A DNA stretch of 57,019 nucleotides, taken from NCBI GenBank assembly GCA_023151275.1, contig JAKLJI010000021.1, positions 1 to 57,019 on the forward strand, given 5' to 3'. The stretch comes from Bacteroidia bacterium. Lineage in GTDB: Bacteria; Bacteroidota; Bacteroidia; UKL13-3. Within the stretch, counting starts at the first letter, position 1. Every line of letters starts with the position of its first letter. Made by a program: the position numbers and the translations under genes. The notes below the pieces were generated by a model. The model searched no databases. It saw only the letters and a list, made by a program, of their open reading frames with translations, and was not told where the DNA came from. Below, piece after piece: positions 1 to 57,019 of the stretch.

Positions 1-1
1 C

Positions 2-550
2 GATAGCACGGGTGTAAAGCGTTTTGAGAATATGTTGATTGGATTAGAGATTACAGGCATTAATCAAGTTTGGTCAAGTGATATTACGTACTACAAAGTA
101 GAGGACGAAGTCTTCTACCTTACGTTTATCATTGACAACTATTCCAGGCTTATAGTAGGATGGTCAACATCAACTAACCTAACAACAGAAGATACCACGT
201 TGAAAGCGCTAAAAAGAGCCTTGAAGGAAAGGAAATCAGTCAACTTAACAGGTTTGATTTTTCACTCAGATGGAGGGGGCCAATACTATGCACATGAATT
301 CAGAAAGCTGATCCAAGCAAATGGTATTCAGAGTAGTATGTGTGAATATGCGTATGAAAATGGCAAAGCTGAACGGATAAATGGGGTAATAAAGAATAAT
401 TATTTACGCCATTGGGATTGTTCAAACTTTGAGAAGTTAGCAAAAAACGTTGACCGTGCATGCTACAATTACAACATGCAAAAGCCACATAGCGCATTAA
501 AAGGTGTTAGCCCATTTGTTTTTGAACAAAACCTTTTAGATTCGTATTAG
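2..550 (+). CDS. IS3-type transposase, integrase core (5' end cut by the window)
   Basis: This is the C-terminal catalytic part of a DDE transposase that moves an insertion sequence. The frame is open to the left edge, so the true start lies outside the window; the first ATG seen is at 32. The retroviral-integrase-type core is clear. The first acidic residue is in WSSDITYY, the second in HSDGGGQY, and the glutamate falls in the ENGKAERING segment. The MQKPHSALKG segment near the end is typical of IS3 OrfB. No stop or frameshift interrupts the visible part, so it may be active. In IS3 elements an upstream OrfA supplies DNA binding, and it would lie outside the window. The right end of the element is not clearly recognisable. 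It probably falls within the hairpin-rich stretch that follows. Confidence 0.88.
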   Translation, partial: DSTGVKRFENMLIGLEITGINQVWSSDITYYKVEDEVFYLTFIIDNYSRLIVGWSTSTNLTTEDTTLKALKRALKERKSVNLTGLIFHSDGGGQYYAHEFRKLIQANGIQSSMCEYAYENGKAERINGVIKNNYLRHWDCSNFEKLAKNVDRACYNYNMQKPHSALKGVSPFVFEQNLLDSY

Positions 551-591
551 CAAACAAGACCGGGAGTGACGGAGTCATTTTACGGCAAACG

Positions 592-624
592 CAGTTTTAT
601 GGGGCATCGAGCCCCATGAAACTG
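592..624. repeat. Strong hairpin just past the transposase
   Basis: Two 14-base arms, 592-605 and 611-624, pair with one T/G mismatch around the loop ATCGA. The inner arms ATGGGGC and GCCCCAT are perfect. A 12-base direct repeat, GCAAACAAGACC, lies on each side at 550-561 and 626-637. The hairpin could be a transcription stop for the transposase or a structure belonging to the insertion sequence end. There is no T-run, so a standard terminator is less likely. Confidence 0.6.
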
Positions 625-680
625 AGCAAACAAGACCAAAAGTTCGGGATGTATTTCTAGCAATTATTCCCCCGGAAATT

Positions 681-711
681 AGTCTAAAAACGGTCAACGT
701 TTTTTAGGACT
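681..711. repeat. Imperfect inverted repeat, possible insertion sequence end
   Basis: AGTCTAAAAACG at 681-692 is matched, with two single-base gaps, by the reverse complement of the segment at 698-711. The short spacer is GTCAA. The A-run and T-run arms would form an A/T-rich stem that could stop transcription on either strand. It may instead mark an insertion sequence border, but no matching left end is visible here. Confidence 0.35.
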
Positions 712-729
712 CGACACTCGACACAAAGG

Positions 730-808
730 CCAAGGGCCAATAGCTAATGTCTAAGGACCAAGAATTGAAAATCCTTTACACCCCCAAAGCCAATGCTAAA
801 GCCAATAG
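730..808. repeat. 79-bp direct repeat, copy 1
   Basis: This copy matches 991-1069 at 72 of 79 positions with no gaps. Both copies share TAGCTAATGTCTAAG and a longer run from AGAATTGAAAATCC through the C-rich segment to GCCAATAG. The unit contains no open frame of note. The function is unknown, and it may be an interspersed repeat left by local duplication. Confidence 0.8.
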
Positions 809-828
809 TCCTAGCTGTGTTTCCAACC

Positions 829-900
829 CGCCTCCGGCGAGTGACATGATTGTAGAAATAGCAGGTACACATATTCCCCAAGCCTTAACCCCGTAGGGGT
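829..900. repeat. Two short GC-rich hairpins
   Basis: CGCC-TCC-GGCG at 829-839 and ACCCC-GTA-GGGGT at 888-900 are short perfect stems. The CCCCGTAGGGG core resembles small palindromes that recur between genes in many Bacteroidota. That resemblance is from memory and was not checked by search. Confidence 0.4.
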
Positions 901-990
901 GGCATTATTAGCGCATTGACAATGGATGAAGTAACCTGGATGAAAAATGGCACAAATTGCGATTTATTTGAATTTGCTTCAAACCCCAGC

Positions 991-1069
991 CCAAGGGCAG
1001 ATAGCTAATGTCTAAGTGCCTAGAATTGAAAATCCTTTACACCCCCAAAGCCAACGCTATAGCCAATAG
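991..1069. repeat. 79-bp direct repeat, copy 2
   Basis: This is the second copy of the unit at 730-808, with seven substitutions. It ends 20 bp before the stop codon of the OmpA-like gene on the opposite strand. Confidence 0.8.
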
Positions 1070-1089
1070 CCATCGCTTCTTATTTGCAA

Positions 1090-2349
1090 CTACTCCGATT
1101 TCACATGCTTATCAAGCAAACGGTACCAAGGATAAAGCACCATTTCACGCTTTTTGAAGAACAACCAACGTGTGGTCCTGTCTTCGTATTGACCGTTGTA
1201 CCCATAAAACTTTCCATGTTTTAACTCCGACAAATTCATAAATGGTGTAATCAAGGTGTCTTTTTTGTTTTCATCGTTCACCAAGAAGAACCTAACCATG
1301 GGTGGCTTTTGCATGCTAACCGCCCTAAAACTTAGCGTGTTTGAGGTTATTTTCTTTTTGAATGTCCAAAAGAAACGCGGACAATCGTTGTACATCTCTA
1401 CCTTCCTAAGCGTGTATCCACTCACCCTCGATTCAATTTGAATGCTTGTAGTTGAAACAGGAGGCTTTACCAGAAAATCGAGATTTAAGCGAGTGCATTT
1501 GGTTGCTACAATTTCATAATAATCACGTCCGTTACGGTTAACAATTTTGATTTTTACGCCTGGTGCAGGCGACCAAATCCTGCCACCTTGCGCCTCATCC
1601 GAATTGAACAAGGACATGCGTTTGGCATCAGCACAGCTATCGATTACGGGCACATACATAGTTAATGGTTTGTTGAAATTGCATTTACCGCTTTTGCTGC
1701 GAATGGTAATCATTCCTCCAGAAACCAATTGATTCTCATTGTTAGCCATGGTTTGCAATCCCTGCGAAATCATTTCCTGAATCGACAAAGCCTCGGTTAT
1801 TTCCAAATCGCTGGTATCGTTCAAATCACAAACGCTACCTTTTACCAAGGTGCCGTTTTTCAATTCAACCAATGTATCCCCCAGTTTGCAAGTATCTTTT
1901 GGAGCCGGCAAGGGCTTTGGCACAGGCTTAAAGGTTACCACAATTTCAACCCTGCGGTTTTTACTTTTCAGATTCTCTGATACCGAATCATTACCGGCCA
2001 TGTTTTCTCCAAAATAACTTCTGCTAATCAATTTTTCAGAAACACCGGCTTCTTCAAAAAACTCCTGAACAGTTGCCACACGGCGGTCTGATAATTTTAT
2101 GTTGTACAAACTATCTGCATCACTGTCTGTAAATCCACGCAAAATCACGGTCTTAACCAGGGAAACAGGAAGTGTATCTAAAAAGCCCACAATCCGGGAA
2201 TTCTCTTTCTCCGTTAATTCGTGTTTTGCAGATTCAAAATAGAGACTGAAACGTACAAATTGCTCTTTTTCTTTACTTGGATTCGCTTGCTGGGCAAAAG
2301 CCGCAAAAGAAGCCAATAGTCCAACAAATAGGACTACTATTTTTTTCAT
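1090..2349 (-). CDS. OmpA-domain cell envelope protein
   Basis: This 419-residue protein is probably exported and anchored to peptidoglycan. It begins with a signal peptide (about residues 1-20, ending AFAQ). An OmpA C-terminal-like domain follows at about 30-140. The hallmarks visible are the GFTDSDADSLYN segment, LSDRRVATV, and the closing NRRVEI. A proline-rich linker (PVPKPLPAPK, about 142-151) leads to some 265 residues that I do not recognise. There is no N-terminal beta-barrel, so it is not a classic OmpA porin. The C-terminal part is probably extracellular or periplasmic, with four or more cysteines (CKLGDT, CDLND, CNFN, CADA). The gene starts 95 bp downstream of gyrA on the same strand, beyond a predicted terminator, so it is probably transcribed separately. 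The OmpA assignment is firm; the role is not known. Confidence 0.8.
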   Translation of the reverse strand: MKKIVVLFVGLLASFAAFAQQANPSKEKEQFVRFSLYFESAKHELTEKENSRIVGFLDTLPVSLVKTVILRGFTDSDADSLYNIKLSDRRVATVQEFFEEAGVSEKLISRSYFGENMAGNDSVSENLKSKNRRVEIVVTFKPVPKPLPAPKDTCKLGDTLVELKNGTLVKGSVCDLNDTSDLEITEALSIQEMISQGLQTMANNENQLVSGGMITIRSKSGKCNFNKPLTMYVPVIDSCADAKRMSLFNSDEAQGGRIWSPAPGVKIKIVNRNGRDYYEIVATKCTRLNLDFLVKPPVSTTSIQIESRVSGYTLRKVEMYNDCPRFFWTFKKKITSNTLSFRAVSMQKPPMVRFFLVNDENKKDTLITPFMNLSELKHGKFYGYNGQYEDRTTRWLFFKKREMVLYPWYRLLDKHVKSE

Positions 2350-2393
2350 AAATTAATCGATTGGCAAGCAATTTAGCTGCACTTCTTCAGAAT

Positions 2394-2425
2394 AAAAAAG
2401 GCCGGAAGAAAAACTCCCGACCTTT
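2394..2425 (-). terminator. Predicted terminator of gyrA
   Basis: Read on the minus strand, a 12-pair stem with two G/U pairs (2397-2408 with 2414-2425) around an A/T loop is followed by a T-run. It lies 20 bp after the gyrA stop codon. Confidence 0.75.
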
Positions 2426-2444
2426 GCTATTTTTTTGATATTGA

Positions 2445-4988
2445 TTATTCTGTTGGCTGGTCATATTCAGGTTGAACCGAAGCATCTGATTCCGCAATTC
2501 CATCCGGATTCAGGTTTTCATCCGTTGGATTTTCTTCTTCATCGACTCCTTCAATCACATCAATTTTGGCAACCGAAGCAATTTCATCCTTATCGCCAAT
2601 ATTTATCAGACGTACACCCTGCGTTACGCGACCAAGAACACGAAGATCTTTAACCGACAAGCGAATGGTAATACCCGATTTATTGATAATCATAATATCG
2701 TTGCTATCGTCAACGTCTTTAATTGCCACCAGGTTTCCGGTTTTGTCGGTCACATTCATGGCCCGAACACCTTTTCCACCGCGGTTGGTAATGCGGTATT
2801 CTTCAACCTCAGAGCGTTTACCCATACCGTTTTCGCTCACCACCAATACATTGGTTGTACTTGGGTCGGCAATAGAAACCATTCCAATCACTTCATCGTC
2901 TCCTTCCAAGCGGATGGCACGAACACCTGTTGCATTTCTTCCCATTGGACGAACAGTACTTTCGTTGAATCGAATGGCTTTTCCTGTGCGGGAAGCAATA
3001 ATAATTTCGCAGTTTCCATTGGTTAAACGGGCTTCAACCAAATGATCGCCTTCACGCACATTGATGGCATTGATACCATTGGCTCTTGGGCGACTATAAG
3101 CCTCCAGTGTGGTTTTCTTGATGGTACCTTGTTGGGTAACCATGATTACATTGTTTTCGTTGATATAAGCCTCGTCGTTTAAGGTTTTCACATTCAGGAA
3201 TGCTTTCACCTTATCGTCGGCAGGCATATTGATGAGGTTTTGAATGGCGCGACCTTTTGAAGTTTTCTCTCCTTCCGGAATTTCAAACACACGCAACCAG
3301 AAACAACGCCCTTGTTCTGTAAACAATAACAAGTAGTTGTGGTTGGTGGCCATGAAAATATGTTCAACAAAGTCCTCCTGGCGTTTGGCAACACCACGAC
3401 TTCCTCTTCCACCACGGGCTTGGGTGCGGTATTCATTCAATGAAGTACGTTTTACATAACCCAAATGGGAAATGGTAATCACCACTTCATCATCCGGAAT
3501 TAAGTCTTCCATGCTCATCTCGTTACCGCTCATTTCAATCACAGAGCGACGTGGATCAGCATATTTCTCCTTCATTTCAGTAAGTTCATCTTTGATGATT
3601 TTCATTCGCAAACCTTCATCGGCAAGAATTTCGCGCAAGTAATCAATCAACTTCATCAATTCAGCATACTCAGCGCGGATTTTATCTTGTTCGAGTCCGG
3701 TTAAGCGTTGCAAACGCATATCCAAAATGGCCTTGGCTTGAATTTCAGAAAGTTTGAAATTCTCCATCAAACCATTTTTGGCCTCATCCGGACTAGCCGC
3801 ATCGCGAATTAATTTAATAACTGCATCCAGGTTATCCAGCGCAATAAGCAAGCCTTCCAAAATATGGGCTCTACGAAGCGCTTCATCCAATTCAAACTGT
3901 GTTCTCCTTACAACTACTTCATGCCTGTGATCAACATAGTGTTTAATCAAACCAAGCAGATTTAGTGTTTCTGGTCTTCCTTTTACCAAACAAACATTGT
4001 TGATATTGAAGCTGGTTTGAAGCGAAGTGTATTTGTAAAGCTTATTTAGAATAACGTTTGGAACTGCATCGCGTTTCAAATCGTACACAATGCGCATTCC
4101 ATCCCTATCACTCTCATCGCGGATATCCGAAATGCCTTCAATTACTTTTTCGTTGATTAATTCAGCAGTACGCTCAATTAAAAACGATTTATTTACCTGA
4201 TAAGGAATTTCAGAAACGATGATTTGATTTTTACCGGATTGAGTGGTTTCAAAGAAGGCTTTTGCCCGCATGACAATCCTTCCCCTTCCGGTTTCAAAAG
4301 CTTCTTTAACACCCTCATAACCGTAAATGGTACCACCGGTAGGGAAATCGGGAGCTTTTACAAATTTCATCAGCTCCTGAACGGTAATTTCTTTATTGTC
4401 AATAAATGCAATGACGCCATCAATAACCTCACCCAAATTGTGAGGTGCCATATTGGTTGCCATACCTACAGCAATACCGGAAGCACCGTTAACCAAAAGG
4501 TTTGGAATTTTGGCCGGCATTACGGTTGGCTCTTGCAAGGAGTCGTCGAAGTTTGGACGGAAATCAACAGTGTTTTTCTCCAAATCAACCAGCAATTCTT
4601 CGGCTATTTTGCGAAGTCGCGCTTCTGTATAACGCATAGCTGCCGGCGGGTCTCCATCCACCGAGCCAAAGTTTCCTTGACCATCAACCAACATGTAGCG
4701 CATGTTCCATTCCTGCGCCATCCTTACCATTGTATCATAAACTGAAGAGTCGCCATGTGGGTGATACTTACCCAAAACCTCCCCTACGATTCGGGCAGAT
4801 TTCTTGTAAGGTCGGTTTGAGGCCAGGCCCAATTCTGTCATCCCATACAATACCCTCCGGTGTACGGGCTTCAATCCGTCGCGTACATCCGGTAAAGCAC
4901 GGCTCACAATTACCGACATCGAATAATCGATATAGGCCGTCTTCATTTCGTCCTCAATGTTAATTGGAATAATTCTGTCTTCTGCCAT
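2445..4988 (-). CDS. gyrA: DNA gyrase subunit A
   Basis: GyrA is the DNA-breaking and rejoining subunit of gyrase, which adds negative supercoils using ATP through GyrB. At 847 residues it is of normal length. The winged-helix region includes [14 protein letters not shown] (about 37-50). The quinolone-contact segment [13 protein letters not shown] spans about 73-85, and the usual serine (81) and aspartate (85) are both present. The catalytic tyrosine is Tyr120 in [10 protein letters not shown]. The GyrA box that separates gyrase from topoisomerase IV is seen as QARGGRG at about 523-529, so this is GyrA rather than ParC. An acidic tail rich in D, E and N closes the protein. The gene is monocistronic, with its own terminator downstream. 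Confidence 0.97.
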
Positions 4989-5201
4989 TGGTATTTTTTG
5001 ATTTACGCGTTTTTAAACTTTCTCAGGTACACTCCTACCTGAAAAGTTCAAAAATGCATAGCAACGCAAATTAGGGTTTTATTATGGGTTTTTGCTGCTT
5101 AAGATACCCACAGCAAATGATTTTGTTGTGGAAAAACGAGCATACGATTTCTTGATTTTCTACCCAGGCAATTTTGAATTCCTTTTTCCGATATTCGACC
5201 A

Positions 5202-7544
5202 ATGCAAAAATTGCTCGCTTTTGGTCTGGCCTGCCTGCTTGCCTTCTTTTCAGAGGCACAGGTTTCCCGCATGGACATCACCCATTACAACCTGAATTTG
5301 GATTTCACGCAAACCGAATCAAAAACCATTTCTGGGGTTGCCACACTCTCCGGTTTCCCTGAATCGAGTTGTAATTCTTTGTTGTTTGATTTGCTAAAAC
5401 TACCCGTTACCCAAGTTATTTCGGGTAAAGATACCTTGACTTTTTCACAAACCGACTCTACCCTGCTAGTCTTTTTTAATAATCAACTTCAGGCTTCCGA
5501 TTCGGTTCAATTACGCATTAGCTATTCCGGACAACCGCTTGCCGATTCGCGTTGGGGCGGCTTTTACTTCAGCGGCAATTACAGCTTCAACATGGGAGTT
5601 GCATTTAGCGCGTACCCGCACAATTTTGGAAGGTGCTGGTTTCCGTGTAACGACAATTTCATCGACCGTGCCACCTACTCCTTTCAAGTTAAAACAGATT
5701 CGGGCTTTGCAGCCATTTGCAGTGGTAAATTTCTAGGTTCATCAAACAATACCTGGAACTGGAGTCTAAGCCAGCCTATCCCTACATACCTTGCTTCGGT
5801 GGCTGTTGGTAAGTACGCCATGGTTTCTGATGTTTTTGAACCCAGCGGCCGTAAGATTCCGATTATTCTTGCCTCCGAGCCTAAAGATACCCAAAATTTC
5901 ATTGCCTCTTTTACCAGATTAAAAACTGCAATCTCCTGTTTTGAAGAACGTTTCGGCCCCTATTTGTTTGACCGTGTTGGCTTTGTGGGTGTTCCTTTCA
6001 ATTCGGGAGCCATGGAACATGCCGCCAATATTGCATACCCCTTGTATGCCATTAATGGAAACAGCCAGTTTGAAACGCTAATGGCTCATGAACTTTCGCA
6101 CCATTGGTGGGGAAACTTAGCCACCTGTAGCACATCTCAGGATATGTGGCTGAACGAAGGATGGGCAAGCTTTTGTGAAGCGTTGTTTTTGGAGTGCGCT
6201 TATGGCGAAGAAGCCTATCAGGCCGATATTGCAGACAAACTTTTTGAAGCCTCCAGGTGGGCTCATGTACGCGATGAAGGCCATAGAGCCATTTCAGGCG
6301 TACCTCCTTCTTTTACCTACGGAACCCATGTGTACACCAAAGGTGCTTTGATGGTACATAACCTGAGGGCAGTTATGGGCGACGAAGATTTTTTTGCTGC
6401 TTGTAAATCCTATCTACAGAAATTTAAATTTAAGGATGTAACTAGCCTTAACCTCAGGGATGAATTTCAGAAATTTACGAACCTGAATCTGCAAGACTTT
6501 TTCAATGTGTACATTTTTGCCCCAGGTAACAATTGCTTAAGCATTTCACATTTTTCGGTTAGACCGGGAGATGCTGTCAATTTTATCGATTTGCGGTTGC
6601 GTCAACATGTTACCAAAAAGCCGGGTTTCTTTTCGGGAATCCCATGCACCGTTCGCTTGTATTCTGCAAGCGGAGCTTATATGGATTACAGCATTCGTCT
6701 GAATGGTGAGGTTTTGGATACTACCTTATTATGCAATTTTGATTTTTACCCTGAATTTGCACTTATCAACCCCAACTTTGATTTTGCCTTCAATCAAACC
6801 TACGAATTGAAAACCATCAAAGGAACCGGAGTTCAAAACCTACCGAATGCCTTATTTACCTGCACGGTTCAAAGCAATTCAGATTCCACCTTACTGCTTG
6901 CCGAACATTATTTCACAGGGCCTAACAAAAACGAATTTGCAATTCCGGGTATTGCTTTTTCTGCCGAACGTTTTTGGCGGATTGATGGAAATTGGAGTAG
7001 CGATTTTAAAGCAACAGCCTTTTTTAATTACGATGGTTCAAGTCCGGTTTCAAAAAATGGCGGTGGCCTCGACAATGAATTGATTACTGGTTCGGAGGAC
7101 GATTTGGTATTGTTATACCGTCCACGTCCGGATACGAATTGGGTTCGGGAAACCAATTTAACCTTTCAACCCGGCTCAAACAAAACTGATAAAACAGGCA
7201 GATTTTGGGTAAATCAACTCAAAAAAGGAGAATACTGCATGGGTATATTGGATGCAAAAGCTAGTATTCAAAACATCAAATCAAGCCAGAACAACTTGAG
7301 AATTTTTCCAAACCCGGTAAACAATAGCTTCACGCTTGAATTGCCGGAGCAGCATTTGAGCGGCAAACTGGTCATTTACAGCATCAACGGAAAAGACTCA
7401 GGCCAAATCATGCAAAGCAGGGATTTCTCTAACAACAATACCAAAGCCATCAACCTGGATTGTAAATCATTGCCAGCTGGAACCTATTTGGTTCAATGGA
7501 CTTCAGGCAAGCAAGTTCTAAAAGAGAAATTTATCAAAGAGTAG
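5202..7544 (+). CDS. Secreted M1-family metallopeptidase with T9SS tail
   Basis: A 780-residue exported aminopeptidase-like enzyme. The signal peptide covers about residues 1-20 (ending SEAQ). The M1 catalytic core shows the exopeptidase motif as GAMEH (269-273) rather than the common GAMEN. The zinc site is HELSH (296-300), with the third ligand at Glu319 in LNEGWA. An immunoglobulin-like region follows, and the last 80 or so residues form a type IX sorting tail beginning RIFPNPVNN. The protein is therefore expected to cross the outer membrane and be released or attached to the surface. It probably degrades peptides for nutrition. Its 3' end overlaps the convergent gene at 7534-8943 by 11 bp. 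Family and export route are well supported; the substrate is unknown. Confidence 0.9.
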   Translation: MQKLLAFGLACLLAFFSEAQVSRMDITHYNLNLDFTQTESKTISGVATLSGFPESSCNSLLFDLLKLPVTQVISGKDTLTFSQTDSTLLVFFNNQLQASDSVQLRISYSGQPLADSRWGGFYFSGNYSFNMGVAFSAYPHNFGRCWFPCNDNFIDRATYSFQVKTDSGFAAICSGKFLGSSNNTWNWSLSQPIPTYLASVAVGKYAMVSDVFEPSGRKIPIILASEPKDTQNFIASFTRLKTAISCFEERFGPYLFDRVGFVGVPFNSGAMEHAANIAYPLYAINGNSQFETLMAHELSHHWWGNLATCSTSQDMWLNEGWASFCEALFLECAYGEEAYQADIADKLFEASRWAHVRDEGHRAISGVPPSFTYGTHVYTKGALMVHNLRAVMGDEDFFAACKSYLQKFKFKDVTSLNLRDEFQKFTNLNLQDFFNVYIFAPGNNCLSISHFSVRPGDAVNFIDLRLRQHVTKKPGFFSGIPCTVRLYSASGAYMDYSIRLNGEVLDTTLLCNFDFYPEFALINPNFDFAFNQTYELKTIKGTGVQNLPNALFTCTVQSNSDSTLLLAEHYFTGPNKNEFAIPGIAFSAERFWRIDGNWSSDFKATAFFNYDGSSPVSKNGGGLDNELITGSEDDLVLLYRPRPDTNWVRETNLTFQPGSNKTDKTGRFWVNQLKKGEYCMGILDAKASIQNIKSSQNNLRIFPNPVNNSFTLELPEQHLSGKLVIYSINGKDSGQIMQSRDFSNNNTKAINLDCKSLPAGTYLVQWTSGKQVLKEKFIKE

Positions 7545-8943
7545 AATCCACTAGAACGCGGAAAACCTGAACTCCATCCTGACTTTCAAACTTTCCTATG
7601 TAAATTCCGTTGCTTTCCGGTTTAAATTGAAAAGGTATTCCGGCTTCCAAATTCCGCTCAACAAGCAAAGCGCCTTTGCTATCGAAAAGCTGCACCACAC
7701 CCGGAATTTGGCTAATTACCTGAAATGCATTTCCAGCTGCAACCGGATTGGGATAAACACCCAAAGTGGAATTGATTCTTATTTCTTGGTTTCCTGTGGC
7801 TAATTCCCGGGTTGTAAATTCAATGGGTTCAGAAAAATCACCACAGGCATTGCCTTGATGAATAGCTTTTAGTCGGTAACTGTAAGGCCAGTTTCCGTAT
7901 AAGGTGCTACAATCAACAAAAGTATCCGTAACCAAGGTTTCAAAATTGGTAAATTCCCAGCTGCCAAAACGAGCAACCTGAATATAATAGGCCCAGGCAC
8001 CCGGAACAGCATTCCAGGCAAAGCGAATGGATTTCGGGTTTAAATTGGAATCGGCAGGCAATGGAAAAACTGGTGTTGGAGCTTTAAGCGTGTCACGATT
8101 TAGGGCATTTATCCCAAAACCTCTATTGGTTAAATCGTTGTTCATAGCAGCCATTTGTTCCTCACTGAATCGGCTTTGGCAAGCATCCGATGAATAACTC
8201 ATGTATATGGAACTATCCGGCTTGAAAAACTGTCCGGTTGGATCTTTTAAGTTGTAGGACAAAGGGCAATCCCAGCGGTTTGAAACGTAATCGGCTTTGG
8301 TATCGCAAAACCCATCTCCTGCATCACGGCAATTGCTTCCATCAAGCTTTTCGGTAAATGAAATTCCCGGATCAGAGCCACCTTCCCAACCATAAAAAGT
8401 ATGTGGTAAGCCAAAAAAATGGCCCAATTCATGGGTTAATGTAGTTGAACCTGTTTGCTGACAGCGATTCAAAACAAATACTACATCCACATCGGGAAAA
8501 TAAACACCACACCACTGATTTCCGGTTCCCTGAAAAAAGACATTGACTACCCCAGGCATCTTAAAATCCTCTACTTTTTGATACACCGCGTCAATATCAC
8601 CCCTATACAGTTCATTGTCGTTGATATACTCTGGCAAACCAGCCATGAAAAAATAAAATCCGGTAGAGGTAAAATCCTTATTCAATTCACAAAGTGTATA
8701 AAGCAAGGTTTCGAGTTTGTAATATCCTACCCCCGATGAATTTCCCAGGATATGAAATTGAATTGGAACATAAGTAATCCCGGCTTTCTTTTTGAAACTA
8801 CCCGAATCCAAGTTGCGTTGAAAGCTGCGCAAATTGCTTAGGTCTTTTTCCTCCAATTTAGTGCCGCAAAAATTGCTTTGGGCTTTAGATTCAAATGGAA
8901 TCAGTGTACTAAAGAGCGCAAATAGCAGCAGGTAGTTTTTCAT
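7534..8943 (-). CDS. Secreted M43 (pappalysin-type) zinc metalloprotease with T9SS tail
   Basis: A 469-residue exported protease. The signal peptide is about residues 1-22. The extended zinc motif HELGHFFGLPH lies at 171-181, and a candidate Met-turn, YMSYSSDACQSRFS, follows. This is the arrangement of the M43 cytophagalysin/pappalysin family. A fibronectin-like module follows (about 295-385), and a T9SS tail starts at GVYPNPV. Many cysteines suggest disulfides in the mature enzyme. A TAnnTTTG element (TATGTTTG, minus strand, 8948-8955) sits only 4 nt before the ATG. Together with the neighbouring M1 enzyme it suggests extracellular protein breakdown. Confidence 0.88.
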   Translation of the reverse strand: MKNYLLLFALFSTLIPFESKAQSNFCGTKLEEKDLSNLRSFQRNLDSGSFKKKAGITYVPIQFHILGNSSGVGYYKLETLLYTLCELNKDFTSTGFYFFMAGLPEYINDNELYRGDIDAVYQKVEDFKMPGVVNVFFQGTGNQWCGVYFPDVDVVFVLNRCQQTGSTTLTHELGHFFGLPHTFYGWEGGSDPGISFTEKLDGSNCRDAGDGFCDTKADYVSNRWDCPLSYNLKDPTGQFFKPDSSIYMSYSSDACQSRFSEEQMAAMNNDLTNRGFGINALNRDTLKAPTPVFPLPADSNLNPKSIRFAWNAVPGAWAYYIQVARFGSWEFTNFETLVTDTFVDCSTLYGNWPYSYRLKAIHQGNACGDFSEPIEFTTRELATGNQEIRINSTLGVYPNPVAAGNAFQVISQIPGVVQLFDSKGALLVERNLEAGIPFQFKPESNGIYIGKFESQDGVQVFRVLVDSTL

Positions 8944-8947
8944 CGTT

Positions 8948-8955
8948 CAAACATA
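8948..8955 (-). promoter_or_regulatory. Candidate -7 element very close to the start codon
   Basis: TATGTTTG on the minus strand matches the Bacteroidota -7 consensus TAnnTTTG and ends 4 nt before the ATG at 8943. No TTG is found at the usual distance upstream. If used, the transcript would have almost no leader. Confidence 0.4.
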
Positions 8956-9082
8956 ACCTTAAATAGGCGTATGAGTTTTAATTATGCAAAAATTTATTCC
9001 CTCAAGACCTTGTAAATTTGGATATTAACTGAGTTAGTGGCCATTTAATGTAGGATTGACTTTTTTATGAAGCTTGGTTCTT

Positions 9083-9090
9083 TACATTTG
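9083..9090 (+). promoter_or_regulatory. Candidate -7 element for hbd
   Basis: TACATTTG fits TAnnTTTG and lies 19 nt before the hbd start codon. A second match, TAAATTTG, lies at 9013-9020. The -33 TTG is not at the optimal spacing (nearest at 9056-9058). Confidence 0.55.
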
Positions 9091-9109
9091 CAGCGAAAAA
9101 TTTTAATCC

Positions 9110-9997
9110 ATGAAGAACATTACTGTAATTGGTTCAGGAACAATGGGCAACGGAATCGCCCACGTTTTTGCGCAGTACGATTATCAGGTTAACCTGATTG
9201 ACGTGAATGAAACACAATTGAAAAAAGCTATTGAAACAATTGGCAAAAACCTTGACAGACAGGTTTCAAAAGGTTCTTTAACAGAGGCCGACAAAACCCG
9301 TACTCTTGGAAACATCAAAACGTTTACTTCGTTAAAAGAAGCTTGTGCATCAGCTGATTTGGTGGTTGAAGCAGCAAGTGAAAACATCAATATCAAACTT
9401 GATATCTTCAGGCAAATCGACGAATACACACCTGCATCCTGCATACTTGCGTCAAACACATCTTCCATTTCAATTACAAAAATTGCAAGCGTTACCAAAC
9501 GTCCTGAACAAGTAATTGGCATGCACTTCATGAACCCGGTTCCTGTTATGAAACTGGTTGAAGTTATCAATGGTTACAAAACCTCTAAATCAGTAACGGA
9601 AGCCATTGTTACCCTTTCAAAAGCAATTGGAAAAGTTCCGGCTGAAGCCAATGATTACGCAGGTTTCATTGCAAACCGCATTCTTATGCCAATGATTAAT
9701 GAGGCCATTATTTGTCTTCAATCCGGAGTAGGAACAGTTGAAAGCATTGATACTGTTATGAAATTAGGTATGGCTCATCCAATGGGTCCTCTTCAATTGG
9801 CCGACTTCATTGGTCTTGACGTATGTCTTGCCATTATGAATGTATTGTATGATGGATTGGGTCAAGACAAATACGCTCCTTCTCCACTCCTGGTAAATAT
9901 GGTAACAGCCGGAAACCTGGGTGTAAAATCAGGTGAAGGCTTCTACAAATACACTCCCGGAAGCAAAGAACTTGTTGTAAGCGACCGCTTCAACTAA
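9110..9997 (+). CDS. hbd: 3-hydroxybutyryl-CoA dehydrogenase
   Basis: This cytosolic enzyme interconverts acetoacetyl-CoA and 3-hydroxybutyryl-CoA using NAD(P)H, in fatty acid or butyrate-type metabolism. At 295 residues it has the single-domain-pair length of stand-alone family members rather than the large FadB fusion. The Rossmann motif GSGTMGNGIA begins at residue 8. SNTSSISITKIA carries the conserved catalytic-region serine, GMHFMNPVPVMKLVE contains the catalytic histidine, and NDYAGFIANRILMPMINEA belongs to the C-terminal helical domain. It appears to be monocistronic, with a promoter element 19 nt upstream and a strong terminator downstream. No thiolase or crotonase neighbour is seen, so the pathway direction cannot be told. 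Confidence 0.94.
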   Translation: MKNITVIGSGTMGNGIAHVFAQYDYQVNLIDVNETQLKKAIETIGKNLDRQVSKGSLTEADKTRTLGNIKTFTSLKEACASADLVVEAASENINIKLDIFRQIDEYTPASCILASNTSSISITKIASVTKRPEQVIGMHFMNPVPVMKLVEVINGYKTSKSVTEAIVTLSKAIGKVPAEANDYAGFIANRILMPMINEAIICLQSGVGTVESIDTVMKLGMAHPMGPLQLADFIGLDVCLAIMNVLYDGLGQDKYAPSPLLVNMVTAGNLGVKSGEGFYKYTPGSKELVVSDRFN

Positions 9998-10014
9998 AAT
10001 TATCAATCAACCCT

Positions 10015-10056
10015 AAAAGAATGCTTTCTCCCAAAAAGAGGAAGCATTCTTTTTTT
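10015..10056 (+). terminator. Strong terminator after hbd
   Basis: A 16-pair stem with one wobble pair (10015-10030 with 10038-10053), loop CCAAAAA, is followed by further T residues. Its presence argues against starting the next gene at the ATG at 10021, which lies inside it. Confidence 0.85.
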
Positions 10057-10092
10057 ATGCTTGAAGAACTTGAAAATTACTACCTTGCAAGT

Positions 10093-11148
10093 ATGTCAAC
10101 CTTAAAATTGAAAGTGCTTGCTAGTGCAATCGCCGGTTTATTTCTCAGTACAGCATCGGCCCAAATAACCATATTGGCCTCCGATTTAGCCGCAGCAGGA
10201 GATACCTTTCGCATTTCTACAGCAACAGGCTCAATTAATCTTACCAGAACAGGTGCCGACCAGGTTTGGAATTTTGGTGATTTGCAGGCTGAATCGCAGG
10301 AGTTGTTGAAGTATTCCTCTCCCATTCAAAGTCCGTATGTAATTTACTTTGCCGGCAATAGCAACCTCTGCCAACCGGAATCCTGGATTAATGTTCCCGG
10401 TAATTTTATTTCAAACCCTTATACTTTTTATAAAAGTAGCGCTGGAAGCTTAATTCTTACAGGCCGTGGAGCCCAGTTTCAAGGACTTCCCATAGGTTTG
10501 GTTTTAGCCCAAAAAGATACCATGCTGAAATTCCCTCTTCGCTTTGGAAATGAATTCGCAAGTAGTTTTGAAGGCAACGTTTCCTTGGCAAGCATTGGCT
10601 CTTTAAGTCAAAGTGGAAGACGACAAACGCTTGTAGACGGCTGGGGCAAAATCACAACTCCTCTCGGTACCTTTGATTGCCTGCGCGTAAAATCAGTAGT
10701 TCAGGAGATTGACTCCATTGTGTTTAACGGCCTTGAGTTTCCGCTTCCAAATAACAGAACAGAGTATCGCTGGTATGCCAAAGGTGGGAAATTTCCAATT
10801 TTAGAAGTCATTGTTCCTCAAAATCCATTGGCAGGAGGAACGGTTATTCGCTACAAAGATCGCTATCGCCCGGAATTGAATACCAGTCTTTCAGACTTAA
10901 ATGGTTCTCGTAATTTCTCCATTTACCCAAATCCAGCCCAGCATAAACTGGAATTGAGCGGCGAATTTCCTTCAAACACAAGTTTTCAATTGATGGATTT
11001 AAGTGGTAAAGTTTTGAAAGAAGAAAGACTTAACGGAGCCCAAAGCTCGGTTTCAATAGGCTTGGAGGAATTCCCTCCCGGAATGTATTTATTGAAATCG
11101 CAAACCGCAAATTGGGAACAAGTTGACCGAATTGTGATTGCCCGATAA
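10093..11148 (+). CDS. Exported protein of unknown function with T9SS tail
   Basis: I do not recognise the main body of this 351-residue protein. I chose the start at 10093 because the protein then begins with a clean signal peptide (about residues 1-24, ending STASAQ). The longer frame from 10021 would begin within the hbd terminator. The middle is beta-rich, and includes a segment reading GWGKITTPLGTFDCLRVK that recurs in Bacteroidota secreted proteins. The last 75 or so residues are a T9SS sorting tail with the motif FSIYPNPAQ. It is expected on the surface or outside the cell. A weak promoter-like pair, TTG at 10061 and TACCTTGC at 10081, has 17 nt between the two elements and ends 4 nt before the ATG. 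Confidence 0.75.
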   Translation: MSTLKLKVLASAIAGLFLSTASAQITILASDLAAAGDTFRISTATGSINLTRTGADQVWNFGDLQAESQELLKYSSPIQSPYVIYFAGNSNLCQPESWINVPGNFISNPYTFYKSSAGSLILTGRGAQFQGLPIGLVLAQKDTMLKFPLRFGNEFASSFEGNVSLASIGSLSQSGRRQTLVDGWGKITTPLGTFDCLRVKSVVQEIDSIVFNGLEFPLPNNRTEYRWYAKGGKFPILEVIVPQNPLAGGTVIRYKDRYRPELNTSLSDLNGSRNFSIYPNPAQHKLELSGEFPSNTSFQLMDLSGKVLKEERLNGAQSSVSIGLEEFPPGMYLLKSQTANWEQVDRIVIAR

Positions 11149-11221
11149 ACTAAGGTTTTCCTCAAATCCGGTTCGGTGTTGAAAACTGTTGATTGGCGGA
11201 CAGTATATTCGCAACGCTGTT

Positions 11222-12895
11222 ATGCTACATTACCTAAAAATCAGGAATTACGCCATTATCCGCGAAAGCGAAATTCAGTTCAACAAAGGACTCAACATCA
11301 TTACCGGTGAAACGGGTGCAGGAAAATCCATATTAATGGGAGCTCTTGGCCTGATTTTAGGCGAGAGAGCCGACACAAAAGTGCTTTTACCGGGAGCTGA
11401 AAAACTTGTTGTTGAAGGAGGCTTTCAATTGGACTCTGCGGCCTTGCGAGAAGTATTGGAAGCTAATGAACTAGACTTTGAATCAACCACAGTTCTTCGA
11501 AGAGAATTGAATGCTGCTGGAAAATCCAGAGCATTTATCAACGATACTCCCGTAAATCTTCAAACCCTAAAAGAGGTTGGTGTTTTGTTGATTGATTTGG
11601 TTTCCCAACATCAAACCCTTGAATTGAATGAAGAAGGTTTTCAATTGGATTTATTGGATTCATTTGCCAAAACCCTTTCACTTCGCGACAATTATCAGCA
11701 AGAATTCAAAGCCTATTCACGAAAATTTAGGCAACTGAATGAGTTGCGGGAAGCCGAACAAAAAGCGAGACAAGAAGAAGATTACCTGCGTTTTGTTTGT
11801 GATGAAATTCGGGAATTGAATCCAATTCCCGAGGAAGAACAGGAGCTTGAAAATCGCATTTCAGAACTTGAACATGCCGAACAAATTCAAAGTATCAGTT
11901 TCTCAAGTTCTGAGGCATTAAAGGGTGCTGAAAACTCCTTAATTGACCAGCTTAAGTCTATTCAGGCCCAGCTTTCTTCGTTGGTGCGCCATCACCAAGG
12001 ATTGCCAGCTTTGGTAGATAGGATAAATTCCAATTTGGTGGACTTGGATGATATCGCTTCGGAACTTTCAACCATTGCCGATAAAACCCATTCCGATCCT
12101 GAGATGCTTGCCGAACTGGAAGCCAGGAGAAATAAGCTAATTCAACTTCAGAAAAAACACCGGGTTTCAAGTAATCCGGAATTACTTGAGCTATTTCAGG
12201 GATTTGAGTCGCGTTTGGCAGCAATTGGGACTCTTGCAGAAGAAATTGAACAGGAAGAACGAGCATGTTCCAAATTGGAGGAATCTTGCCGGAAATTGGC
12301 GAATGAACTTTCCAGCCAACGAGCCACTGCCGCTCCTCAACTCGAAAACCAGGTTTTAGAATTATTGCGGGAAGTTGCCATTCCTCAAGCCCAATTTGAA
12401 GCCCGAATTGAAACAAGTACCCAGCTTTCCTTGAATGGATTCGACAAATTAAGCTTGTGGTTTACGGCCAACAAAGGTTTTCCAATGAAACAGATTCAGG
12501 ATACCGCATCGGGCGGTGAATTAAGCCGATTGATGCTTTGCCTGAAATCCTTGCTGGCAGATGAAGCCAATTTACCTAGCATTGTCTTTGATGAAATTGA
12601 TACCGGAATTTCGGGTGAAGCCGCCTTGCGCGTTGCGAGTGTAATGAGTCGATTATCAAACCACCACCAGGTAATTGCCATTACCCATTTACCACAAATT
12701 GCGAGTCAGGCCAATCACCATTTTTATGTGTTTAAAGACCATAGTGATGATCAAACTACCACGCGCATCAAACTGTTGAGCGAGCAAGAACAAGTTGAAG
12801 AAATTGCGCGCATGTTAAGTGGAGAAAACCCGGGCGAAGCGGTTATTCAAGCCGCTAAAGAGATGATGAAACAAAGATTGGCAAAGAATCTTTAA
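11222..12895 (+). CDS. recN: DNA repair protein RecN
   Basis: RecN is an SMC-like ATPase that gathers broken DNA ends during double-strand break repair. With the start at 11222 (MLHYLKIRNYAIIRE) it has 557 residues, the usual size. An in-frame ATG at 11189 would add 11 unconserved residues. The Walker A motif GETGAGKS is at 29-36. A coiled-coil arm rich in E, Q and L spans about 150-370. The ABC signature appears as TASGGELSRLMLC, and Walker B as LPSIVFDEIDTG (about 451-462), followed by the ITHLPQIA segment. The DUF4290 gene follows 19 bp downstream and is probably co-transcribed. Confidence 0.96.
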   Translation: MLHYLKIRNYAIIRESEIQFNKGLNIITGETGAGKSILMGALGLILGERADTKVLLPGAEKLVVEGGFQLDSAALREVLEANELDFESTTVLRRELNAAGKSRAFINDTPVNLQTLKEVGVLLIDLVSQHQTLELNEEGFQLDLLDSFAKTLSLRDNYQQEFKAYSRKFRQLNELREAEQKARQEEDYLRFVCDEIRELNPIPEEEQELENRISELEHAEQIQSISFSSSEALKGAENSLIDQLKSIQAQLSSLVRHHQGLPALVDRINSNLVDLDDIASELSTIADKTHSDPEMLAELEARRNKLIQLQKKHRVSSNPELLELFQGFESRLAAIGTLAEEIEQEERACSKLEESCRKLANELSSQRATAAPQLENQVLELLREVAIPQAQFEARIETSTQLSLNGFDKLSLWFTANKGFPMKQIQDTASGGELSRLMLCLKSLLADEANLPSIVFDEIDTGISGEAALRVASVMSRLSNHHQVIAITHLPQIASQANHHFYVFKDHSDDQTTTRIKLLSEQEQVEEIARMLSGENPGEAVIQAAKEMMKQRLAKNL

Positions 12896-12914
12896 ATGCT
12901 TAGATTGCACAGGA

Positions 12915-13604
12915 ATGGCTGAATTGAGTTTAGAATACAATACCGAACGCGGTAAGTTGTTGATTTCCGAATACGGAAGAAGTATCCAAAATATGGTTCA
13001 GGTTGCGGTAAACGAACCTGACCGCGAGAAAAGACAAAAAATTGCCAACGAAATCATTCGGTTAATGGGACATTTGAACCCTCAATTAAGGGATCAAAAT
13101 GATTACAAACAAAAGCTTTGGGATCATCTATTTGTAATGTCTGATTTCAAATTGGATGTTGATTCACCCTACCCAATTCCGAGTCCTGAAACCATCCGAA
13201 CCAAGCCTTCACCCCTAGCCTATCCTCAATCTAAAATAAAATACCGTTTCTACGGAAAAACAATTGGTGCTCTGATAAAAGAGGTAGCCGAAATGGAAGA
13301 TGGTGCAGTAAAAACTGCCTACATCAATGCCATCGGTTCATTCATGAAAATGAGCTCCAAAGCTTGGAATGAAGAAATGCTAAATGACGAAGAAGTAATG
13401 GCTCATTTTGTAGAATTAAGTGATGGTAAACTCAATCTCAGCGAAAGCGAAGATGTGCAGTTTAGACATATGCAGCAGCGCAGAATTGCCAAACCGGTTG
13501 ATTCCTTTACAACTGGAAGCGGGAATGCCTACAGGAACAACAACAAGGGTAAGTTCAAAAATAGAAACAACGGTAATTTCAAAAATTACAAGCGCCGGGG
13601 TTAA
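12915..13604 (+). CDS. DUF4290 family protein
   Basis: A 229-residue cytosolic protein with no signal peptide or membrane helix. The N-terminal half matches the conserved Bacteroidota family DUF4290: LEYNTERGKLLISEYGR near the start, then DREKRQKIANEIIRLM and the NDYKQKLWDHLF segment. The last 30 or so residues are low-complexity, rich in N, K, G and R, which could bind nucleic acid. The role is unknown. It lies 19 bp after recN in the same orientation, so a link with DNA maintenance is possible but unproven. It ends 11 bp from the convergent ispD. Confidence 0.85.
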   Translation: MAELSLEYNTERGKLLISEYGRSIQNMVQVAVNEPDREKRQKIANEIIRLMGHLNPQLRDQNDYKQKLWDHLFVMSDFKLDVDSPYPIPSPETIRTKPSPLAYPQSKIKYRFYGKTIGALIKEVAEMEDGAVKTAYINAIGSFMKMSSKAWNEEMLNDEEVMAHFVELSDGKLNLSESEDVQFRHMQQRRIAKPVDSFTTGSGNAYRNNNKGKFKNRNNGNFKNYKRRG

Positions 13605-13615
13605 GGAAATTCCCT

Positions 13616-14290
13616 TTACTTTCTGTCTTCAAGAAACAAAGCAGCAAGCTTTAAATCGAAGGGAGTGGTTATTTTAATATTCTGCTCTTCTCCTTCAACT
13701 AAATTTATAGAATAACCTGCTGATTCGACAACAGATGCATCATCTGTGAAATTGTCATCGGTAGCCTGTTTGTAGGCATCCAGCAAAATAGGGTATCTGA
13801 AGGTTTGAGGCGTTTGCACCAGGAAATAACTGGCACGGTTCACTGCGCGATTGCTCAGCAATTCAACTTTACGAATGGAATCCTTAATGCGAATTACCGG
13901 TACCGCATTTCCATTTTCTTCGGCTCCTTCAAAGCAACGCTCAATCAATTGGGTACTTAGTAAGGGTCTTACCCCATCTTGAACAGCTACAGTTTCAATA
14001 CCTGAGTTTTCAAGGTATTTCAAGCCATTAAATACGCTAAAAAATCGAGAATCGCCACCGGCAACTAAAGCATGTTTCACCTGAAAGTCATGATCCTTAA
14101 CAAGTTCATGCCAATACTCAAAATGACTTTCAGGTAAAACTAAAACAAGGTTTTCTATTCCTGCATTTATAAATGACAGGAGTGTATGCATTAAAACGGG
14201 CTTGCCTTGCAACAGAAGAAATTGCTTGGGGATATCAGACCCCATGCGCAACCCTTTTCCACCTGCAACAAGAACCGCAGCTCGTTTCAT
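13616..14290 (-). CDS. ispD: 2-C-methyl-D-erythritol 4-phosphate cytidylyltransferase
   Basis: IspD carries out the third step of the MEP route to isoprenoids: MEP plus CTP gives CDP-methylerythritol and pyrophosphate. It acts in the cytosol. The 224 residues match the family length. The nucleotide-binding loop GGKGLRMGSDIPKQ lies at 10-23, with the conserved arginine and lysine. QDGVRPL and TDDASVVE are further family motifs. The gene follows queA by 6 bp on the same strand and is probably co-transcribed from the queA promoter. No other MEP pathway gene is in the window. Confidence 0.95.
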   Translation of the reverse strand: MKRAAVLVAGGKGLRMGSDIPKQFLLLQGKPVLMHTLLSFINAGIENLVLVLPESHFEYWHELVKDHDFQVKHALVAGGDSRFFSVFNGLKYLENSGIETVAVQDGVRPLLSTQLIERCFEGAEENGNAVPVIRIKDSIRKVELLSNRAVNRASYFLVQTPQTFRYPILLDAYKQATDDNFTDDASVVESAGYSINLVEGEEQNIKITTPFDLKLAALFLEDRK

Positions 14291-14296
14291 GATTTG

Positions 14297-15343
14297 TTAG
14301 ATAATCATCATAGCATCTCCGTAGGCCAGGAATCTGTATTTCTTCTTAATGGCTTCGTTGTAGGCCTCTTGAAGCAATTCAAAGCCGGCAAAAGCCGCAG
14401 TTGCCATTAATAAAGTGGACTCTGGTGGATGGAAATTGGAAATTAGCACATTGGCAATTTTGAAATCATGCGGAGGGAACAAGAACTTATCTGTCCAACC
14501 TGAAAGTGGATTCAAACGGTCTGCACTTGAAACAGATGATTCAAGAGCACGCATAACCGAGTTTCCAACGGCAACAATCTTTCTTTTTTCTTCCAATCCG
14601 GTATTCACAATATCAGCAGTTTCACGCTTGATTTCGTAAAACTCAGAATCCATTTTGTGTTTGGTCAAATCTTCTACCTCAACAGCACGGAATGAGCCCA
14701 AGCCATTGTGAAGTGTGAGGTCTGTAAAACGAACGCCCTTAATCTCAAGGCGCATCATCAACTCTCTGCTGAAGTGAAGTCCTGCGGTTGGTGGAATAAC
14801 AGCACCGATATTTTTTGCAAAAATGGTATTGAAGCGTTCCTTGTCAATTTTCTCTACAGGTCTGTTCATATACCTTGGAAGTGGCATTTCACCCAATTTA
14901 TCAATCAGCTTCCAAAGCTCTTCTTCGCTGCCATCAAACAAAAAACGAATGGTTCTTCCGCGGCTTGTGGTATTGTCAACTACCTCCGCAACCAAATCAT
15001 CGTTTCCAAAGTACAATTTATTACCCACCCTGATTTTACGAGCCGGGTCAACAAGAACATCCCAAAGCTTCATTTCTTTGTTCAGTTCACGCAGCAAAAA
15101 CACCTCAATTTTAGCACCGGTCTTTTCTTTGCTTCCATACAAACGAGCTGGAAATACTTTGGTATTGTTCAATACCATTACATCTCTGTCGTCGAAATAG
15201 TTAAGAATGTCTGAAAACTGCTTGTGCTCGATTTTGCCTTTCTCGCGGTTGATTACCATTAACTTTGATTCGTCCCGGTTGTCGGTTGGATGTTTGGCAA
15301 TCAGGCTTTCGTTGAATGCAAACTTAAATTGAGATAATTTCAT
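14297..15343 (-). CDS. queA: S-adenosylmethionine:tRNA ribosyltransferase-isomerase
   Basis: QueA transfers and rearranges the ribose part of S-adenosylmethionine onto 7-aminomethyl-7-deazaguanine at position 34 of tRNA, giving epoxyqueuosine. Its 348 residues match the family. Conserved segments include the opening [63 protein letters not shown] and the closing [11 protein letters not shown] region. A promoter with ideal spacing lies at 15399-15428, giving a leader of about 50 nt. ispD follows 6 bp downstream. The tRNA-Asp(GTC) encoded in this window is one of the tRNAs that normally receives queuosine. Confidence 0.96.
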
Positions 15344-15398
15344 GAATACCTGTACTTTTTAGCAATACTTAGGCTAATTAACCTAAAAAATTGGACTG

Positions 15399-15428
15399 CA
15401 AATGTAGCTTTAAATTAAAATTTGTCAA
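15399..15428 (-). promoter_or_regulatory. Promoter of queA-ispD
   Basis: On the minus strand, TTG (15426-15428) is separated by 19 nt from TACATTTG (15399-15406). This matches the Bacteroidota housekeeping promoter with its TAnnTTTG -7 element. Confidence 0.75.
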
Positions 15429-15433
15429 GTGCC

Positions 15434-17959
15434 TTACTTTTTCTCCAATGCCTGAGCAATTTTAAAACGGATGGATTCTTGATGCGCTTTGCTTTCAGCA
15501 TTGCCTGTACCGGCGCTCATCAATCTGTCGATTGCCTTCAATTGAGCCAGGGCGGCAGATTGAGATGGGCCATCATAGCTTCCATTTTTTAGAATGCCGG
15601 CAAGCATCTCAACATAAGCATGCTGCAAATTCTGACGCAGGGTGCTAACTCCGCTTTCATTGCCAAAGCAAGCCTGGGTTAAATCGCCCAGCATTTCTAT
15701 TACTGTATAGCTATTTCCGTAATAGCGGGTATCCGACATCCTTTTCAAAACCACCGGACTTAGCAAATGCAAAAGCGTTATTTCCTGAGAAGCAAGAACT
15801 CTATCGTGCAATTTGGGATCTTCGGTTCCTGAGAAAAAGTTGAATCCACGGCGCTGACTTTGGAGATAAGCTGCCAATTCAAACTGCTTTACAAATGCAT
15901 CTTTAGAAAATGCATAGGTTTTAAGCAAATTCATGGCACGTTTTTGTTCTGCATAAGGAACCGGTTTGTAGGGCACCCCTGCACCTTTTTGTCCGGCAAA
16001 CGCCCTATCTACATATACACCACCCACATACCTGGATACAACCGAAATTTGGTTCATGTATTCGCCTTGAGCAATAGAAAATGCTTGTTTTAACTCATGG
16101 TAACTTTTGCCGTTTTTGATGTAACGTGTTGGCAAACCTGCAATAATTTTATTGGCCAAATCCATGCGGTCTTTCGCGAATTGAAGAGCATCTCCGCTCA
16201 TATCGTTCACGTTTACCCGAGGATCAATTCCACGGCCAATTCCACGCATATCATCTGCATCGTTTCCGAAAATGAGAAGTGAATCGGATGAACGACCAAG
16301 GATATCGGCAAGTCTTTTGTTTTCTGCTGCTTCATCCGACAATGGGCTTGAATAACCATACTCAATTGCCCACAAATCATAGGGTCCTGGTCTGGTTGTG
16401 AAATAATCGCCTTGCTTTGATTTATCGGCGCTTACATTCACAGCAGGATAATCCATTACGGAAGCAGTTAAACCAATTGCACGCGTAAGTTCTTTGTTGT
16501 TGAGCTGATTGGGTTTCAACATCTGGCTAGCCTTCATGTTGTGGTTCAATCCGAGTGTATGTCCCATTTCATGCAATACCAGGTAATACAAGGATTGCTT
16601 GATATATTCCCTTTTCTCTACCTCATTCAAACCTTGCCATTCCATTACGGCTTGTCCAAACAAGGAACTGGAATGCAATTGATCAGATGCATCGCAAAAC
16701 ACTCCGTGCTTATCACCAATTTCATGGCTCATGCCCGCTTCAAACAATTTCTCCTGCTTGATACGATTGGTTACAAAAATGTATTCCAACATGATATCGG
16801 CACCCAAAATTTCTCCGGTTCTTGGGTCAACAAAGCTTGGTCCATAACCGCCAAATGGCGGCTGTGGCGAGCTTGTCCAACGCAACACATTGTAACGAAT
16901 ATCTCCTGCATCCCAGGTTGCTGTATCCGGTTGTTCCTTGACTTGTACTGCATTTTTAAACCCTGCTTTTTCAAAGGCAATGTTCCAACGTTCACCTGCT
17001 TCTTTGATGGTGGCGCGAAACTCATGCGGAGTTGTATTTTCAATCCACCAAACAATGGGTTCAACGGGTTCTGAAAGTGCGGCAGTACTGTCTTTTTTCT
17101 CCAGATTCCAGCGGTGAATTAAATCTTTGTAGGCCACAGCTTCTGTTGTGGTCATATCTTCTACCTGCTCTGTAAAATAACCAATTCTAGGGTCGTCTTT
17201 CCTGGGTTTGAATCGGTTTACTGGTGCTTCAATTAGGGTATGTTGAACACGAATGCTCACAGCCCGTTCATCGGTAATTTCCTTTCCTCCGCCCGCAAGT
17301 GGATTGGGATTATCGTACACATATTCAACTCCGAATGCGGTATTCTTCTCGTAATTCCGGATATAGTTGAACTTCGTTTTTTCCTTGCTCAACATGCCCA
17401 AACTAAAGCCTCTGCTTCCGGGAGCTTGGGATGGTTTTATCTGACTAAGGGATTCAGAAAGGAATATAGCACTTGCATCCACCAAAAACTCTTTTCCGGA
17501 GGCATCTTCAGCTACAATTTTCTGACTGCTTAAAACGGCCTCGCTGATGTTTGCTCCTGAGGCTTTTGAAACCGGATTTGCGGGGTCGAAATAATAACCA
17601 GTGTTTGGAACAACAAATTCCAACCTATCAAAATACCTGCGTACTTTGAATATTTTATTGTCGCGAAAACTTCCTCTGAAGTGGCCGGCAGCAACTACAC
17701 CATCTATGGTATGGCTAAAATAAATGAAGTCTTTATCAAGCTGACTCGCCTTAACAATCATGTATACTGCACCGGAGCTGGTGTCTTGATACAAGGGAAA
17801 AAGGCCATCAATTTTTTTGCAGCCTTTGGTTTTTTCAGCAATGCTGGCTTTGGCTGATTTTTGTACACCGCTTGATGTGGCTTGTGGTTTTGGAGCTTTG
17901 CAGGCAGGCATTGCCAATGCAAAGGCCGGAAAAATTGCAAGTAATAGTTTACGGTTCAT
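15434..17959 (-). CDS. Zinc-dependent metalloprotease lipoprotein (DUF5117/DUF5118 type)
   Basis: An 841-residue exported protein. The N-terminus carries a lipoprotein signal, with the lipobox ending AMPAC and Cys20 as the modified residue. A large N-terminal region follows, fitting the DUF5118/DUF5117 modules found with this protease group (SQLDKDFIYFSHTIDGVVAAG; IRVQHTLIEAP). The zinc motif HEMGHTLGLNH is at 463-473. The SVMDYPAVNV segment after it probably forms the Met-turn. The protein is expected in the periplasm or on the outer membrane. Such proteins are common in Bacteroidota, but their substrates are unknown. A promoter-like element lies 16-45 nt upstream. The gene ends 90 bp before the queA start codon, so it is a separate unit from queA. 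Confidence 0.87.
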   Translation of the reverse strand: MNRKLLLAIFPAFALAMPACKAPKPQATSSGVQKSAKASIAEKTKGCKKIDGLFPLYQDTSSGAVYMIVKASQLDKDFIYFSHTIDGVVAAGHFRGSFRDNKIFKVRRYFDRLEFVVPNTGYYFDPANPVSKASGANISEAVLSSQKIVAEDASGKEFLVDASAIFLSESLSQIKPSQAPGSRGFSLGMLSKEKTKFNYIRNYEKNTAFGVEYVYDNPNPLAGGGKEITDERAVSIRVQHTLIEAPVNRFKPRKDDPRIGYFTEQVEDMTTTEAVAYKDLIHRWNLEKKDSTAALSEPVEPIVWWIENTTPHEFRATIKEAGERWNIAFEKAGFKNAVQVKEQPDTATWDAGDIRYNVLRWTSSPQPPFGGYGPSFVDPRTGEILGADIMLEYIFVTNRIKQEKLFEAGMSHEIGDKHGVFCDASDQLHSSSLFGQAVMEWQGLNEVEKREYIKQSLYYLVLHEMGHTLGLNHNMKASQMLKPNQLNNKELTRAIGLTASVMDYPAVNVSADKSKQGDYFTTRPGPYDLWAIEYGYSSPLSDEAAENKRLADILGRSSDSLLIFGNDADDMRGIGRGIDPRVNVNDMSGDALQFAKDRMDLANKIIAGLPTRYIKNGKSYHELKQAFSIAQGEYMNQISVVSRYVGGVYVDRAFAGQKGAGVPYKPVPYAEQKRAMNLLKTYAFSKDAFVKQFELAAYLQSQRRGFNFFSGTEDPKLHDRVLASQEITLLHLLSPVVLKRMSDTRYYGNSYTVIEMLGDLTQACFGNESGVSTLRQNLQHAYVEMLAGILKNGSYDGPSQSAALAQLKAIDRLMSAGTGNAESKAHQESIRFKIAQALEKK

Positions 17960-17975
17960 TCACTTAACATTTAAG

Positions 17976-18005
17976 CAATAATACCATAAATCTACCAAGC
18001 TGCAA
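17976..18005 (-). promoter_or_regulatory. Candidate promoter of the metalloprotease lipoprotein gene
   Basis: On the minus strand, TTG (18003-18005), a 19-nt spacer and TATTATTG (17976-17983) match TTG-N19-TAnnTTTG except for one base of the -7 element. Confidence 0.5.
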
Positions 18006-18025
18006 CTTTTCCGGCTGGTATTGGG

Positions 18026-18787
18026 TTAGGAATTGCTCTTTTTGATAATTGTAGATGGCGAAACCTCGTATTGGTCTTTGAAGCATTTGCAGAAATAACT
18101 CAAGGAGTTAAATCCAACAGAATAGGCAACATCGGCCACGCTGGTATAGTTGTTTTTGAAAAGCAAATAGGCTTTTTCAAGGCGTTGGGTGCGAATGTAA
18201 ACTTTTGGAGTATCGTGGAAATGCTTTTCAAAATAGCGTTCAAAGGTCGACAAACTGATGTTCAGAGCAGTTGAAATCATTTTTACTGAAAGCTCCGGAT
18301 TTCCCAAATTCTCTGAAATATAGGCTTTAGTTTTCCGGATAAATTCCGAAGTTCTATCGTCAATTACAATATTGTTTTCATTGAATACTTTGTTCAATTC
18401 GGTCTTAGCCTGATAGCTATCGCGGTCTTTCAAAATATTCTTCACTTTCATCATAACCTCTTTAATATCAAAAGGCTTGCTGATATAATCTACGGCTCCA
18501 AGTTCAAGACCTTTGTGCTTGTCTTCCAATTCGGATAATGCCGTAATAAAAATTACCGGGATGTCTTTGATTTTGGGGTTTGATTTTATTGCATCCAACA
18601 AATCCAATCCATTCTTTTTCGGCATCATGATATCGGAAATAATCAAATCCGGTTCTGAACTTTCAATGATTTCTAAGGCAACTTCTCCATCTTCAGCTGC
18701 AAATACATCAAAGTACTCAGCTAAGATATCCTTCAAAATCTGACGCATAGGTGCGTAGTCTTCCACCACAAGAATTTTGTGTTTCAT
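18026..18787 (-). CDS. Response regulator with AraC-type DNA-binding domain
   Basis: A 253-residue transcription regulator. The receiver domain (about 1-120) has the acidic pair at Glu9/Asp10, the phospho-acceptor Asp52 in LIISDIMMPKKNG, and the conserved lysine in DYISKPF. The C-terminal AraC/XylS helix-turn-helix pair spans about 150-250; the ending SVGFNSLSYFCKCFKDQYEVSP is typical. It is the likely output of the upstream kinase. The gene begins 1 bp after the stop of the receiver-ATPase gene, and the three genes form one operon. The target genes are unknown. Confidence 0.92.
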   Translation of the reverse strand: MKHKILVVEDYAPMRQILKDILAEYFDVFAAEDGEVALEIIESSEPDLIISDIMMPKKNGLDLLDAIKSNPKIKDIPVIFITALSELEDKHKGLELGAVDYISKPFDIKEVMMKVKNILKDRDSYQAKTELNKVFNENNIVIDDRTSEFIRKTKAYISENLGNPELSVKMISTALNISLSTFERYFEKHFHDTPKVYIRTQRLEKAYLLFKNNYTSVADVAYSVGFNSLSYFCKCFKDQYEVSPSTIIKKSNS

Positions 18788-18788
18788 G

Positions 18789-19778
18789 TTATGTATTGTT
18801 TTTTGTTTTTGGGCACAGTAAAATGGCTTTTAAGCCGAATGGTTCATTCTTATCAAAATTTAGCGAGCCATTGAAAGTTCGCATGATCTTACTAGCTAGT
18901 GCAATGCCTAATCCTGGTTTGTATTTACTTCCCTTGCCAAAAGGTTTGTAATTTCTAATATTCTTTAATTCTAAATCACTCAACCTTTTTCCTTCATCAC
19001 AAATCAACAATTTGTAATACCTGGCTTCAGAAATTCCTTTAATAACTATAGGTGTTCCAGATTCAGAATATTCAAGGCAATTCTTTAACATTTCAGAAAT
19101 TGCCCTGGCCAACAATTCTTCATTAGCAGCCAAAATTCCTGGGTCCAGGTCCATTTGCAAATCCCCTAATCTTCCGGAATGATTTAAGGTTTGAATAACC
19201 GCTTTTCCTGCTGTTGATAAAATATTTGCTCGAATTTCAGACTGATTATTCGATTCAACATCAACCAAATACCGGTTAATTCGAGAGGAAATTTCTAATA
19301 TTCCATGTTCTTCAGCCGACCAGGATTCTTTTTCTTCATATTCTGTTTCTTGCTGGAAATCAAAATCTGTTTGTTCATCCAATTCTGCAGCAGAATCAAA
19401 CTCCTTGCGACGTTGAATCCTCGATTCGATAGATTCGAGTAAATCCTGCATCAGAATTGGTTTGGTCAAAAAATCATCCGCACCCTGATTCATTCCTTTG
19501 CGAATATTCCGGTAATCTGAATCTCCACTGATAAATATAAATGGCGTTACTTTTTGCTCACTATTCCTCAATTGATTCAACACATCCATTCCATTTAAGC
19601 CTGGCATGTGCAAATCACATAAAACCACTTCCGGATTAAAGGCATGAATTAATTCAAATCCCTCAACCCCTCCATGTGCCGTTTTTACCTGGTAACCTGA
19701 ATATTCCAGAATATTGGTAAGGACTTCCGAAAAATTCTTGTCGTCCTCAATTAAGACAACTTTTCTCCTGGGATTCAT
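18789..19778 (-). CDS. Receiver domain fused to a histidine-kinase-type ATPase domain
   Basis: A 329-residue cytosolic signalling protein with an unusual order. The receiver comes first (about 1-120, Asp55 in VVLCDLHMPG, lysine in DDFLTKP). A charged linker rich in E, D and Q follows (about 125-155). The C-terminal part has features of a GHKL ATPase: an N-box with Glu229 and Asn233 (SEMLKNCLEY), a G1-like DEG at 261-263, and a G2-like GLGIALASK starting at 289. I see no clear H-box for autophosphorylation. It may act as a modulator, or be a diverged kinase. It overlaps the upstream kinase gene by 4 bp (ATGA), which suggests translational coupling. Confidence 0.82.
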   Translation of the reverse strand: MNPRRKVVLIEDDKNFSEVLTNILEYSGYQVKTAHGGVEGFELIHAFNPEVVLCDLHMPGLNGMDVLNQLRNSEQKVTPFIFISGDSDYRNIRKGMNQGADDFLTKPILMQDLLESIESRIQRRKEFDSAAELDEQTDFDFQQETEYEEKESWSAEEHGILEISSRINRYLVDVESNNQSEIRANILSTAGKAVIQTLNHSGRLGDLQMDLDPGILAANEELLARAISEMLKNCLEYSESGTPIVIKGISEARYYKLLICDEGKRLSDLELKNIRNYKPFGKGSKYKPGLGIALASKIMRTFNGSLNFDKNEPFGLKAILLCPKTKNNT

Positions 19779-22700
19779 ACTTTTTCGGGTTCTAAATTGG
19801 AAGGCAGGAAAATGGTAAAAACAGAACCTTTACCGAGTTTTGATTTCAATTCAATGGTTCCTTTGTGTAAATCGAGGAAATTCTTTACAATTACGAGGCC
19901 TAAGCCTGTGCCTTGAATGTCTTTGCTATTGGATGCCCTAAAAAAGGAATTAAACAAGCTTTCCATGTCCTTTTCCGGAATTCCAATTCCTTGGTCGATT
20001 ACAGAAATCCGAGTTCCTTGGCTATTTTGGTCTAGTGTAACACGAATATTTTTCTCTGAATATTTCAGTGCATTCGACAATAAATTATTCAGAATATGAC
20101 CAATTAATTTTTCATCGAAAACGGTATCTGCAATTTCACTGAAGAGATTTACTTCAATTTGTCGCTTGTTGTTAAAACTGAAATTCTTATGAATAACTTC
20201 CCTTAGTGTGGTATGCAAATTGTTCAATTTTGGATGGAAAGGCGTTTGCCGTGATTCGTGCCTTCCAAGCATCAATACATCATTCAGCAAATTGGTAAGA
20301 ATGGCAATTTCATTGTTTACCACTCCAATGAAGTCTTGAATTTTTTGAGTTTGAACCGGCTTTCTATTGATAATTAGATCCATCAAATCCATACTGCTCC
20401 GTATGGTTGCCAAAGGGGTCCTAAACTCATGCGAAATGGTACTTACAAACTTGTTCTTCAGCTCATTTAATTGTTTTTGTCTATCCAGATTTTTCAATAT
20501 ATCCAGCTCGGCAGTTTTCCGTTCTGTTATTTCCAAGCCAAAACCCAAAACGCGATCTACTTCACCCAATTCATTTACCATTGGAGTAAAGAAGCGAAGC
20601 ACCCAAACGCCATTTCCATCTGAACCTTTTCCTGGAAATTCTTCCTCAAACTCAACTATTTCTCGGGTTTCAATGGCTTTTAAAAAATGTAGTCTTCGCT
20701 CTTCAGCGTATTTCAGCGGCATTCCGTACTTCGCAGCATAGTCAAAATCGTCTTTTCCAATCAGCCATTCACGCTTTTCTTTATCGTTTATGGCCTTCGT
20801 ATTGACATAAACATACTTGTGGTCTTTTGAAAATACCACCACATCTATAGGCAGATTATTCAAGAGAAACTCGTAAAAGTCTTTGAGTTTCTCCACCTCT
20901 CGCTCAATCTGTTTTCTATCGCTTATGTTTTGAACTAAAATTGAAATGGATTGATGCAATGTTCTCGACACCTTGAATTGAAACCAGGTTTCTTTCGACT
21001 CCTTGGTTATTGGTAATTCAATGTATTTTGATTGACCCGATTTGCTTACTTCTTTTACCAATTCTATCAGCCTCTCGGAGGAGAATGGAAATGGAAGATT
21101 TTCCAATTTCTTACCTTTAAAATCCAAGTGTCTGAAGAAGTCGGCCGACTCATCGTTTCGCCAAAAATGAAATACTTTATCCTCTTCTCCCAACTCTAGC
21201 ACCAGATCTTCCATGGAACTTAGCAATGCCCTTATTTGGCCCTCGCTCGCTTCCAGTTCCTGACGCGTTTTATTGAGCATGTTTTGGTTCAAATGACTCT
21301 GCAGAATTGAGGAGCAAACCGTATAAATGGGATTGAACTTCTCAAGTAAACTTTGGTCATATCCACCAATTCTATTCCCAAGGGCAATCATGCCAATCAA
21401 CTCATCGCCCGATTTCAATGGAATGCCCATAAATGAACCCAGGATTACGGGAATTGCTGCCTGATCCAATTTTCGCGCATCGGAGGTAGGATTGTTCCGA
21501 ATCACCACTTCTCCGGTGTTTATTACCAAACCAAACAGCGAGTTCATATTGGTAAATTTCAGACCATGCCTCAGCTTTTCCCGATACAATTCTCCAATAT
21601 TCCTGTTCCAGGAAACATCGGTAAGAAAATGGGTTAATAAGGTTTTCTTCCCCGGCTCTAATTCCTGAATTTCACCTACAAAACCAAATTCACTACCACT
21701 CATGCTAACCAAGCGCTGCATCAAAATGCCCAGCGACTCATTGACTTGCTGCGTGGTGATATAATTCAATTGCGCTTCAGAAATGGCCTGAACCAGACTG
21801 TTTTTAAATTGCAACTCCTCTATCCGTTTTCTCCGCTCGGTTACATCACGGATATTGAGAATGATGCCGCTTGGCCGGCTTTCGCTATCCTGAAAAAGGC
21901 TTAAATTAGCCTCCACCCAAACCGGTGTTCCAGATTCCTTGAGAAACCTAAATTCAACCGATTCAACCATTTCATCCTGCTTGATTTCCTTAAATAAATC
22001 CTCGATGATAAATCGGTCTTCCGGGTAAATAAAGTGAATGAACTTTCTACCAACCACATCCAAACCCGAGTAACCAAATGAGGAAATATTACCGGATGCA
22101 AACTCACAGGTTCCCATCAAATCCACCAAACACACCAAATCCTTTGAATTGTCGGCAATCAGCCTAAACTTTTCAAAATTTTCTCTGGCTTTGGTTTCTG
22201 CTAAAACAAGGTTGCTGATATCGGTAATCGACAACAGGTATTCAGTTGCAATCCCATCTTTGTCGTAAATAAACTTACCCGATTCGCGCAACCAGATAAT
22301 TTTTCCACTGCCTGTTTTAAAGCGGTATTTCAAAATCCGGCCAGGAATTTTTCCGGCCAGATCTTGAGCAAATCTCAGTAAATACCATTCCTTATCATCC
22401 GGAGCAATTTTCTCTTTGTAGGTTTCAAATCCGTCGGGAAAATCATTTTTCCCATACCCCGAAATCTCATGAAAATTCCCACTGATAAATGAAATGGATT
22501 TGCTCTGTAAATTGTAATGAATAATCCCTTCGAATGAATTTAGCTGCAAATCACTAAGTGCTCTGGTGCTTCGGTCTAATTCACTTTCATTTCGATAGTC
22601 TTCGGTCTTATCCTGGTATTGCCATATATGACCCTTAAATTCTCCATTTTGCCAAACGGGATGATAGTTTAATCGCAGTACCATTCCGGTATGGCTAAAT

Positions 22701-23008
22701 AAGGGATAAACCCAATCCGACTTTTTTTCAGCAATTACCCGCTCAATAAAATTTTTTGCCAGCTCCGGATTTTCAAAGAAATGAACTGCGTTTAAGAGCA
22801 ATTCACCACAATCTTTTCCTTCCAATCTGTTTTCCGGAGGAATGCCAAATAATTTATAAAAGGCTGGATTGGTGAAAACCACACGCCTGTTTTCATCCTC
22901 CATCAACAATCCACTCTCGAAACTCCCCATAAACGCAAGGAAATGGGTGTTAAAATCGTCGTGAACTGAATGGTATGGAGAATTTGTATTCACTTTTTGT
23001 AATTCCAT
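19775..23008 (-). CDS. Soluble multi-PAS/GAF sensor histidine kinase
   Basis: A 1077-residue sensor kinase with no signal peptide or membrane helix, so it should sense cytoplasmic cues. Reading from the N-terminus there are three PAS domains (about 20-130, 150-270, 275-395), a GAF domain (about 405-565), and two further PAS-like domains (about 585-700 and 705-835). A HisKA dimerisation domain follows, with phospho-acceptor His860 in STISHEFRTPL. The ATPase domain has an N-box HILNNLLSNALKYS near 971 and G1 DQGIGIP near 1005; G2 is GTGLGL. It is the first gene of the operon. It probably passes phosphate to the receiver-ATPase protein, the AraC-type regulator, or both. The stimulus is not evident. 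Confidence 0.92.
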   Translation of the reverse strand: MELQKVNTNSPYHSVHDDFNTHFLAFMGSFESGLLMEDENRRVVFTNPAFYKLFGIPPENRLEGKDCGELLLNAVHFFENPELAKNFIERVIAEKKSDWVYPLFSHTGMVLRLNYHPVWQNGEFKGHIWQYQDKTEDYRNESELDRSTRALSDLQLNSFEGIIHYNLQSKSISFISGNFHEISGYGKNDFPDGFETYKEKIAPDDKEWYLLRFAQDLAGKIPGRILKYRFKTGSGKIIWLRESGKFIYDKDGIATEYLLSITDISNLVLAETKARENFEKFRLIADNSKDLVCLVDLMGTCEFASGNISSFGYSGLDVVGRKFIHFIYPEDRFIIEDLFKEIKQDEMVESVEFRFLKESGTPVWVEANLSLFQDSESRPSGIILNIRDVTERRKRIEELQFKNSLVQAISEAQLNYITTQQVNESLGILMQRLVSMSGSEFGFVGEIQELEPGKKTLLTHFLTDVSWNRNIGELYREKLRHGLKFTNMNSLFGLVINTGEVVIRNNPTSDARKLDQAAIPVILGSFMGIPLKSGDELIGMIALGNRIGGYDQSLLEKFNPIYTVCSSILQSHLNQNMLNKTRQELEASEGQIRALLSSMEDLVLELGEEDKVFHFWRNDESADFFRHLDFKGKKLENLPFPFSSERLIELVKEVSKSGQSKYIELPITKESKETWFQFKVSRTLHQSISILVQNISDRKQIEREVEKLKDFYEFLLNNLPIDVVVFSKDHKYVYVNTKAINDKEKREWLIGKDDFDYAAKYGMPLKYAEERRLHFLKAIETREIVEFEEEFPGKGSDGNGVWVLRFFTPMVNELGEVDRVLGFGLEITERKTAELDILKNLDRQKQLNELKNKFVSTISHEFRTPLATIRSSMDLMDLIINRKPVQTQKIQDFIGVVNNEIAILTNLLNDVLMLGRHESRQTPFHPKLNNLHTTLREVIHKNFSFNNKRQIEVNLFSEIADTVFDEKLIGHILNNLLSNALKYSEKNIRVTLDQNSQGTRISVIDQGIGIPEKDMESLFNSFFRASNSKDIQGTGLGLVIVKNFLDLHKGTIELKSKLGKGSVFTIFLPSNLEPEKV

Positions 23009-23250
23009 TGCAAATTTGATAGATGGCTTAATGAAAAATTTACACTAACATAGCATTGATTTTAAATAATTAATCAAGCTTAAAAAAATTACTAATTTTC
23101 ACAAAACGCTGTTTGTCAGAAACTTAACAATAAAAAGATAGTTTAAATTTTACTTCAACCTTGACGAGTGGCAGTATTCCTACTTAAATGGCGCAACTTT
23201 TTCATTTTACAGAAGCATGGAAATTTGGTTTAGTTTGCCTAGAAGGCAAA

Positions 23251-23278
23251 AAAAAAGCTCCGAATTCGGAGCTTTTTT
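23251..23278 (-). terminator. Terminator of fbp
   Basis: GCTCCGAATTCGGAGC is a perfect palindrome flanked by A6 and T6, 20 bp after the fbp stop on the minus strand. A second small hairpin, TTTGCC-TAGAA-GGCAAA, lies beside it at 23234-23250. The rest of 23009-23233, between the kinase promoter region and this point, holds nothing I can identify. Confidence 0.9.
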
Positions 23279-23297
23279 ACGTAATAACTTGAAAATT

Positions 23298-24299
23298 TTA
23301 GGCTTTCATAAATTCTTCTACCTTATCTACCATTTCTGAACTTCCCATGACAATTGGAACACGTTGATGCAATTTTTCAGGCTCAACATCCAAAACCCTA
23401 AAGCCATTGCCCAAAGTAGCTTTTCCGCCAGCCTGTTCGGTTAAGAATGCCATTGGAATGCACTCAAACATCAAACGCAATTTGCCATTCGGAGCTTTTG
23501 CAGTTGGTGGATAAATGAAAACACCACCTTTGAGCAGATTCCTGTGAAAATCAGCAACCATTGAGCCAATATAGCGGGCGCTGTATGGTCTTCCTTCTTC
23601 CTTATTCGTTTCTTTTACCCAAGCGAGGTAGTTTTTCAAACCTTCTGAATATTCGCCGGCGTTTCCTTCGTTCGTAGAGTAAATCTTTCCTGTTTTTGGT
23701 GTTTTGATGTCGGGATGCGACAAGCAGAATTCACCAATTGAAGGATCTAGAGTAAATCCATTCACCCCTTTTCCGGTAGAATAAACCAACATCGTAGAAG
23801 TACCATACACCACATATCCGGAAGCTACCAATCTGTTACCTGCTTGCAGTACGTCTTTTTCTGTTACGTCTGTTCCAGGCTCTGAAATTCTTCTATAGAT
23901 AGAGAAGATGGTTCCGATAGAAACGTTTACATCAATATTGCTTGAACCATCCAAGGGGTCGATACAAACTACATATTTACCTGATTTGGAATACACCCCA
24001 TCCAATGGTATGATTTCATCATTTTCTTCAGAGGCCATGGCACAAACTTCACCACCCTTAGTTAAAGCCCAAATAAAGGTTTCATTGCCAATGATATCAA
24101 GCTTTTTCACATCCTCGCCTTGCACATTCACCGAACCATGATCTCCCAAAATCTGGGTAAGTCCGGCTTTGTTTACTTCGCGGGAAATAATTTTTGCTGC
24201 AATACCAATATCGCGAAGCAAACGGGATAATTCGCCCTTGGCAAATGGAAAATCTTTCTGTTTTTCAATGATAAACTGACCAAGTGTAGTAATACTCAT
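23298..24299 (-). CDS. fbp: Fructose-1,6-bisphosphatase, class I
   Basis: This enzyme removes the 1-phosphate of fructose 1,6-bisphosphate, the committed step of gluconeogenesis, in the cytosol with Mg2+. The protein has 333 residues, the normal size. The metal-binding signature DPLDGSSNID is at 114-123. SARYIGSMVADFHR and the GGVFIYPPTAKAPNGKLRLM region form the substrate site. The gene has its own promoter, with ideal spacing (24317-24346), and a strong terminator. It is divergent from the aspartate kinase gene. Confidence 0.97.
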   Translation of the reverse strand: MSITTLGQFIIEKQKDFPFAKGELSRLLRDIGIAAKIISREVNKAGLTQILGDHGSVNVQGEDVKKLDIIGNETFIWALTKGGEVCAMASEENDEIIPLDGVYSKSGKYVVCIDPLDGSSNIDVNVSIGTIFSIYRRISEPGTDVTEKDVLQAGNRLVASGYVVYGTSTMLVYSTGKGVNGFTLDPSIGEFCLSHPDIKTPKTGKIYSTNEGNAGEYSEGLKNYLAWVKETNKEEGRPYSARYIGSMVADFHRNLLKGGVFIYPPTAKAPNGKLRLMFECIPMAFLTEQAGGKATLGNGFRVLDVEPEKLHQRVPIVMGSSEMVDKVEEFMKA

Positions 24300-24316
24300 A
24301 GGTATGAAATTTTTGG

Positions 24317-24346
24317 CAAACCTAGGATTAATGGGCTAAACTCCAA
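24317..24346 (-). promoter_or_regulatory. Promoter of fbp
   Basis: On the minus strand, TTG (24344-24346), 19 nt and TAGGTTTG (24317-24324) give an exact TAnnTTTG promoter 17 nt before the fbp ATG. Confidence 0.78.
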
Positions 24347-24379
24347 TGATATTTTTCAGCAAGATTTGCCGAATGCTCC

Positions 24380-24387
24380 TATTTTTG
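24380..24387 (+). promoter_or_regulatory. Candidate -7 element of the aspartate kinase gene
   Basis: TATTTTTG fits TAnnTTTG and ends 18 nt before the ATG at 24406. A TTG at the ideal distance is missing. Confidence 0.5.
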
Positions 24388-24405
24388 GCTGATTAATTAA
24401 CCTTC

Positions 24406-25668
24406 ATGAAAGTATATAAATTTGGTGGTGCTTCGGTAAAAGATGCAGAAGCAGTTAGAAATGTAGCCACTATTTTAAAAAATATGGGTGGTCCCGACTT
24501 GTTGGTAGTTGTTTCTGCCATGGGGAAAACCACCAACTCCCTCGAACGCCTGGCCAAAGCCTACTCTGAGAATTCGACAGAAAAATATTCCCTTTTCTCA
24601 GAAATAAAATCCTTTCATGATGGAATAATTGCTGAATTACTCCCAGATACCAATGTTTCGGCTTTTGATGAAATAGAAAACCTGTTTATTGAGTTGGAAT
24701 GCGACCTTGAAACTCCAGTTGAATCAGATTTCGATCAGATTTACGACCAAATTGTAAGCTATGGGGAATTGTTTTCAACCAAAATAGTTAGCGCCTATCT
24801 CAATGCTTTCGGTATAAAAAACCGCTGGATGGATGCGCGCAATTTTATAACTACTGATAGCACCTTTCGCGAGGGCAAAGTAAATTGGGATACCACACAA
24901 CGACTTATCGAACAAAAACTAAGCCCCATCGTGCGTAAGCAAATGGTTATTACCCAGGGATTCATTGCAAAATCTGCTGATAACTTAACTGTGACCTTGG
25001 GAAGAGAAGGTTCTGATTATTCTGCCGCCATATTTGCCTTCGGACTTCAAGCTGAGGAGGTATGTATTTGGAAAGATGTTGCAGGTGTTATGAATGGCGA
25101 CCCAAAACTCTTTCCCGATGCCATCAAGCTAAATGCATTAAGTTATCCGCGTGCTATTGAAATGGCTTTTTACGGAGCAACCGTTATCCACCCTAAAACC
25201 ATTCAACCCCTTCAAAGCAAACATATTCCACTCTATGTAAAGTCATTTGTAAACCCTCAACAAGAAGGAACCTGTGTGGGTGTTGCTAAAGAACAAGAAG
25301 ACCAAATTCCGGCTTATATTGTGAAAGGCAATCAAGTGTTGTTATCCATTCGCTCTCGCGATTTTTCATTCATTGTGGAAGAAAAACTGAGTCGCCTATT
25401 CGATTTGTTTGCTCGCTTTCAAATTAAGGTGAACCTGATGCAAAACTCAGCTATCTCATTCAGTGTGTGTATCAACAACGACGAGCGAAAAATACCTGCC
25501 CTGCTGAGCCAATTGTCAGAAGAATTCAACGTAAAAGAGAATGAGCCGGTAACATTGTTCACTATCAGCAATTACCAAAATCAAGATTTTTCGCATTTGT
25601 TAAATGGAAGGAAAATTTTGGTTGAGCAACGCACACGGACAACTCTCCAATGGGTACTACAAGGTTAA
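24406..25668 (+). CDS. Aspartate kinase (monofunctional, LysC type)
   Basis: This enzyme phosphorylates aspartate, the first step toward lysine, threonine, methionine and diaminopimelate. The 420-residue protein starts with the kinase motif KFGGASVKD (family consensus KFGGTS). It contains the VVSAMGKTTNSL loop, the TLGREGSDYSA segment, and WKDVAGVMNGDP, which binds ATP. The last 120 or so residues are diverged and fit tandem ACT-type regulatory domains, so feedback control by lysine or threonine is likely. There is no homoserine dehydrogenase fusion. A -7 element lies upstream. The stop codon TAA directly abuts a 167-bp element with inverted ends, followed by a bidirectional terminator. Confidence 0.92.
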   Translation: MKVYKFGGASVKDAEAVRNVATILKNMGGPDLLVVVSAMGKTTNSLERLAKAYSENSTEKYSLFSEIKSFHDGIIAELLPDTNVSAFDEIENLFIELECDLETPVESDFDQIYDQIVSYGELFSTKIVSAYLNAFGIKNRWMDARNFITTDSTFREGKVNWDTTQRLIEQKLSPIVRKQMVITQGFIAKSADNLTVTLGREGSDYSAAIFAFGLQAEEVCIWKDVAGVMNGDPKLFPDAIKLNALSYPRAIEMAFYGATVIHPKTIQPLQSKHIPLYVKSFVNPQQEGTCVGVAKEQEDQIPAYIVKGNQVLLSIRSRDFSFIVEEKLSRLFDLFARFQIKVNLMQNSAISFSVCINNDERKIPALLSQLSEEFNVKENEPVTLFTISNYQNQDFSHLLNGRKILVEQRTRTTLQWVLQG

Positions 25669-25835
25669 CCCGGAATACACATTTGACCATCTATTACTGC
25701 CCAAAATGCCTTTGAAATTGGGCGTAAACTCAGTTTCCCTCACTCGTCATAAAGATTCATTATGCCTTGCTCGTGAAACTGCCAATTTCTTTGGCCTTTT
25801 GGCCCTCATGACGAAGTTCAAATGCGTAATCCGGG
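25669..25835. mobile_element. Putative miniature inverted-repeat element
   Basis: The ends, CCCGGAATACACATTTGA (25669-25686) and its counterpart at 25818-25835, are 18-base inverted repeats matching at 16 positions. TAA flanks both sides (25666-25668 and 25836-25838), as a 3-bp target duplication would. The inside is rich in short stems: GCCCAA/TTGGGC (25699-25704 with 25718-25723), CATAA/TTATG near 25748-25764, and GGCC-TTTT-GGCC near 25793. No credible gene lies inside. It may be a non-autonomous transposon remnant or a structured 3' leader of the terminator that follows. Confidence 0.45.
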
Positions 25836-25836
25836 T

Positions 25837-25877
25837 AAAAAAAGAGGCTCTTCAAATTTGAAGAGCCTCTTTTTTTA
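25837..25877. terminator. Bidirectional terminator between aspartate kinase and accA
   Basis: A perfect 26-bp palindrome (25844-25869, with core TTCAAATTTGAA) has an A7 run on its left and a T8 run on its right. It can stop transcription from both convergent genes. Confidence 0.92.
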
Positions 25878-25890
25878 TAAGGAAGTAAGT

Positions 25891-26844
25891 TTAGTTTTCT
25901 GTGAACGAACCCATGGCACTAAACTTAGCAATGCGTTCTTCAATTAACTTATCGATAGATTTGGTTTGAAGCGATTCCAATTCTTCAACCAATGTATTCT
26001 TGAGGGTTGAGAACATTTCATCCGGATTCTCATGGGCTCCTCCAAGAGGTTCTGCAATTATGCCATCAATCAACCCATTCTTCAACATATCTTCTGCTGT
26101 AAGTTTCAATGCCTCAGCAGCCTTTTCTTTATGCTCCCAGCTTCTCCACAAAATAGATGAACAGGATTCAGGAGAAATTACCGAATACCAGGTGTTTTCC
26201 ATCATCAAAACCCGGTCGCCAATCCCAATGCCCAAAGCTCCCCCGGAGGCACCTTCACCAATTACCACACAAATAACCGGAACGCGCAGAACAGACATTT
26301 CCAATAAATTCCGGGCGATAGCCTCTCCTTGCCCCCGCTCCTCAGCCTCAAGACCGGGAGATGCTCCGGGTGTATCTATCAAACATACTACAGGAATGCG
26401 AAATTTCTCGGCCATTTTCATGAGCCTCAAAGCTTTTCTGTAGCCTTCAGGATTTGCCATCCCAAAATTCCGATACTGGCGTTGTTTGGTATTCCTGCCC
26501 TTCTGATGACCAATAACCATCACACTTTGGCCCCCCAATTGAGCCAAACCGCCAACCATGGCCTTATCGTCTTTTACTCCCCTATCGCCATGCAATTCCA
26601 CAAAATGGGTAAAGCACTTTTCAATGTAATCAAGGGTATAAGGACGTTCCGGATGCCTGCTGATTTGCACCCGCTGCCATCCGTTCAGGTTTGAATAAAT
26701 GCGCTTCTTTTCCTCAAGAATTTTTATTTTAACCTCGGCTATCTTATCACTCAGGTCAATTTTTCCCTTTTCGTGATTTTTCACCAAATCGTCAAGCTGC
26801 TCCTCAAGATCAGCAATCGGTTTTTCAAAGTCGAAACTTGTCAT
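25891..26844 (-). CDS. accA: Acetyl-CoA carboxylase carboxyltransferase subunit alpha
   Basis: AccA, with AccD, transfers the carboxyl group from biotin to acetyl-CoA to make malonyl-CoA for fatty acid synthesis in the cytosol. The 317-residue protein has the family N-terminal coiled coil ([20 protein letters not shown]), then [26 protein letters not shown], the oxyanion-site region [20 protein letters not shown], and [17 protein letters not shown]. The assignment is secure. It is convergent with the aspartate kinase gene and shares its terminator. No accD or biotin carrier gene is nearby. Confidence 0.97.
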
Positions 26845-26944
26845 TGTTTAGATTTAGTATGCTAATGGAATTAGCTTCGTTGCGCAATTTGTGACTAATC
26901 TGCTTTTTATGCAAAGGTTTTTTATCCCAAGGCCTGCAAAAGCC

Positions 26945-26976
26945 TTTTTTGGGGCATATTTGATGGCCCCAAAAAA
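26945..26976. repeat. Orphan hairpin between accA and tRNA-Asp
   Basis: A perfect 11-pair stem, TTTTTTGGGGC (26945-26955) with GCCCCAAAAAA (26966-26976), has a 10-base loop. A smaller stem, AAGGC/GCCTT, lies just to its left. It sits between the divergent start regions of accA and the tRNA, where no terminator is expected. Nothing else is evident in 26845-27066. Confidence 0.55.
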
Positions 26977-27066
26977 TCAGCCTCCTGTTGCAAGGGACGA
27001 TTTTTATGTTATTTGAAAAATTTCTCTCATAAAACCAGCAACTTATAAAAATCTTGCTAAAAGTGC

Positions 27067-27096
27067 TTGTATTGAACCTAAACCTTCATACATTTG
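27067..27096 (+). promoter_or_regulatory. Promoter of tRNA-Asp
   Basis: TTG (27067-27069), a 19-nt spacer and TACATTTG (27089-27096) form an exact Bacteroidota-type promoter 32 nt before the tRNA. Confidence 0.78.
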
Positions 27097-27128
27097 CACT
27101 CCCCAATCGCTGATAAAAACAGCAAAAA

Positions 27129-27202
27129 GGTGCGGTAGTTCAGCTGGTTAGAATACATGCCTGTCACGCATGGGGTCGCGGGTTCGAGTCCCGTCCGCAC
27201 CG
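27129..27202 (+). tRNA. tRNA-Asp (anticodon GTC)
   Basis: A 74-nt cloverleaf. The acceptor arms GGTGCGG (27129-27135) and CCGCACC (27195-27201) pair, with G at the discriminator position. The anticodon stem CATGC/GCATG encloses the loop CTGTCAC, giving anticodon GTC. The T arm contains GGTTCGAGTCC. CCA is not encoded. It has its own promoter and a terminator at 27206-27234. The first half of this tRNA is a plausible substrate for queuosine modification by QueA. Confidence 0.95.
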
Positions 27203-27205
27203 CAA

Positions 27206-27234
27206 AATCCTCTCCTAGTCGGAGGGGATTTTTT
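27206..27234 (+). terminator. Terminator of tRNA-Asp
   Basis: AATCCTCTCC (27206-27215) pairs with GGAGGGGATT (27221-27230) through one wobble, loop TAGTC, followed by T residues. It ends 4 nt before the start codon of the GIY-YIG gene. An identical terminator is duplicated at 27556-27584. Confidence 0.88.
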
Positions 27235-27238
27235 GTTT

Positions 27239-27487
27239 ATGGAACATTACGTTTATATACTTTTCTCCGACAACCATAATGTTTTTTACAAGGGCTATAC
27301 CACAAATCCCGAAAAGCGTTTAGAAGAGCACAACCAAAACAAATCCAGATATACAAAAGGAAAAGGTCCTTGGAAATTAGTGTTCACCAAAAGGTTTGAT
27401 ACCAAATCTGAAGCTTTAAAAGAAGAGTTACGATTGAAAAAGCTTAACAGAGCTTCCATTGAAAAACTTATCGCCCAAAATTCTTGA
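27239..27487 (+). CDS. Small GIY-YIG nuclease family protein
   Basis: An 82-residue single-domain protein of the GIY-YIG endonuclease family (small UPF0213/YhbQ-like branch). The start at 27239 gives MEHYVYILFSD. A longer frame begins inside the tRNA and is not credible. Visible active-site elements are YVYIL (4-8, the GIY position), YKGYT (17-21, the YIG position), Arg27, His31 in LEEHN, and a glutamate in ALKEELRLKK (about 62-63). Such nucleases cut DNA using a divalent metal. The gene begins 4 nt after the tRNA terminator and has no promoter of its own that I can see. Its stop codon touches a damaged copy of tRNA-Asp sequence. This placement suggests a small mobile or tRNA-linked element. 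The cellular role is unknown. Confidence 0.85.
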   Translation: MEHYVYILFSDNHNVFYKGYTTNPEKRLEEHNQNKSRYTKGKGPWKLVFTKRFDTKSEALKEELRLKKLNRASIEKLIAQNS

Positions 27488-27585
27488 GAATACATGCCAG
27501 TCATCTCGTCTTTTGGACGAGACGGGTTCGATCTCGTCTTTTGGACGAGACGCAAAATCCTCTCCTAGTCGGAGGGGATTTTTTT
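27487..27585 (+). repeat. Damaged tRNA-Asp copy carrying two identical palindromes
   Basis: Three blocks match the tRNA-Asp region in order: AGAATACATGCC plus GTCA with one mismatch between them (27487-27503, compare 27150-27166), CGGGTTCGA (27523-27531, compare 27179-27187), and a 34-base block including the terminator (27551-27584, identical to 27201-27234). The two intervening tRNA segments are replaced by the same 19-base palindrome, TCTCGTCTTTTGGACGAGA, at 27504-27522 and 27532-27550. A third partial copy starts at 27590 (ACATGCCTGTCATCTCGT) and leads into a diverged stem (TCGTC/GACGA, 27609-27628). It cannot fold as a normal tRNA. Confidence 0.8.
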
Positions 27586-28209
27586 AAAAACATGCCTGTC
27601 ATCTCGTATCGTCCTTCAGGCAAGACGAAGTATAAGAAATTGCATCGCTATTTTTACTCCAATTCCGGGTAATTTCAGAATACAACTTCCATTTCTCTGG
27701 ATTTGACTATGGGGCGCCACGTTTTTCAGCAACACCTACAGTTTGAAAATCCCTATCAACGTGGCCGGGCTTTTTGCTTGTACTCCTCAGTCGCATAGCT
27801 GGCAACCTGTAGTGGCTGTGGTGGCTTCCTGTGGTCGCCTCCTCGCACACACAGTTGCCGCCTGCGCCCTCCGGGGTACCGCTGCAATCCCTTTGCCGCT
27901 TCGCCTTCGGATAGCATTAAATTCACCCAAAAACATTTCGAAGCCTGTTGGCAAAAGAAACAAGTCTGGCCAATCAACCCGAAAAAAAGCACATTCAAAA
28001 AGAAACCCGAAAAGCTTAACAAAACACTAACATAACCCTGATTTTTTGATAGCATTCCCTTAACAAAGCCGCAAGTATTTGCTAATACAGGCCCATGAAA
28101 TTTGGAGGAAAATTTATACATCCCGAAAACTTGCTCACTTCAATTTAATGGCAAGGAAAGGCAGGTGTAAAGAATTTCAGGATTTGAATCAACTACTAAA
28201 AAACACTAT
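27488..28209. other. Gene-free stretch between the GIY-YIG gene and the first giant exoprotein
   Basis: About 720 bp with no gene I can support. The first 150 bp hold the tRNA-derived repeats described separately. A GC-rich structured part follows at about 27711-27920. The last 290 bp are A/T-rich and presumably hold the promoter and leader of the gene at 28210, but I see no clear TAnnTTTG with a TTG partner. Open frames on both strands here (for example 27756-28121 minus) lack any recognisable protein features and look like chance frames across GC-rich repeats. Confidence 0.6.
27711..27920. repeat. GC-rich structured intergenic element
   Basis: This part is clearly richer in G and C than its A/T-rich surroundings. 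GCCACGTT (27716-27723) and AACGTGGC (27758-27765) are exact inverted repeats. Further short stems follow, such as CTTCGCCTTCGGAT near 27900. It may be an interspersed repeat or a structured RNA. I could not identify it. Confidence 0.4.
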
Positions 28210-31200
28210 ATGATAAAATCTATCCAAAAATTTTGGAGTCAGAATCCAGAGCAGAAGCAAAAACTCAAGTCAAAATCAATTCTCACCTTATTCATTTGTT
28301 TGGTATTGGGAATTGGAGGCGTTAGGGGGCAAATTGTGGCCTTCGACTTTGCTGGAATCGCAGGCAATGAATCCACTGTCAATGCTACTACAACCAATTC
28401 AAATTTAGGCACATGTACAATTTCCAGAGGGGCTGGTTTAACAGCATCAATTAATGCTGATCGATTTAATGCATCAGGATGGGCAACAACTTCAATTGCA
28501 AACGCAATAAGTGGAAATGATTATATGGAGTTCACTATCACACCCAATAGTGGTTTTCAATTTTCTGTTAGTTCGATAGTATTCCAGATTCAAAGATCTG
28601 GTACCGGATTAACTGCAATTGCCTTGAGAAATTCAGTTGATAATTATGCTTCAAATTTAGATGCACAAAAATCAGTGACAGATAATACTAGTACGCAAAC
28701 TTTTACATTCACATTTACACAAACAAACTCCTCAACACCTGTAACCTACAGATTGTATGGTTTTGCTGAGTCTGCAACTGGTACTGGAGGACCTGGAGAT
28801 GGAACAGGAAATGATATAACAATTAATGGCACTGTATCGAGTATAGCAACATCAACAATAGTATTATCTAACAATTCCCAAATTACATCCGGTAATATCA
28901 ATCAAGGTGCAACTGACCAGATAATTTCAAGATTTTCAGCGGTAGTTACTGATGCTGATGCAACTTTAAATTCATTAACCTTTAATGCAGGTGGCACTTT
29001 CGTTGCGGGAGATATTACAAATTTTAAACTTTATACAAGCACTTCAAATACCTTTCCAGGAGGAACAGCATTATCATCTGTTTCTGCGGTTTCCATTGCA
29101 AATGCAGGTGCAGTATCTTTCAGTGGGTTAAATCAATCAAACGCTATTGGTACAAGGTATTATTGGATTACTGCAGATATTTCTGGTTCTGCAGCTGCAT
29201 TAAATACAATTGAAGTTCCTTCATTAAGTAATTCAAATTTTACCTTCGCATCCGGGAATGTTTCAGGAACTATTTCAGCTGGGGGCAGTCAAACAATACA
29301 AGTAGTTACTCCAAGTATTTCCATTGGCTCTAATCATCCGGCATCTTCTTCAATAAATCAAAACTCAACCAATCAAGTTATTGGATCTATTAATCTTGCA
29401 GTTACTAATACCAATGCGACATTAAGTGCATTTACTGTAACAACCGCTGGGACCTACAATATATCCGATTTGGTTGCCTCAAGTTTTAAGCTATATTTTA
29501 CCACTACAAACTCCTTTTCAGCAACCACTCAAATAGGTTCTGGACAGGCAATTGTTGCCTCAGGAAACAGTATTACATTTTCTGGATTAAGTCAAACAAT
29601 CAACAACGGTTCAACAGGATATTTATGGGTAACTTGTGATGTAGCATACAATGCAGTCAATGGAAATACAATTTCCTTGGCCTCCACTGCATTTTCAAAT
29701 ATTTCATTTGTTAGTGGAAATTTATCTGGGACAAACCCAGTTGCAGCCTCTAATACCATGACTATTTCTGCAGTTACACCATCAATTGCTATAGCTTTTG
29801 TTGGTCCAAGCTCAGGAGTGGCGGATATCCCTTCCACAAATCTGATTTTACATCAATTCAGTTTGTCGCCTACAATTAATAGTGCCGATTTGACAAGTAT
29901 CACAGCAACAACTGGCGGTTCTTATTCCTTAGCAGATTTGGTAAGTAATAGTTTCAAGTTATGGTACAATACCTTTAATACATTTGGCACAGCAACACAA
30001 ATTGGCAGTTCTCAAGCAGTTGTAAGCTCTGGAAATACAATTACATTTGGCTCGCTCGCTCAAAAATTAACAATTGGAACAACAGGATATTTTTGGATAA
30101 CTGTTGACATTTCAGGCTCAGCAACAAATGGAAATACAATTTTTGTTGATGCAAATGCATTTTCGAATTTAGTTTTTGCGAATGCCAATAAAACGGGAAC
30201 AGATCCAGTTAGCGCAGGAGGAACTAAAACTTTAACTACACAGGTAACACCTGGCTCGATAGTAATTAACCAATTTAGCGCAGATTATTCAGGAGCTAGT
30301 GATGAATTTATTGAATTAGTAAATTTAACTAATCAAGCCATCGACCTTTCCAGTTTAAAATTAAACTACCTTTCATCTTCGGGATCAGGAACCTATTCAT
30401 CTGCACTAACAGGAACAATTCCAGCGAATGGATTTTGGCTATTATCACCCAATGCAAATGTTACAGTAGGACAAACAAGTTTAAGCAGTGACGGATCATT
30501 CACGGCAGGCTTTTCAACAGCTGGACAGATTGCGATAAGAAGAATTTCAGACAATACTATCATTGATGGTTTAGCATATGGGACAATAAGTTCTAATTCT
30601 AACCTTTTTGGAGAGGGGTCTGCTGCTACAGCGGCACCAACAGATGGCGCATTAAAAAGAATTACGGATGGTGCTGATGCTGGAGCCAATTCAACAGATT
30701 TTACAACAGTTGCTAATGGTTCAATATATTTAAGAAATAGCGGTTCACGATTAGGAATTTCTGGTTCAACAATTTCAACAGGAACTTATAGAGATATGAC
30801 AATTACCGGAAATACGAGCTTAAGCGGAACTGTCAGTATTACAAATAAAGTTGAAGTTGTTTCTGGCACACTAACCACATCTGGAAATCTAGTTTTAAAA
30901 TCAGATGCCTCAGGTACTGCTTCCATAGCAAATTCTGCTGGTGCAATTTCTGGCAACATAACCGTTGAGCGCTATATCCCGGGAGGTGCTTCCAGAAGAA
31001 GAACCAGATTATTGGCCTCCCCTGTAGTTGGTGGAACTGCTTTACAATGGAGAAACAACGGAACCAATGCTGCCGGTCAGGGAATTCAAATCACCGGAAC
31101 AGGTGGTGCTTCGAATGGATTTGATGTTACAAATAATACCAACAACCCTCCTTCTGCCTGGTCTTACGACCCTACCCTTGCGGCTGCCAGTTCCAATTCA

Positions 31201-32373
31201 AACGGTGCTGACTGGGTTGGTTTCACATCTGGTTCTATGTCATTGCAAAATGGAAAAGGTTACCGCGTATTGGTACGTGGAGACAGATTAAATGATTTAA
31301 CAACCCAATCGACCACTACATCAAGCACTACCATTTGGGTAAGCGGAAGCTATCCGGGGAACAGTGTTACCATTAACACAGTGAGAAGTTCTGATTTCAG
31401 CAACGGCTGGAACCTGATTGGAAATCCTTACCCTTCTCCTATAAGCTGGTCGGCAGTTACCAAAGGTGCAGATGTAGATGCAAGTTATTGGGTATTTGAT
31501 CCTTCAAGCAATAGCTATCTTTCTCACAATGGTTCAACAGGTACTGCAAATAACGTGATTGGATCAGGGCAAGCTTTCTTTGTAAGAAGAAACCAAGGTA
31601 CGACCGGAAGTGCGGGAGATATTACAATAGCTGAAGCCAATAAAACAACAGGTACACCAATCTATATGGGAAAAACTTCTTTGGAAAATTTGGAATACAT
31701 CATGACATACGACTCGAATAATTCCGACAGAGGTATCATTTCTTTTGATGAGTCTTATTCAGATGGTTTTGACAAAATGGATGCAGAAAAATTAAGTAAC
31801 CCTTCCATCAATATTTCAAGTTTGGATGCTGATGGAAATAGATTGTCAATTAATTCTCTCAATAGGATTAATACAGGAGAAACAAAATCAGTGAAACTTG
31901 ATATTCGTAATTCGGTTCAGGCTTCTTATACTTTAAGTTTTGCAAGATTGGAAACTATTGAATCCTGTGACATTTTCCTAAGAGATAAATTCCTGAATAA
32001 GTTTGAGCAAATCAATCCGGGCTTCACCTACAACTTCACACTTTCTGCAGATTCAAATTCCTTTGGTTCTAACCGCTTTGAACTGGTATTTACCAAATCA
32101 ACAACAGGTATTGAAAAGGAATTGAACAAATCAAACTCAATTAGCTTGTATCCAAATCCGGCAACAAATGCTATTTTCCTTTACAACACAAAACCTGACC
32201 AAGAGCAATTTTCATACTTCGTTTACGACCAAAATGGAAAAGAAGTAAGCACTGGAACCGCTTATTGGAATGCTGGATTGTTAGAATTAAATATTGAGTC
32301 CTTAAGTTCTGGAGTATTCTTCGTAAAAATCACAAATTCAAATTCCACCCAAACAATCAAATTCATCAAATAA
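28210..32373 (+). CDS. Giant T9SS-exported protein with beta-sandwich repeats and a lamin-tail-like domain
   Basis: A 1387-residue exported protein. A long N-region precedes a signal peptide ending near residue 40 (GGVRGQ). An N-terminal beta domain (about 42-212) is followed by three repeats of about 150 residues (roughly 217-368, 369-526, 527-676). Each has a FKLY/FKLW motif, an ITFSGL-like strand and a YxWIT/YLWVT strand. A lamin-tail-like domain follows (about 683-800; IVINQFSADYSG...DEFIELVN). The region from about 905 is homologous to the C-terminal half of the 848-residue protein at 37918-40464 (SGNITVERYIPGG; GWNLIGNPYPSPISW). The end is a T9SS tail (SLYPNPATN). It is probably a surface or matrix protein with an adhesive or structural role. 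A small PIDxG-tailed gene follows after 11 bp. Confidence 0.85.
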   Translation: MIKSIQKFWSQNPEQKQKLKSKSILTLFICLVLGIGGVRGQIVAFDFAGIAGNESTVNATTTNSNLGTCTISRGAGLTASINADRFNASGWATTSIANAISGNDYMEFTITPNSGFQFSVSSIVFQIQRSGTGLTAIALRNSVDNYASNLDAQKSVTDNTSTQTFTFTFTQTNSSTPVTYRLYGFAESATGTGGPGDGTGNDITINGTVSSIATSTIVLSNNSQITSGNINQGATDQIISRFSAVVTDADATLNSLTFNAGGTFVAGDITNFKLYTSTSNTFPGGTALSSVSAVSIANAGAVSFSGLNQSNAIGTRYYWITADISGSAAALNTIEVPSLSNSNFTFASGNVSGTISAGGSQTIQVVTPSISIGSNHPASSSINQNSTNQVIGSINLAVTNTNATLSAFTVTTAGTYNISDLVASSFKLYFTTTNSFSATTQIGSGQAIVASGNSITFSGLSQTINNGSTGYLWVTCDVAYNAVNGNTISLASTAFSNISFVSGNLSGTNPVAASNTMTISAVTPSIAIAFVGPSSGVADIPSTNLILHQFSLSPTINSADLTSITATTGGSYSLADLVSNSFKLWYNTFNTFGTATQIGSSQAVVSSGNTITFGSLAQKLTIGTTGYFWITVDISGSATNGNTIFVDANAFSNLVFANANKTGTDPVSAGGTKTLTTQVTPGSIVINQFSADYSGASDEFIELVNLTNQAIDLSSLKLNYLSSSGSGTYSSALTGTIPANGFWLLSPNANVTVGQTSLSSDGSFTAGFSTAGQIAIRRISDNTIIDGLAYGTISSNSNLFGEGSAATAAPTDGALKRITDGADAGANSTDFTTVANGSIYLRNSGSRLGISGSTISTGTYRDMTITGNTSLSGTVSITNKVEVVSGTLTTSGNLVLKSDASGTASIANSAGAISGNITVERYIPGGASRRRTRLLASPVVGGTALQWRNNGTNAAGQGIQITGTGGASNGFDVTNNTNNPPSAWSYDPTLAAASSNSNGADWVGFTSGSMSLQNGKGYRVLVRGDRLNDLTTQSTTTSSTTIWVSGSYPGNSVTINTVRSSDFSNGWNLIGNPYPSPISWSAVTKGADVDASYWVFDPSSNSYLSHNGSTGTANNVIGSGQAFFVRRNQGTTGSAGDITIAEANKTTGTPIYMGKTSLENLEYIMTYDSNNSDRGIISFDESYSDGFDKMDAEKLSNPSINISSLDADGNRLSINSLNRINTGETKSVKLDIRNSVQASYTLSFARLETIESCDIFLRDKFLNKFEQINPGFTYNFTLSADSNSFGSNRFELVFTKSTTGIEKELNKSNSISLYPNPATNAIFLYNTKPDQEQFSYFVYDQNGKEVSTGTAYWNAGLLELNIESLSSGVFFVKITNSNSTQTIKFIK

Positions 32374-32384
32374 CAAATACAACC

Positions 32385-32564
32385 ATGAAAAAATACATAT
32401 TATCAATCGCTTTGTTTGCAGCTATGCTTGTTACGGCGAACAAATTGGCAGCTCAACCCGGTTTCGACGATGATGTGGAGGACACCCCCATTGATGCAGG
32501 TGTTACCCTCGTAGTGGGGGCTGCAGCTATCTATGGCTACAAAGCCTATAAAAAGAAAAACTAA
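32385..32564 (+). CDS. Small exported protein with PIDxG C-terminal sorting-like tail
   Basis: A 59-residue gene. An N-terminal signal peptide (about 1-24, ending LAAQ) is followed by a short acidic segment (PGFDDDVEDT). The tail then reads TPIDAGV, a hydrophobic stretch (TLVVGAAAIYGY) and a basic end (KAYKKKN). The order motif, helix, basic cluster is that of the tripartite C-terminal sorting signals of the PEP-CTERM type. A Bacteroidota version with a PID motif is known to me as PID-CTERM. It starts 11 bp after the stop of the giant T9SS protein and ends at a strong terminator, so the two are co-transcribed. The second such gene in the window is at 40476-41096. The role is unknown. Confidence 0.78.
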   Translation: MKKYILSIALFAAMLVTANKLAAQPGFDDDVEDTPIDAGVTLVVGAAAIYGYKAYKKKN

Positions 32565-32590
32565 ATTTCTATTGGGTTAATAGTGATTTG

Positions 32591-32620
32591 GCCTCGTTCC
32601 TTTGGAACGAGGCTTTTTTT
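32591..32620 (+). terminator. Terminator of the first giant/small pair
   Basis: GCCTCGTTCC (32591-32600) pairs perfectly with GGAACGAGGC (32604-32613), with a TTT loop and then T7. It closes the two-gene unit 28210-32564. Confidence 0.93.
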
Positions 32621-32728
32621 ATGCCTAACAAATTGTTTACATCTCCTTAATCTACGGGTAACTATGGGTTAAGTTTCAAAGGCCAACTTGCTGACGAATT
32701 ACTTCATAATTCAAATCCAGTTTCCTTT

Positions 32729-35700
32729 ATGAAAAAACACCTTCCATTTCACATTTTCCTGCTTGCAATTTTGCTGATTCAAGCAGTGAATGGTTTTACG
32801 CAAACCAATCCAACGGCACAATCCCTCCCCTATTCTCAAGAATTTTCGGGCTTCAATGGAAGTCAAACAACCTATCCTTCAGGCCTTCAGGGTTGGACTA
32901 TTTCTGGCAGCTTATCTTCCAGTTTCCCAACTGGGGCTCCCAATGGAAATGCAAACCTTGCCGGCGGCTCCAATGCTTCAACTACGGCAGGGGTGTACGA
33001 CATGAATGGTAAAGCAGGCATTGTGTGTACAGGAAACAACCTCAGAACTCTTGTTCTTAGCTTAAACACTTCCGGAGCAAGCGGAATATCAATGGCATTT
33101 ATTGCTGCAACCCAACGTTGCGAAAACACCCGGGTTAATGAAATAGGTTTACAGTACCGAATTGGAACCTCAGGAACATTTACAAATATTTCCGGCTCTA
33201 CTTATCAAAACACTTTAACTCCAACCAGCACCAGCGGAACTACAAGTACCAGACCACAGGTAATTAGTATCAATCTTCCTTCTGCTTGCGAAAATCAAGC
33301 TGTTGTCCAGCTTCGCTGGGTGGTTCGTGACGTTTCTGGTTCTGGAAACCGACCTTCTTTTTCCATAGATAGCATTGTGGTTGGGGTAAGTTCCAGCCCG
33401 AGTATATCTGCAGGTTCGGCTCCTTCGGGATTTACTACCAATGCCTTGAATACTCCTTCCCTTCAGCAAGGATTAGTAGTTTCAGGAACCAATCTTACCA
33501 ATCAAGTGTCAATTACTCCTCCTGCTGGTTTTGAAATTTCTATCGATTCCGGCGCAACCTTTTCACCTACTAATCCAATAGTTTTAAGCCATTCTTCAGG
33601 GACACTAGCTGCAACAAAAATTTACATTAGATACAACCCATCATCACTTAGCCAATTTAGCGGCAATCTTGAAATTGCTTCAACCGGAGCCTCTACACAA
33701 ACCGTTTCTCTAACTGGCGAACTTGCAAATCTAACACCAGGTGATATTGCAATAATTGGATTTGATGGAACTGGAAACGATAGATTTTCATTTGTTGCAC
33801 TAAAAGATATTCCGGGAAATACCCGAATTTGGTTTACTGATAAAAGCTGGGATGCCAGTTTGTCAACTCCTGCTTTTACAACAGGTGAAGGTCTTGGTGT
33901 TTGGACAGCTCCATCAGGCGGATTGACTAAAGGAACTGTAGTAACTCTTGTTACTGACCCAACTCCTTCAACCAGTCTTGGAACCGGTACATTGGCATCT
34001 GGTTTTTCTTCTTCTGGTGAACAGGTATTTGCATTTCAGGGATCTGCCACAAATCCTTCCTTTATTTGTGGATTTACTTCGGGTTCAGTTATTTCAACAG
34101 GAACTCCAACCAGCGCTCAAACCTGGATTCCGGCAGGCTTAACTGCAGGAGAGAATTTCCTGGCTACTACAGCGAATAATGGCTCAGCATTCCTTTCCAG
34201 TGCAACCCCATCCGGAACTTTGGCATCTTTGAAAACTTTCATTCATACCTTAAGCAATTGGACAACCTCTTCAACGGCAGCAACTTTTCCTTCCTGGGTA
34301 TTTACCTTCCTTGAAAATGAACCTACAACTCAACCAGCTTTTGGATTTACCACTTCCTTAGCTAACAACAGCCTCACATTAAACCTTTCTGGTGGAAATG
34401 GTACACATGTTTTGGTTATTGCACGCCAAATCAACCCGGTTACCGCCATTCCTGTTGATGGAGTTACCTATACAGCTTCTGGCGTTTTTGGTTCAGGCTC
34501 TGCTGTTTCTGCCGGGGAATATGTAGTTTATTCCGGTGTTTCGGGTTCTGTTTCAGTTCCTGTTTCGGGATTAAGTCCGGGAACTGATTACCATTTCAGC
34601 GCTTTTTCATTCAATGGAAGTGCAGGAACACAAAATTACCTCACGACAAATCCTGCAACCAATGTTGAAACCACAACAGGATCCTCAAACTCTGCCAATT
34701 CAGATATCATTGCCGATGCACTCTTTGTGGAACCTTCCAATATTGATTTTAAAACCGCTTTAGACTCTTCAAATTTGAGTACCTCAAACAGTATCGAGGT
34801 ATTTAAAATGAATCTAAGGGATGGTGGATCTTCTCCGGATGCAGATGCTTTAGCAACAGAGCTAAATGCCATTTCGTTCAGTATTTCAAATTCTTTACCC
34901 TTAAAAGCCTTGGGATTATTCGCAGGCAATACACTTCTTGCGGAGCAGTTAGTTTCAGGAAATTCCATTACATTTTCAGGTTTGAATTTGGTCTGCAACG
35001 ACGACTCTCAATTAAACCTTTCCTTAAGAGCCACCTTCAAATCTAGTCAAACAGACAATGTACAATTCTCACTTGTAGTTACAGGTGCAACAGCCGCAGC
35101 TTTAGGCTCACAATTTGTTGATGCAAGCGCTGGTTCTGCAACATCATCAACCAGTGGTGACAAAAATAGAATAGAGGTTTCTGCACAAACATTGGTTTTG
35201 GGTCAGCAACCGGGTAATGTAATTTCAGGTGCTGCTATTTCGCCAGCTGTAACCGCAATTGCAAAAGACACCTTCAACAATACCGACCTAGATTTTACAG
35301 GCAATGTAACACTAACAACAACTGGAACTTTTTCTGTTTCGGCAACAACTTCGGTCGCAGCTTTAAACGGACTTGCCACTTTTTCAAATCTTATTTTCGA
35401 CGCAACCGCTACTGGAATTACACTAACAGCCACCGCCTCAGGATTAAGCAACTCAATAGCTAGCAATGCATTTAATGTAACTTTTGCTACCCTATTGCAA
35501 TTTGCCAATTCATGGAGTGGAACACCCATAAGTGTTAATGCCACAACCAATCCTTTAAATTCAGCAACTGTTACGCTAACACGTGGAGCTGGTATAACAG
35601 GTTCAAGCAGTAGTGCTAGATTCAGTTCCTCTGGTTTTGAAACTGGCTCTAGCCTTGTTTTGTCCAACAACGATTACTTGACCTTCACCTTGCAGGCCAA

Positions 35701-37873
35701 TCCGGGATATGGCTTCAACTTGAACAATTCAACACTAACCATTTCTTTAAGTTCGTCAGGAACAGGTCCTGCTTCTTATGGTGTGTTTACAAGTGTTGGA
35801 GGATTCACTCAAACCAACCAACAAATAGGCTCTACCCTAACTGCTACTAGCAATCAAACCATTACTTTCCCTTCAAGCGGTTACAATGGATTAACTAATC
35901 TTGAGATTCGTGTGTACGGTTGGAATGCTGGTGCAACAGGTGGAACTGGAGGAATTTCTGGGTTAACATTAACAGGTCAGGTAGTGGTTAACACTAACCC
36001 TGCAGTTGCATCGTCTACTGCTGCTTTGGCCGAGATGAGTACCTCTTCTTTATCAATTCCATCAACATCTACTGGCTTTGATGTAAGTGGTTTGAATCTT
36101 ACCAACAATGTAATTGTTACTCCTCCATCAGGATATGAGGTAAGTACTGACAGTCTGATGAATTTCAGCTCAAGTGTTAATTTGGTTCCTTCATCAGGTA
36201 TGGTAAGCAGTACTCGGGTTTATGTTCGGTTTAACCCATCAGCTTTGTCTGACCAGGGAAGCAAATTCTTAACAGTTTCCTCAAGCGGTGCAAATGATGT
36301 TTCGGTTTCCTTGAGTGGTGTGGTGAGCAATTTATCCATTGGAAATATTGCTATTATAGGATTCAATCCAAGTACCACAGATGCATTGAGCTGGGTGGCA
36401 TTGACAGATATTCCACAAAACACCATCATCCGTTTTACAGACAATGGATTCAGTGATTCACTAACTGCCTTGAGTGGTGAAGGCATTTTAGAATATGTAG
36501 CACCTTCATTAATTGCTAAAGGAACAGTTGTTTCCTGGTCAAATGGAATGAATGTAACGGGCACAGGATGGAGTTCTAATGCACCATCAAATTTCGCATT
36601 GAATGCTTCTGGTGAACAGCTCTTTGCATTCCAAGGAACATGGACATCCGGTCAAAAATTACTTCATGGGTTGATGTCGGGGGCAAGTTGGACTACCTCT
36701 GGTTCTTTAGCAAGTAATTCTACAAACTCTTACGAACCATATGAATTGAAATCATTATCTGCATCCCTTCAGTTTAGTTTAGCGAATGGGTATTTAACAA
36801 ACTTAAGAGTTAATACAATTGAATCTCCTTCTATATTGTTTTCGAGAATTAATTCCAACAGTAATTGGACTAGAAGTTCAAGCCAAATTAGTTCTGTACC
36901 AGCCTATATCTTCCAAATTTTAGTTGATGCGCCAACCATTCAACCAATTTTTTCTACACCAAGTTCAATAGGTTCAACTACAATGACCATTGAAGCTTCT
37001 GGAGGAAACGGCAGTTCAGTTCTAATTGCCATAAAACAGGGCTCATCAATAAGCGACCTTCCCAATGATGCGATAACTTATTCGGCTAATGCTACATTTG
37101 GTTTAGGTGATTCTATTGGCACAGGAGTTTATGTTGTTTACAATGGTCCTTCAGGATCAATATCGGCACCAATTAGTGGATTATCACCCTCTACAATTTA
37201 TTCAGTAATTGCATTTTCATACAATGGAATTGCTGGTGGTGAAAATTACATGACTAGCTCATTTAATACCAGAACTGATTCAACTCAAGGCGGAGTCTCA
37301 ACTTCCTCATTATCCTTAACCGCGTTCTTTGAGGGCTTGTATATGGGAAGTAGCACGATGACGGCAGCGCCATACAATTCAGACAATTTGTTACCGGATA
37401 CCATAGCAGATACGATAACTGTTGTATTGCATGATGAGGTAACGTTAGATAGTTTGTACGCATGGCGTGGTCCGATAAACACAAGTGGCTTGGCTTTGGC
37501 AAGTTTCCCGGGAGCTGTAAATGGCAACGATTATTATATAGCTATCCGTCACCGCAACTCAATAGAGACGTGGAGTGCGGCCGCAGTAAGCTTCGGTTCA
37601 AGTACGAGCTATGATTTCAGTACGGCAGCAAGTCAGGCTTATGGAGATAATTTGATTGATGATGGCAGTGGAGTATTTATGGTATATACAGGCGATATCA
37701 ATCAGGATGGTTCGGTAGACTTTTTGGATTATCCGGATTTAGATCTAGATGCCTTGAATGGAGAATTGGGGTATCGCGTAACGGATTTGAATGGAGATGC
37801 GTCGGTAGACTTTTTGGATTATCCAAAAATTGACGTCAATGCCTTGAACGGAATAATCAAATTGCGCCCATAG
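32729..37873 (+). CDS. Giant exported protein with duplicated modules and a dockerin-like end
   Basis: A 1714-residue exported protein. The signal peptide is about 1-25 (NGFTQ). Two long homologous modules (about 223-647 and 1091-1517) share VTPPxGFE/YE, IAIIGF, ALKDIPGNT/ALTDIPQNT, GEQVFAFQG/GEQLFAFQG and SGLSPxT. Between them lie unrelated beta-rich parts. At about 1527 a further domain starts (LTAFFEGLYMGSS; YYIAIRHRNSIETWSAA). From 1654 two EF-hand-like repeats follow: GDINQDGSVDFLDYPDLDLD and TDLNGDASVDFLDYPKIDVN. These fit the calcium-binding loops of type I dockerins. No T9SS tail is seen; the protein ends in KLRP. It is probably a surface protein joined to others through its end. The last 190 codons use TTG, GTA, ATA and ACG much more than the rest. 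The next gene starts 44 bp downstream. Confidence 0.82.
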   Translation: MKKHLPFHIFLLAILLIQAVNGFTQTNPTAQSLPYSQEFSGFNGSQTTYPSGLQGWTISGSLSSSFPTGAPNGNANLAGGSNASTTAGVYDMNGKAGIVCTGNNLRTLVLSLNTSGASGISMAFIAATQRCENTRVNEIGLQYRIGTSGTFTNISGSTYQNTLTPTSTSGTTSTRPQVISINLPSACENQAVVQLRWVVRDVSGSGNRPSFSIDSIVVGVSSSPSISAGSAPSGFTTNALNTPSLQQGLVVSGTNLTNQVSITPPAGFEISIDSGATFSPTNPIVLSHSSGTLAATKIYIRYNPSSLSQFSGNLEIASTGASTQTVSLTGELANLTPGDIAIIGFDGTGNDRFSFVALKDIPGNTRIWFTDKSWDASLSTPAFTTGEGLGVWTAPSGGLTKGTVVTLVTDPTPSTSLGTGTLASGFSSSGEQVFAFQGSATNPSFICGFTSGSVISTGTPTSAQTWIPAGLTAGENFLATTANNGSAFLSSATPSGTLASLKTFIHTLSNWTTSSTAATFPSWVFTFLENEPTTQPAFGFTTSLANNSLTLNLSGGNGTHVLVIARQINPVTAIPVDGVTYTASGVFGSGSAVSAGEYVVYSGVSGSVSVPVSGLSPGTDYHFSAFSFNGSAGTQNYLTTNPATNVETTTGSSNSANSDIIADALFVEPSNIDFKTALDSSNLSTSNSIEVFKMNLRDGGSSPDADALATELNAISFSISNSLPLKALGLFAGNTLLAEQLVSGNSITFSGLNLVCNDDSQLNLSLRATFKSSQTDNVQFSLVVTGATAAALGSQFVDASAGSATSSTSGDKNRIEVSAQTLVLGQQPGNVISGAAISPAVTAIAKDTFNNTDLDFTGNVTLTTTGTFSVSATTSVAALNGLATFSNLIFDATATGITLTATASGLSNSIASNAFNVTFATLLQFANSWSGTPISVNATTNPLNSATVTLTRGAGITGSSSSARFSSSGFETGSSLVLSNNDYLTFTLQANPGYGFNLNNSTLTISLSSSGTGPASYGVFTSVGGFTQTNQQIGSTLTATSNQTITFPSSGYNGLTNLEIRVYGWNAGATGGTGGISGLTLTGQVVVNTNPAVASSTAALAEMSTSSLSIPSTSTGFDVSGLNLTNNVIVTPPSGYEVSTDSLMNFSSSVNLVPSSGMVSSTRVYVRFNPSALSDQGSKFLTVSSSGANDVSVSLSGVVSNLSIGNIAIIGFNPSTTDALSWVALTDIPQNTIIRFTDNGFSDSLTALSGEGILEYVAPSLIAKGTVVSWSNGMNVTGTGWSSNAPSNFALNASGEQLFAFQGTWTSGQKLLHGLMSGASWTTSGSLASNSTNSYEPYELKSLSASLQFSLANGYLTNLRVNTIESPSILFSRINSNSNWTRSSSQISSVPAYIFQILVDAPTIQPIFSTPSSIGSTTMTIEASGGNGSSVLIAIKQGSSISDLPNDAITYSANATFGLGDSIGTGVYVVYNGPSGSISAPISGLSPSTIYSVIAFSYNGIAGGENYMTSSFNTRTDSTQGGVSTSSLSLTAFFEGLYMGSSTMTAAPYNSDNLLPDTIADTITVVLHDEVTLDSLYAWRGPINTSGLALASFPGAVNGNDYYIAIRHRNSIETWSAAAVSFGSSTSYDFSTAASQAYGDNLIDDGSGVFMVYTGDINQDGSVDFLDYPDLDLDALNGELGYRVTDLNGDASVDFLDYPKIDVNALNGIIKLRP

Positions 37874-37917
37874 GAGCTTGGAACAGAAAAAAGAATAAAA
37901 AGAAAAAAGAAACAGAT

Positions 37918-40464
37918 ATGAAAAAGTTAGTATTAATGCTGATAATGGCGATAGGTATAAGCATAGGAGCTTATAGTCAGACAGCCGAGATGCGCATAGA
38001 AAATCAGGAGATAGTCAGCTCGAATACGTTTGAGTTTGATGTTTATATTTACAATGCCGGAGGAAGTGCATGGGAGTTGAAAGCGGGCACAGTATCTATT
38101 AATTTCAACCCCACTTTTACAGGGGGTACTTCCCCCACCCTAACAGCCTCTATCCCGGATGCTTCAAGTTCAGATTTGTCCACAGCGAATAAAGCAGGCG
38201 CAATTTCCTTTCAAAAGAGTGCCACCTGGGGCGGGAACTATTACAGGAAGGTAATAGGAAGTGCAGGAACAGGCTTAGGTACGACAATTGCATCAGGAGG
38301 AAGAGTACGGGTAGCTCGTTTTAGGTTGGTTACAAATGGTAGCTGGGGGAATGCAGCTCCAGATATGACCTGGCATTTGAATGCCACACCTTATGCAGGC
38401 TGTAGTTATGACAATGGAGGAGTAGCAGCGATATTGATATCGAATACAGCCAATCCAGGTAATGCTAAGAATCCTGTATACCGCGATGGTTCAGGCTGGA
38501 GAAAAGGCAGTGTATCCGGGACAACAGTAAGTTTGGGCAGCTCTGCGCCAACAACAGACGATGATGTTGTGTTATTGAGCTCAGCCAGCGTATCGGGAGC
38601 AGTAAGTTGCCGCGGACTTCAAATCCATAGTGGCGGAAGTTTGACGGTAGGAGCGGGTAACTTGTTGACAGTAAAAGGTAACTTAACAAACAATGGAACC
38701 TTAACGGGTACAGGCGCAGATTTGGAATTATCGGGAACAGGCTCCATAGCCAACCAAACCGTAGGTGGCAGTGGTAGTATGAGTTTCAGAGATGTAGTAA
38801 TGGGTACTGGCGGAGTAACATGCACCAAAACATTGGGAGTAGGCTTTACCGTAAACCGCAACTTGCAATTGCAAGGTCCAACAACGTTGGCATCAGCTGG
38901 AAACTTACGTTTGACATCAAATGCCTTGACAACAGCACGATTGTTGGAATTACCGGCCGGAGCAAGTGTGACTGGCAATGTAACGGTAGAACGTTATGTT
39001 CCGGGTTCAAGCGGACGTAAATACCGCTATTTATCAGCACCGTTCTCAACAGGTCCAACCTTGTCATCAAGCTGGCAGCAACAAATCCACATAACCGGCC
39101 CAGGAACAGGCGGAAGCTTGTGTCCAAGCCCAAGTGCAAATAGCAATGGCTTTGATGCAACTCAAACCAATTCACCCAGTATGTTTACATTTAGTGAAAC
39201 TACTGCTGTGAACACGAATAATGCCGGAAGCAATGGCGGAACAGTATATAACAATGCATGGGTGACAGTACCCAATACAACAGGAACAACCCTACAGGCA
39301 GGCAAAGGCTACAAAGTATTTGTACGGGGCAATAAGAGCCAAGGATGTGATTTAGTAAATGGCACCAATCCTGGACCAAACGATGTAACCTTGAGTGGAA
39401 CAGGAGTATTGGCCCAAGGCGCCTTTACGTTCCCCATCACCTACAGTTCAAGCAATGGCGAGGGCTGGAACTTGTTGGGTAATCCCTATCCATGCCCAAT
39501 AGACTGGACTGCAGCAGGCTGGACAAAAACAAACATGGAAGATAAGATTTGGATTTTCCGTCCGGCAGGCAATCACTTTGCTACGTACAATGCCTTGGCA
39601 GGAGCAGTAAACTTTGGATCGAATATCATTGAATCGGGTAGTGCGTTTTTTGTTCATGCCACAGCTTCAAGCCCGGTATTGACGGCCAATGAGAGTGTAA
39701 AGATAGGCAATAGCCCGGCAACCCCATTGTTCAAGACCCAGATAAAGAAGTTGAGCATGACGATGGTAAAACAAGGCGAGGTTCAAGACGAGATACTGGT
39801 AGGTATGGCAGCAGAGGCAACGGATGCTAACGATGTGTTTGATGCAGAGAAGATGAGCAATCCTGCCATGAATTTGTATGCAAAATCGAGCGATGGAAAA
39901 CAACAGGCGATAAATATCTTCAAAGCAGCACAAGCAGAAACGCGTGTACCACTAGGTATAAATAGTACGTATACAGGAGAACATCAATTTACCTTTAGAG
40001 GCGAAACGGAGTTTAATGCCTACGATGTATTGTTGGAAGACCGCTATGCGGGTATCATCCAATTGGTAAACGACCGTCCGAGCTACAGTTTTGAGATCAA
40101 TAGCGACGCTGCCAGCAAAGGAGAAGGCCGTTTTAGTTTGTTGTTTGTAAACCGAGGCGACTTTGATTATCAAAAGCGTTTGAAGTCAATCTACAGCAGT
40201 GTAGCAACGAGTTTGAATGCGTATCCAAATCCAAGCCGTGGAGTTGTTCAATTGCAAACATCGAACTTGCAGGGAAGTGTAGCAGATGTGAAGGTCTACA
40301 ATGCAGTAGGAGCAGAGATACAACGCATGGAGCAAGGAATTGACAAGGGTATCTGTAGTTTCAGTTTAGATTTGAGTGAAGAGGCCTCAGGAGTTTACTT
40401 TGTAGAGGTAAGCGACAAACAGGGCAATACCAGAAAAGCAAAAGTTGTAAAGAATACAAATTAA
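37918..40464 (+). CDS. T9SS-exported protein with cohesin/CBM-like N-terminal domain
   Basis: An 848-residue exported protein. The signal peptide is about 1-21 (GAYSQ). The next 145 or so residues (MRIENQEIVSSNTFEFDVYI; AGTVSINFNPTF; VRVARFRL) look like a cohesin or carbohydrate-binding beta-sandwich. A beta-rich middle (about 195-345) resembles right-handed repeats (LTVGAGNLLTVKGNLTNNG). The second half is homologous to the C-terminal half of the 1387-residue protein (TGNVTVERYVPG; GWNLLGNPYPCPIDW; DAEKMSNPAMNLY). The T9SS tail begins LNAYPNPSRG. It follows the dockerin-ended gene by 44 bp and precedes the PVDGG-tailed gene by 11 bp, so the three probably form one transcript. The cohesin reading is tentative; the export route is firm. 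Confidence 0.82.
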   Translation: MKKLVLMLIMAIGISIGAYSQTAEMRIENQEIVSSNTFEFDVYIYNAGGSAWELKAGTVSINFNPTFTGGTSPTLTASIPDASSSDLSTANKAGAISFQKSATWGGNYYRKVIGSAGTGLGTTIASGGRVRVARFRLVTNGSWGNAAPDMTWHLNATPYAGCSYDNGGVAAILISNTANPGNAKNPVYRDGSGWRKGSVSGTTVSLGSSAPTTDDDVVLLSSASVSGAVSCRGLQIHSGGSLTVGAGNLLTVKGNLTNNGTLTGTGADLELSGTGSIANQTVGGSGSMSFRDVVMGTGGVTCTKTLGVGFTVNRNLQLQGPTTLASAGNLRLTSNALTTARLLELPAGASVTGNVTVERYVPGSSGRKYRYLSAPFSTGPTLSSSWQQQIHITGPGTGGSLCPSPSANSNGFDATQTNSPSMFTFSETTAVNTNNAGSNGGTVYNNAWVTVPNTTGTTLQAGKGYKVFVRGNKSQGCDLVNGTNPGPNDVTLSGTGVLAQGAFTFPITYSSSNGEGWNLLGNPYPCPIDWTAAGWTKTNMEDKIWIFRPAGNHFATYNALAGAVNFGSNIIESGSAFFVHATASSPVLTANESVKIGNSPATPLFKTQIKKLSMTMVKQGEVQDEILVGMAAEATDANDVFDAEKMSNPAMNLYAKSSDGKQQAINIFKAAQAETRVPLGINSTYTGEHQFTFRGETEFNAYDVLLEDRYAGIIQLVNDRPSYSFEINSDAASKGEGRFSLLFVNRGDFDYQKRLKSIYSSVATSLNAYPNPSRGVVQLQTSNLQGSVADVKVYNAVGAEIQRMEQGIDKGICSFSLDLSEEASGVYFVEVSDKQGNTRKAKVVKNTN

Positions 40465-40475
40465 GAATAAGAATC

Positions 40476-41096
40476 ATGCAAGTAAAATACAGAAGAGCAC
40501 TATTGCTGGTATGCCTACAAGTATCCTTGTCCTTAGCCATCAAAGCACAGGCAGGGATAGCAGAACAGATAGAGGAGGCGATGAATCCATCAGAACAGCA
40601 ACAAGAGGATGAGGATGACGATTACGACTACAACCAGAACAATACCAATGAGGGCTTGAATGGAAAAAGGTTTGAATCCTCGTTTGGCAATAGCGGCAGC
40701 CGGAGTATTGATTACTCCTCAGGCAGCCGTTTTGAGCAACGTGAGTTTTGGTCGGAACGCAACAAGCCTGCTCAAAACTTTGAGCAATACTACAATTTTA
40801 ACGAGCCTGGTAATCGTCCTTCCAATCAGTTTCAACAAGGTGGTGGTTCTGTGGTGATTGGCGGAGGTACACAACAAGGCATGCAGGGAGGAGGCCAACA
40901 TGCTCCCGGACAAATGAATATGCCCAGTATCAAAGATCCCTTTCAAAGCAACCCGGGTATTAAAGCTCCAAGAAACATAGATGCTGTTCCGGATAACAAT
41001 GGCGACCCGAACGACGTTCCTGTTGATGGTGGTGTTCTTGTATTGGGGGCAACTGCTATCTGGTTGGGAAGAAAAAAGTTGATGAATAAAGATTAA
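40476..41096 (+). CDS. Exported low-complexity protein with PVDGG C-terminal sorting-like tail
   Basis: A 206-residue protein. The signal peptide is about 1-25 (LAIKAQ). It is followed by a strongly acidic and Q-rich segment (EQQQEDEDDDYDYNQNN), then a Q/G/N/F/S-rich low-complexity middle. The end has PVDGGVLVLGATAIWLGRKK, with the motif, helix and basic cluster in the same order as the 59-residue protein at 32385-32564. It starts 11 bp after the T9SS-tailed giant, exactly as in the first pair. A strong terminator follows. It may be a small surface or envelope protein processed after the PVDGG motif. The function is unknown. Confidence 0.78.
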   Translation: MQVKYRRALLLVCLQVSLSLAIKAQAGIAEQIEEAMNPSEQQQEDEDDDYDYNQNNTNEGLNGKRFESSFGNSGSRSIDYSSGSRFEQREFWSERNKPAQNFEQYYNFNEPGNRPSNQFQQGGGSVVIGGGTQQGMQGGGQHAPGQMNMPSIKDPFQSNPGIKAPRNIDAVPDNNGDPNDVPVDGGVLVLGATAIWLGRKKLMNKD

Positions 41097-41115
41097 TTCA
41101 ACCCTAATCATACTT

Positions 41116-41157
41116 AACAAAAAAGGCTGCGGGAGAAATCTTGCAGCCTTTTTTGTT
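41116..41157. terminator. Terminator between the exoprotein cluster and the nuo operon
   Basis: A perfect 15-pair stem (41116-41130 with 41143-41157) contains GGCTGC/GCAGCC. Outer A/T runs on both sides allow it to act on both convergent units. Confidence 0.92.
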
Positions 41158-41165
41158 AGGGTTAT

Positions 41166-41516
41166 TCATTTCCAATACCATTCTTTCTCAGGTCTTTGTT
41201 TCCAATAATCCATACTGACAACTCCCCCACCCGGTTTTTTTAGCTCGCGGTTTACAACCGTCTTAATCGGACTAAAACTGGTATCGGTTACGCCAATGGT
41301 AAAGGTCGTTATCCTTGGCTCACTAACTTCTGATTCTGCATCAGTTGCAGGCTTTGCACCCTTTGGTGGTGGGCTAGGTACAACAACCACTTCGTATCCA
41401 TTGTATTCAAGAATTTGCTTTAAATAGGCAACTCTATCGCTGCTGCATTCCTTCTCTACAATTGCACACTTTTTATCATTTAAATCCTCAAACTGATGAT
41501 TTCCATTTAATGCCAT
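41166..41516 (-). CDS. Small unknown protein at the end of the nuo operon
   Basis: A 116-residue protein I do not recognise. I chose the ATG at 41516 (MALNGNHQFEDLNDKK) because the longer frame from 41573 runs into nuoN. It starts 2 bp after the nuoN stop, so it is probably the last gene of the operon. There is no signal peptide or membrane helix. The first half (KKCAIVEKECSSDRVAYLKQILEYNGYEVVVV) has the look of an alpha/beta fold. A proline-rich linker (PSPPPKGAKP) leads to a second part, TTFTIGVTDTSFSPIKTVVNREL. It ends WKQRPEKEWYWK. The role is unknown. Confidence 0.7.
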   Translation of the reverse strand: MALNGNHQFEDLNDKKCAIVEKECSSDRVAYLKQILEYNGYEVVVVPSPPPKGAKPATDAESEVSEPRITTFTIGVTDTSFSPIKTVVNRELKKPGGGVVSMDYWKQRPEKEWYWK

Positions 41517-41518
41517 AA

Positions 41519-42913
41519 CTAAAAAAGATTTGAAAGGTGATTCACAATCCAGTTGCTTAATCCTAAAAAGCAAATGGCCAACATTCCAATGCCTAAGGAT
41601 ATTTTCAAGGGCAAAGCCATTTGGGGTTTTTCTAATTCCTCAATGACTTCATTCATGAACATGTATTTTACAATTTTAAGGTAATAGTAAAGTGAAATAA
41701 CCATGTTAAGTCCAACCAAAACCACATACCAAACAGAGACGCCTTGAAACCCTGAGCCAATTAGGAAAAACTTACCAAAAAATCCTGCAGTTGGTGGAAT
41801 GCCTGCTAATGAAAATAAACCCAAAGCAACCGACCATGCAGCAAAGGGGTTCTCTTTGTACAAGCCTTTAAAATTGCTAAGTGAATCTTTTCCGGTTTGT
41901 TCCTCAAGCCATTGTGCAACTCCAAAAATGCAAATGCTACTAAACATATAAACCACCAAAAAATACAAAACTGAAACTGCAGCTTTCTCGGAGGGAACCA
42001 ACATGCCCATTAAAATAAATCCAACCTGAGCAATTGAGCTAAATGCAAGAAATCGCTTGAGACTACTTTGACGTAATGCAAAAATATTTCCGGTGAAAAT
42101 GGTAAGTAAAATAAGGGCTATCAATACAGTTGGCCAAACTTGTTGAATGGCAGACAAAATTGGAAACAAAACTGTTAAGAATACAAAGGCAATTGAGCTT
42201 TTTGAAACAATTGCCAGAAATGCAGTTATTCCCATAGGTGCGCCTTGATAAACATCGGCTGTCCAAAAATGAAAAGGTACGGCACTTAACTTAAATGCAA
42301 AGCCACTAAAAATCATTACCATGGCAATTAATGCCAGCGTGCTATTTGCCAAATTAACAGGAATTTCTGCAATGGAAATGGTTCCTGTCAACCCAAAAAT
42401 TAGTGAGATTCCAAACAACAAAAAACCGGATGAAAATGCCGAACTCAGTATCAATTTTAAACCCGACTCTCCCGACATTTTACTGGTTAGATTGAATGAA
42501 GCCATGGCTGCCAAAGGAATAGATGCCATTTCTAATCCAAGATAGAAAATCAACAAATTACCGGTTGAGACCATCAACCCTAAACCACTTAAAACAACAA
42601 GGAGTAATATGCTGAATTCAGCGGCATGGTCATGTTTTTTGAGCCAACTCGAGGATTGTATTACAATAAAAAATGTTCCTAAATACAGGAGTCCGCGAAT
42701 GAAACGATTTAGAGCATTTACATGAATTAAATCTCCAAACTGCGCATTGGGCGCAGGAAATGCAACCAATCCAATTGCCACTAAAACTCCGAGTAGCAGA
42801 AGATTTACATACAAACCACCTGAATTTTTTCCGCTGATTTTTAAGCCCAAAATCAACAATATCCAACAAAACAAGAAGGCTTCAACAGGTATAAGTCCAA
42901 GAATAGTATTCAT
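41519..42913 (-). CDS. nuoN: NADH-quinone oxidoreductase subunit N
   Basis: A 464-residue, multi-helix inner membrane protein of the antiporter-like family, one of three proton-pumping subunits of complex I. It shows about 13-14 hydrophobic segments and family motifs such as FKLSAVPFHFWTADVYQGAP, which carries the pumping-channel residues, and FSLAGIPPTAGFFGKF. It is the last nuo gene. It lies 1 bp after nuoM, and a small unknown gene follows. Confidence 0.95.
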   Translation of the reverse strand: MNTILGLIPVEAFLFCWILLILGLKISGKNSGGLYVNLLLLGVLVAIGLVAFPAPNAQFGDLIHVNALNRFIRGLLYLGTFFIVIQSSSWLKKHDHAAEFSILLLVVLSGLGLMVSTGNLLIFYLGLEMASIPLAAMASFNLTSKMSGESGLKLILSSAFSSGFLLFGISLIFGLTGTISIAEIPVNLANSTLALIAMVMIFSGFAFKLSAVPFHFWTADVYQGAPMGITAFLAIVSKSSIAFVFLTVLFPILSAIQQVWPTVLIALILLTIFTGNIFALRQSSLKRFLAFSSIAQVGFILMGMLVPSEKAAVSVLYFLVVYMFSSICIFGVAQWLEEQTGKDSLSNFKGLYKENPFAAWSVALGLFSLAGIPPTAGFFGKFFLIGSGFQGVSVWYVVLVGLNMVISLYYYLKIVKYMFMNEVIEELEKPQMALPLKISLGIGMLAICFLGLSNWIVNHLSNLF

Positions 42914-42914
42914 C

Positions 42915-44405
42915 TCAAGGGTTCATTAATAGGGTGAATTGATTCATGATAAGTCGAGCATCTTCCGAAATCAAATTGGTGAACCAAAATGGTACGAGGC
43001 CCATGAATAGTATAGCTACAACCAGTACACCAGTACCCAATTTTTCAACGAAACTTGCGGGCTCAAGGCTGATGTGAGACGCCTGGCGGATTGGACCAAA
43101 AATAACCTTTCCAATTGCGGAAAGAATATAGATTGCTGTTACCACAATAGATGCAGCTGCTAAAATGGTTGCAACTCTATGGAACGCATCACTATGTTCC
43201 CAAGAGCCAACAAATATGGTCATCTCAGACACAAATCCACTAAATCCGGGCAAGCCCAATGAACACAAACCTGCAATTACAAAAACAGCCGAAAGGAACG
43301 GAATGGATTTCAACAAACCACCCATTTCTTCCATTTTTCGAGTATGTGTCCGTTGGTAAATCAAACCGATTGCACCAAAGAACAGGGCTGTCATCAATCC
43401 ATGTGATACCATTTGCATTACCGAGCCTAAAATGGATGCTTTGGTTTGCATACCGATACCCAGTAAAATAAATCCACAATGGCTAATACTGGAATAGGCA
43501 TTCATGTATTTTAAATCGGTTTGCATGAGTGTGGCAAGGGCCCCATAAACAATGGCAATACTGGATAAGATAATCACATAAGGTGAATAAGCCACGGCAG
43601 CATCAGGAAGCAAATAAGTTGCCACCCTTAAACAACCATAAGCACCCAATTTCATGCTAATTCCTGCAAGAAACATAGAACCCGCAGTTGGGGCAGATGA
43701 GTGTCCATCCGGAACCCAAGTATGAAACGGAAACAAGGCCGTAAATACGCCAAAACCAATAAACAATAGTGGAAATGCAACAAGTTGGATTTCTCTACCT
43801 AGTCTGTTGCTTGCAAGTTCAGTAAGGGAGAAGTTTCCACCTGCTCCATAATAAACAACGAATAACCCTGTAAGCAGCAATGCAGATCCACCCATTAGCA
43901 TCAGCACCAATTTCATGGCACTCGCAATCTTTTCACCACTTCCCCAAATTCCAATCAATAAAAATTTAGGAACAACAGCCAATTCCAGGAAGAAAAACAT
44001 AGCGAATAAATCTAGAGAACTGAAAAAGCCGTAAGCACCTGCTGAAAGAAAATTCAGCAAACTGAAAAACAATTTTGCATCATTTCTCACATTCCAGGAG
44101 AGCAAGCTTGCAGAGAATACCACCAGGGAGGTCATGATTAACATGGTTACAGAAATTCCATCAAGACCAAGGTCCAAATTGATATTCCATAATGGAAACC
44201 AAGAATAATGTGCTGTTAACAAAAATTGGGCGGTTTCCCCTGCTGCTCTAAAATCAGCATACACTTTCCAAATAAGGATGCTTAAGACCAATTGGATAAA
44301 ACCAGAAATTGCTGCAATCCATCGTGCAGAATTCGCATTAACCAGGTAATTGGCCACAGCCGAACAAAGCGGTACTGCGATTAATAGTGGAATCAGAAAA
44401 CTCAT
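42915..44405 (-). CDS. nuoM: NADH-quinone oxidoreductase subunit M
   Basis: A 496-residue inner membrane, antiporter-like proton-pumping subunit of complex I. Motifs include LDLGLDGISVTMLIMTSL near the start, FHTWVPDGHSSAPTAGSM, GISMKLGAYGCLR and the closing GLCSLGLPGFSGFVSE. It overlaps nuoL by 4 bp (44402-44405), which indicates translational coupling. Confidence 0.96.
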   Translation of the reverse strand: MSFLIPLLIAVPLCSAVANYLVNANSARWIAAISGFIQLVLSILIWKVYADFRAAGETAQFLLTAHYSWFPLWNINLDLGLDGISVTMLIMTSLVVFSASLLSWNVRNDAKLFFSLLNFLSAGAYGFFSSLDLFAMFFFLELAVVPKFLLIGIWGSGEKIASAMKLVLMLMGGSALLLTGLFVVYYGAGGNFSLTELASNRLGREIQLVAFPLLFIGFGVFTALFPFHTWVPDGHSSAPTAGSMFLAGISMKLGAYGCLRVATYLLPDAAVAYSPYVIILSSIAIVYGALATLMQTDLKYMNAYSSISHCGFILLGIGMQTKASILGSVMQMVSHGLMTALFFGAIGLIYQRTHTRKMEEMGGLLKSIPFLSAVFVIAGLCSLGLPGFSGFVSEMTIFVGSWEHSDAFHRVATILAAASIVVTAIYILSAIGKVIFGPIRQASHISLEPASFVEKLGTGVLVVAILFMGLVPFWFTNLISEDARLIMNQFTLLMNP

Positions 44406-46312
44406 GATTGAATCATTAACAAGGTTAGTAAAATCAAGGCCAAAATGCCCATCAGGAAGTACAGTACATAGTCTTGAAGTTTTCCATTTTGAATTAACTT
44501 CACACGATCTCCCAATCGCAAGGTTTTTTCAGCTCCCATGCGCAAACCGCCGTCCACTAAATTTTTATCAATCCAAGCAGCTGGAGTTGCCAATGCGCGA
44601 ATGAGTCCAATTTGATAAACAGCTCTCCACAACTCATCAAAATAAAATTTACCTCTGCTCAACTTGTACAAACCCGAAAGCTTTGAAGCCCATTGTTCAG
44701 GCAATGAATTCTGTTTGAAATAAAACAGGTAAGCAAGTCCGATACCCAACAAACCAATGCCAACCGGTGCTATGGAAAACATCAAATGCAAATGTGTTTC
44801 TTCAGGCAATCCGGTGGAGGTTACATAGGAAGAGAAAGGCACAAATCCTGCAAAAACAGCCGGAATGGCCAGCAAAAGCATAGGAAAATTCAGACCCATT
44901 GATTCATGTCCATGTACATCTGAATGCGATTTGTTGTAAAAAACCAGGAAGAATAACCTGAACATATAGAACGCGGTTAATCCCGAGCCAATCAATGCGA
45001 AACCATATACCAGAGGTTGCGATTTCCAGGCATTCAACAAAATTTCTTCTTTACTAAAAAACCCTGAAAAAGGCGGAACTCCGGAAATTGCCAAACAACC
45101 AATTAGGAATAGCCAATGAACGATTGGCATCTGCTTTCGTAAACCGCCCATATTTTCAACTTCATTGCTATGCACGGCATGAATGATAGCTCCGGCAGCT
45201 AAAAACAACAAGGATTTAAAAAAGGCATGTGTAAACAGGTGAAAGAATGAAGCAGTAAATCCGGCTTCAGCACCAGCTTTTCCAGCCACACCCAATGCAA
45301 ACATCATGTATCCAATTTGCGACAAGGTGGAATAGGCAAGAACGCGTTTGATATCTGTTTGAGAAATTGCAATGATGGCAGCCAATATCGATGACAAAAC
45401 GCCAATCCAGGTAACAAGCTGCATAACCCCTTCGAACAAGCTGTAAACAGGGAATAATCTTCCTACCAAAAACACCCCGGCTACAACCATGGTTGCAGCG
45501 TGAATAAGGGCAGATACTGGAGTTGGACCTTCCATGGCATCGGGCAACCAAATATGCAATGGAAACATAGCCGATTTTCCAGCCGCACCTACAAAAATTA
45601 ACACCAAGGCCCAAGCTGCTAAACTATGGCTCATCCAAATACCCGAAACTTCTGGATTAAAATTTCCCGATTTGAAATAGTCCAAAATACCTTTGAATTC
45701 CATGGTCTGCGTTTCGTAAGAAAGCAGAAGAATTCCTATCAAGAAGCCTAAATCAGCAAAACGGGTAACAATGAATGCTTTTTTGCTCGCAGCAACTGCA
45801 CTCGGTTTTTGGAAATAAAATCCAATCAACAAGAATGAGGATACACCCACCAATTCCCAGAAGATATACATCTGAAAAATATTGGATGATAATACCAATC
45901 CTAGCATAGAACCTGTGAATAGGGAAAGGAATGCATAATACATTTGAAAGCGCTCCTCGCCTTTCATGTAGGTTAAGCTAAACCATTGCACCATCAAGGA
46001 AACCGAACAAATAACAACTACCATCAACATGCTGATGGGGTCGGCAACCAAGCCAATGGATATTTTTAGGTTTTCACTGAAATTTAACCAAGGAAAACTG
46101 AAAAATTCTTTTAAAACAAAAGCACCTTGAACAGGTTCTGAAAAATAAGAAACCGACAGGTGTAAAGAAAATAGCAAGCTGGCCAAAATGCCGCCAATTC
46201 CAAGGAAAGCAGAAAAAATTTCGGGAAGTCGCCTTCCTGCAAGTCCAATAATTCCAAACAACAAGAATGGTATTAAAGGAATCAATATCGCTTCTGTGGC
46301 AGGTGTAAACAT
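44402..46312 (-). CDS. nuoL: NADH-quinone oxidoreductase subunit L
   Basis: A 636-residue subunit, the farthest proton pump of the membrane arm of complex I. It has the core antiporter-like domain (WLPDAMEGPTPVSALIHAAT; DIKRVLAYSTLSQIGYMMFA; GVPPFSGFFSKEEIL). A long C-terminal region, which in the family forms the lateral helix, follows. It begins 5 bp downstream of nuoK. Confidence 0.96.
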   Translation of the reverse strand: MFTPATEAILIPLIPFLLFGIIGLAGRRLPEIFSAFLGIGGILASLLFSLHLSVSYFSEPVQGAFVLKEFFSFPWLNFSENLKISIGLVADPISMLMVVVICSVSLMVQWFSLTYMKGEERFQMYYAFLSLFTGSMLGLVLSSNIFQMYIFWELVGVSSFLLIGFYFQKPSAVAASKKAFIVTRFADLGFLIGILLLSYETQTMEFKGILDYFKSGNFNPEVSGIWMSHSLAAWALVLIFVGAAGKSAMFPLHIWLPDAMEGPTPVSALIHAATMVVAGVFLVGRLFPVYSLFEGVMQLVTWIGVLSSILAAIIAISQTDIKRVLAYSTLSQIGYMMFALGVAGKAGAEAGFTASFFHLFTHAFFKSLLFLAAGAIIHAVHSNEVENMGGLRKQMPIVHWLFLIGCLAISGVPPFSGFFSKEEILLNAWKSQPLVYGFALIGSGLTAFYMFRLFFLVFYNKSHSDVHGHESMGLNFPMLLLAIPAVFAGFVPFSSYVTSTGLPEETHLHLMFSIAPVGIGLLGIGLAYLFYFKQNSLPEQWASKLSGLYKLSRGKFYFDELWRAVYQIGLIRALATPAAWIDKNLVDGGLRMGAEKTLRLGDRVKLIQNGKLQDYVLYFLMGILALILLTLLMIQS

Positions 46313-46317
46313 AATTC

Positions 46318-46629
46318 TTAAATTAATTGATCTGCGTCCTTCACGTCAATGGATTTGGTTTGACGGTAAACATGAATAATTATCGCAATAGCCAAAGCGG
46401 CTTCAGCGGCTGCAATCGTAATGATAAAGAGTGTGAAGAACATGCCATCCAATTTTCCGGGATAGAGGAATTTATTGAACGCCACAAAATTGATATTCGC
46501 ACTGTTCAGCATCAACTCGGCACTCATCAGCATTGAAATCATATTGCGACGGGTTACAAATCCATACACGCCTGTAAAAAACAAAAATGCAGATAAGATT
46601 AGCAAAGGGGTTAATAGTTCCTGATTCAT
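46318..46629 (-). CDS. nuoK: NADH-quinone oxidoreductase subunit K
   Basis: A 103-residue inner membrane subunit with three helices. Motifs are GVYGFVTRRNMISMLMSAELMLN, whose glutamate is part of the proton path, and AAAEAALAIAIIIHVYR. It overlaps nuoJ by 4 bp. Confidence 0.95.
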   Translation of the reverse strand: MNQELLTPLLILSAFLFFTGVYGFVTRRNMISMLMSAELMLNSANINFVAFNKFLYPGKLDGMFFTLFIITIAAAEAALAIAIIIHVYRQTKSIDVKDADQLI

Positions 46630-47162
46630 TGGATATTCTCCTTTCCTTCGGGTAATTCTTTTAATTTCACAGCAATTACAATACAGCCAATCATTGCAGC
46701 TAGTAGTAGCAATCCAACCATTTCAAAGGGAAGCACATAACCTCCTGCATTTAAACTTAACAAGGCTCTCCCCAACTCTTTTACACCTCCTGTTACCAGA
46801 TTGTCCGATTGAGTAACAAAATTGTACTCTACTAATCCCAATGCGGTTAACAAGAATCCTGATAATGCTGCCATTCCGGATGCAGCAATTCTCCACCATT
46901 CCGATTTACGCATTTCAACTCCTGAATCTTGAGTTAGGAAGATTGAAAAAATTATCAATACCACAATTCCACCTACATAAACGATGATTTGAACGGCGGC
47001 AATAAAATCTTGGTCCAGCATGAAATAAATTGCAGCAATTCCAATTAGCGAAAACAACAAATAAATAGCTGATCTGAACAATTGGCTTGCAGTTACTGCC
47101 AACAGGGCACTAAATGCAGTAAGGCCTGAAATCAGATAAAATAGTACAGATTGACTTTCCAT
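46626..47162 (-). CDS. nuoJ: NADH-quinone oxidoreductase subunit J
   Basis: A 178-residue membrane subunit with five hydrophobic segments. I chose the ATG at 47162 (MESQSVLFYL), which lies 1 bp after the nuoI stop. A TTG at 47171 would overlap nuoI by 8 bp. The YVGGIVVLIIFSIFL segment contains the family's pi-bulge region. It works with NuoK and NuoH to link quinone chemistry to pumping. Confidence 0.94.
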   Translation of the reverse strand: MESQSVLFYLISGLTAFSALLAVTASQLFRSAIYLLFSLIGIAAIYFMLDQDFIAAVQIIVYVGGIVVLIIFSIFLTQDSGVEMRKSEWWRIAASGMAALSGFLLTALGLVEYNFVTQSDNLVTGGVKELGRALLSLNAGGYVLPFEMVGLLLLAAMIGCIVIAVKLKELPEGKENIQ

Positions 47163-47163
47163 A

Positions 47164-47637
47164 TTACTCAACTCCCTCCATAAGCTTAGATCCGGGTTTG
47201 TTCAGAATTTTCTTCAACAGCTTTTTATCATAAACGCTGTGCTCAAAAGTTTGCCCCATTTTGATGGCATCTGATGGACAAGCTACAATGCATAAATTGC
47301 AAAGGGTGCACAAATCGTGATGATAGATAAAGCTATCAATTCGCTTTTTCTTTTTACCATCAGCCAACACCTCTTGCTTGGTAATGATTTTTATGGTGCC
47401 GTTAGGACAGGCAATTTCGCAAGCCTGACAGCCGGTGCAGCGATGTTCATTGTCTTCGTTGTGCGGCATAATTACTTCACCACGAAAGCGCTCGGCCATC
47501 TTCAACGTGGCACGGTTATCCGGATATTCTTCGGTTTGAATTTCCTTCAAATGGGTGAAGTAATAACCGGTCAGCTTCATCCCTGTAAACAAGGATTGAA
47601 TGGCCTGAAAAATGGTTTTAAAATAGTCTTTCAGCAT
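47164..47637 (-). CDS. nuoI: NADH-quinone oxidoreductase subunit I
   Basis: A 157-residue ferredoxin-like subunit carrying two 4Fe-4S clusters (N6a and N6b) near the membrane arm. The cysteine motifs are Cys67, 70, 73, 77 (CTGCQACEIACP) and Cys110, 113, 116, 120 (CTLCNLCIVACP). I chose the ATG at 47637 (MLKDYFKTIF). A longer frame to 47679 would run into nuoH. Confidence 0.95.
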   Translation of the reverse strand: MLKDYFKTIFQAIQSLFTGMKLTGYYFTHLKEIQTEEYPDNRATLKMAERFRGEVIMPHNEDNEHRCTGCQACEIACPNGTIKIITKQEVLADGKKKKRIDSFIYHHDLCTLCNLCIVACPSDAIKMGQTFEHSVYDKKLLKKILNKPGSKLMEGVE

Positions 47638-47641
47638 GGGA

Positions 47642-48739
47642 TTAAAAATGGAGTCCGTAAATAGCCATGATGGTAACAAGAATGGTATTTACCATACTGA
47701 TGGGCAACAAATATTTCCATTCCAGATTCAGCAACTGGTCAACGCGCAATCTGGGAAAGGTCCACCTGAACCACATGATGATAAATATGATGAACATGGT
47801 TTTACCCATGAACCAGAAAAATCCGGGGATATAATCCATTACCTGATTAAAGGCTGCGAAATTCCCGATATGGAAAGGCATCCAACCGCCTAAAAACACA
47901 GTTGCAGCAATGGCAGATACAACAAACAAGTTGATGTATTCAGACAAAAGAAACATCGCAAATTTCATTCCTGAATACTCGGTATGAAAACCAGCAGTGA
48001 GCTCTTGTTCGGCTTCTGCAAGGTCGAATGGTGCACGGTTAATTTCAGCTGTAGATGCAATAATGAAAATGACGAAGCTTATCCAAACCGGAAAATGTCC
48101 CTTTAACAACCACCAGCCGTTTTGTTGGCTTTGAATTATCTCAGACATTTGAAGGCTGCCGCTCAAAATCACAATTGAAATGAGCGACAAGCCAATTGAC
48201 AGTTCATAACTTACAATTTGCGCTCCACTGCGCATGGCTCCCAACAAAGAGTATTTGTTATTGCTCGACCAGCCGGCCATTAGTATTCCAATTACGGCCA
48301 TGCTTGAAACGCTCGACACATAAAGAATCCCAATGGAAGTATCCCAAATTTGAAAATTGGATGAAAATGCCAAGGGTGCAACCACTAAAAACGAAGTGAT
48401 TACCATTATCATGGGGGCAAGATTAAACAGGAATTTATCGGAGCTATTTGGAGTTAGCCCTTCTTTGAGTAAGAGTTTAATGGTATCGGCAACAATTTGC
48501 ATGGAGCCTTTTGGACCTACGCGATTTGGACCCAGACGAACCTGCATAAATGCGGCCACTTTGCGCTCCATATAACCTAGGAAAAAACAAAGTAAGACAA
48601 GAAAAACTATCAATACTAGGCCCATAATGACCATCTCCAACACCTGAAGTAAAAAGCCTTCACCTATGTTGCTTGCCAGGTATTCATGAAAAGTTCTGGC
48701 GAGCGAGGATAAACTAAATTGTAGAAACATTGGTTTCAT
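47642..48739 (-). CDS. nuoH: NADH-quinone oxidoreductase subunit H
   Basis: A 365-residue membrane subunit forming the quinone chamber entrance. Motifs include YMERKVAAFMQVRLGPNRVG, RSGAQIVSYELSIGL, NRAPFDLAEAEQELTAGFH and the loop TEYSGMKFAMFLLSEY. It directly follows nuoD (3 bp gap). In most bacterial 14-gene operons nuoE, nuoF and nuoG lie between these two genes; here nothing does. Confidence 0.96.
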   Translation of the reverse strand: MKPMFLQFSLSSLARTFHEYLASNIGEGFLLQVLEMVIMGLVLIVFLVLLCFFLGYMERKVAAFMQVRLGPNRVGPKGSMQIVADTIKLLLKEGLTPNSSDKFLFNLAPMIMVITSFLVVAPLAFSSNFQIWDTSIGILYVSSVSSMAVIGILMAGWSSNNKYSLLGAMRSGAQIVSYELSIGLSLISIVILSGSLQMSEIIQSQQNGWWLLKGHFPVWISFVIFIIASTAEINRAPFDLAEAEQELTAGFHTEYSGMKFAMFLLSEYINLFVVSAIAATVFLGGWMPFHIGNFAAFNQVMDYIPGFFWFMGKTMFIIFIIMWFRWTFPRLRVDQLLNLEWKYLLPISMVNTILVTIMAIYGLHF

Positions 48740-48742
48740 GAT

Positions 48743-49864
48743 TTAACGGTCTATATCGGGAATAATCAAATCCATGGTTGCCATGATGGCCACGAGATCG
48801 CCTATTTTGGCGCCTTTTGCCATGTGCGACATGGCAGACAAATTGGAGAAATTGGGAGAACGGTATTTAACTCGGTAAGGACTCGCAGCCCCATCACTTA
48901 CAATATATACACCCAATTCACCTCTGGCAGTTTCTACTTTTTGATAGAACTCGCCTTTGGGTAATTTCAACACATTTTTTGTTTTGGCTTGAATCTCTCC
49001 TTCGGGAATTGAATCAATCAATTGCTCAATGATGGAAACAGATTGCATCATTTCCTTCATGCGCACCTGATAACGCGCATAACAATCTCCTCCGGTTTCC
49101 AGGATTTCATCAAACTGAACCCCCTCATATCCGGAATAGGGATACCATTTGCGCACATCGCATGAAACACCACTTGCCCTGGCACAAGGGCCTGTCATAC
49201 CAAATGAAACAGCATCTTCGGGTGAAATGTAACCAACCCCTTGGGTGCGTTGTTGGAAAATGATATTTCCACTAAGCAATTCGTGGTATTCAGAAATTTT
49301 CTCTTTTACCTGTTTTAATATGGCTTTTGTTTTACGTTGAAAGTCGGGATGCAAATCCATCATCACGCCACCAGGAACCATATAATTTTGTGTTAACCGA
49401 GCGCCGCAGGTTTCTTCAATAACTTCTAATATTCCTTCTCTTTCTCGGAATGCATGGAAGAATGGAGTTACTGCGCCCAAATCAAGACCTGTTGAACCCC
49501 ACCAAAGTTGATGGGAGGACAATCTTGTTAATTCTGCCATGAGTAGGCGAATTACTTTGGCACGTTCAGGAACCTCAACTTCAAGTCCTTGTTCCACACA
49601 AAGGGCGCAGGCTAAATTGTTGATATGAGCAGAGAGGTAGTCCATTCTGCTGGTAGCAAAAATGAAATTCCTGTAGCTAAGCGACTCGCTCATTTTTTCT
49701 ATGGAACGGTGGATATAACCCAGATGTGGTTGAACCCGTAAAATGGTTTCTCCTTGAAGCCATATTTTCAAATGCAGCACCCCGTGAGTAGATGGGTGCT
49801 GGGGCCCCATATTGATGACAAATTCGCCGTTCTCGTTTACAATATCTTCTCCTAGTAAATTCAT
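48743..49864 (-). CDS. nuoD: NADH-quinone oxidoreductase subunit D
   Basis: A 373-residue subunit of the peripheral arm that helps form the quinone site. Motifs are NMGPQHPSTHGVLH with the quinone-site histidine, LGYIHRSIEK, RMDYLSAHINNLA and the C-terminal MDLIIPDIDR. It follows nuoC by 5 bp and precedes nuoH by 3 bp. Confidence 0.96.
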   Translation of the reverse strand: MNLLGEDIVNENGEFVINMGPQHPSTHGVLHLKIWLQGETILRVQPHLGYIHRSIEKMSESLSYRNFIFATSRMDYLSAHINNLACALCVEQGLEVEVPERAKVIRLLMAELTRLSSHQLWWGSTGLDLGAVTPFFHAFREREGILEVIEETCGARLTQNYMVPGGVMMDLHPDFQRKTKAILKQVKEKISEYHELLSGNIIFQQRTQGVGYISPEDAVSFGMTGPCARASGVSCDVRKWYPYSGYEGVQFDEILETGGDCYARYQVRMKEMMQSVSIIEQLIDSIPEGEIQAKTKNVLKLPKGEFYQKVETARGELGVYIVSDGAASPYRVKYRSPNFSNLSAMSHMAKGAKIGDLVAIMATMDLIIPDIDR

Positions 49865-49869
49865 GGCTT

Positions 49870-50325
49870 TTAAAGTTCAATCATGTTTTCATCCTGGTAA
49901 TCTTTCCGAAGCGGAAAACCTTCCCAGTTTTCATCCAAAAACAAACGGCGCAAATCGGGGTGATTCAAAAATTTCACCCCAAACAAATCAAACACCTCTC
50001 TTTCGTGAAATTCAGCTGTCCGCCACAAACCCGACAAACTCTCAATTTCAGGATTTTCACGATTACTAAGCTTCACTTTCACTACAAGTTCATCACGATT
50101 GGCTATTGAACGCAGGTGGTAAACCATCAACAAATGGTCTTTCCAATCAACACAAGTTAAGCAAAACAAGAAATCGTATGGAGGATTAGCCTCCTTTCTG
50201 AGGTAAGTTAAGAATGGTAAAAACTCGGTACTATCAACAAACACACCGGGATTACGGGGATTGTCATCAGGAGAAAGGCTTGGGAACTTTCCGTTTAATT
50301 CAAGCAATAAGTCTTCCCTGTTCAT
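49870..50325 (-). CDS. nuoC: NADH-quinone oxidoreductase subunit C
   Basis: A 151-residue peripheral-arm subunit without metal clusters. The conserved C-terminal segment [19 protein letters not shown], followed by GFPLRKDY, identifies it. It is a separate gene rather than a nuoCD fusion. It overlaps nuoB by 4 bp. Confidence 0.94.
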
Positions 50326-50849
50326 GGTTCAATCGGTTTTGATTTTCTGAAATACGGCTCTTTTCTGATTTTTTCTTGAAGGCTAATCATTGCATGCAGC
50401 AAGGCTTCAGGCCTGGGTGGACATCCGGGCACGTAAACATCCACCGGTATGATGTGATCAACCCCTTTTACAACAGAATAGGTATTGTAAAAAAATGGAC
50501 CTCCTGAAATGGTACATGCACCCATAGCAATTACATATTTAGGGTCAGCCATTTGATCATAAAGGCGTTTAAGAACGGGTGCCATCTTCATAACAATTGT
50601 GCCGGCCACAATAATTAAATCAGCTTGGCGCGGAGTGGCGCGTGCTACTTCAAATCCAAAGCGCGACCAATCGTATTTGGCATCTGCAGCCGACATCATT
50701 TCAATCGCGCAGCAACTGGTTCCAAAAACCAAAGGCCATAAGGAATTGGCACGGGCCCAATTTACGGCATCATCGAGAGTGGTAAGCAAAATCCCACCAT
50801 CGGCGGTGGAATGAACCTCTCCAGGAAATTCCATTTTATTTACATCCAT
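50322..50849 (-). CDS. nuoB: NADH-quinone oxidoreductase subunit B
   Basis: A 175-residue subunit carrying the terminal 4Fe-4S cluster N2, which hands electrons to quinone. All four cysteines are present: Cys46 and Cys47 (GTSCCAIEM), Cys112 (GACTISGG) and Cys143 (VPGCPPRPE). The start at 50849 overlaps nuoA by 10 bp. A second ATG at 50834 is possible. Confidence 0.96.
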
Positions 50850-51190
50850 TTCAAGGCTCCTTTCTTCCAGGCGTATAACAATCCCATAAAGAGAACAATC
50901 ATAAAGATTAATATTTCTACTAAAGCGATTATCCCTGTTTCCTTAACAACAGTTGCCCAGGGATAGAGGAATACCAATTCAACATCAAACACCAAAAAAA
51001 TCAAGGCAAACAAATAATAGCCAACATTGAATTGAATCCAGGAACTTCCCGTTGTGGGAACTCCGCATTCGTAGGTTTCTCCTTTTTGGGCATTGGTAGA
51101 TCTTTTTGCCAAAACCCGGGATAGCAGAATTCCGCCACCCGAAAAAATCAACCCGCATAGGGTGAGTAAAAGTATTGCTGAATTACCCAT
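50840..51190 (-). CDS. nuoA: NADH-quinone oxidoreductase subunit A
   Basis: A 116-residue membrane subunit with three helices and the conserved loop [20 protein letters not shown]. It is the first gene of the eleven-gene operon, with a -7 element 10 nt upstream (51201-51208). As NuoE, NuoF and NuoG are missing, the complex would take electrons from a donor other than NADH, or from an NADH module encoded elsewhere. Confidence 0.95.
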
Positions 51191-51200
51191 GGTTACAGTT

Positions 51201-51208
51201 CAAAAGTA
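51201..51208 (-). promoter_or_regulatory. Candidate -7 element of the nuo operon
   Basis: TACTTTTG on the minus strand matches TAnnTTTG and lies 10 nt before the nuoA start. No TTG is at the usual spacing (the nearest is 27 nt away). Confidence 0.5.
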
Positions 51209-51245
51209 TTTGCCTCTTTGAGTTTAAAATATGAACAAAATCAGA

Positions 51246-51270
51246 AAAGGGGATGACATGCATCCCCTTT
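51246..51270 (-). terminator. Terminator after the DUF4177-like gene
   Basis: AAAGGGGATG (51246-51255) pairs perfectly with CATCCCCTTT (51261-51270), loop ACATG. On the minus strand a loose T-rich tail follows. It separates the upstream small gene from nuoA. Confidence 0.75.
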
Positions 51271-51287
51271 CTGTTGGCCTGAAGGCT

Positions 51288-51692
51288 TTATTTAGCGCGA
51301 CGGAAGAGGTATCTCGTGATGAAAATTCCTCCGCTTGTACTACCATTTGAAGTGTTAGTGCTTGAACCTGTGGTTACTTCAACCAATTCCCATCCTTCAT
51401 CCGTCCATTCGTTTAATTTATTTACAATAGCAGCATCGTTGTTGGAGATATTTCCAAAATTGATACCCACCATGCTGTAAAAGTTCAACAAATCTTTTTC
51501 TACCATTTGTCCGCCTTTGTCTGTTGAAATGATACGTGATCTGCCCAATCCTCCGGGAACAATGGATTCAATGGTTGAAAACTGCTTGTATTCGTAAGAG
51601 CCAGGCGCGGAAGCCGGTTTGAAAGCGAGAATAGCTACTACTCCTAAAGCAAAAAATGCACCAAGCACCAAATAGGCAAAATTGTTTTTCAT
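51288..51692 (-). CDS. Membrane-anchored DUF4177-like protein
   Basis: A 134-residue protein. A single hydrophobic segment near the N-terminus (about 4-24) anchors it or acts as a signal. The segment YEYKQFST, followed later by LNEWTDEGWELVEVTTG and ITRYLFRR, matches the small DUF4177 pattern of a short beta domain. The middle is a serine/threonine/glycine-rich loop. The function is unknown. It appears to be monocistronic, with a terminator at 51246-51270. Confidence 0.65.
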   Translation of the reverse strand: MKNNFAYLVLGAFFALGVVAILAFKPASAPGSYEYKQFSTIESIVPGGLGRSRIISTDKGGQMVEKDLLNFYSMVGINFGNISNNDAAIVNKLNEWTDEGWELVEVTTGSSTNTSNGSTSGGIFITRYLFRRAK

Positions 51693-51798
51693 ATGTGTTT
51701 CTAAATTATGTTAGTCAATAATAAGCCTAAACCGAAACAATTACCCAACATTTTGTACTCAGGGTTGAGATTCTTATTCTTGTTAAAAAATTCATACC

Positions 51799-52257
51799 AT
51801 GAAATACCTAAGCGCACTATTTTGCCTGCTCCTACTTTCACAGGTTAGCACCAACGGAAATATTCACAGAGGAGAGAAATTCTCCATTGTAATTGCAGAC
51901 CCGGTTGAGGTTAATGTGAACGGCGAAACCTTACAGGGTAAAGGTCAAACCATTCCAATGGTAGTTGGTAAAGAAAGTCCTGATGTAATTTTGTATCAGG
52001 ATCAAAACATGTCTATTGTAGCAGAATATCACCTTTCCATTTATTCCAACCGCAGGTCGGAAACAAAAAATGGCGGCTTGAAACTCGAAGTAGATTATGT
52101 ATTGAGACATGGTAAAACCAAACGTGTTACTCACCAACAGCATTTGTTTCTTCAAACCAGCAATAGGACTTTTAAAGAAAACGTGAAGTTCTCTGTTGCA
52201 AAAGGTGTAAAACCATTAAACATTAACCTAACGTATCAAGCATCTTTGGGCGAATAA
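51799..52257 (+). CDS. Small exported protein of unknown function
   Basis: A 152-residue protein I do not recognise. The signal peptide is about residues 1-19. The rest is predicted as beta-rich (KFSIVIADPVEVNVNG; LKLEVDYVLRHGK; PLNINLTYQASL). No cysteines or T9SS tail are seen. It ends 2 bp before the membrane protein gene at 52260 and is probably the first gene of a three-gene unit with it and the cyclophilin gene. Confidence 0.65.
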   Translation: MKYLSALFCLLLLSQVSTNGNIHRGEKFSIVIADPVEVNVNGETLQGKGQTIPMVVGKESPDVILYQDQNMSIVAEYHLSIYSNRRSETKNGGLKLEVDYVLRHGKTKRVTHQQHLFLQTSNRTFKENVKFSVAKGVKPLNINLTYQASLGE

Positions 52258-52259
52258 AT

Positions 52260-52955
52260 ATGGCCATCCCTTTTGACCTTCTGGGTCCTGATGGTGGCCC
52301 AATTTATGCCGAAACCAACTTCAACAACTTTGTTGTTGAGCCGTTCAATGCCGGATCTGCGGTTTTGTTTTTGGGTATAAGCTGCTATTGGATTTGGAAG
52401 CTATGGCATACTAAACTTCAATTTGGGTTCGTATTTTTTGCAAGCTGCCTTATGCTTATTGGCGGTTTAGGAGGAAGTTTATACCACGGTTTTCGCTGGT
52501 CGAAATGGTTTTTGTTGATGGACTGGTTGCCCATTACCATCCTGTGTATTTTGGCTTCTGTATATTTTTTAAATAAGCTATTTCATCAGTTGTATTATGC
52601 CCTTTTTGCTATGGGCACTGCTTTGCTTATTCAATGGTTAATTTGGGAGTATGCCGGTAAGCACGATGGTCATCATCATACCACACTTAATTATGCCTTA
52701 TTGGCAATTAGTATTTTATTACCAGTAATTTATTACTTAAGGAAGAACCACTTTCGGAATGGCAAATGGGTAGCTTATGCCTTAATCAGTTTTTTACTTG
52801 CGCTCTGTTTTCGACTTATTGATGCCTATGAGTTCTTGCCTTTTGGAACGCATTTCCTTTGGCATATTGGAGGGGCTATTGCAAGCCACAGCATGCTGCA
52901 ATTTATGTACCTTGAAAACGACCTTTTTGTTTCAACTCAAAATTTGAAATCATGA
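52260..52955 (+). CDS. Membrane protein resembling the CREST (ceramidase-like) hydrolase superfamily
   Basis: A 231-residue protein with about seven hydrophobic helices. Near the N-terminus is ETNFNNFVVEPFNAGSA. After it comes GSLYHGFRWSKWFLLMDWLP, with a Ser, His and Asp in the spacing used by the CREST group (alkaline ceramidase, PAQR receptors). A late LWHIGGAIASHSM supplies further histidines. In that family these residues bind a metal and cleave amide bonds in lipids. Bacteroidota often make sphingolipids, so a ceramide-type substrate is conceivable. It overlaps the downstream cyclophilin gene by 4 bp. Confidence 0.6.
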   Translation: MAIPFDLLGPDGGPIYAETNFNNFVVEPFNAGSAVLFLGISCYWIWKLWHTKLQFGFVFFASCLMLIGGLGGSLYHGFRWSKWFLLMDWLPITILCILASVYFLNKLFHQLYYALFAMGTALLIQWLIWEYAGKHDGHHHTTLNYALLAISILLPVIYYLRKNHFRNGKWVAYALISFLLALCFRLIDAYEFLPFGTHFLWHIGGAIASHSMLQFMYLENDLFVSTQNLKS

Positions 52956-53593
52956 AAAACAGCCTATTGGTATTGCTTTTGATTTTTGGAATTACTTCAT
53001 GTCAGCAAAAAGAAACAACGACTCAAGAAATTCCGGCAGAGAAAAAAATTGAATTGGTGGAGCTTTCTACCAATTTTGGGACAATGACCTTTTACCTGTA
53101 TGAGAACACTCCCCTACACAAGGCTAATTTTTTAAAATTAAGCAAGGAAAAATTCTTTGATAGCACCACATTTCATCGTCTGGTAAACAACTTCGTCATT
53201 CAGGGAGGCGACCCAAACAGCAAAGACAGTATACCTGAAAATGATGGCAATGGAGGACCCGGTTATACGATTCCAATTGAATTGAACGATTCCATCAAAC
53301 ATATTCGTGGTGCAATTGGCGCTGCACGTATGGGCGATGCTGAAAATCCCTTAAAAGCTTCAAATGGCTCGCAGTTTTACATTTGCCTGAGCACCAATCA
53401 AACCCAACACTTGAACGCCAATTACACCGTTTTTGGCTTTGTCATAAAAGGAATGGATGTTGCTGATAAAATTGTAGTTCAATCCAAAAACAGTGCAGGC
53501 AGGCCATTGAAGCCCATCCGCATGTGGACCAGAATTGTAGAAAAAACAGCCAAGGAGATTGAACAGGAATACAATTACGTACCTAAGTTTTAG
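52952..53593 (+). CDS. Cyclophilin-type peptidyl-prolyl isomerase lipoprotein
   Basis: A 213-residue lipoprotein that speeds cis-trans changes at proline bonds, probably in the periplasm. The lipobox ends ITSC with Cys17. The cyclophilin core follows: TFHRLVNNFVIQGGDP with the catalytic arginine, GNGGPGYTIPIELN, GAIGAARMGD, NGSQFYICLS and TVFGFVIKGMDVADKI. It is translationally coupled to the CREST-like gene (4-bp overlap). Confidence 0.93.
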   Translation: MKNSLLVLLLIFGITSCQQKETTTQEIPAEKKIELVELSTNFGTMTFYLYENTPLHKANFLKLSKEKFFDSTTFHRLVNNFVIQGGDPNSKDSIPENDGNGGPGYTIPIELNDSIKHIRGAIGAARMGDAENPLKASNGSQFYICLSTNQTQHLNANYTVFGFVIKGMDVADKIVVQSKNSAGRPLKPIRMWTRIVEKTAKEIEQEYNYVPKF

Positions 53594-53621
53594 AATAGTA
53601 TTTTTTCAAGTTAACATCTAC

Positions 53622-54002
53622 TTAGCTTTCCTTTTGCTGAATGAACATTTCAATCAGCACCTGCGGAACTACTCCAATCAGGTAAGCCGCAATATCCGAC
53701 CATAGGAACGAGCTTCCCAGCACAAATCCCAAACCGGGAATGCTTCTCAACCCATCCATGAATGGATTATGAAACAATTGGCTGCATTCGATGGCCACAT
53801 TGAATGCTATTGAAGTAATTACAGCCATAGTGAGTGTTGATTTTTGAAGCAGCAATCGAGCCAAAGCGGTTGTCATAACTCCCCACAAAATATCACCAAA
53901 TGATGGATGAATAAAATCAATGGGAAACCAACCTGATTTACGCAAAAGCAATCCTAAACAGGTGCTAGAAATAAACAGAATTAAACTCAGGCGATGAATC
54001 AT
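53622..54002 (-). CDS. DUF2809 family membrane protein
   Basis: A 126-residue protein with four hydrophobic helices. HPSFGDILWGVMTTAL, ECSQLFHNPFMDGLRSIPGLGFVLGSSFLWSDIAAY fit the DUF2809 family pattern (G-D-I-L-W; E-x-S-Q-L; L-W-S-D). The function of the family is not known. It is monocistronic and convergent with the cyclophilin gene, with 28 bp between them. Confidence 0.82.
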   Translation of the reverse strand: MIHRLSLILFISSTCLGLLLRKSGWFPIDFIHPSFGDILWGVMTTALARLLLQKSTLTMAVITSIAFNVAIECSQLFHNPFMDGLRSIPGLGFVLGSSFLWSDIAAYLIGVVPQVLIEMFIQQKES

Positions 54003-54097
54003 GATTTTTATTCGAGTTTACAGTTTTTCAATCAGGAATGACCTCTGTCATGGAAAAATGAATTAAGTAAGTATTTCTTGAGCCAAATTTTCTAACC

Positions 54098-54502
54098 ATG
54101 ATAATCAAACCCTATCTAACGTTTTATGGCAATGCTGAAGAAGCCATGAACTTTTACATTGCAGTTTTTGGCGCAGAAATGGTAGCACTTAGTCGTTATG
54201 AAGGCTCTCCTATGGACATGCCCGAGGAGTATGGAAACAAAATTCTGCATGCCGAAATTCGGGTAGCCGAGCAATCCATTTTGCTCTGTGATGCCATGCC
54301 GGGCTCTGAAGCAACTAATGGTTCAAGAATTTCATTAAGCATAGACTATCCTCAAATTATGGAAATGGAAAGCTTATTCAAACGCCTTGGAGAAGGTGGA
54401 ACTATTCAAATGCCATTGCAAGACACATTCTGGGGCGCACGTTTTGGTATGCTAACCGATAAGTTCGGAATCTCTTGGATGCTTAATTGTGATTTGAATT
54501 AA
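54098..54502 (+). CDS. VOC family protein (PhnB/YjdN-like)
   Basis: A 134-residue cytosolic protein of the vicinal oxygen chelate fold. MIIKPYLTFYGNAEEAMNFYIAVFGAEM is typical of the PhnB-like branch, as is the ending DTFWGARFGMLTDKFGISWMLN. Members include glyoxalase-like enzymes and resistance proteins, but this branch has no firm general function. A terminator shared with yraN follows. Confidence 0.87.
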   Translation: MIIKPYLTFYGNAEEAMNFYIAVFGAEMVALSRYEGSPMDMPEEYGNKILHAEIRVAEQSILLCDAMPGSEATNGSRISLSIDYPQIMEMESLFKRLGEGGTIQMPLQDTFWGARFGMLTDKFGISWMLNCDLN

Positions 54503-54514
54503 TCAAAATACATT

Positions 54515-54547
54515 AAGAAAAGGCAGCGAGTTGAGCTGCCTTTTCTT
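54515..54547. terminator. Bidirectional terminator between the VOC gene and yraN
   Basis: A perfect 13-pair stem, 54515-54527 with 54535-54547, with loop GAGTTGA and A/T-rich outer arms, lies between two convergent genes. It directly abuts the yraN stop codon. Confidence 0.88.
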
Positions 54548-54916
54548 TTAATATCCGGGATAGAATGCATCTTCAAAATGGGCTATTTCCATTTTGTTTT
54601 GTTGGTAGTGAATTGTGACAATATCAAAGCGTGCAGGGAGGACCAATTTGTTGTTTTTAAGGAAAACCTCAATCCCCATGGCGAGCGTTTTTTGTTGATT
54701 TTTACTCACCGCTCGCTCGGGTTCATACAAGGCGTTGTACCTGGTTTTCACCTCAACCGCAACCACCGTTTGTTTGTCTTTCATGATTAAATCAATCTCT
54801 GCTCGTCCCGCGCGGTAATTGCGTTCCAGCAGTTCATAGCCTTTTTTCTGAAGGAAGTTTAAGGCAATTTCCTCTCCCTTTTTCCCAACTTCTTTGGTAG
54901 ATGTTTCTTGTTTCAT
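54548..54916 (-). CDS. UPF0102 (YraN) family nuclease-like protein
   Basis: A 122-residue protein with the restriction-endonuclease-like core of the YraN/UPF0102 family: GKKGEEIALNFLQKKGYELLERNYR, GRAEIDLIMKDKQTVVAVEVKTR (the E-I-D and E-V-K catalytic-type residues) and RFDIVTIH. I chose the ATG at 54916 because it overlaps the EamA stop by 4 bp. The longer frame to 55114 lies inside the EamA gene. It may act in DNA processing. Confidence 0.9.
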   Translation of the reverse strand: MKQETSTKEVGKKGEEIALNFLQKKGYELLERNYRAGRAEIDLIMKDKQTVVAVEVKTRYNALYEPERAVSKNQQKTLAMGIEVFLKNNKLVLPARFDIVTIHYQQNKMEIAHFEDAFYPGY

Positions 54917-55794
54917 TTCAATGAGCTTTTGCTCACTGAATATACTCCCGCAATGGTTAACACCAAAGCTAGCACGGTAAACAAGTCCATGGGTTCTTTC
55001 AACCAAAGCCAACCTAAAATAATTCCAACCGCGGTATTTATATACGCATAGGTTGAGACCACATTTGCCGGTAGTTTTTTCAACACATACATGTACGAAC
55101 CAAAAGCAATCCAACTTCCAAAAACCACCAAATAGGCCAAGGCCATCCAGGCTTTGGGTTCAGCATGCACCGGAAAATGTTCACCCATTGCCAATGAAAC
55201 AAAACTCAGTACAATTCCACCTGTCAACATTTGAATGCCAGAGCCAAGCAAGGGATGTGTTTGGGTTGAATTGTTCTTAGAAAAAACAGTTCCTAATGCC
55301 CATAAAATATTACTTAGCACAATGGCAATAACACCTGGAATAAAATGCTCGCCTTCAAACAAGTAAAGTCTGTTTCTAAAAATTAGTACTTGTCCGGCAA
55401 GGCAAATTGTAAAACCTAACAGGGTTAGAGGAGTAATACGCTCTTTTGAGCCAAGCAAAAGATTAATTAAAACAATCCAAACTGGAGTTAATGCGCAAAT
55501 CAAGCTGGTTAATCCACTATCTACATATTGCATGCCCCACGTGATAATTCCATTCCCACCGGCAAGCATCAGAATGCCATTGAATGCAAATCCTTTGAGT
55601 GCTTTCATATCAGGGATACTATACCCGCGCAAAAGAAAATAGCCAAGCAAGCAAATACCCGCTACTCCCTGACGAAGAGCCGCCATTAAAAATGGAGGTA
55701 TACTAACCACGCCAATTCGGGTGGCCAGGTAAGTTGTTCCCCAAAAGAATGAAACAGCGGCAAATGCCAACCAGGATTTGTATTTATCCGACAT
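54913..55794 (-). CDS. EamA/DMT-family transporter
   Basis: A 293-residue inner membrane protein with ten hydrophobic helices in two EamA repeats. Characteristic parts are FFWGTTYLATRIGV, PPFLMAALRQGVAGICLLGYF and, in the second repeat, YLVVFGSWIAFGSYMYVLKKLPANVVSTYAYINTAVGIILGW. It probably exports small metabolites such as amino acids. It overlaps the BtuF-like gene by 11 bp and yraN by 4 bp, so three genes form one unit. Confidence 0.9.
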   Translation of the reverse strand: MSDKYKSWLAFAAVSFFWGTTYLATRIGVVSIPPFLMAALRQGVAGICLLGYFLLRGYSIPDMKALKGFAFNGILMLAGGNGIITWGMQYVDSGLTSLICALTPVWIVLINLLLGSKERITPLTLLGFTICLAGQVLIFRNRLYLFEGEHFIPGVIAIVLSNILWALGTVFSKNNSTQTHPLLGSGIQMLTGGIVLSFVSLAMGEHFPVHAEPKAWMALAYLVVFGSWIAFGSYMYVLKKLPANVVSTYAYINTAVGIILGWLWLKEPMDLFTVLALVLTIAGVYSVSKSSLK

Positions 55795-56587
55795 GAAGTT
55801 CGTTCAATAAAGCATTAAAATAAACAGGTGCTTTTGCTAGCCTGCTTCCGTACCACGAAAACAATTCGCCATCTACCAATATCATTTTTGCCTTCAAGCC
55901 TGAACTTCTTAACTCTTCCAGGTGCTTCTCTTTAAAAGGAAAGGGTTCTGATGAACATAAAATGAAATCAGGATTCAAATGATTCAATTCCTTAATCGTG
56001 GTTTCGGGATACCGCCCCTGGGTGAATTCAAACACATTCTCAAAACCACAGGACTGTAACATGGCATCAATAAAAGTATCTTTACCTGCCGCCATTAATG
56101 GCGATTTCCAAATGAGATAAGCTACCTTTTGCTTTGTGAATTTTGAATTCAATGAATTAAACGAAGTTTGAATTTGATGGTTTAGGTCTAAAGCTTCTTG
56201 AAGCTTTCCGGTTAGCAAGCCCACTTGGGAAATCATTTCATAACTGTCAGCCAAGTTTTTAATATCGCTGATATACACCGTGAACTCTTGCTCCAACTGT
56301 TCAATTTGCTCCTTCACATTTTCTTCTTTGTTGGCCAGAATCAAATCAGGTTTGAGGGAGCGAATAACATCTAGCTTTACCGTTTTTGTTCCACCAACAC
56401 GAGGCTTAGATTGATGCGCCCAATTCGGATGAATACAAAACAAGGTTTGTCCGACAACTTCTCCATTCAAGCCCAAATCGTACAACAATTCTGTTTGAGA
56501 AGGGACCAGTGAAACTATCCTTTTTGCCGGTCCGTTCAGCTGAACAATTCTTCCAACCTGATCTGTAATGCGTAGTGGTGATGCCAT
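55784..56587 (-). CDS. Cytosolic BtuF-like metal/cobalamin-binding protein
   Basis: A 267-residue protein of the helical-backbone periplasmic-binding-protein fold (Peripla_BP_2). AKRIVSLVPSQTELLYDLGL, VVGQTLFCIHPNWA, KPDLILANKEEN and NPDFILCSSEPFPFK are typical of BtuF-like cobalamin or corrinoid binders. No signal peptide is present (MASPLRITDQVGRIV), so unlike true BtuF it should stay in the cytosol. It is the first gene of a unit with the EamA and yraN genes. There is no ABC transporter nearby. Confidence 0.85.
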   Translation of the reverse strand: MASPLRITDQVGRIVQLNGPAKRIVSLVPSQTELLYDLGLNGEVVGQTLFCIHPNWAHQSKPRVGGTKTVKLDVIRSLKPDLILANKEENVKEQIEQLEQEFTVYISDIKNLADSYEMISQVGLLTGKLQEALDLNHQIQTSFNSLNSKFTKQKVAYLIWKSPLMAAGKDTFIDAMLQSCGFENVFEFTQGRYPETTIKELNHLNPDFILCSSEPFPFKEKHLEELRSSGLKAKMILVDGELFSWYGSRLAKAPVYFNALLNELHVG

Positions 56588-56683
56588 GAATTGGCTTCAA
56601 AAATGCAGAATTATTGCCGAATTGCCCCAATCTTTCATCCGAAAAGCATTCCCAATCCCAATGGAATTTCGCCCAAAGCCTAG

Positions 56684-56691
56684 TATATTTG
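56684..56691 (+). promoter_or_regulatory. Candidate -7 element of the yebC-type gene
   Basis: TATATTTG matches TAnnTTTG and ends 20 nt before the ATG at 56712. A TTG at the usual spacing is not seen. Confidence 0.55.
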
Positions 56692-56711
56692 GTGCCGAAA
56701 AATAACGGACT

Positions 56712-57019
56712 ATGGGAAGGATATTTGAAAAGCGCAAGCATAAAATGTTTGCTCGGTACGCCAAAATGAGCCAGGCGTTTACCAAATTCGGTAAAGAAAT
56801 TCATATTGCTGTTAAAGCAGGTGGTACCGACCCTGAATCGAACTCAAGATTAAGGGCGATCATTGCCAACGCCAAAGCGGCGAACATGCCAAAGGCAAAT
56901 ATTGATGCCGCCATTAACAGAGCAAGCAGCAAAGACCAAAAAGACCTTGAAGAAATCACGTATGAGGGAAAAGGTCCACACGGAGTTGCTGTAATGATTG
57001 AAACCGCTACCGATAACCC
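56712..57019 (+). CDS. YebC/PmpR family protein (3' end cut by the window)
   Basis: The first 102 codons of a YebC-type protein are visible. It opens MGRIFEKRKHKMFARYAKMSQ; most family members start MAGHSKW, but this variant opening is found in Bacteroidota. KFGKEIHIAVKAGG, DPESNSRLRAIIANAKAANMP, IDAAINRAS and YEGKGPHGVAVMIE match the family well. Members act as transcription regulators or help translation of difficult peptides. The frame stays open to the right edge. Confidence 0.92.
   Translation, partial: MGRIFEKRKHKMFARYAKMSQAFTKFGKEIHIAVKAGGTDPESNSRLRAIIANAKAANMPKANIDAAINRASSKDQKDLEEITYEGKGPHGVAVMIETATDN

Follow-up and report, generated by a model that had tools for sequence, protein, structure and literature searches.

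A small GIY-YIG nuclease gene that adjoins an intact tRNA gene and is followed by a partial, hairpin-marked copy of the same tRNA was found at many tRNA genes in many bacteria. This arrangement therefore resembles a very small self-spreading element, one that has apparently not been described so far. We place about even confidence in the reading that it is a minimal selfish element, some 300-400 bp long, composed of the GIY-YIG gene and a disabled partial tRNA copy, which spreads in a homing-like manner. The arrangement was recognised in a stretch of 57,019 nucleotides from a Bacteroidia bacterium (contig JAKLJI010000021.1, assembly GCA_023151275.1), in the following called the window, where it comprises these features:

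27129..27203, plus strand: intact tRNA-Asp(GTC) (ARAGORN), the presumed target gene
27204..27234, plus strand: tRNA-Asp terminator hairpin and T run, first copy
27239..27487, plus strand: gene of an 82-aa GIY-YIG nuclease that consists of the catalytic domain alone (PF01541, AlphaFold2, conserved residues)
27488..27503, plus strand: pseudo-tRNA block 1, about tRNA positions 22-37, with its GTCA end in the anticodon loop
27504..27522, plus strand: palindrome 1, replacing tRNA positions 38-49
27523..27531, plus strand: pseudo-tRNA block 2, CGGGTTCGA, part of the T stem and T loop
27532..27550, plus strand: palindrome 2, the same as palindrome 1, replacing the 3' side of the T arm and acceptor bases
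27551..27584, plus strand: pseudo-tRNA block 3, the 3' end and second terminator copy, 34/34 identical
27590..27607, plus strand: third fragment, ACATGCCTGTCA-TCTCGT, the beginning of a decayed further tRNA copy

The original prediction had described this layout as a tRNA, a 4-nt gap, a gene, three tRNA blocks, twin palindromes and a third fragment, and every detail that was checked was confirmed. The T run of the terminator ends at 27234 and the ATG of the nuclease gene lies at 27239, leaving the gap of 4 nt; the TGA ends at 27487 and abuts the second, partial tRNA-Asp copy, in which the three blocks keep their original order. Block GAATACATGCC is present in the window at 27151 and again at 27488, and block CGGGTTCGA at 27179 and 27523. 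The 3' block of 34 nt, which includes the terminator, occurs as identical copies at 27201 and 27551. At the first junction the palindrome comes after GTCA, within the anticodon loop (canonical 37|38); the second junction lies in the T loop, at about 58|59. The third fragment, ACATGCCTGTCATCTCGT, starts at 27590, and its palindrome is decayed as judged by eye. Between the tRNA copies the nuclease ORF is the sole gene recognised by Pfam, and none of the three matches in the window's genome is a second intact tRNA-Asp. The same genome also carries a tRNA-Asn element (contig C44, locus L006) with a different palindrome, TCCCGGACGTCCGGGA. Since the architecture recurs at other loci, a chance origin of the layout in the window is excluded.

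The window ORF encodes a bare GIY-YIG domain (PF01541, E 2.8e-18), with further matches only to GIY-YIG and T5orf172 models, and the AlphaFold2 model of the 82-aa protein reached a mean pLDDT of 95. In 66 sequences the catalytic residues G19, H31 and E63 are invariant, and Y6, Y17 and R27 are conserved in at least 90%. The nearest solved structures by sequence are UPF0213 and SLX1 (1ywl, 1zg2, E about 2e-14). A comparison of folds ranked UPF0213 first (1zg2, E 2e-6), SLX1 next (7cq3, E 3.5e-3, rmsd 1.5 over 71 columns) and I-TevI lower. PADLOC and PHROGs gave only weak matches and NCBIfam none. The nuclease gene is under purifying selection, with a median dN/dS of 0.12 and 97% of 75 pairs below 0.5, where the pairs overlap, are not independent of one another and include tandem copies and tRNA-free members.

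Relatives of the window protein were detected in 67 of 97 related genomes, its own genome counted. Among the matches listed, six of which were left out, 149 genes were evaluated; an intact tRNA on the same strand lies at most 200 nt upstream in 57 of them and at most 450 nt downstream in 4, these counts omitting L001-L004 and L036, which are decoys or repeats of the window, as well as L011/L012, which lie inside L059/L060. A nuclease tree was built from 176 proteins over 93 columns, omitting genes with stops, genes below 60 aa and second copies within a locus; many of its forks are unresolved and its bootstrap is unsettled. On this tree an intact same-strand tRNA adjoins the gene in 92 of 133 rows, representing 14 isotypes, and in 0 of the 43 rows of one clade that was chosen after the tree was seen. 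A typical bacterium has about 45 tRNA genes per 3 Mb, from which simple arithmetic puts chance adjacency at well under 1%. Across the compared loci, nuclease clades are evidently tied to kinds of tRNA gene. It had been considered beforehand that the arrangement might be unique to this genome, or that GIY-YIG genes of relatives might not be linked to tRNA genes; its recurrence in relatives and the 92 tRNA-linked rows contradict both.

A scan of named genomes yielded 68 loci, three of them on the same contigs as L007-L009. An upstream tRNA together with a scored downstream copy was present in 35 of the 68, and inspection by eye reveals the layout at further loci, which lie at contig ends or in arrays or are mirrored. 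Isolates with the element include Flavobacterium denitrificans DSM 15936, F. defluvii DSM 17963, F. branchiicola CCM 9061 and Maribacter spongiicola DSM 25233, and the scan also identified members outside Bacteroidota, in Ignavibacteria, candidate phyla and Verrucomicrobia. Searches with the window protein or a close alignment as query confirmed no relative in viral contigs and gave one partial match among 50,697 phage records and one match among 72,556 plasmids; carriage by known phages or plasmids was thus rejected as far as the window protein detects relatives.

The units occur in two forms. Form A, the common one, has an intact tRNA, a terminator, the nuclease gene, a partial tRNA copy and often a second terminator, and the mirrored form B, found in 8 units (e.g. 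L066, L229, L245), has a 5' tRNA copy upstream and the intact tRNA downstream. By eye, the more native-looking terminator is the downstream one in L006 and L008 and the upstream one in L019. In the units compared, the adjoining tRNA evidently remains intact, and a duplicate exists of its terminator side or, in the mirrored form, of its promoter side. When the tRNA and the stretch up to the gene were compared with the DNA behind the gene, a cognate copy scoring at least 34 was found in 44 of 54 testable units, a set that leaves out the untestable L069, L079 and L080. The 99th percentile of 233 non-cognate comparisons (40.4; maximum 57.8) was exceeded in 37 of the 54. A palindrome with tRNA on both sides was present in 60 of 102 tRNA-linked units (58/94 of form A, 2/8 of form B) and one with tRNA on a single side in another 6 units of form A and 2 of form B; 30/94 form-A and 4/8 form-B units had no palindrome meeting the rule. 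A natural tRNA palindrome of L074 was left out of this count, with totals unchanged.

To locate the hairpins within the tRNA, positions were counted from the anticodon, which may shift them by one or two outside the anticodon arm; L199, L216 and L217 (on the contigs of L007-L009), L239 and L264-L266 were omitted from this mapping. The replaced segment is 38-49 in Asp units (17 loci, 10 palindromes), 38-47 in Met (6 loci, 6 palindromes), 25-34 in Asn (3 loci, 3 palindromes) and 27-43, exactly the anticodon arm, in Val (3 loci, 3 palindromes), and one further group each of Met and Asp units has a T-loop site from 56|57. On the nuclease tree the left boundary changes 19 times over 56 rows, and none of 300 label shuffles, which ignore relatedness, gave as few changes (mean 34.6, minimum 31). 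Isotype changes 30 times and the stem letters 12 times, again with 0/300 shuffles as few for either. The left boundary changes only 4 times within Asp (0/300 shuffles) and twice within Met (1/300). Because boundary changes are few even within Asp and Met, the site is tied to the nuclease lineage and not to the tRNA alone: in the far tRNA copy a hairpin replaces a segment, 38-49 in the window, that largely tracks the nuclease clade even inside one isotype. Exceptions are the Asn clade, which has other sites in L006 and L101, the locus L218, which is unlike other Asp units, and L240, L242 and L255, which share the Val or Met site with distant parts of the tree. The published SegB motif was tried as support at the T-loop sites and rejected, being present in 4/12 versus 33/102 tRNAs and thus not enriched.

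Among 27 distinct Asp hairpins, the sixth pair is A-T, C-G, G-C or T-A and is paired in 27/27; the outer pairs are nearly constant and the loops variable. The two-hairpin layout of the window recurs in Flavobacterium, where the second hairpin has a different sequence. The set required four outer pairs, leaving out sequences with fewer, among them the decayed hairpin of L221, and because of this choice only pairs 5 and inward are informative on covariation. Covarying stems would be expected if the pseudo-tRNA were a functional RNA, namely a decoy or regulator of a nuclease acting on tRNA or on its own message, in which case the unit would be toxin-antitoxin-like or autoregulatory. The strong structure of the window copy, whose RNA fold beat all 200 shuffles (z -5.4), the one-for-one exchange of the Val anticodon arm for a hairpin and the purifying selection on the protein are consistent with such a role. 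However, in many copies half of the tRNA is missing, and the mirrored units retain the 5' half instead. Palindrome-correcting mutation could account for the covarying stems, and PADLOC returned no defence match better than E 0.002. We consider a functional RNA quite unlikely.

Comparison of corresponding sites suggests that the unit is mobile. The tRNA-Asp locus of genome G004, which is empty, differs from that of G037, an occupied genome of the same genus, by one 320-bp insertion (L019) that carries no integrase or other cargo; the upstream flanks are 91% identical over 299 aligned bases, and the downstream sequence continues in both. In the other three genomes of the window's genus the tRNA-Asp sites are empty and no relative of the protein was found. 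Of 35 readable genomes, 8 carry a GIY-YIG gene no more than 700 nt from the tRNA-Asp site, three of these (G037, G040, G042) having been added because they were hits. The single-contig genome G023 contains a tandem array of eight units about 410 bp apart (L037), shorter arrays of two or three units are present at L039, L040 and L041, and scars, i.e. hairpin-marked copies with no intervening gene, lie beside tRNA-Asp in L159 and L173. Units are hence seen in tandem, in decay and missing from the corresponding sites of relatives, and empty sites, clean insertion, arrays and scars suggest mobility. These comparisons, together with the 14 isotypes and the cognate copies, lend good support to the proposal of a tiny tRNA-targeting mobile element.

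The decay of copies and genes could also be taken to indicate a passive process, in which unequal recombination doubled the tRNA ends next to a harmless gene and generic hairpins arose in the dead copies. Truncated or stop-bearing gene copies do exist among the relatives (decay in L010, L012 and L040), and palindromes similar to those of the units occur elsewhere in genome G069. Against this stand the recurrence at 14 isotypes with sites that track the nuclease clade, the purifying selection and the clean insertion; moreover, a dead copy would not retain stems of 7-9 pairs while its loops drift. Passive duplication was already disfavoured as an explanation of the tRNA copies, and we rate it as highly improbable.

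The original prediction had offered, as an alternative, a nuclease-linked palindrome that spreads like REP elements. This was not borne out for the window palindrome, since it is not dispersed in its genome: in 3.90 Mb the 19-nt sequence TCTCGTCTTTTGGACGAGA has exact matches only at 27504-27522 and 27532-27550, both in the element, and the loose form TCTCG-N4-14-CGAGA occurs at 3 places versus 7 for the reversed control. It was rejected as a REP family of its own genome. The exact letters are thus found nowhere else in that genome, as had been entertained, but the type of palindrome and its site do recur in relatives. When the centre of the junction pattern was fixed at 7 nt, a search of 97 genomes found it in the window's genome only, because loop length varies, and junctions with other loops were found in Flavobacterium and others.

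A REP-type system can be formulated more broadly, with the palindrome as the mobile unit and the GIY-YIG protein as its enzyme, analogous to a RAYT transposase. The enzyme would recognise a hairpin and move it into hairpin loops, tRNA arms among them; tRNA copies would be no more than a favoured landing place. One style of palindrome is indeed seen in the anticodon loop, T loop, D region and arm bases, in many cases with TCYCG or TCCGC arms. Two palindromes within one pseudo-tRNA can be identical (window) or nearly so (L211). In addition, genes of the tRNA-free sister clade have shared repeats at their flanks, which exceed the 95% level of a cross-genome control in 28/42 genes and the 99% level in 16/42; many of these are GTCA-tagged and palindromic as judged by eye. 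Against the same-locus control, however, only 12/42 stand out at 95%, because the repeats run past the gene, and a narrower motif lies near 12/43 tRNA-free genes versus 3/43 far regions. One GTCA-type repeat is moreover abundant in genomes with no detected protein relative (119 places in G096, 30 in G073). CCTGAGCNNNGTCGAAGG was rejected as proof of a REP link, as its counts do not track GIY-YIG presence. TCCCG-N6-CGGGA outnumbered its reversed control in G008 (30 vs 0) and G029 (25 vs 0) and fell below it in G058, G065 and G073. In G069, the 20 stretches with this motif that were examined contained no tRNA gene, and similar palindromes lie in the loops of terminator-like hairpins (L273, L278, L279, L283), an observation in favour of the REP-type reading. 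Given that the window palindrome is confined to the element in its own genome and that hairpin sites track the nuclease clade, with no sign of free landing, we judge a REP-type system unlikely. A REP connection nevertheless exists at the level of the family, but it may not be causal: one such repeat is abundant in G096 and G073.

A related and rather doubtful reading, which we advance tentatively, is that UPF0213/SLX1-type GIY-YIG proteins form a second, so far unrecognised class of palindrome-associated mobile enzymes in bacteria that take hairpin DNA as substrate and exchange hairpins, with a tRNA branch and a GTCA/CGTC-repeat branch. If this were true, one branch would rewrite spare tRNA copies by swapping arms for hairpins and the other would act among GTCA/CGTC-tagged dispersed palindromes that have no known enzyme, together a categorically new kind of mobile system. 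CGTC-tagged REPs are reported to have no dedicated transposase (PMC3733652), and the tRNA-free sister clade would be a candidate enzyme for such palindromic repeats.

For the homing-like element, which we prefer, we infer the following mechanism. The nuclease would cut or nick the tRNA gene inside the replaced segment. A template that carries the element would then serve for repair, by which the nuclease gene and the marked copy would be copied into the site, as in the case of phage SegB. The hairpin would take the target out of the spare copy and prevent this copy from acting as a tRNA, and cutting of the remaining intact tRNA could drive the formation of tandem arrays. Because the protein consists only of an 80-aa SLX1/UPF0213-like catalytic domain, we suppose that it recognises branched or hairpin DNA, such as single-stranded arms of the tRNA gene, and not a long sequence. 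Classical self-protection is lacking because the intact tRNA retains the presumed target segment: over the match, the tRNA-Asp of the window and that of G001, an empty genome, are 100% identical. The intact tRNA may survive because its arms are recognised only when single-stranded or extruded, or because expression behind the terminator is low. What speaks against homing is that a lone catalytic domain would have to do without the extra DNA-binding part of homing GIY-YIG enzymes, for which the superfamily survey names C-terminal NUMOD domains (PMC1564403). The units with no palindrome meeting the rule, the exceptions among the hairpin sites and the SegB motif not being enriched at the T-loop sites likewise weigh against it.

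No account of a tRNA gene, GIY-YIG gene and hairpin-marked copy in this arrangement was found among the CC0, CC BY and CC BY-SA papers of PubMed Central. The superfamily survey (PMC1564403) gave no match for 'Bacteroid' or 'Flavobacter', and the passages on tRNA considered from it do not describe such an arrangement. The element is easily missed, as it sits between a tRNA and apparent debris. If the homing-like reading is true, essential tRNA genes of many isotypes have been colonised in Bacteroidota and beyond, and the 320-bp insertion would, to our knowledge, be among the smallest protein-coding mobile elements. The hairpin sites would then show where to look for the targets of the nucleases, as candidates ready for testing in vitro.

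Several known systems share features with the element. REPtrons combine a RAYT, an HUH tyrosine transposase, with REP/REPIN palindromes, and they resemble it in having a small nuclease gene plus short palindromes (PMC3733652). The enzyme family differs, however, the window protein belonging to PF01541 and not to the HUH tyrosine transposases, and the palindrome is not dispersed in the window's genome (2 exact copies; loose form 3 vs 7). Elements that use a tyrosine integrase and duplicate an att site insert at tRNA genes in such a way that the tRNA is kept intact and a partial tRNA copy is left at the far end. The likeness lies in the insertion beside an intact tRNA with a partial copy at the far end; here, in contrast, a hairpin substitutes for a tRNA segment in the far copy, a mirrored 5' form also occurs, and no integrase was found between the tRNA copies of the window or in the 320-bp insertion. 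UPF0213 and SLX1 are the closest to the window protein in sequence and among the closest in fold. SLX1 is a structure-selective nuclease that cuts branched DNA near the branch point (PMC6902002). A difference is that SLX1 works with SLX4 (PMC6902002); moreover, the passages considered from the GIY-YIG survey (PMC1564403) mention neither tRNA genes nor palindromes as linked to this group.

The best functional parallel is SegB of phages T4 and T6, a free-standing GIY-YIG homing endonuclease (intronless homing). According to PMC13096335 and PMC2988022, its GIY-YIG gene lies among tRNA genes and its product cuts within tRNA genes, and the former describes SegB and recombination proteins as required for tandem amplification of tRNA together with segB. 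A GIY-YIG gene at tRNA genes and tandem arrays of tRNA plus nuclease gene are thus common to both. Unlike SegB, which is phage-borne, the element described here resides in bacterial chromosomes, encodes a lone domain of 80 aa and has clades tied to tRNA isotypes; the hairpin-substituted tRNA copies, i.e. the marked pseudo-tRNA, do not appear in the SegB passages considered (PMC13096335, PMC2988022). This parallel and the structure selectivity of SLX1 led us to favour a homing-like element. As in free-standing homing endonucleases, the window protein is a GIY-YIG enzyme with its catalytic residues, and its gene lies at or next to one specific target with empty alleles in relatives. The occupied allele does not appear to be resistant, as only the far copy is changed and the intact tRNA equals that of an empty relative over the match. 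Because the element departs from REPtrons, integrase elements and free-standing homing endonucleases in a defining feature of each, we assign it to none of them; judged by analogy, it seems to work most like free-standing homing endonucleases.

The site of the tRNA-Asp gene presumed to be the target of the element is syntenic between the window and the fetched loci L139, L140, L144 and L166, since in all four the tRNA-Asp gene is adjoined by the start of a gene similar to its divergent neighbour in the window:

25891-26844, minus strand: gene divergent from tRNA-Asp, which we take to be accA-like from its translation

Two further loci, L159 and L173, carry a 5' tRNA-Asp copy that is interrupted by a palindrome and lies immediately upstream of the intact tRNA-Asp gene, with no nuclease gene between the two. 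These interrupted copies are probably scars.

In L048, L056, L127 and L008, the nuclease reading frame extends into the tRNA copy, ending at a stop codon located within the palindrome or just past it, so that tRNA-derived DNA encodes the tail of the protein. Multiplied units were found in the single-contig genome G023:

Contig 1, 169000-175500: tandem array (L037) of eight near-identical units, spaced about 410 bp apart, each comprising the nuclease gene and a marked tRNA-Asn copy

Palindromes of the form TCCCG-N6-CGGGA were observed in the loops of terminator-like hairpins in genome G069 (L273, L278, L279 and L283), and the fetched stretches of this genome harbor no tRNA gene. GIY-YIG genes of the tRNA-free clade are flanked on both sides by repeats (L081, L038, L096, L128, L073, L098 and L100); as judged by eye, many of these repeats are palindromic and carry a GTCA tag, for example those with GTCACCCTGAGC, GTCATTTCGAGC and GTCATTGCGAAC.
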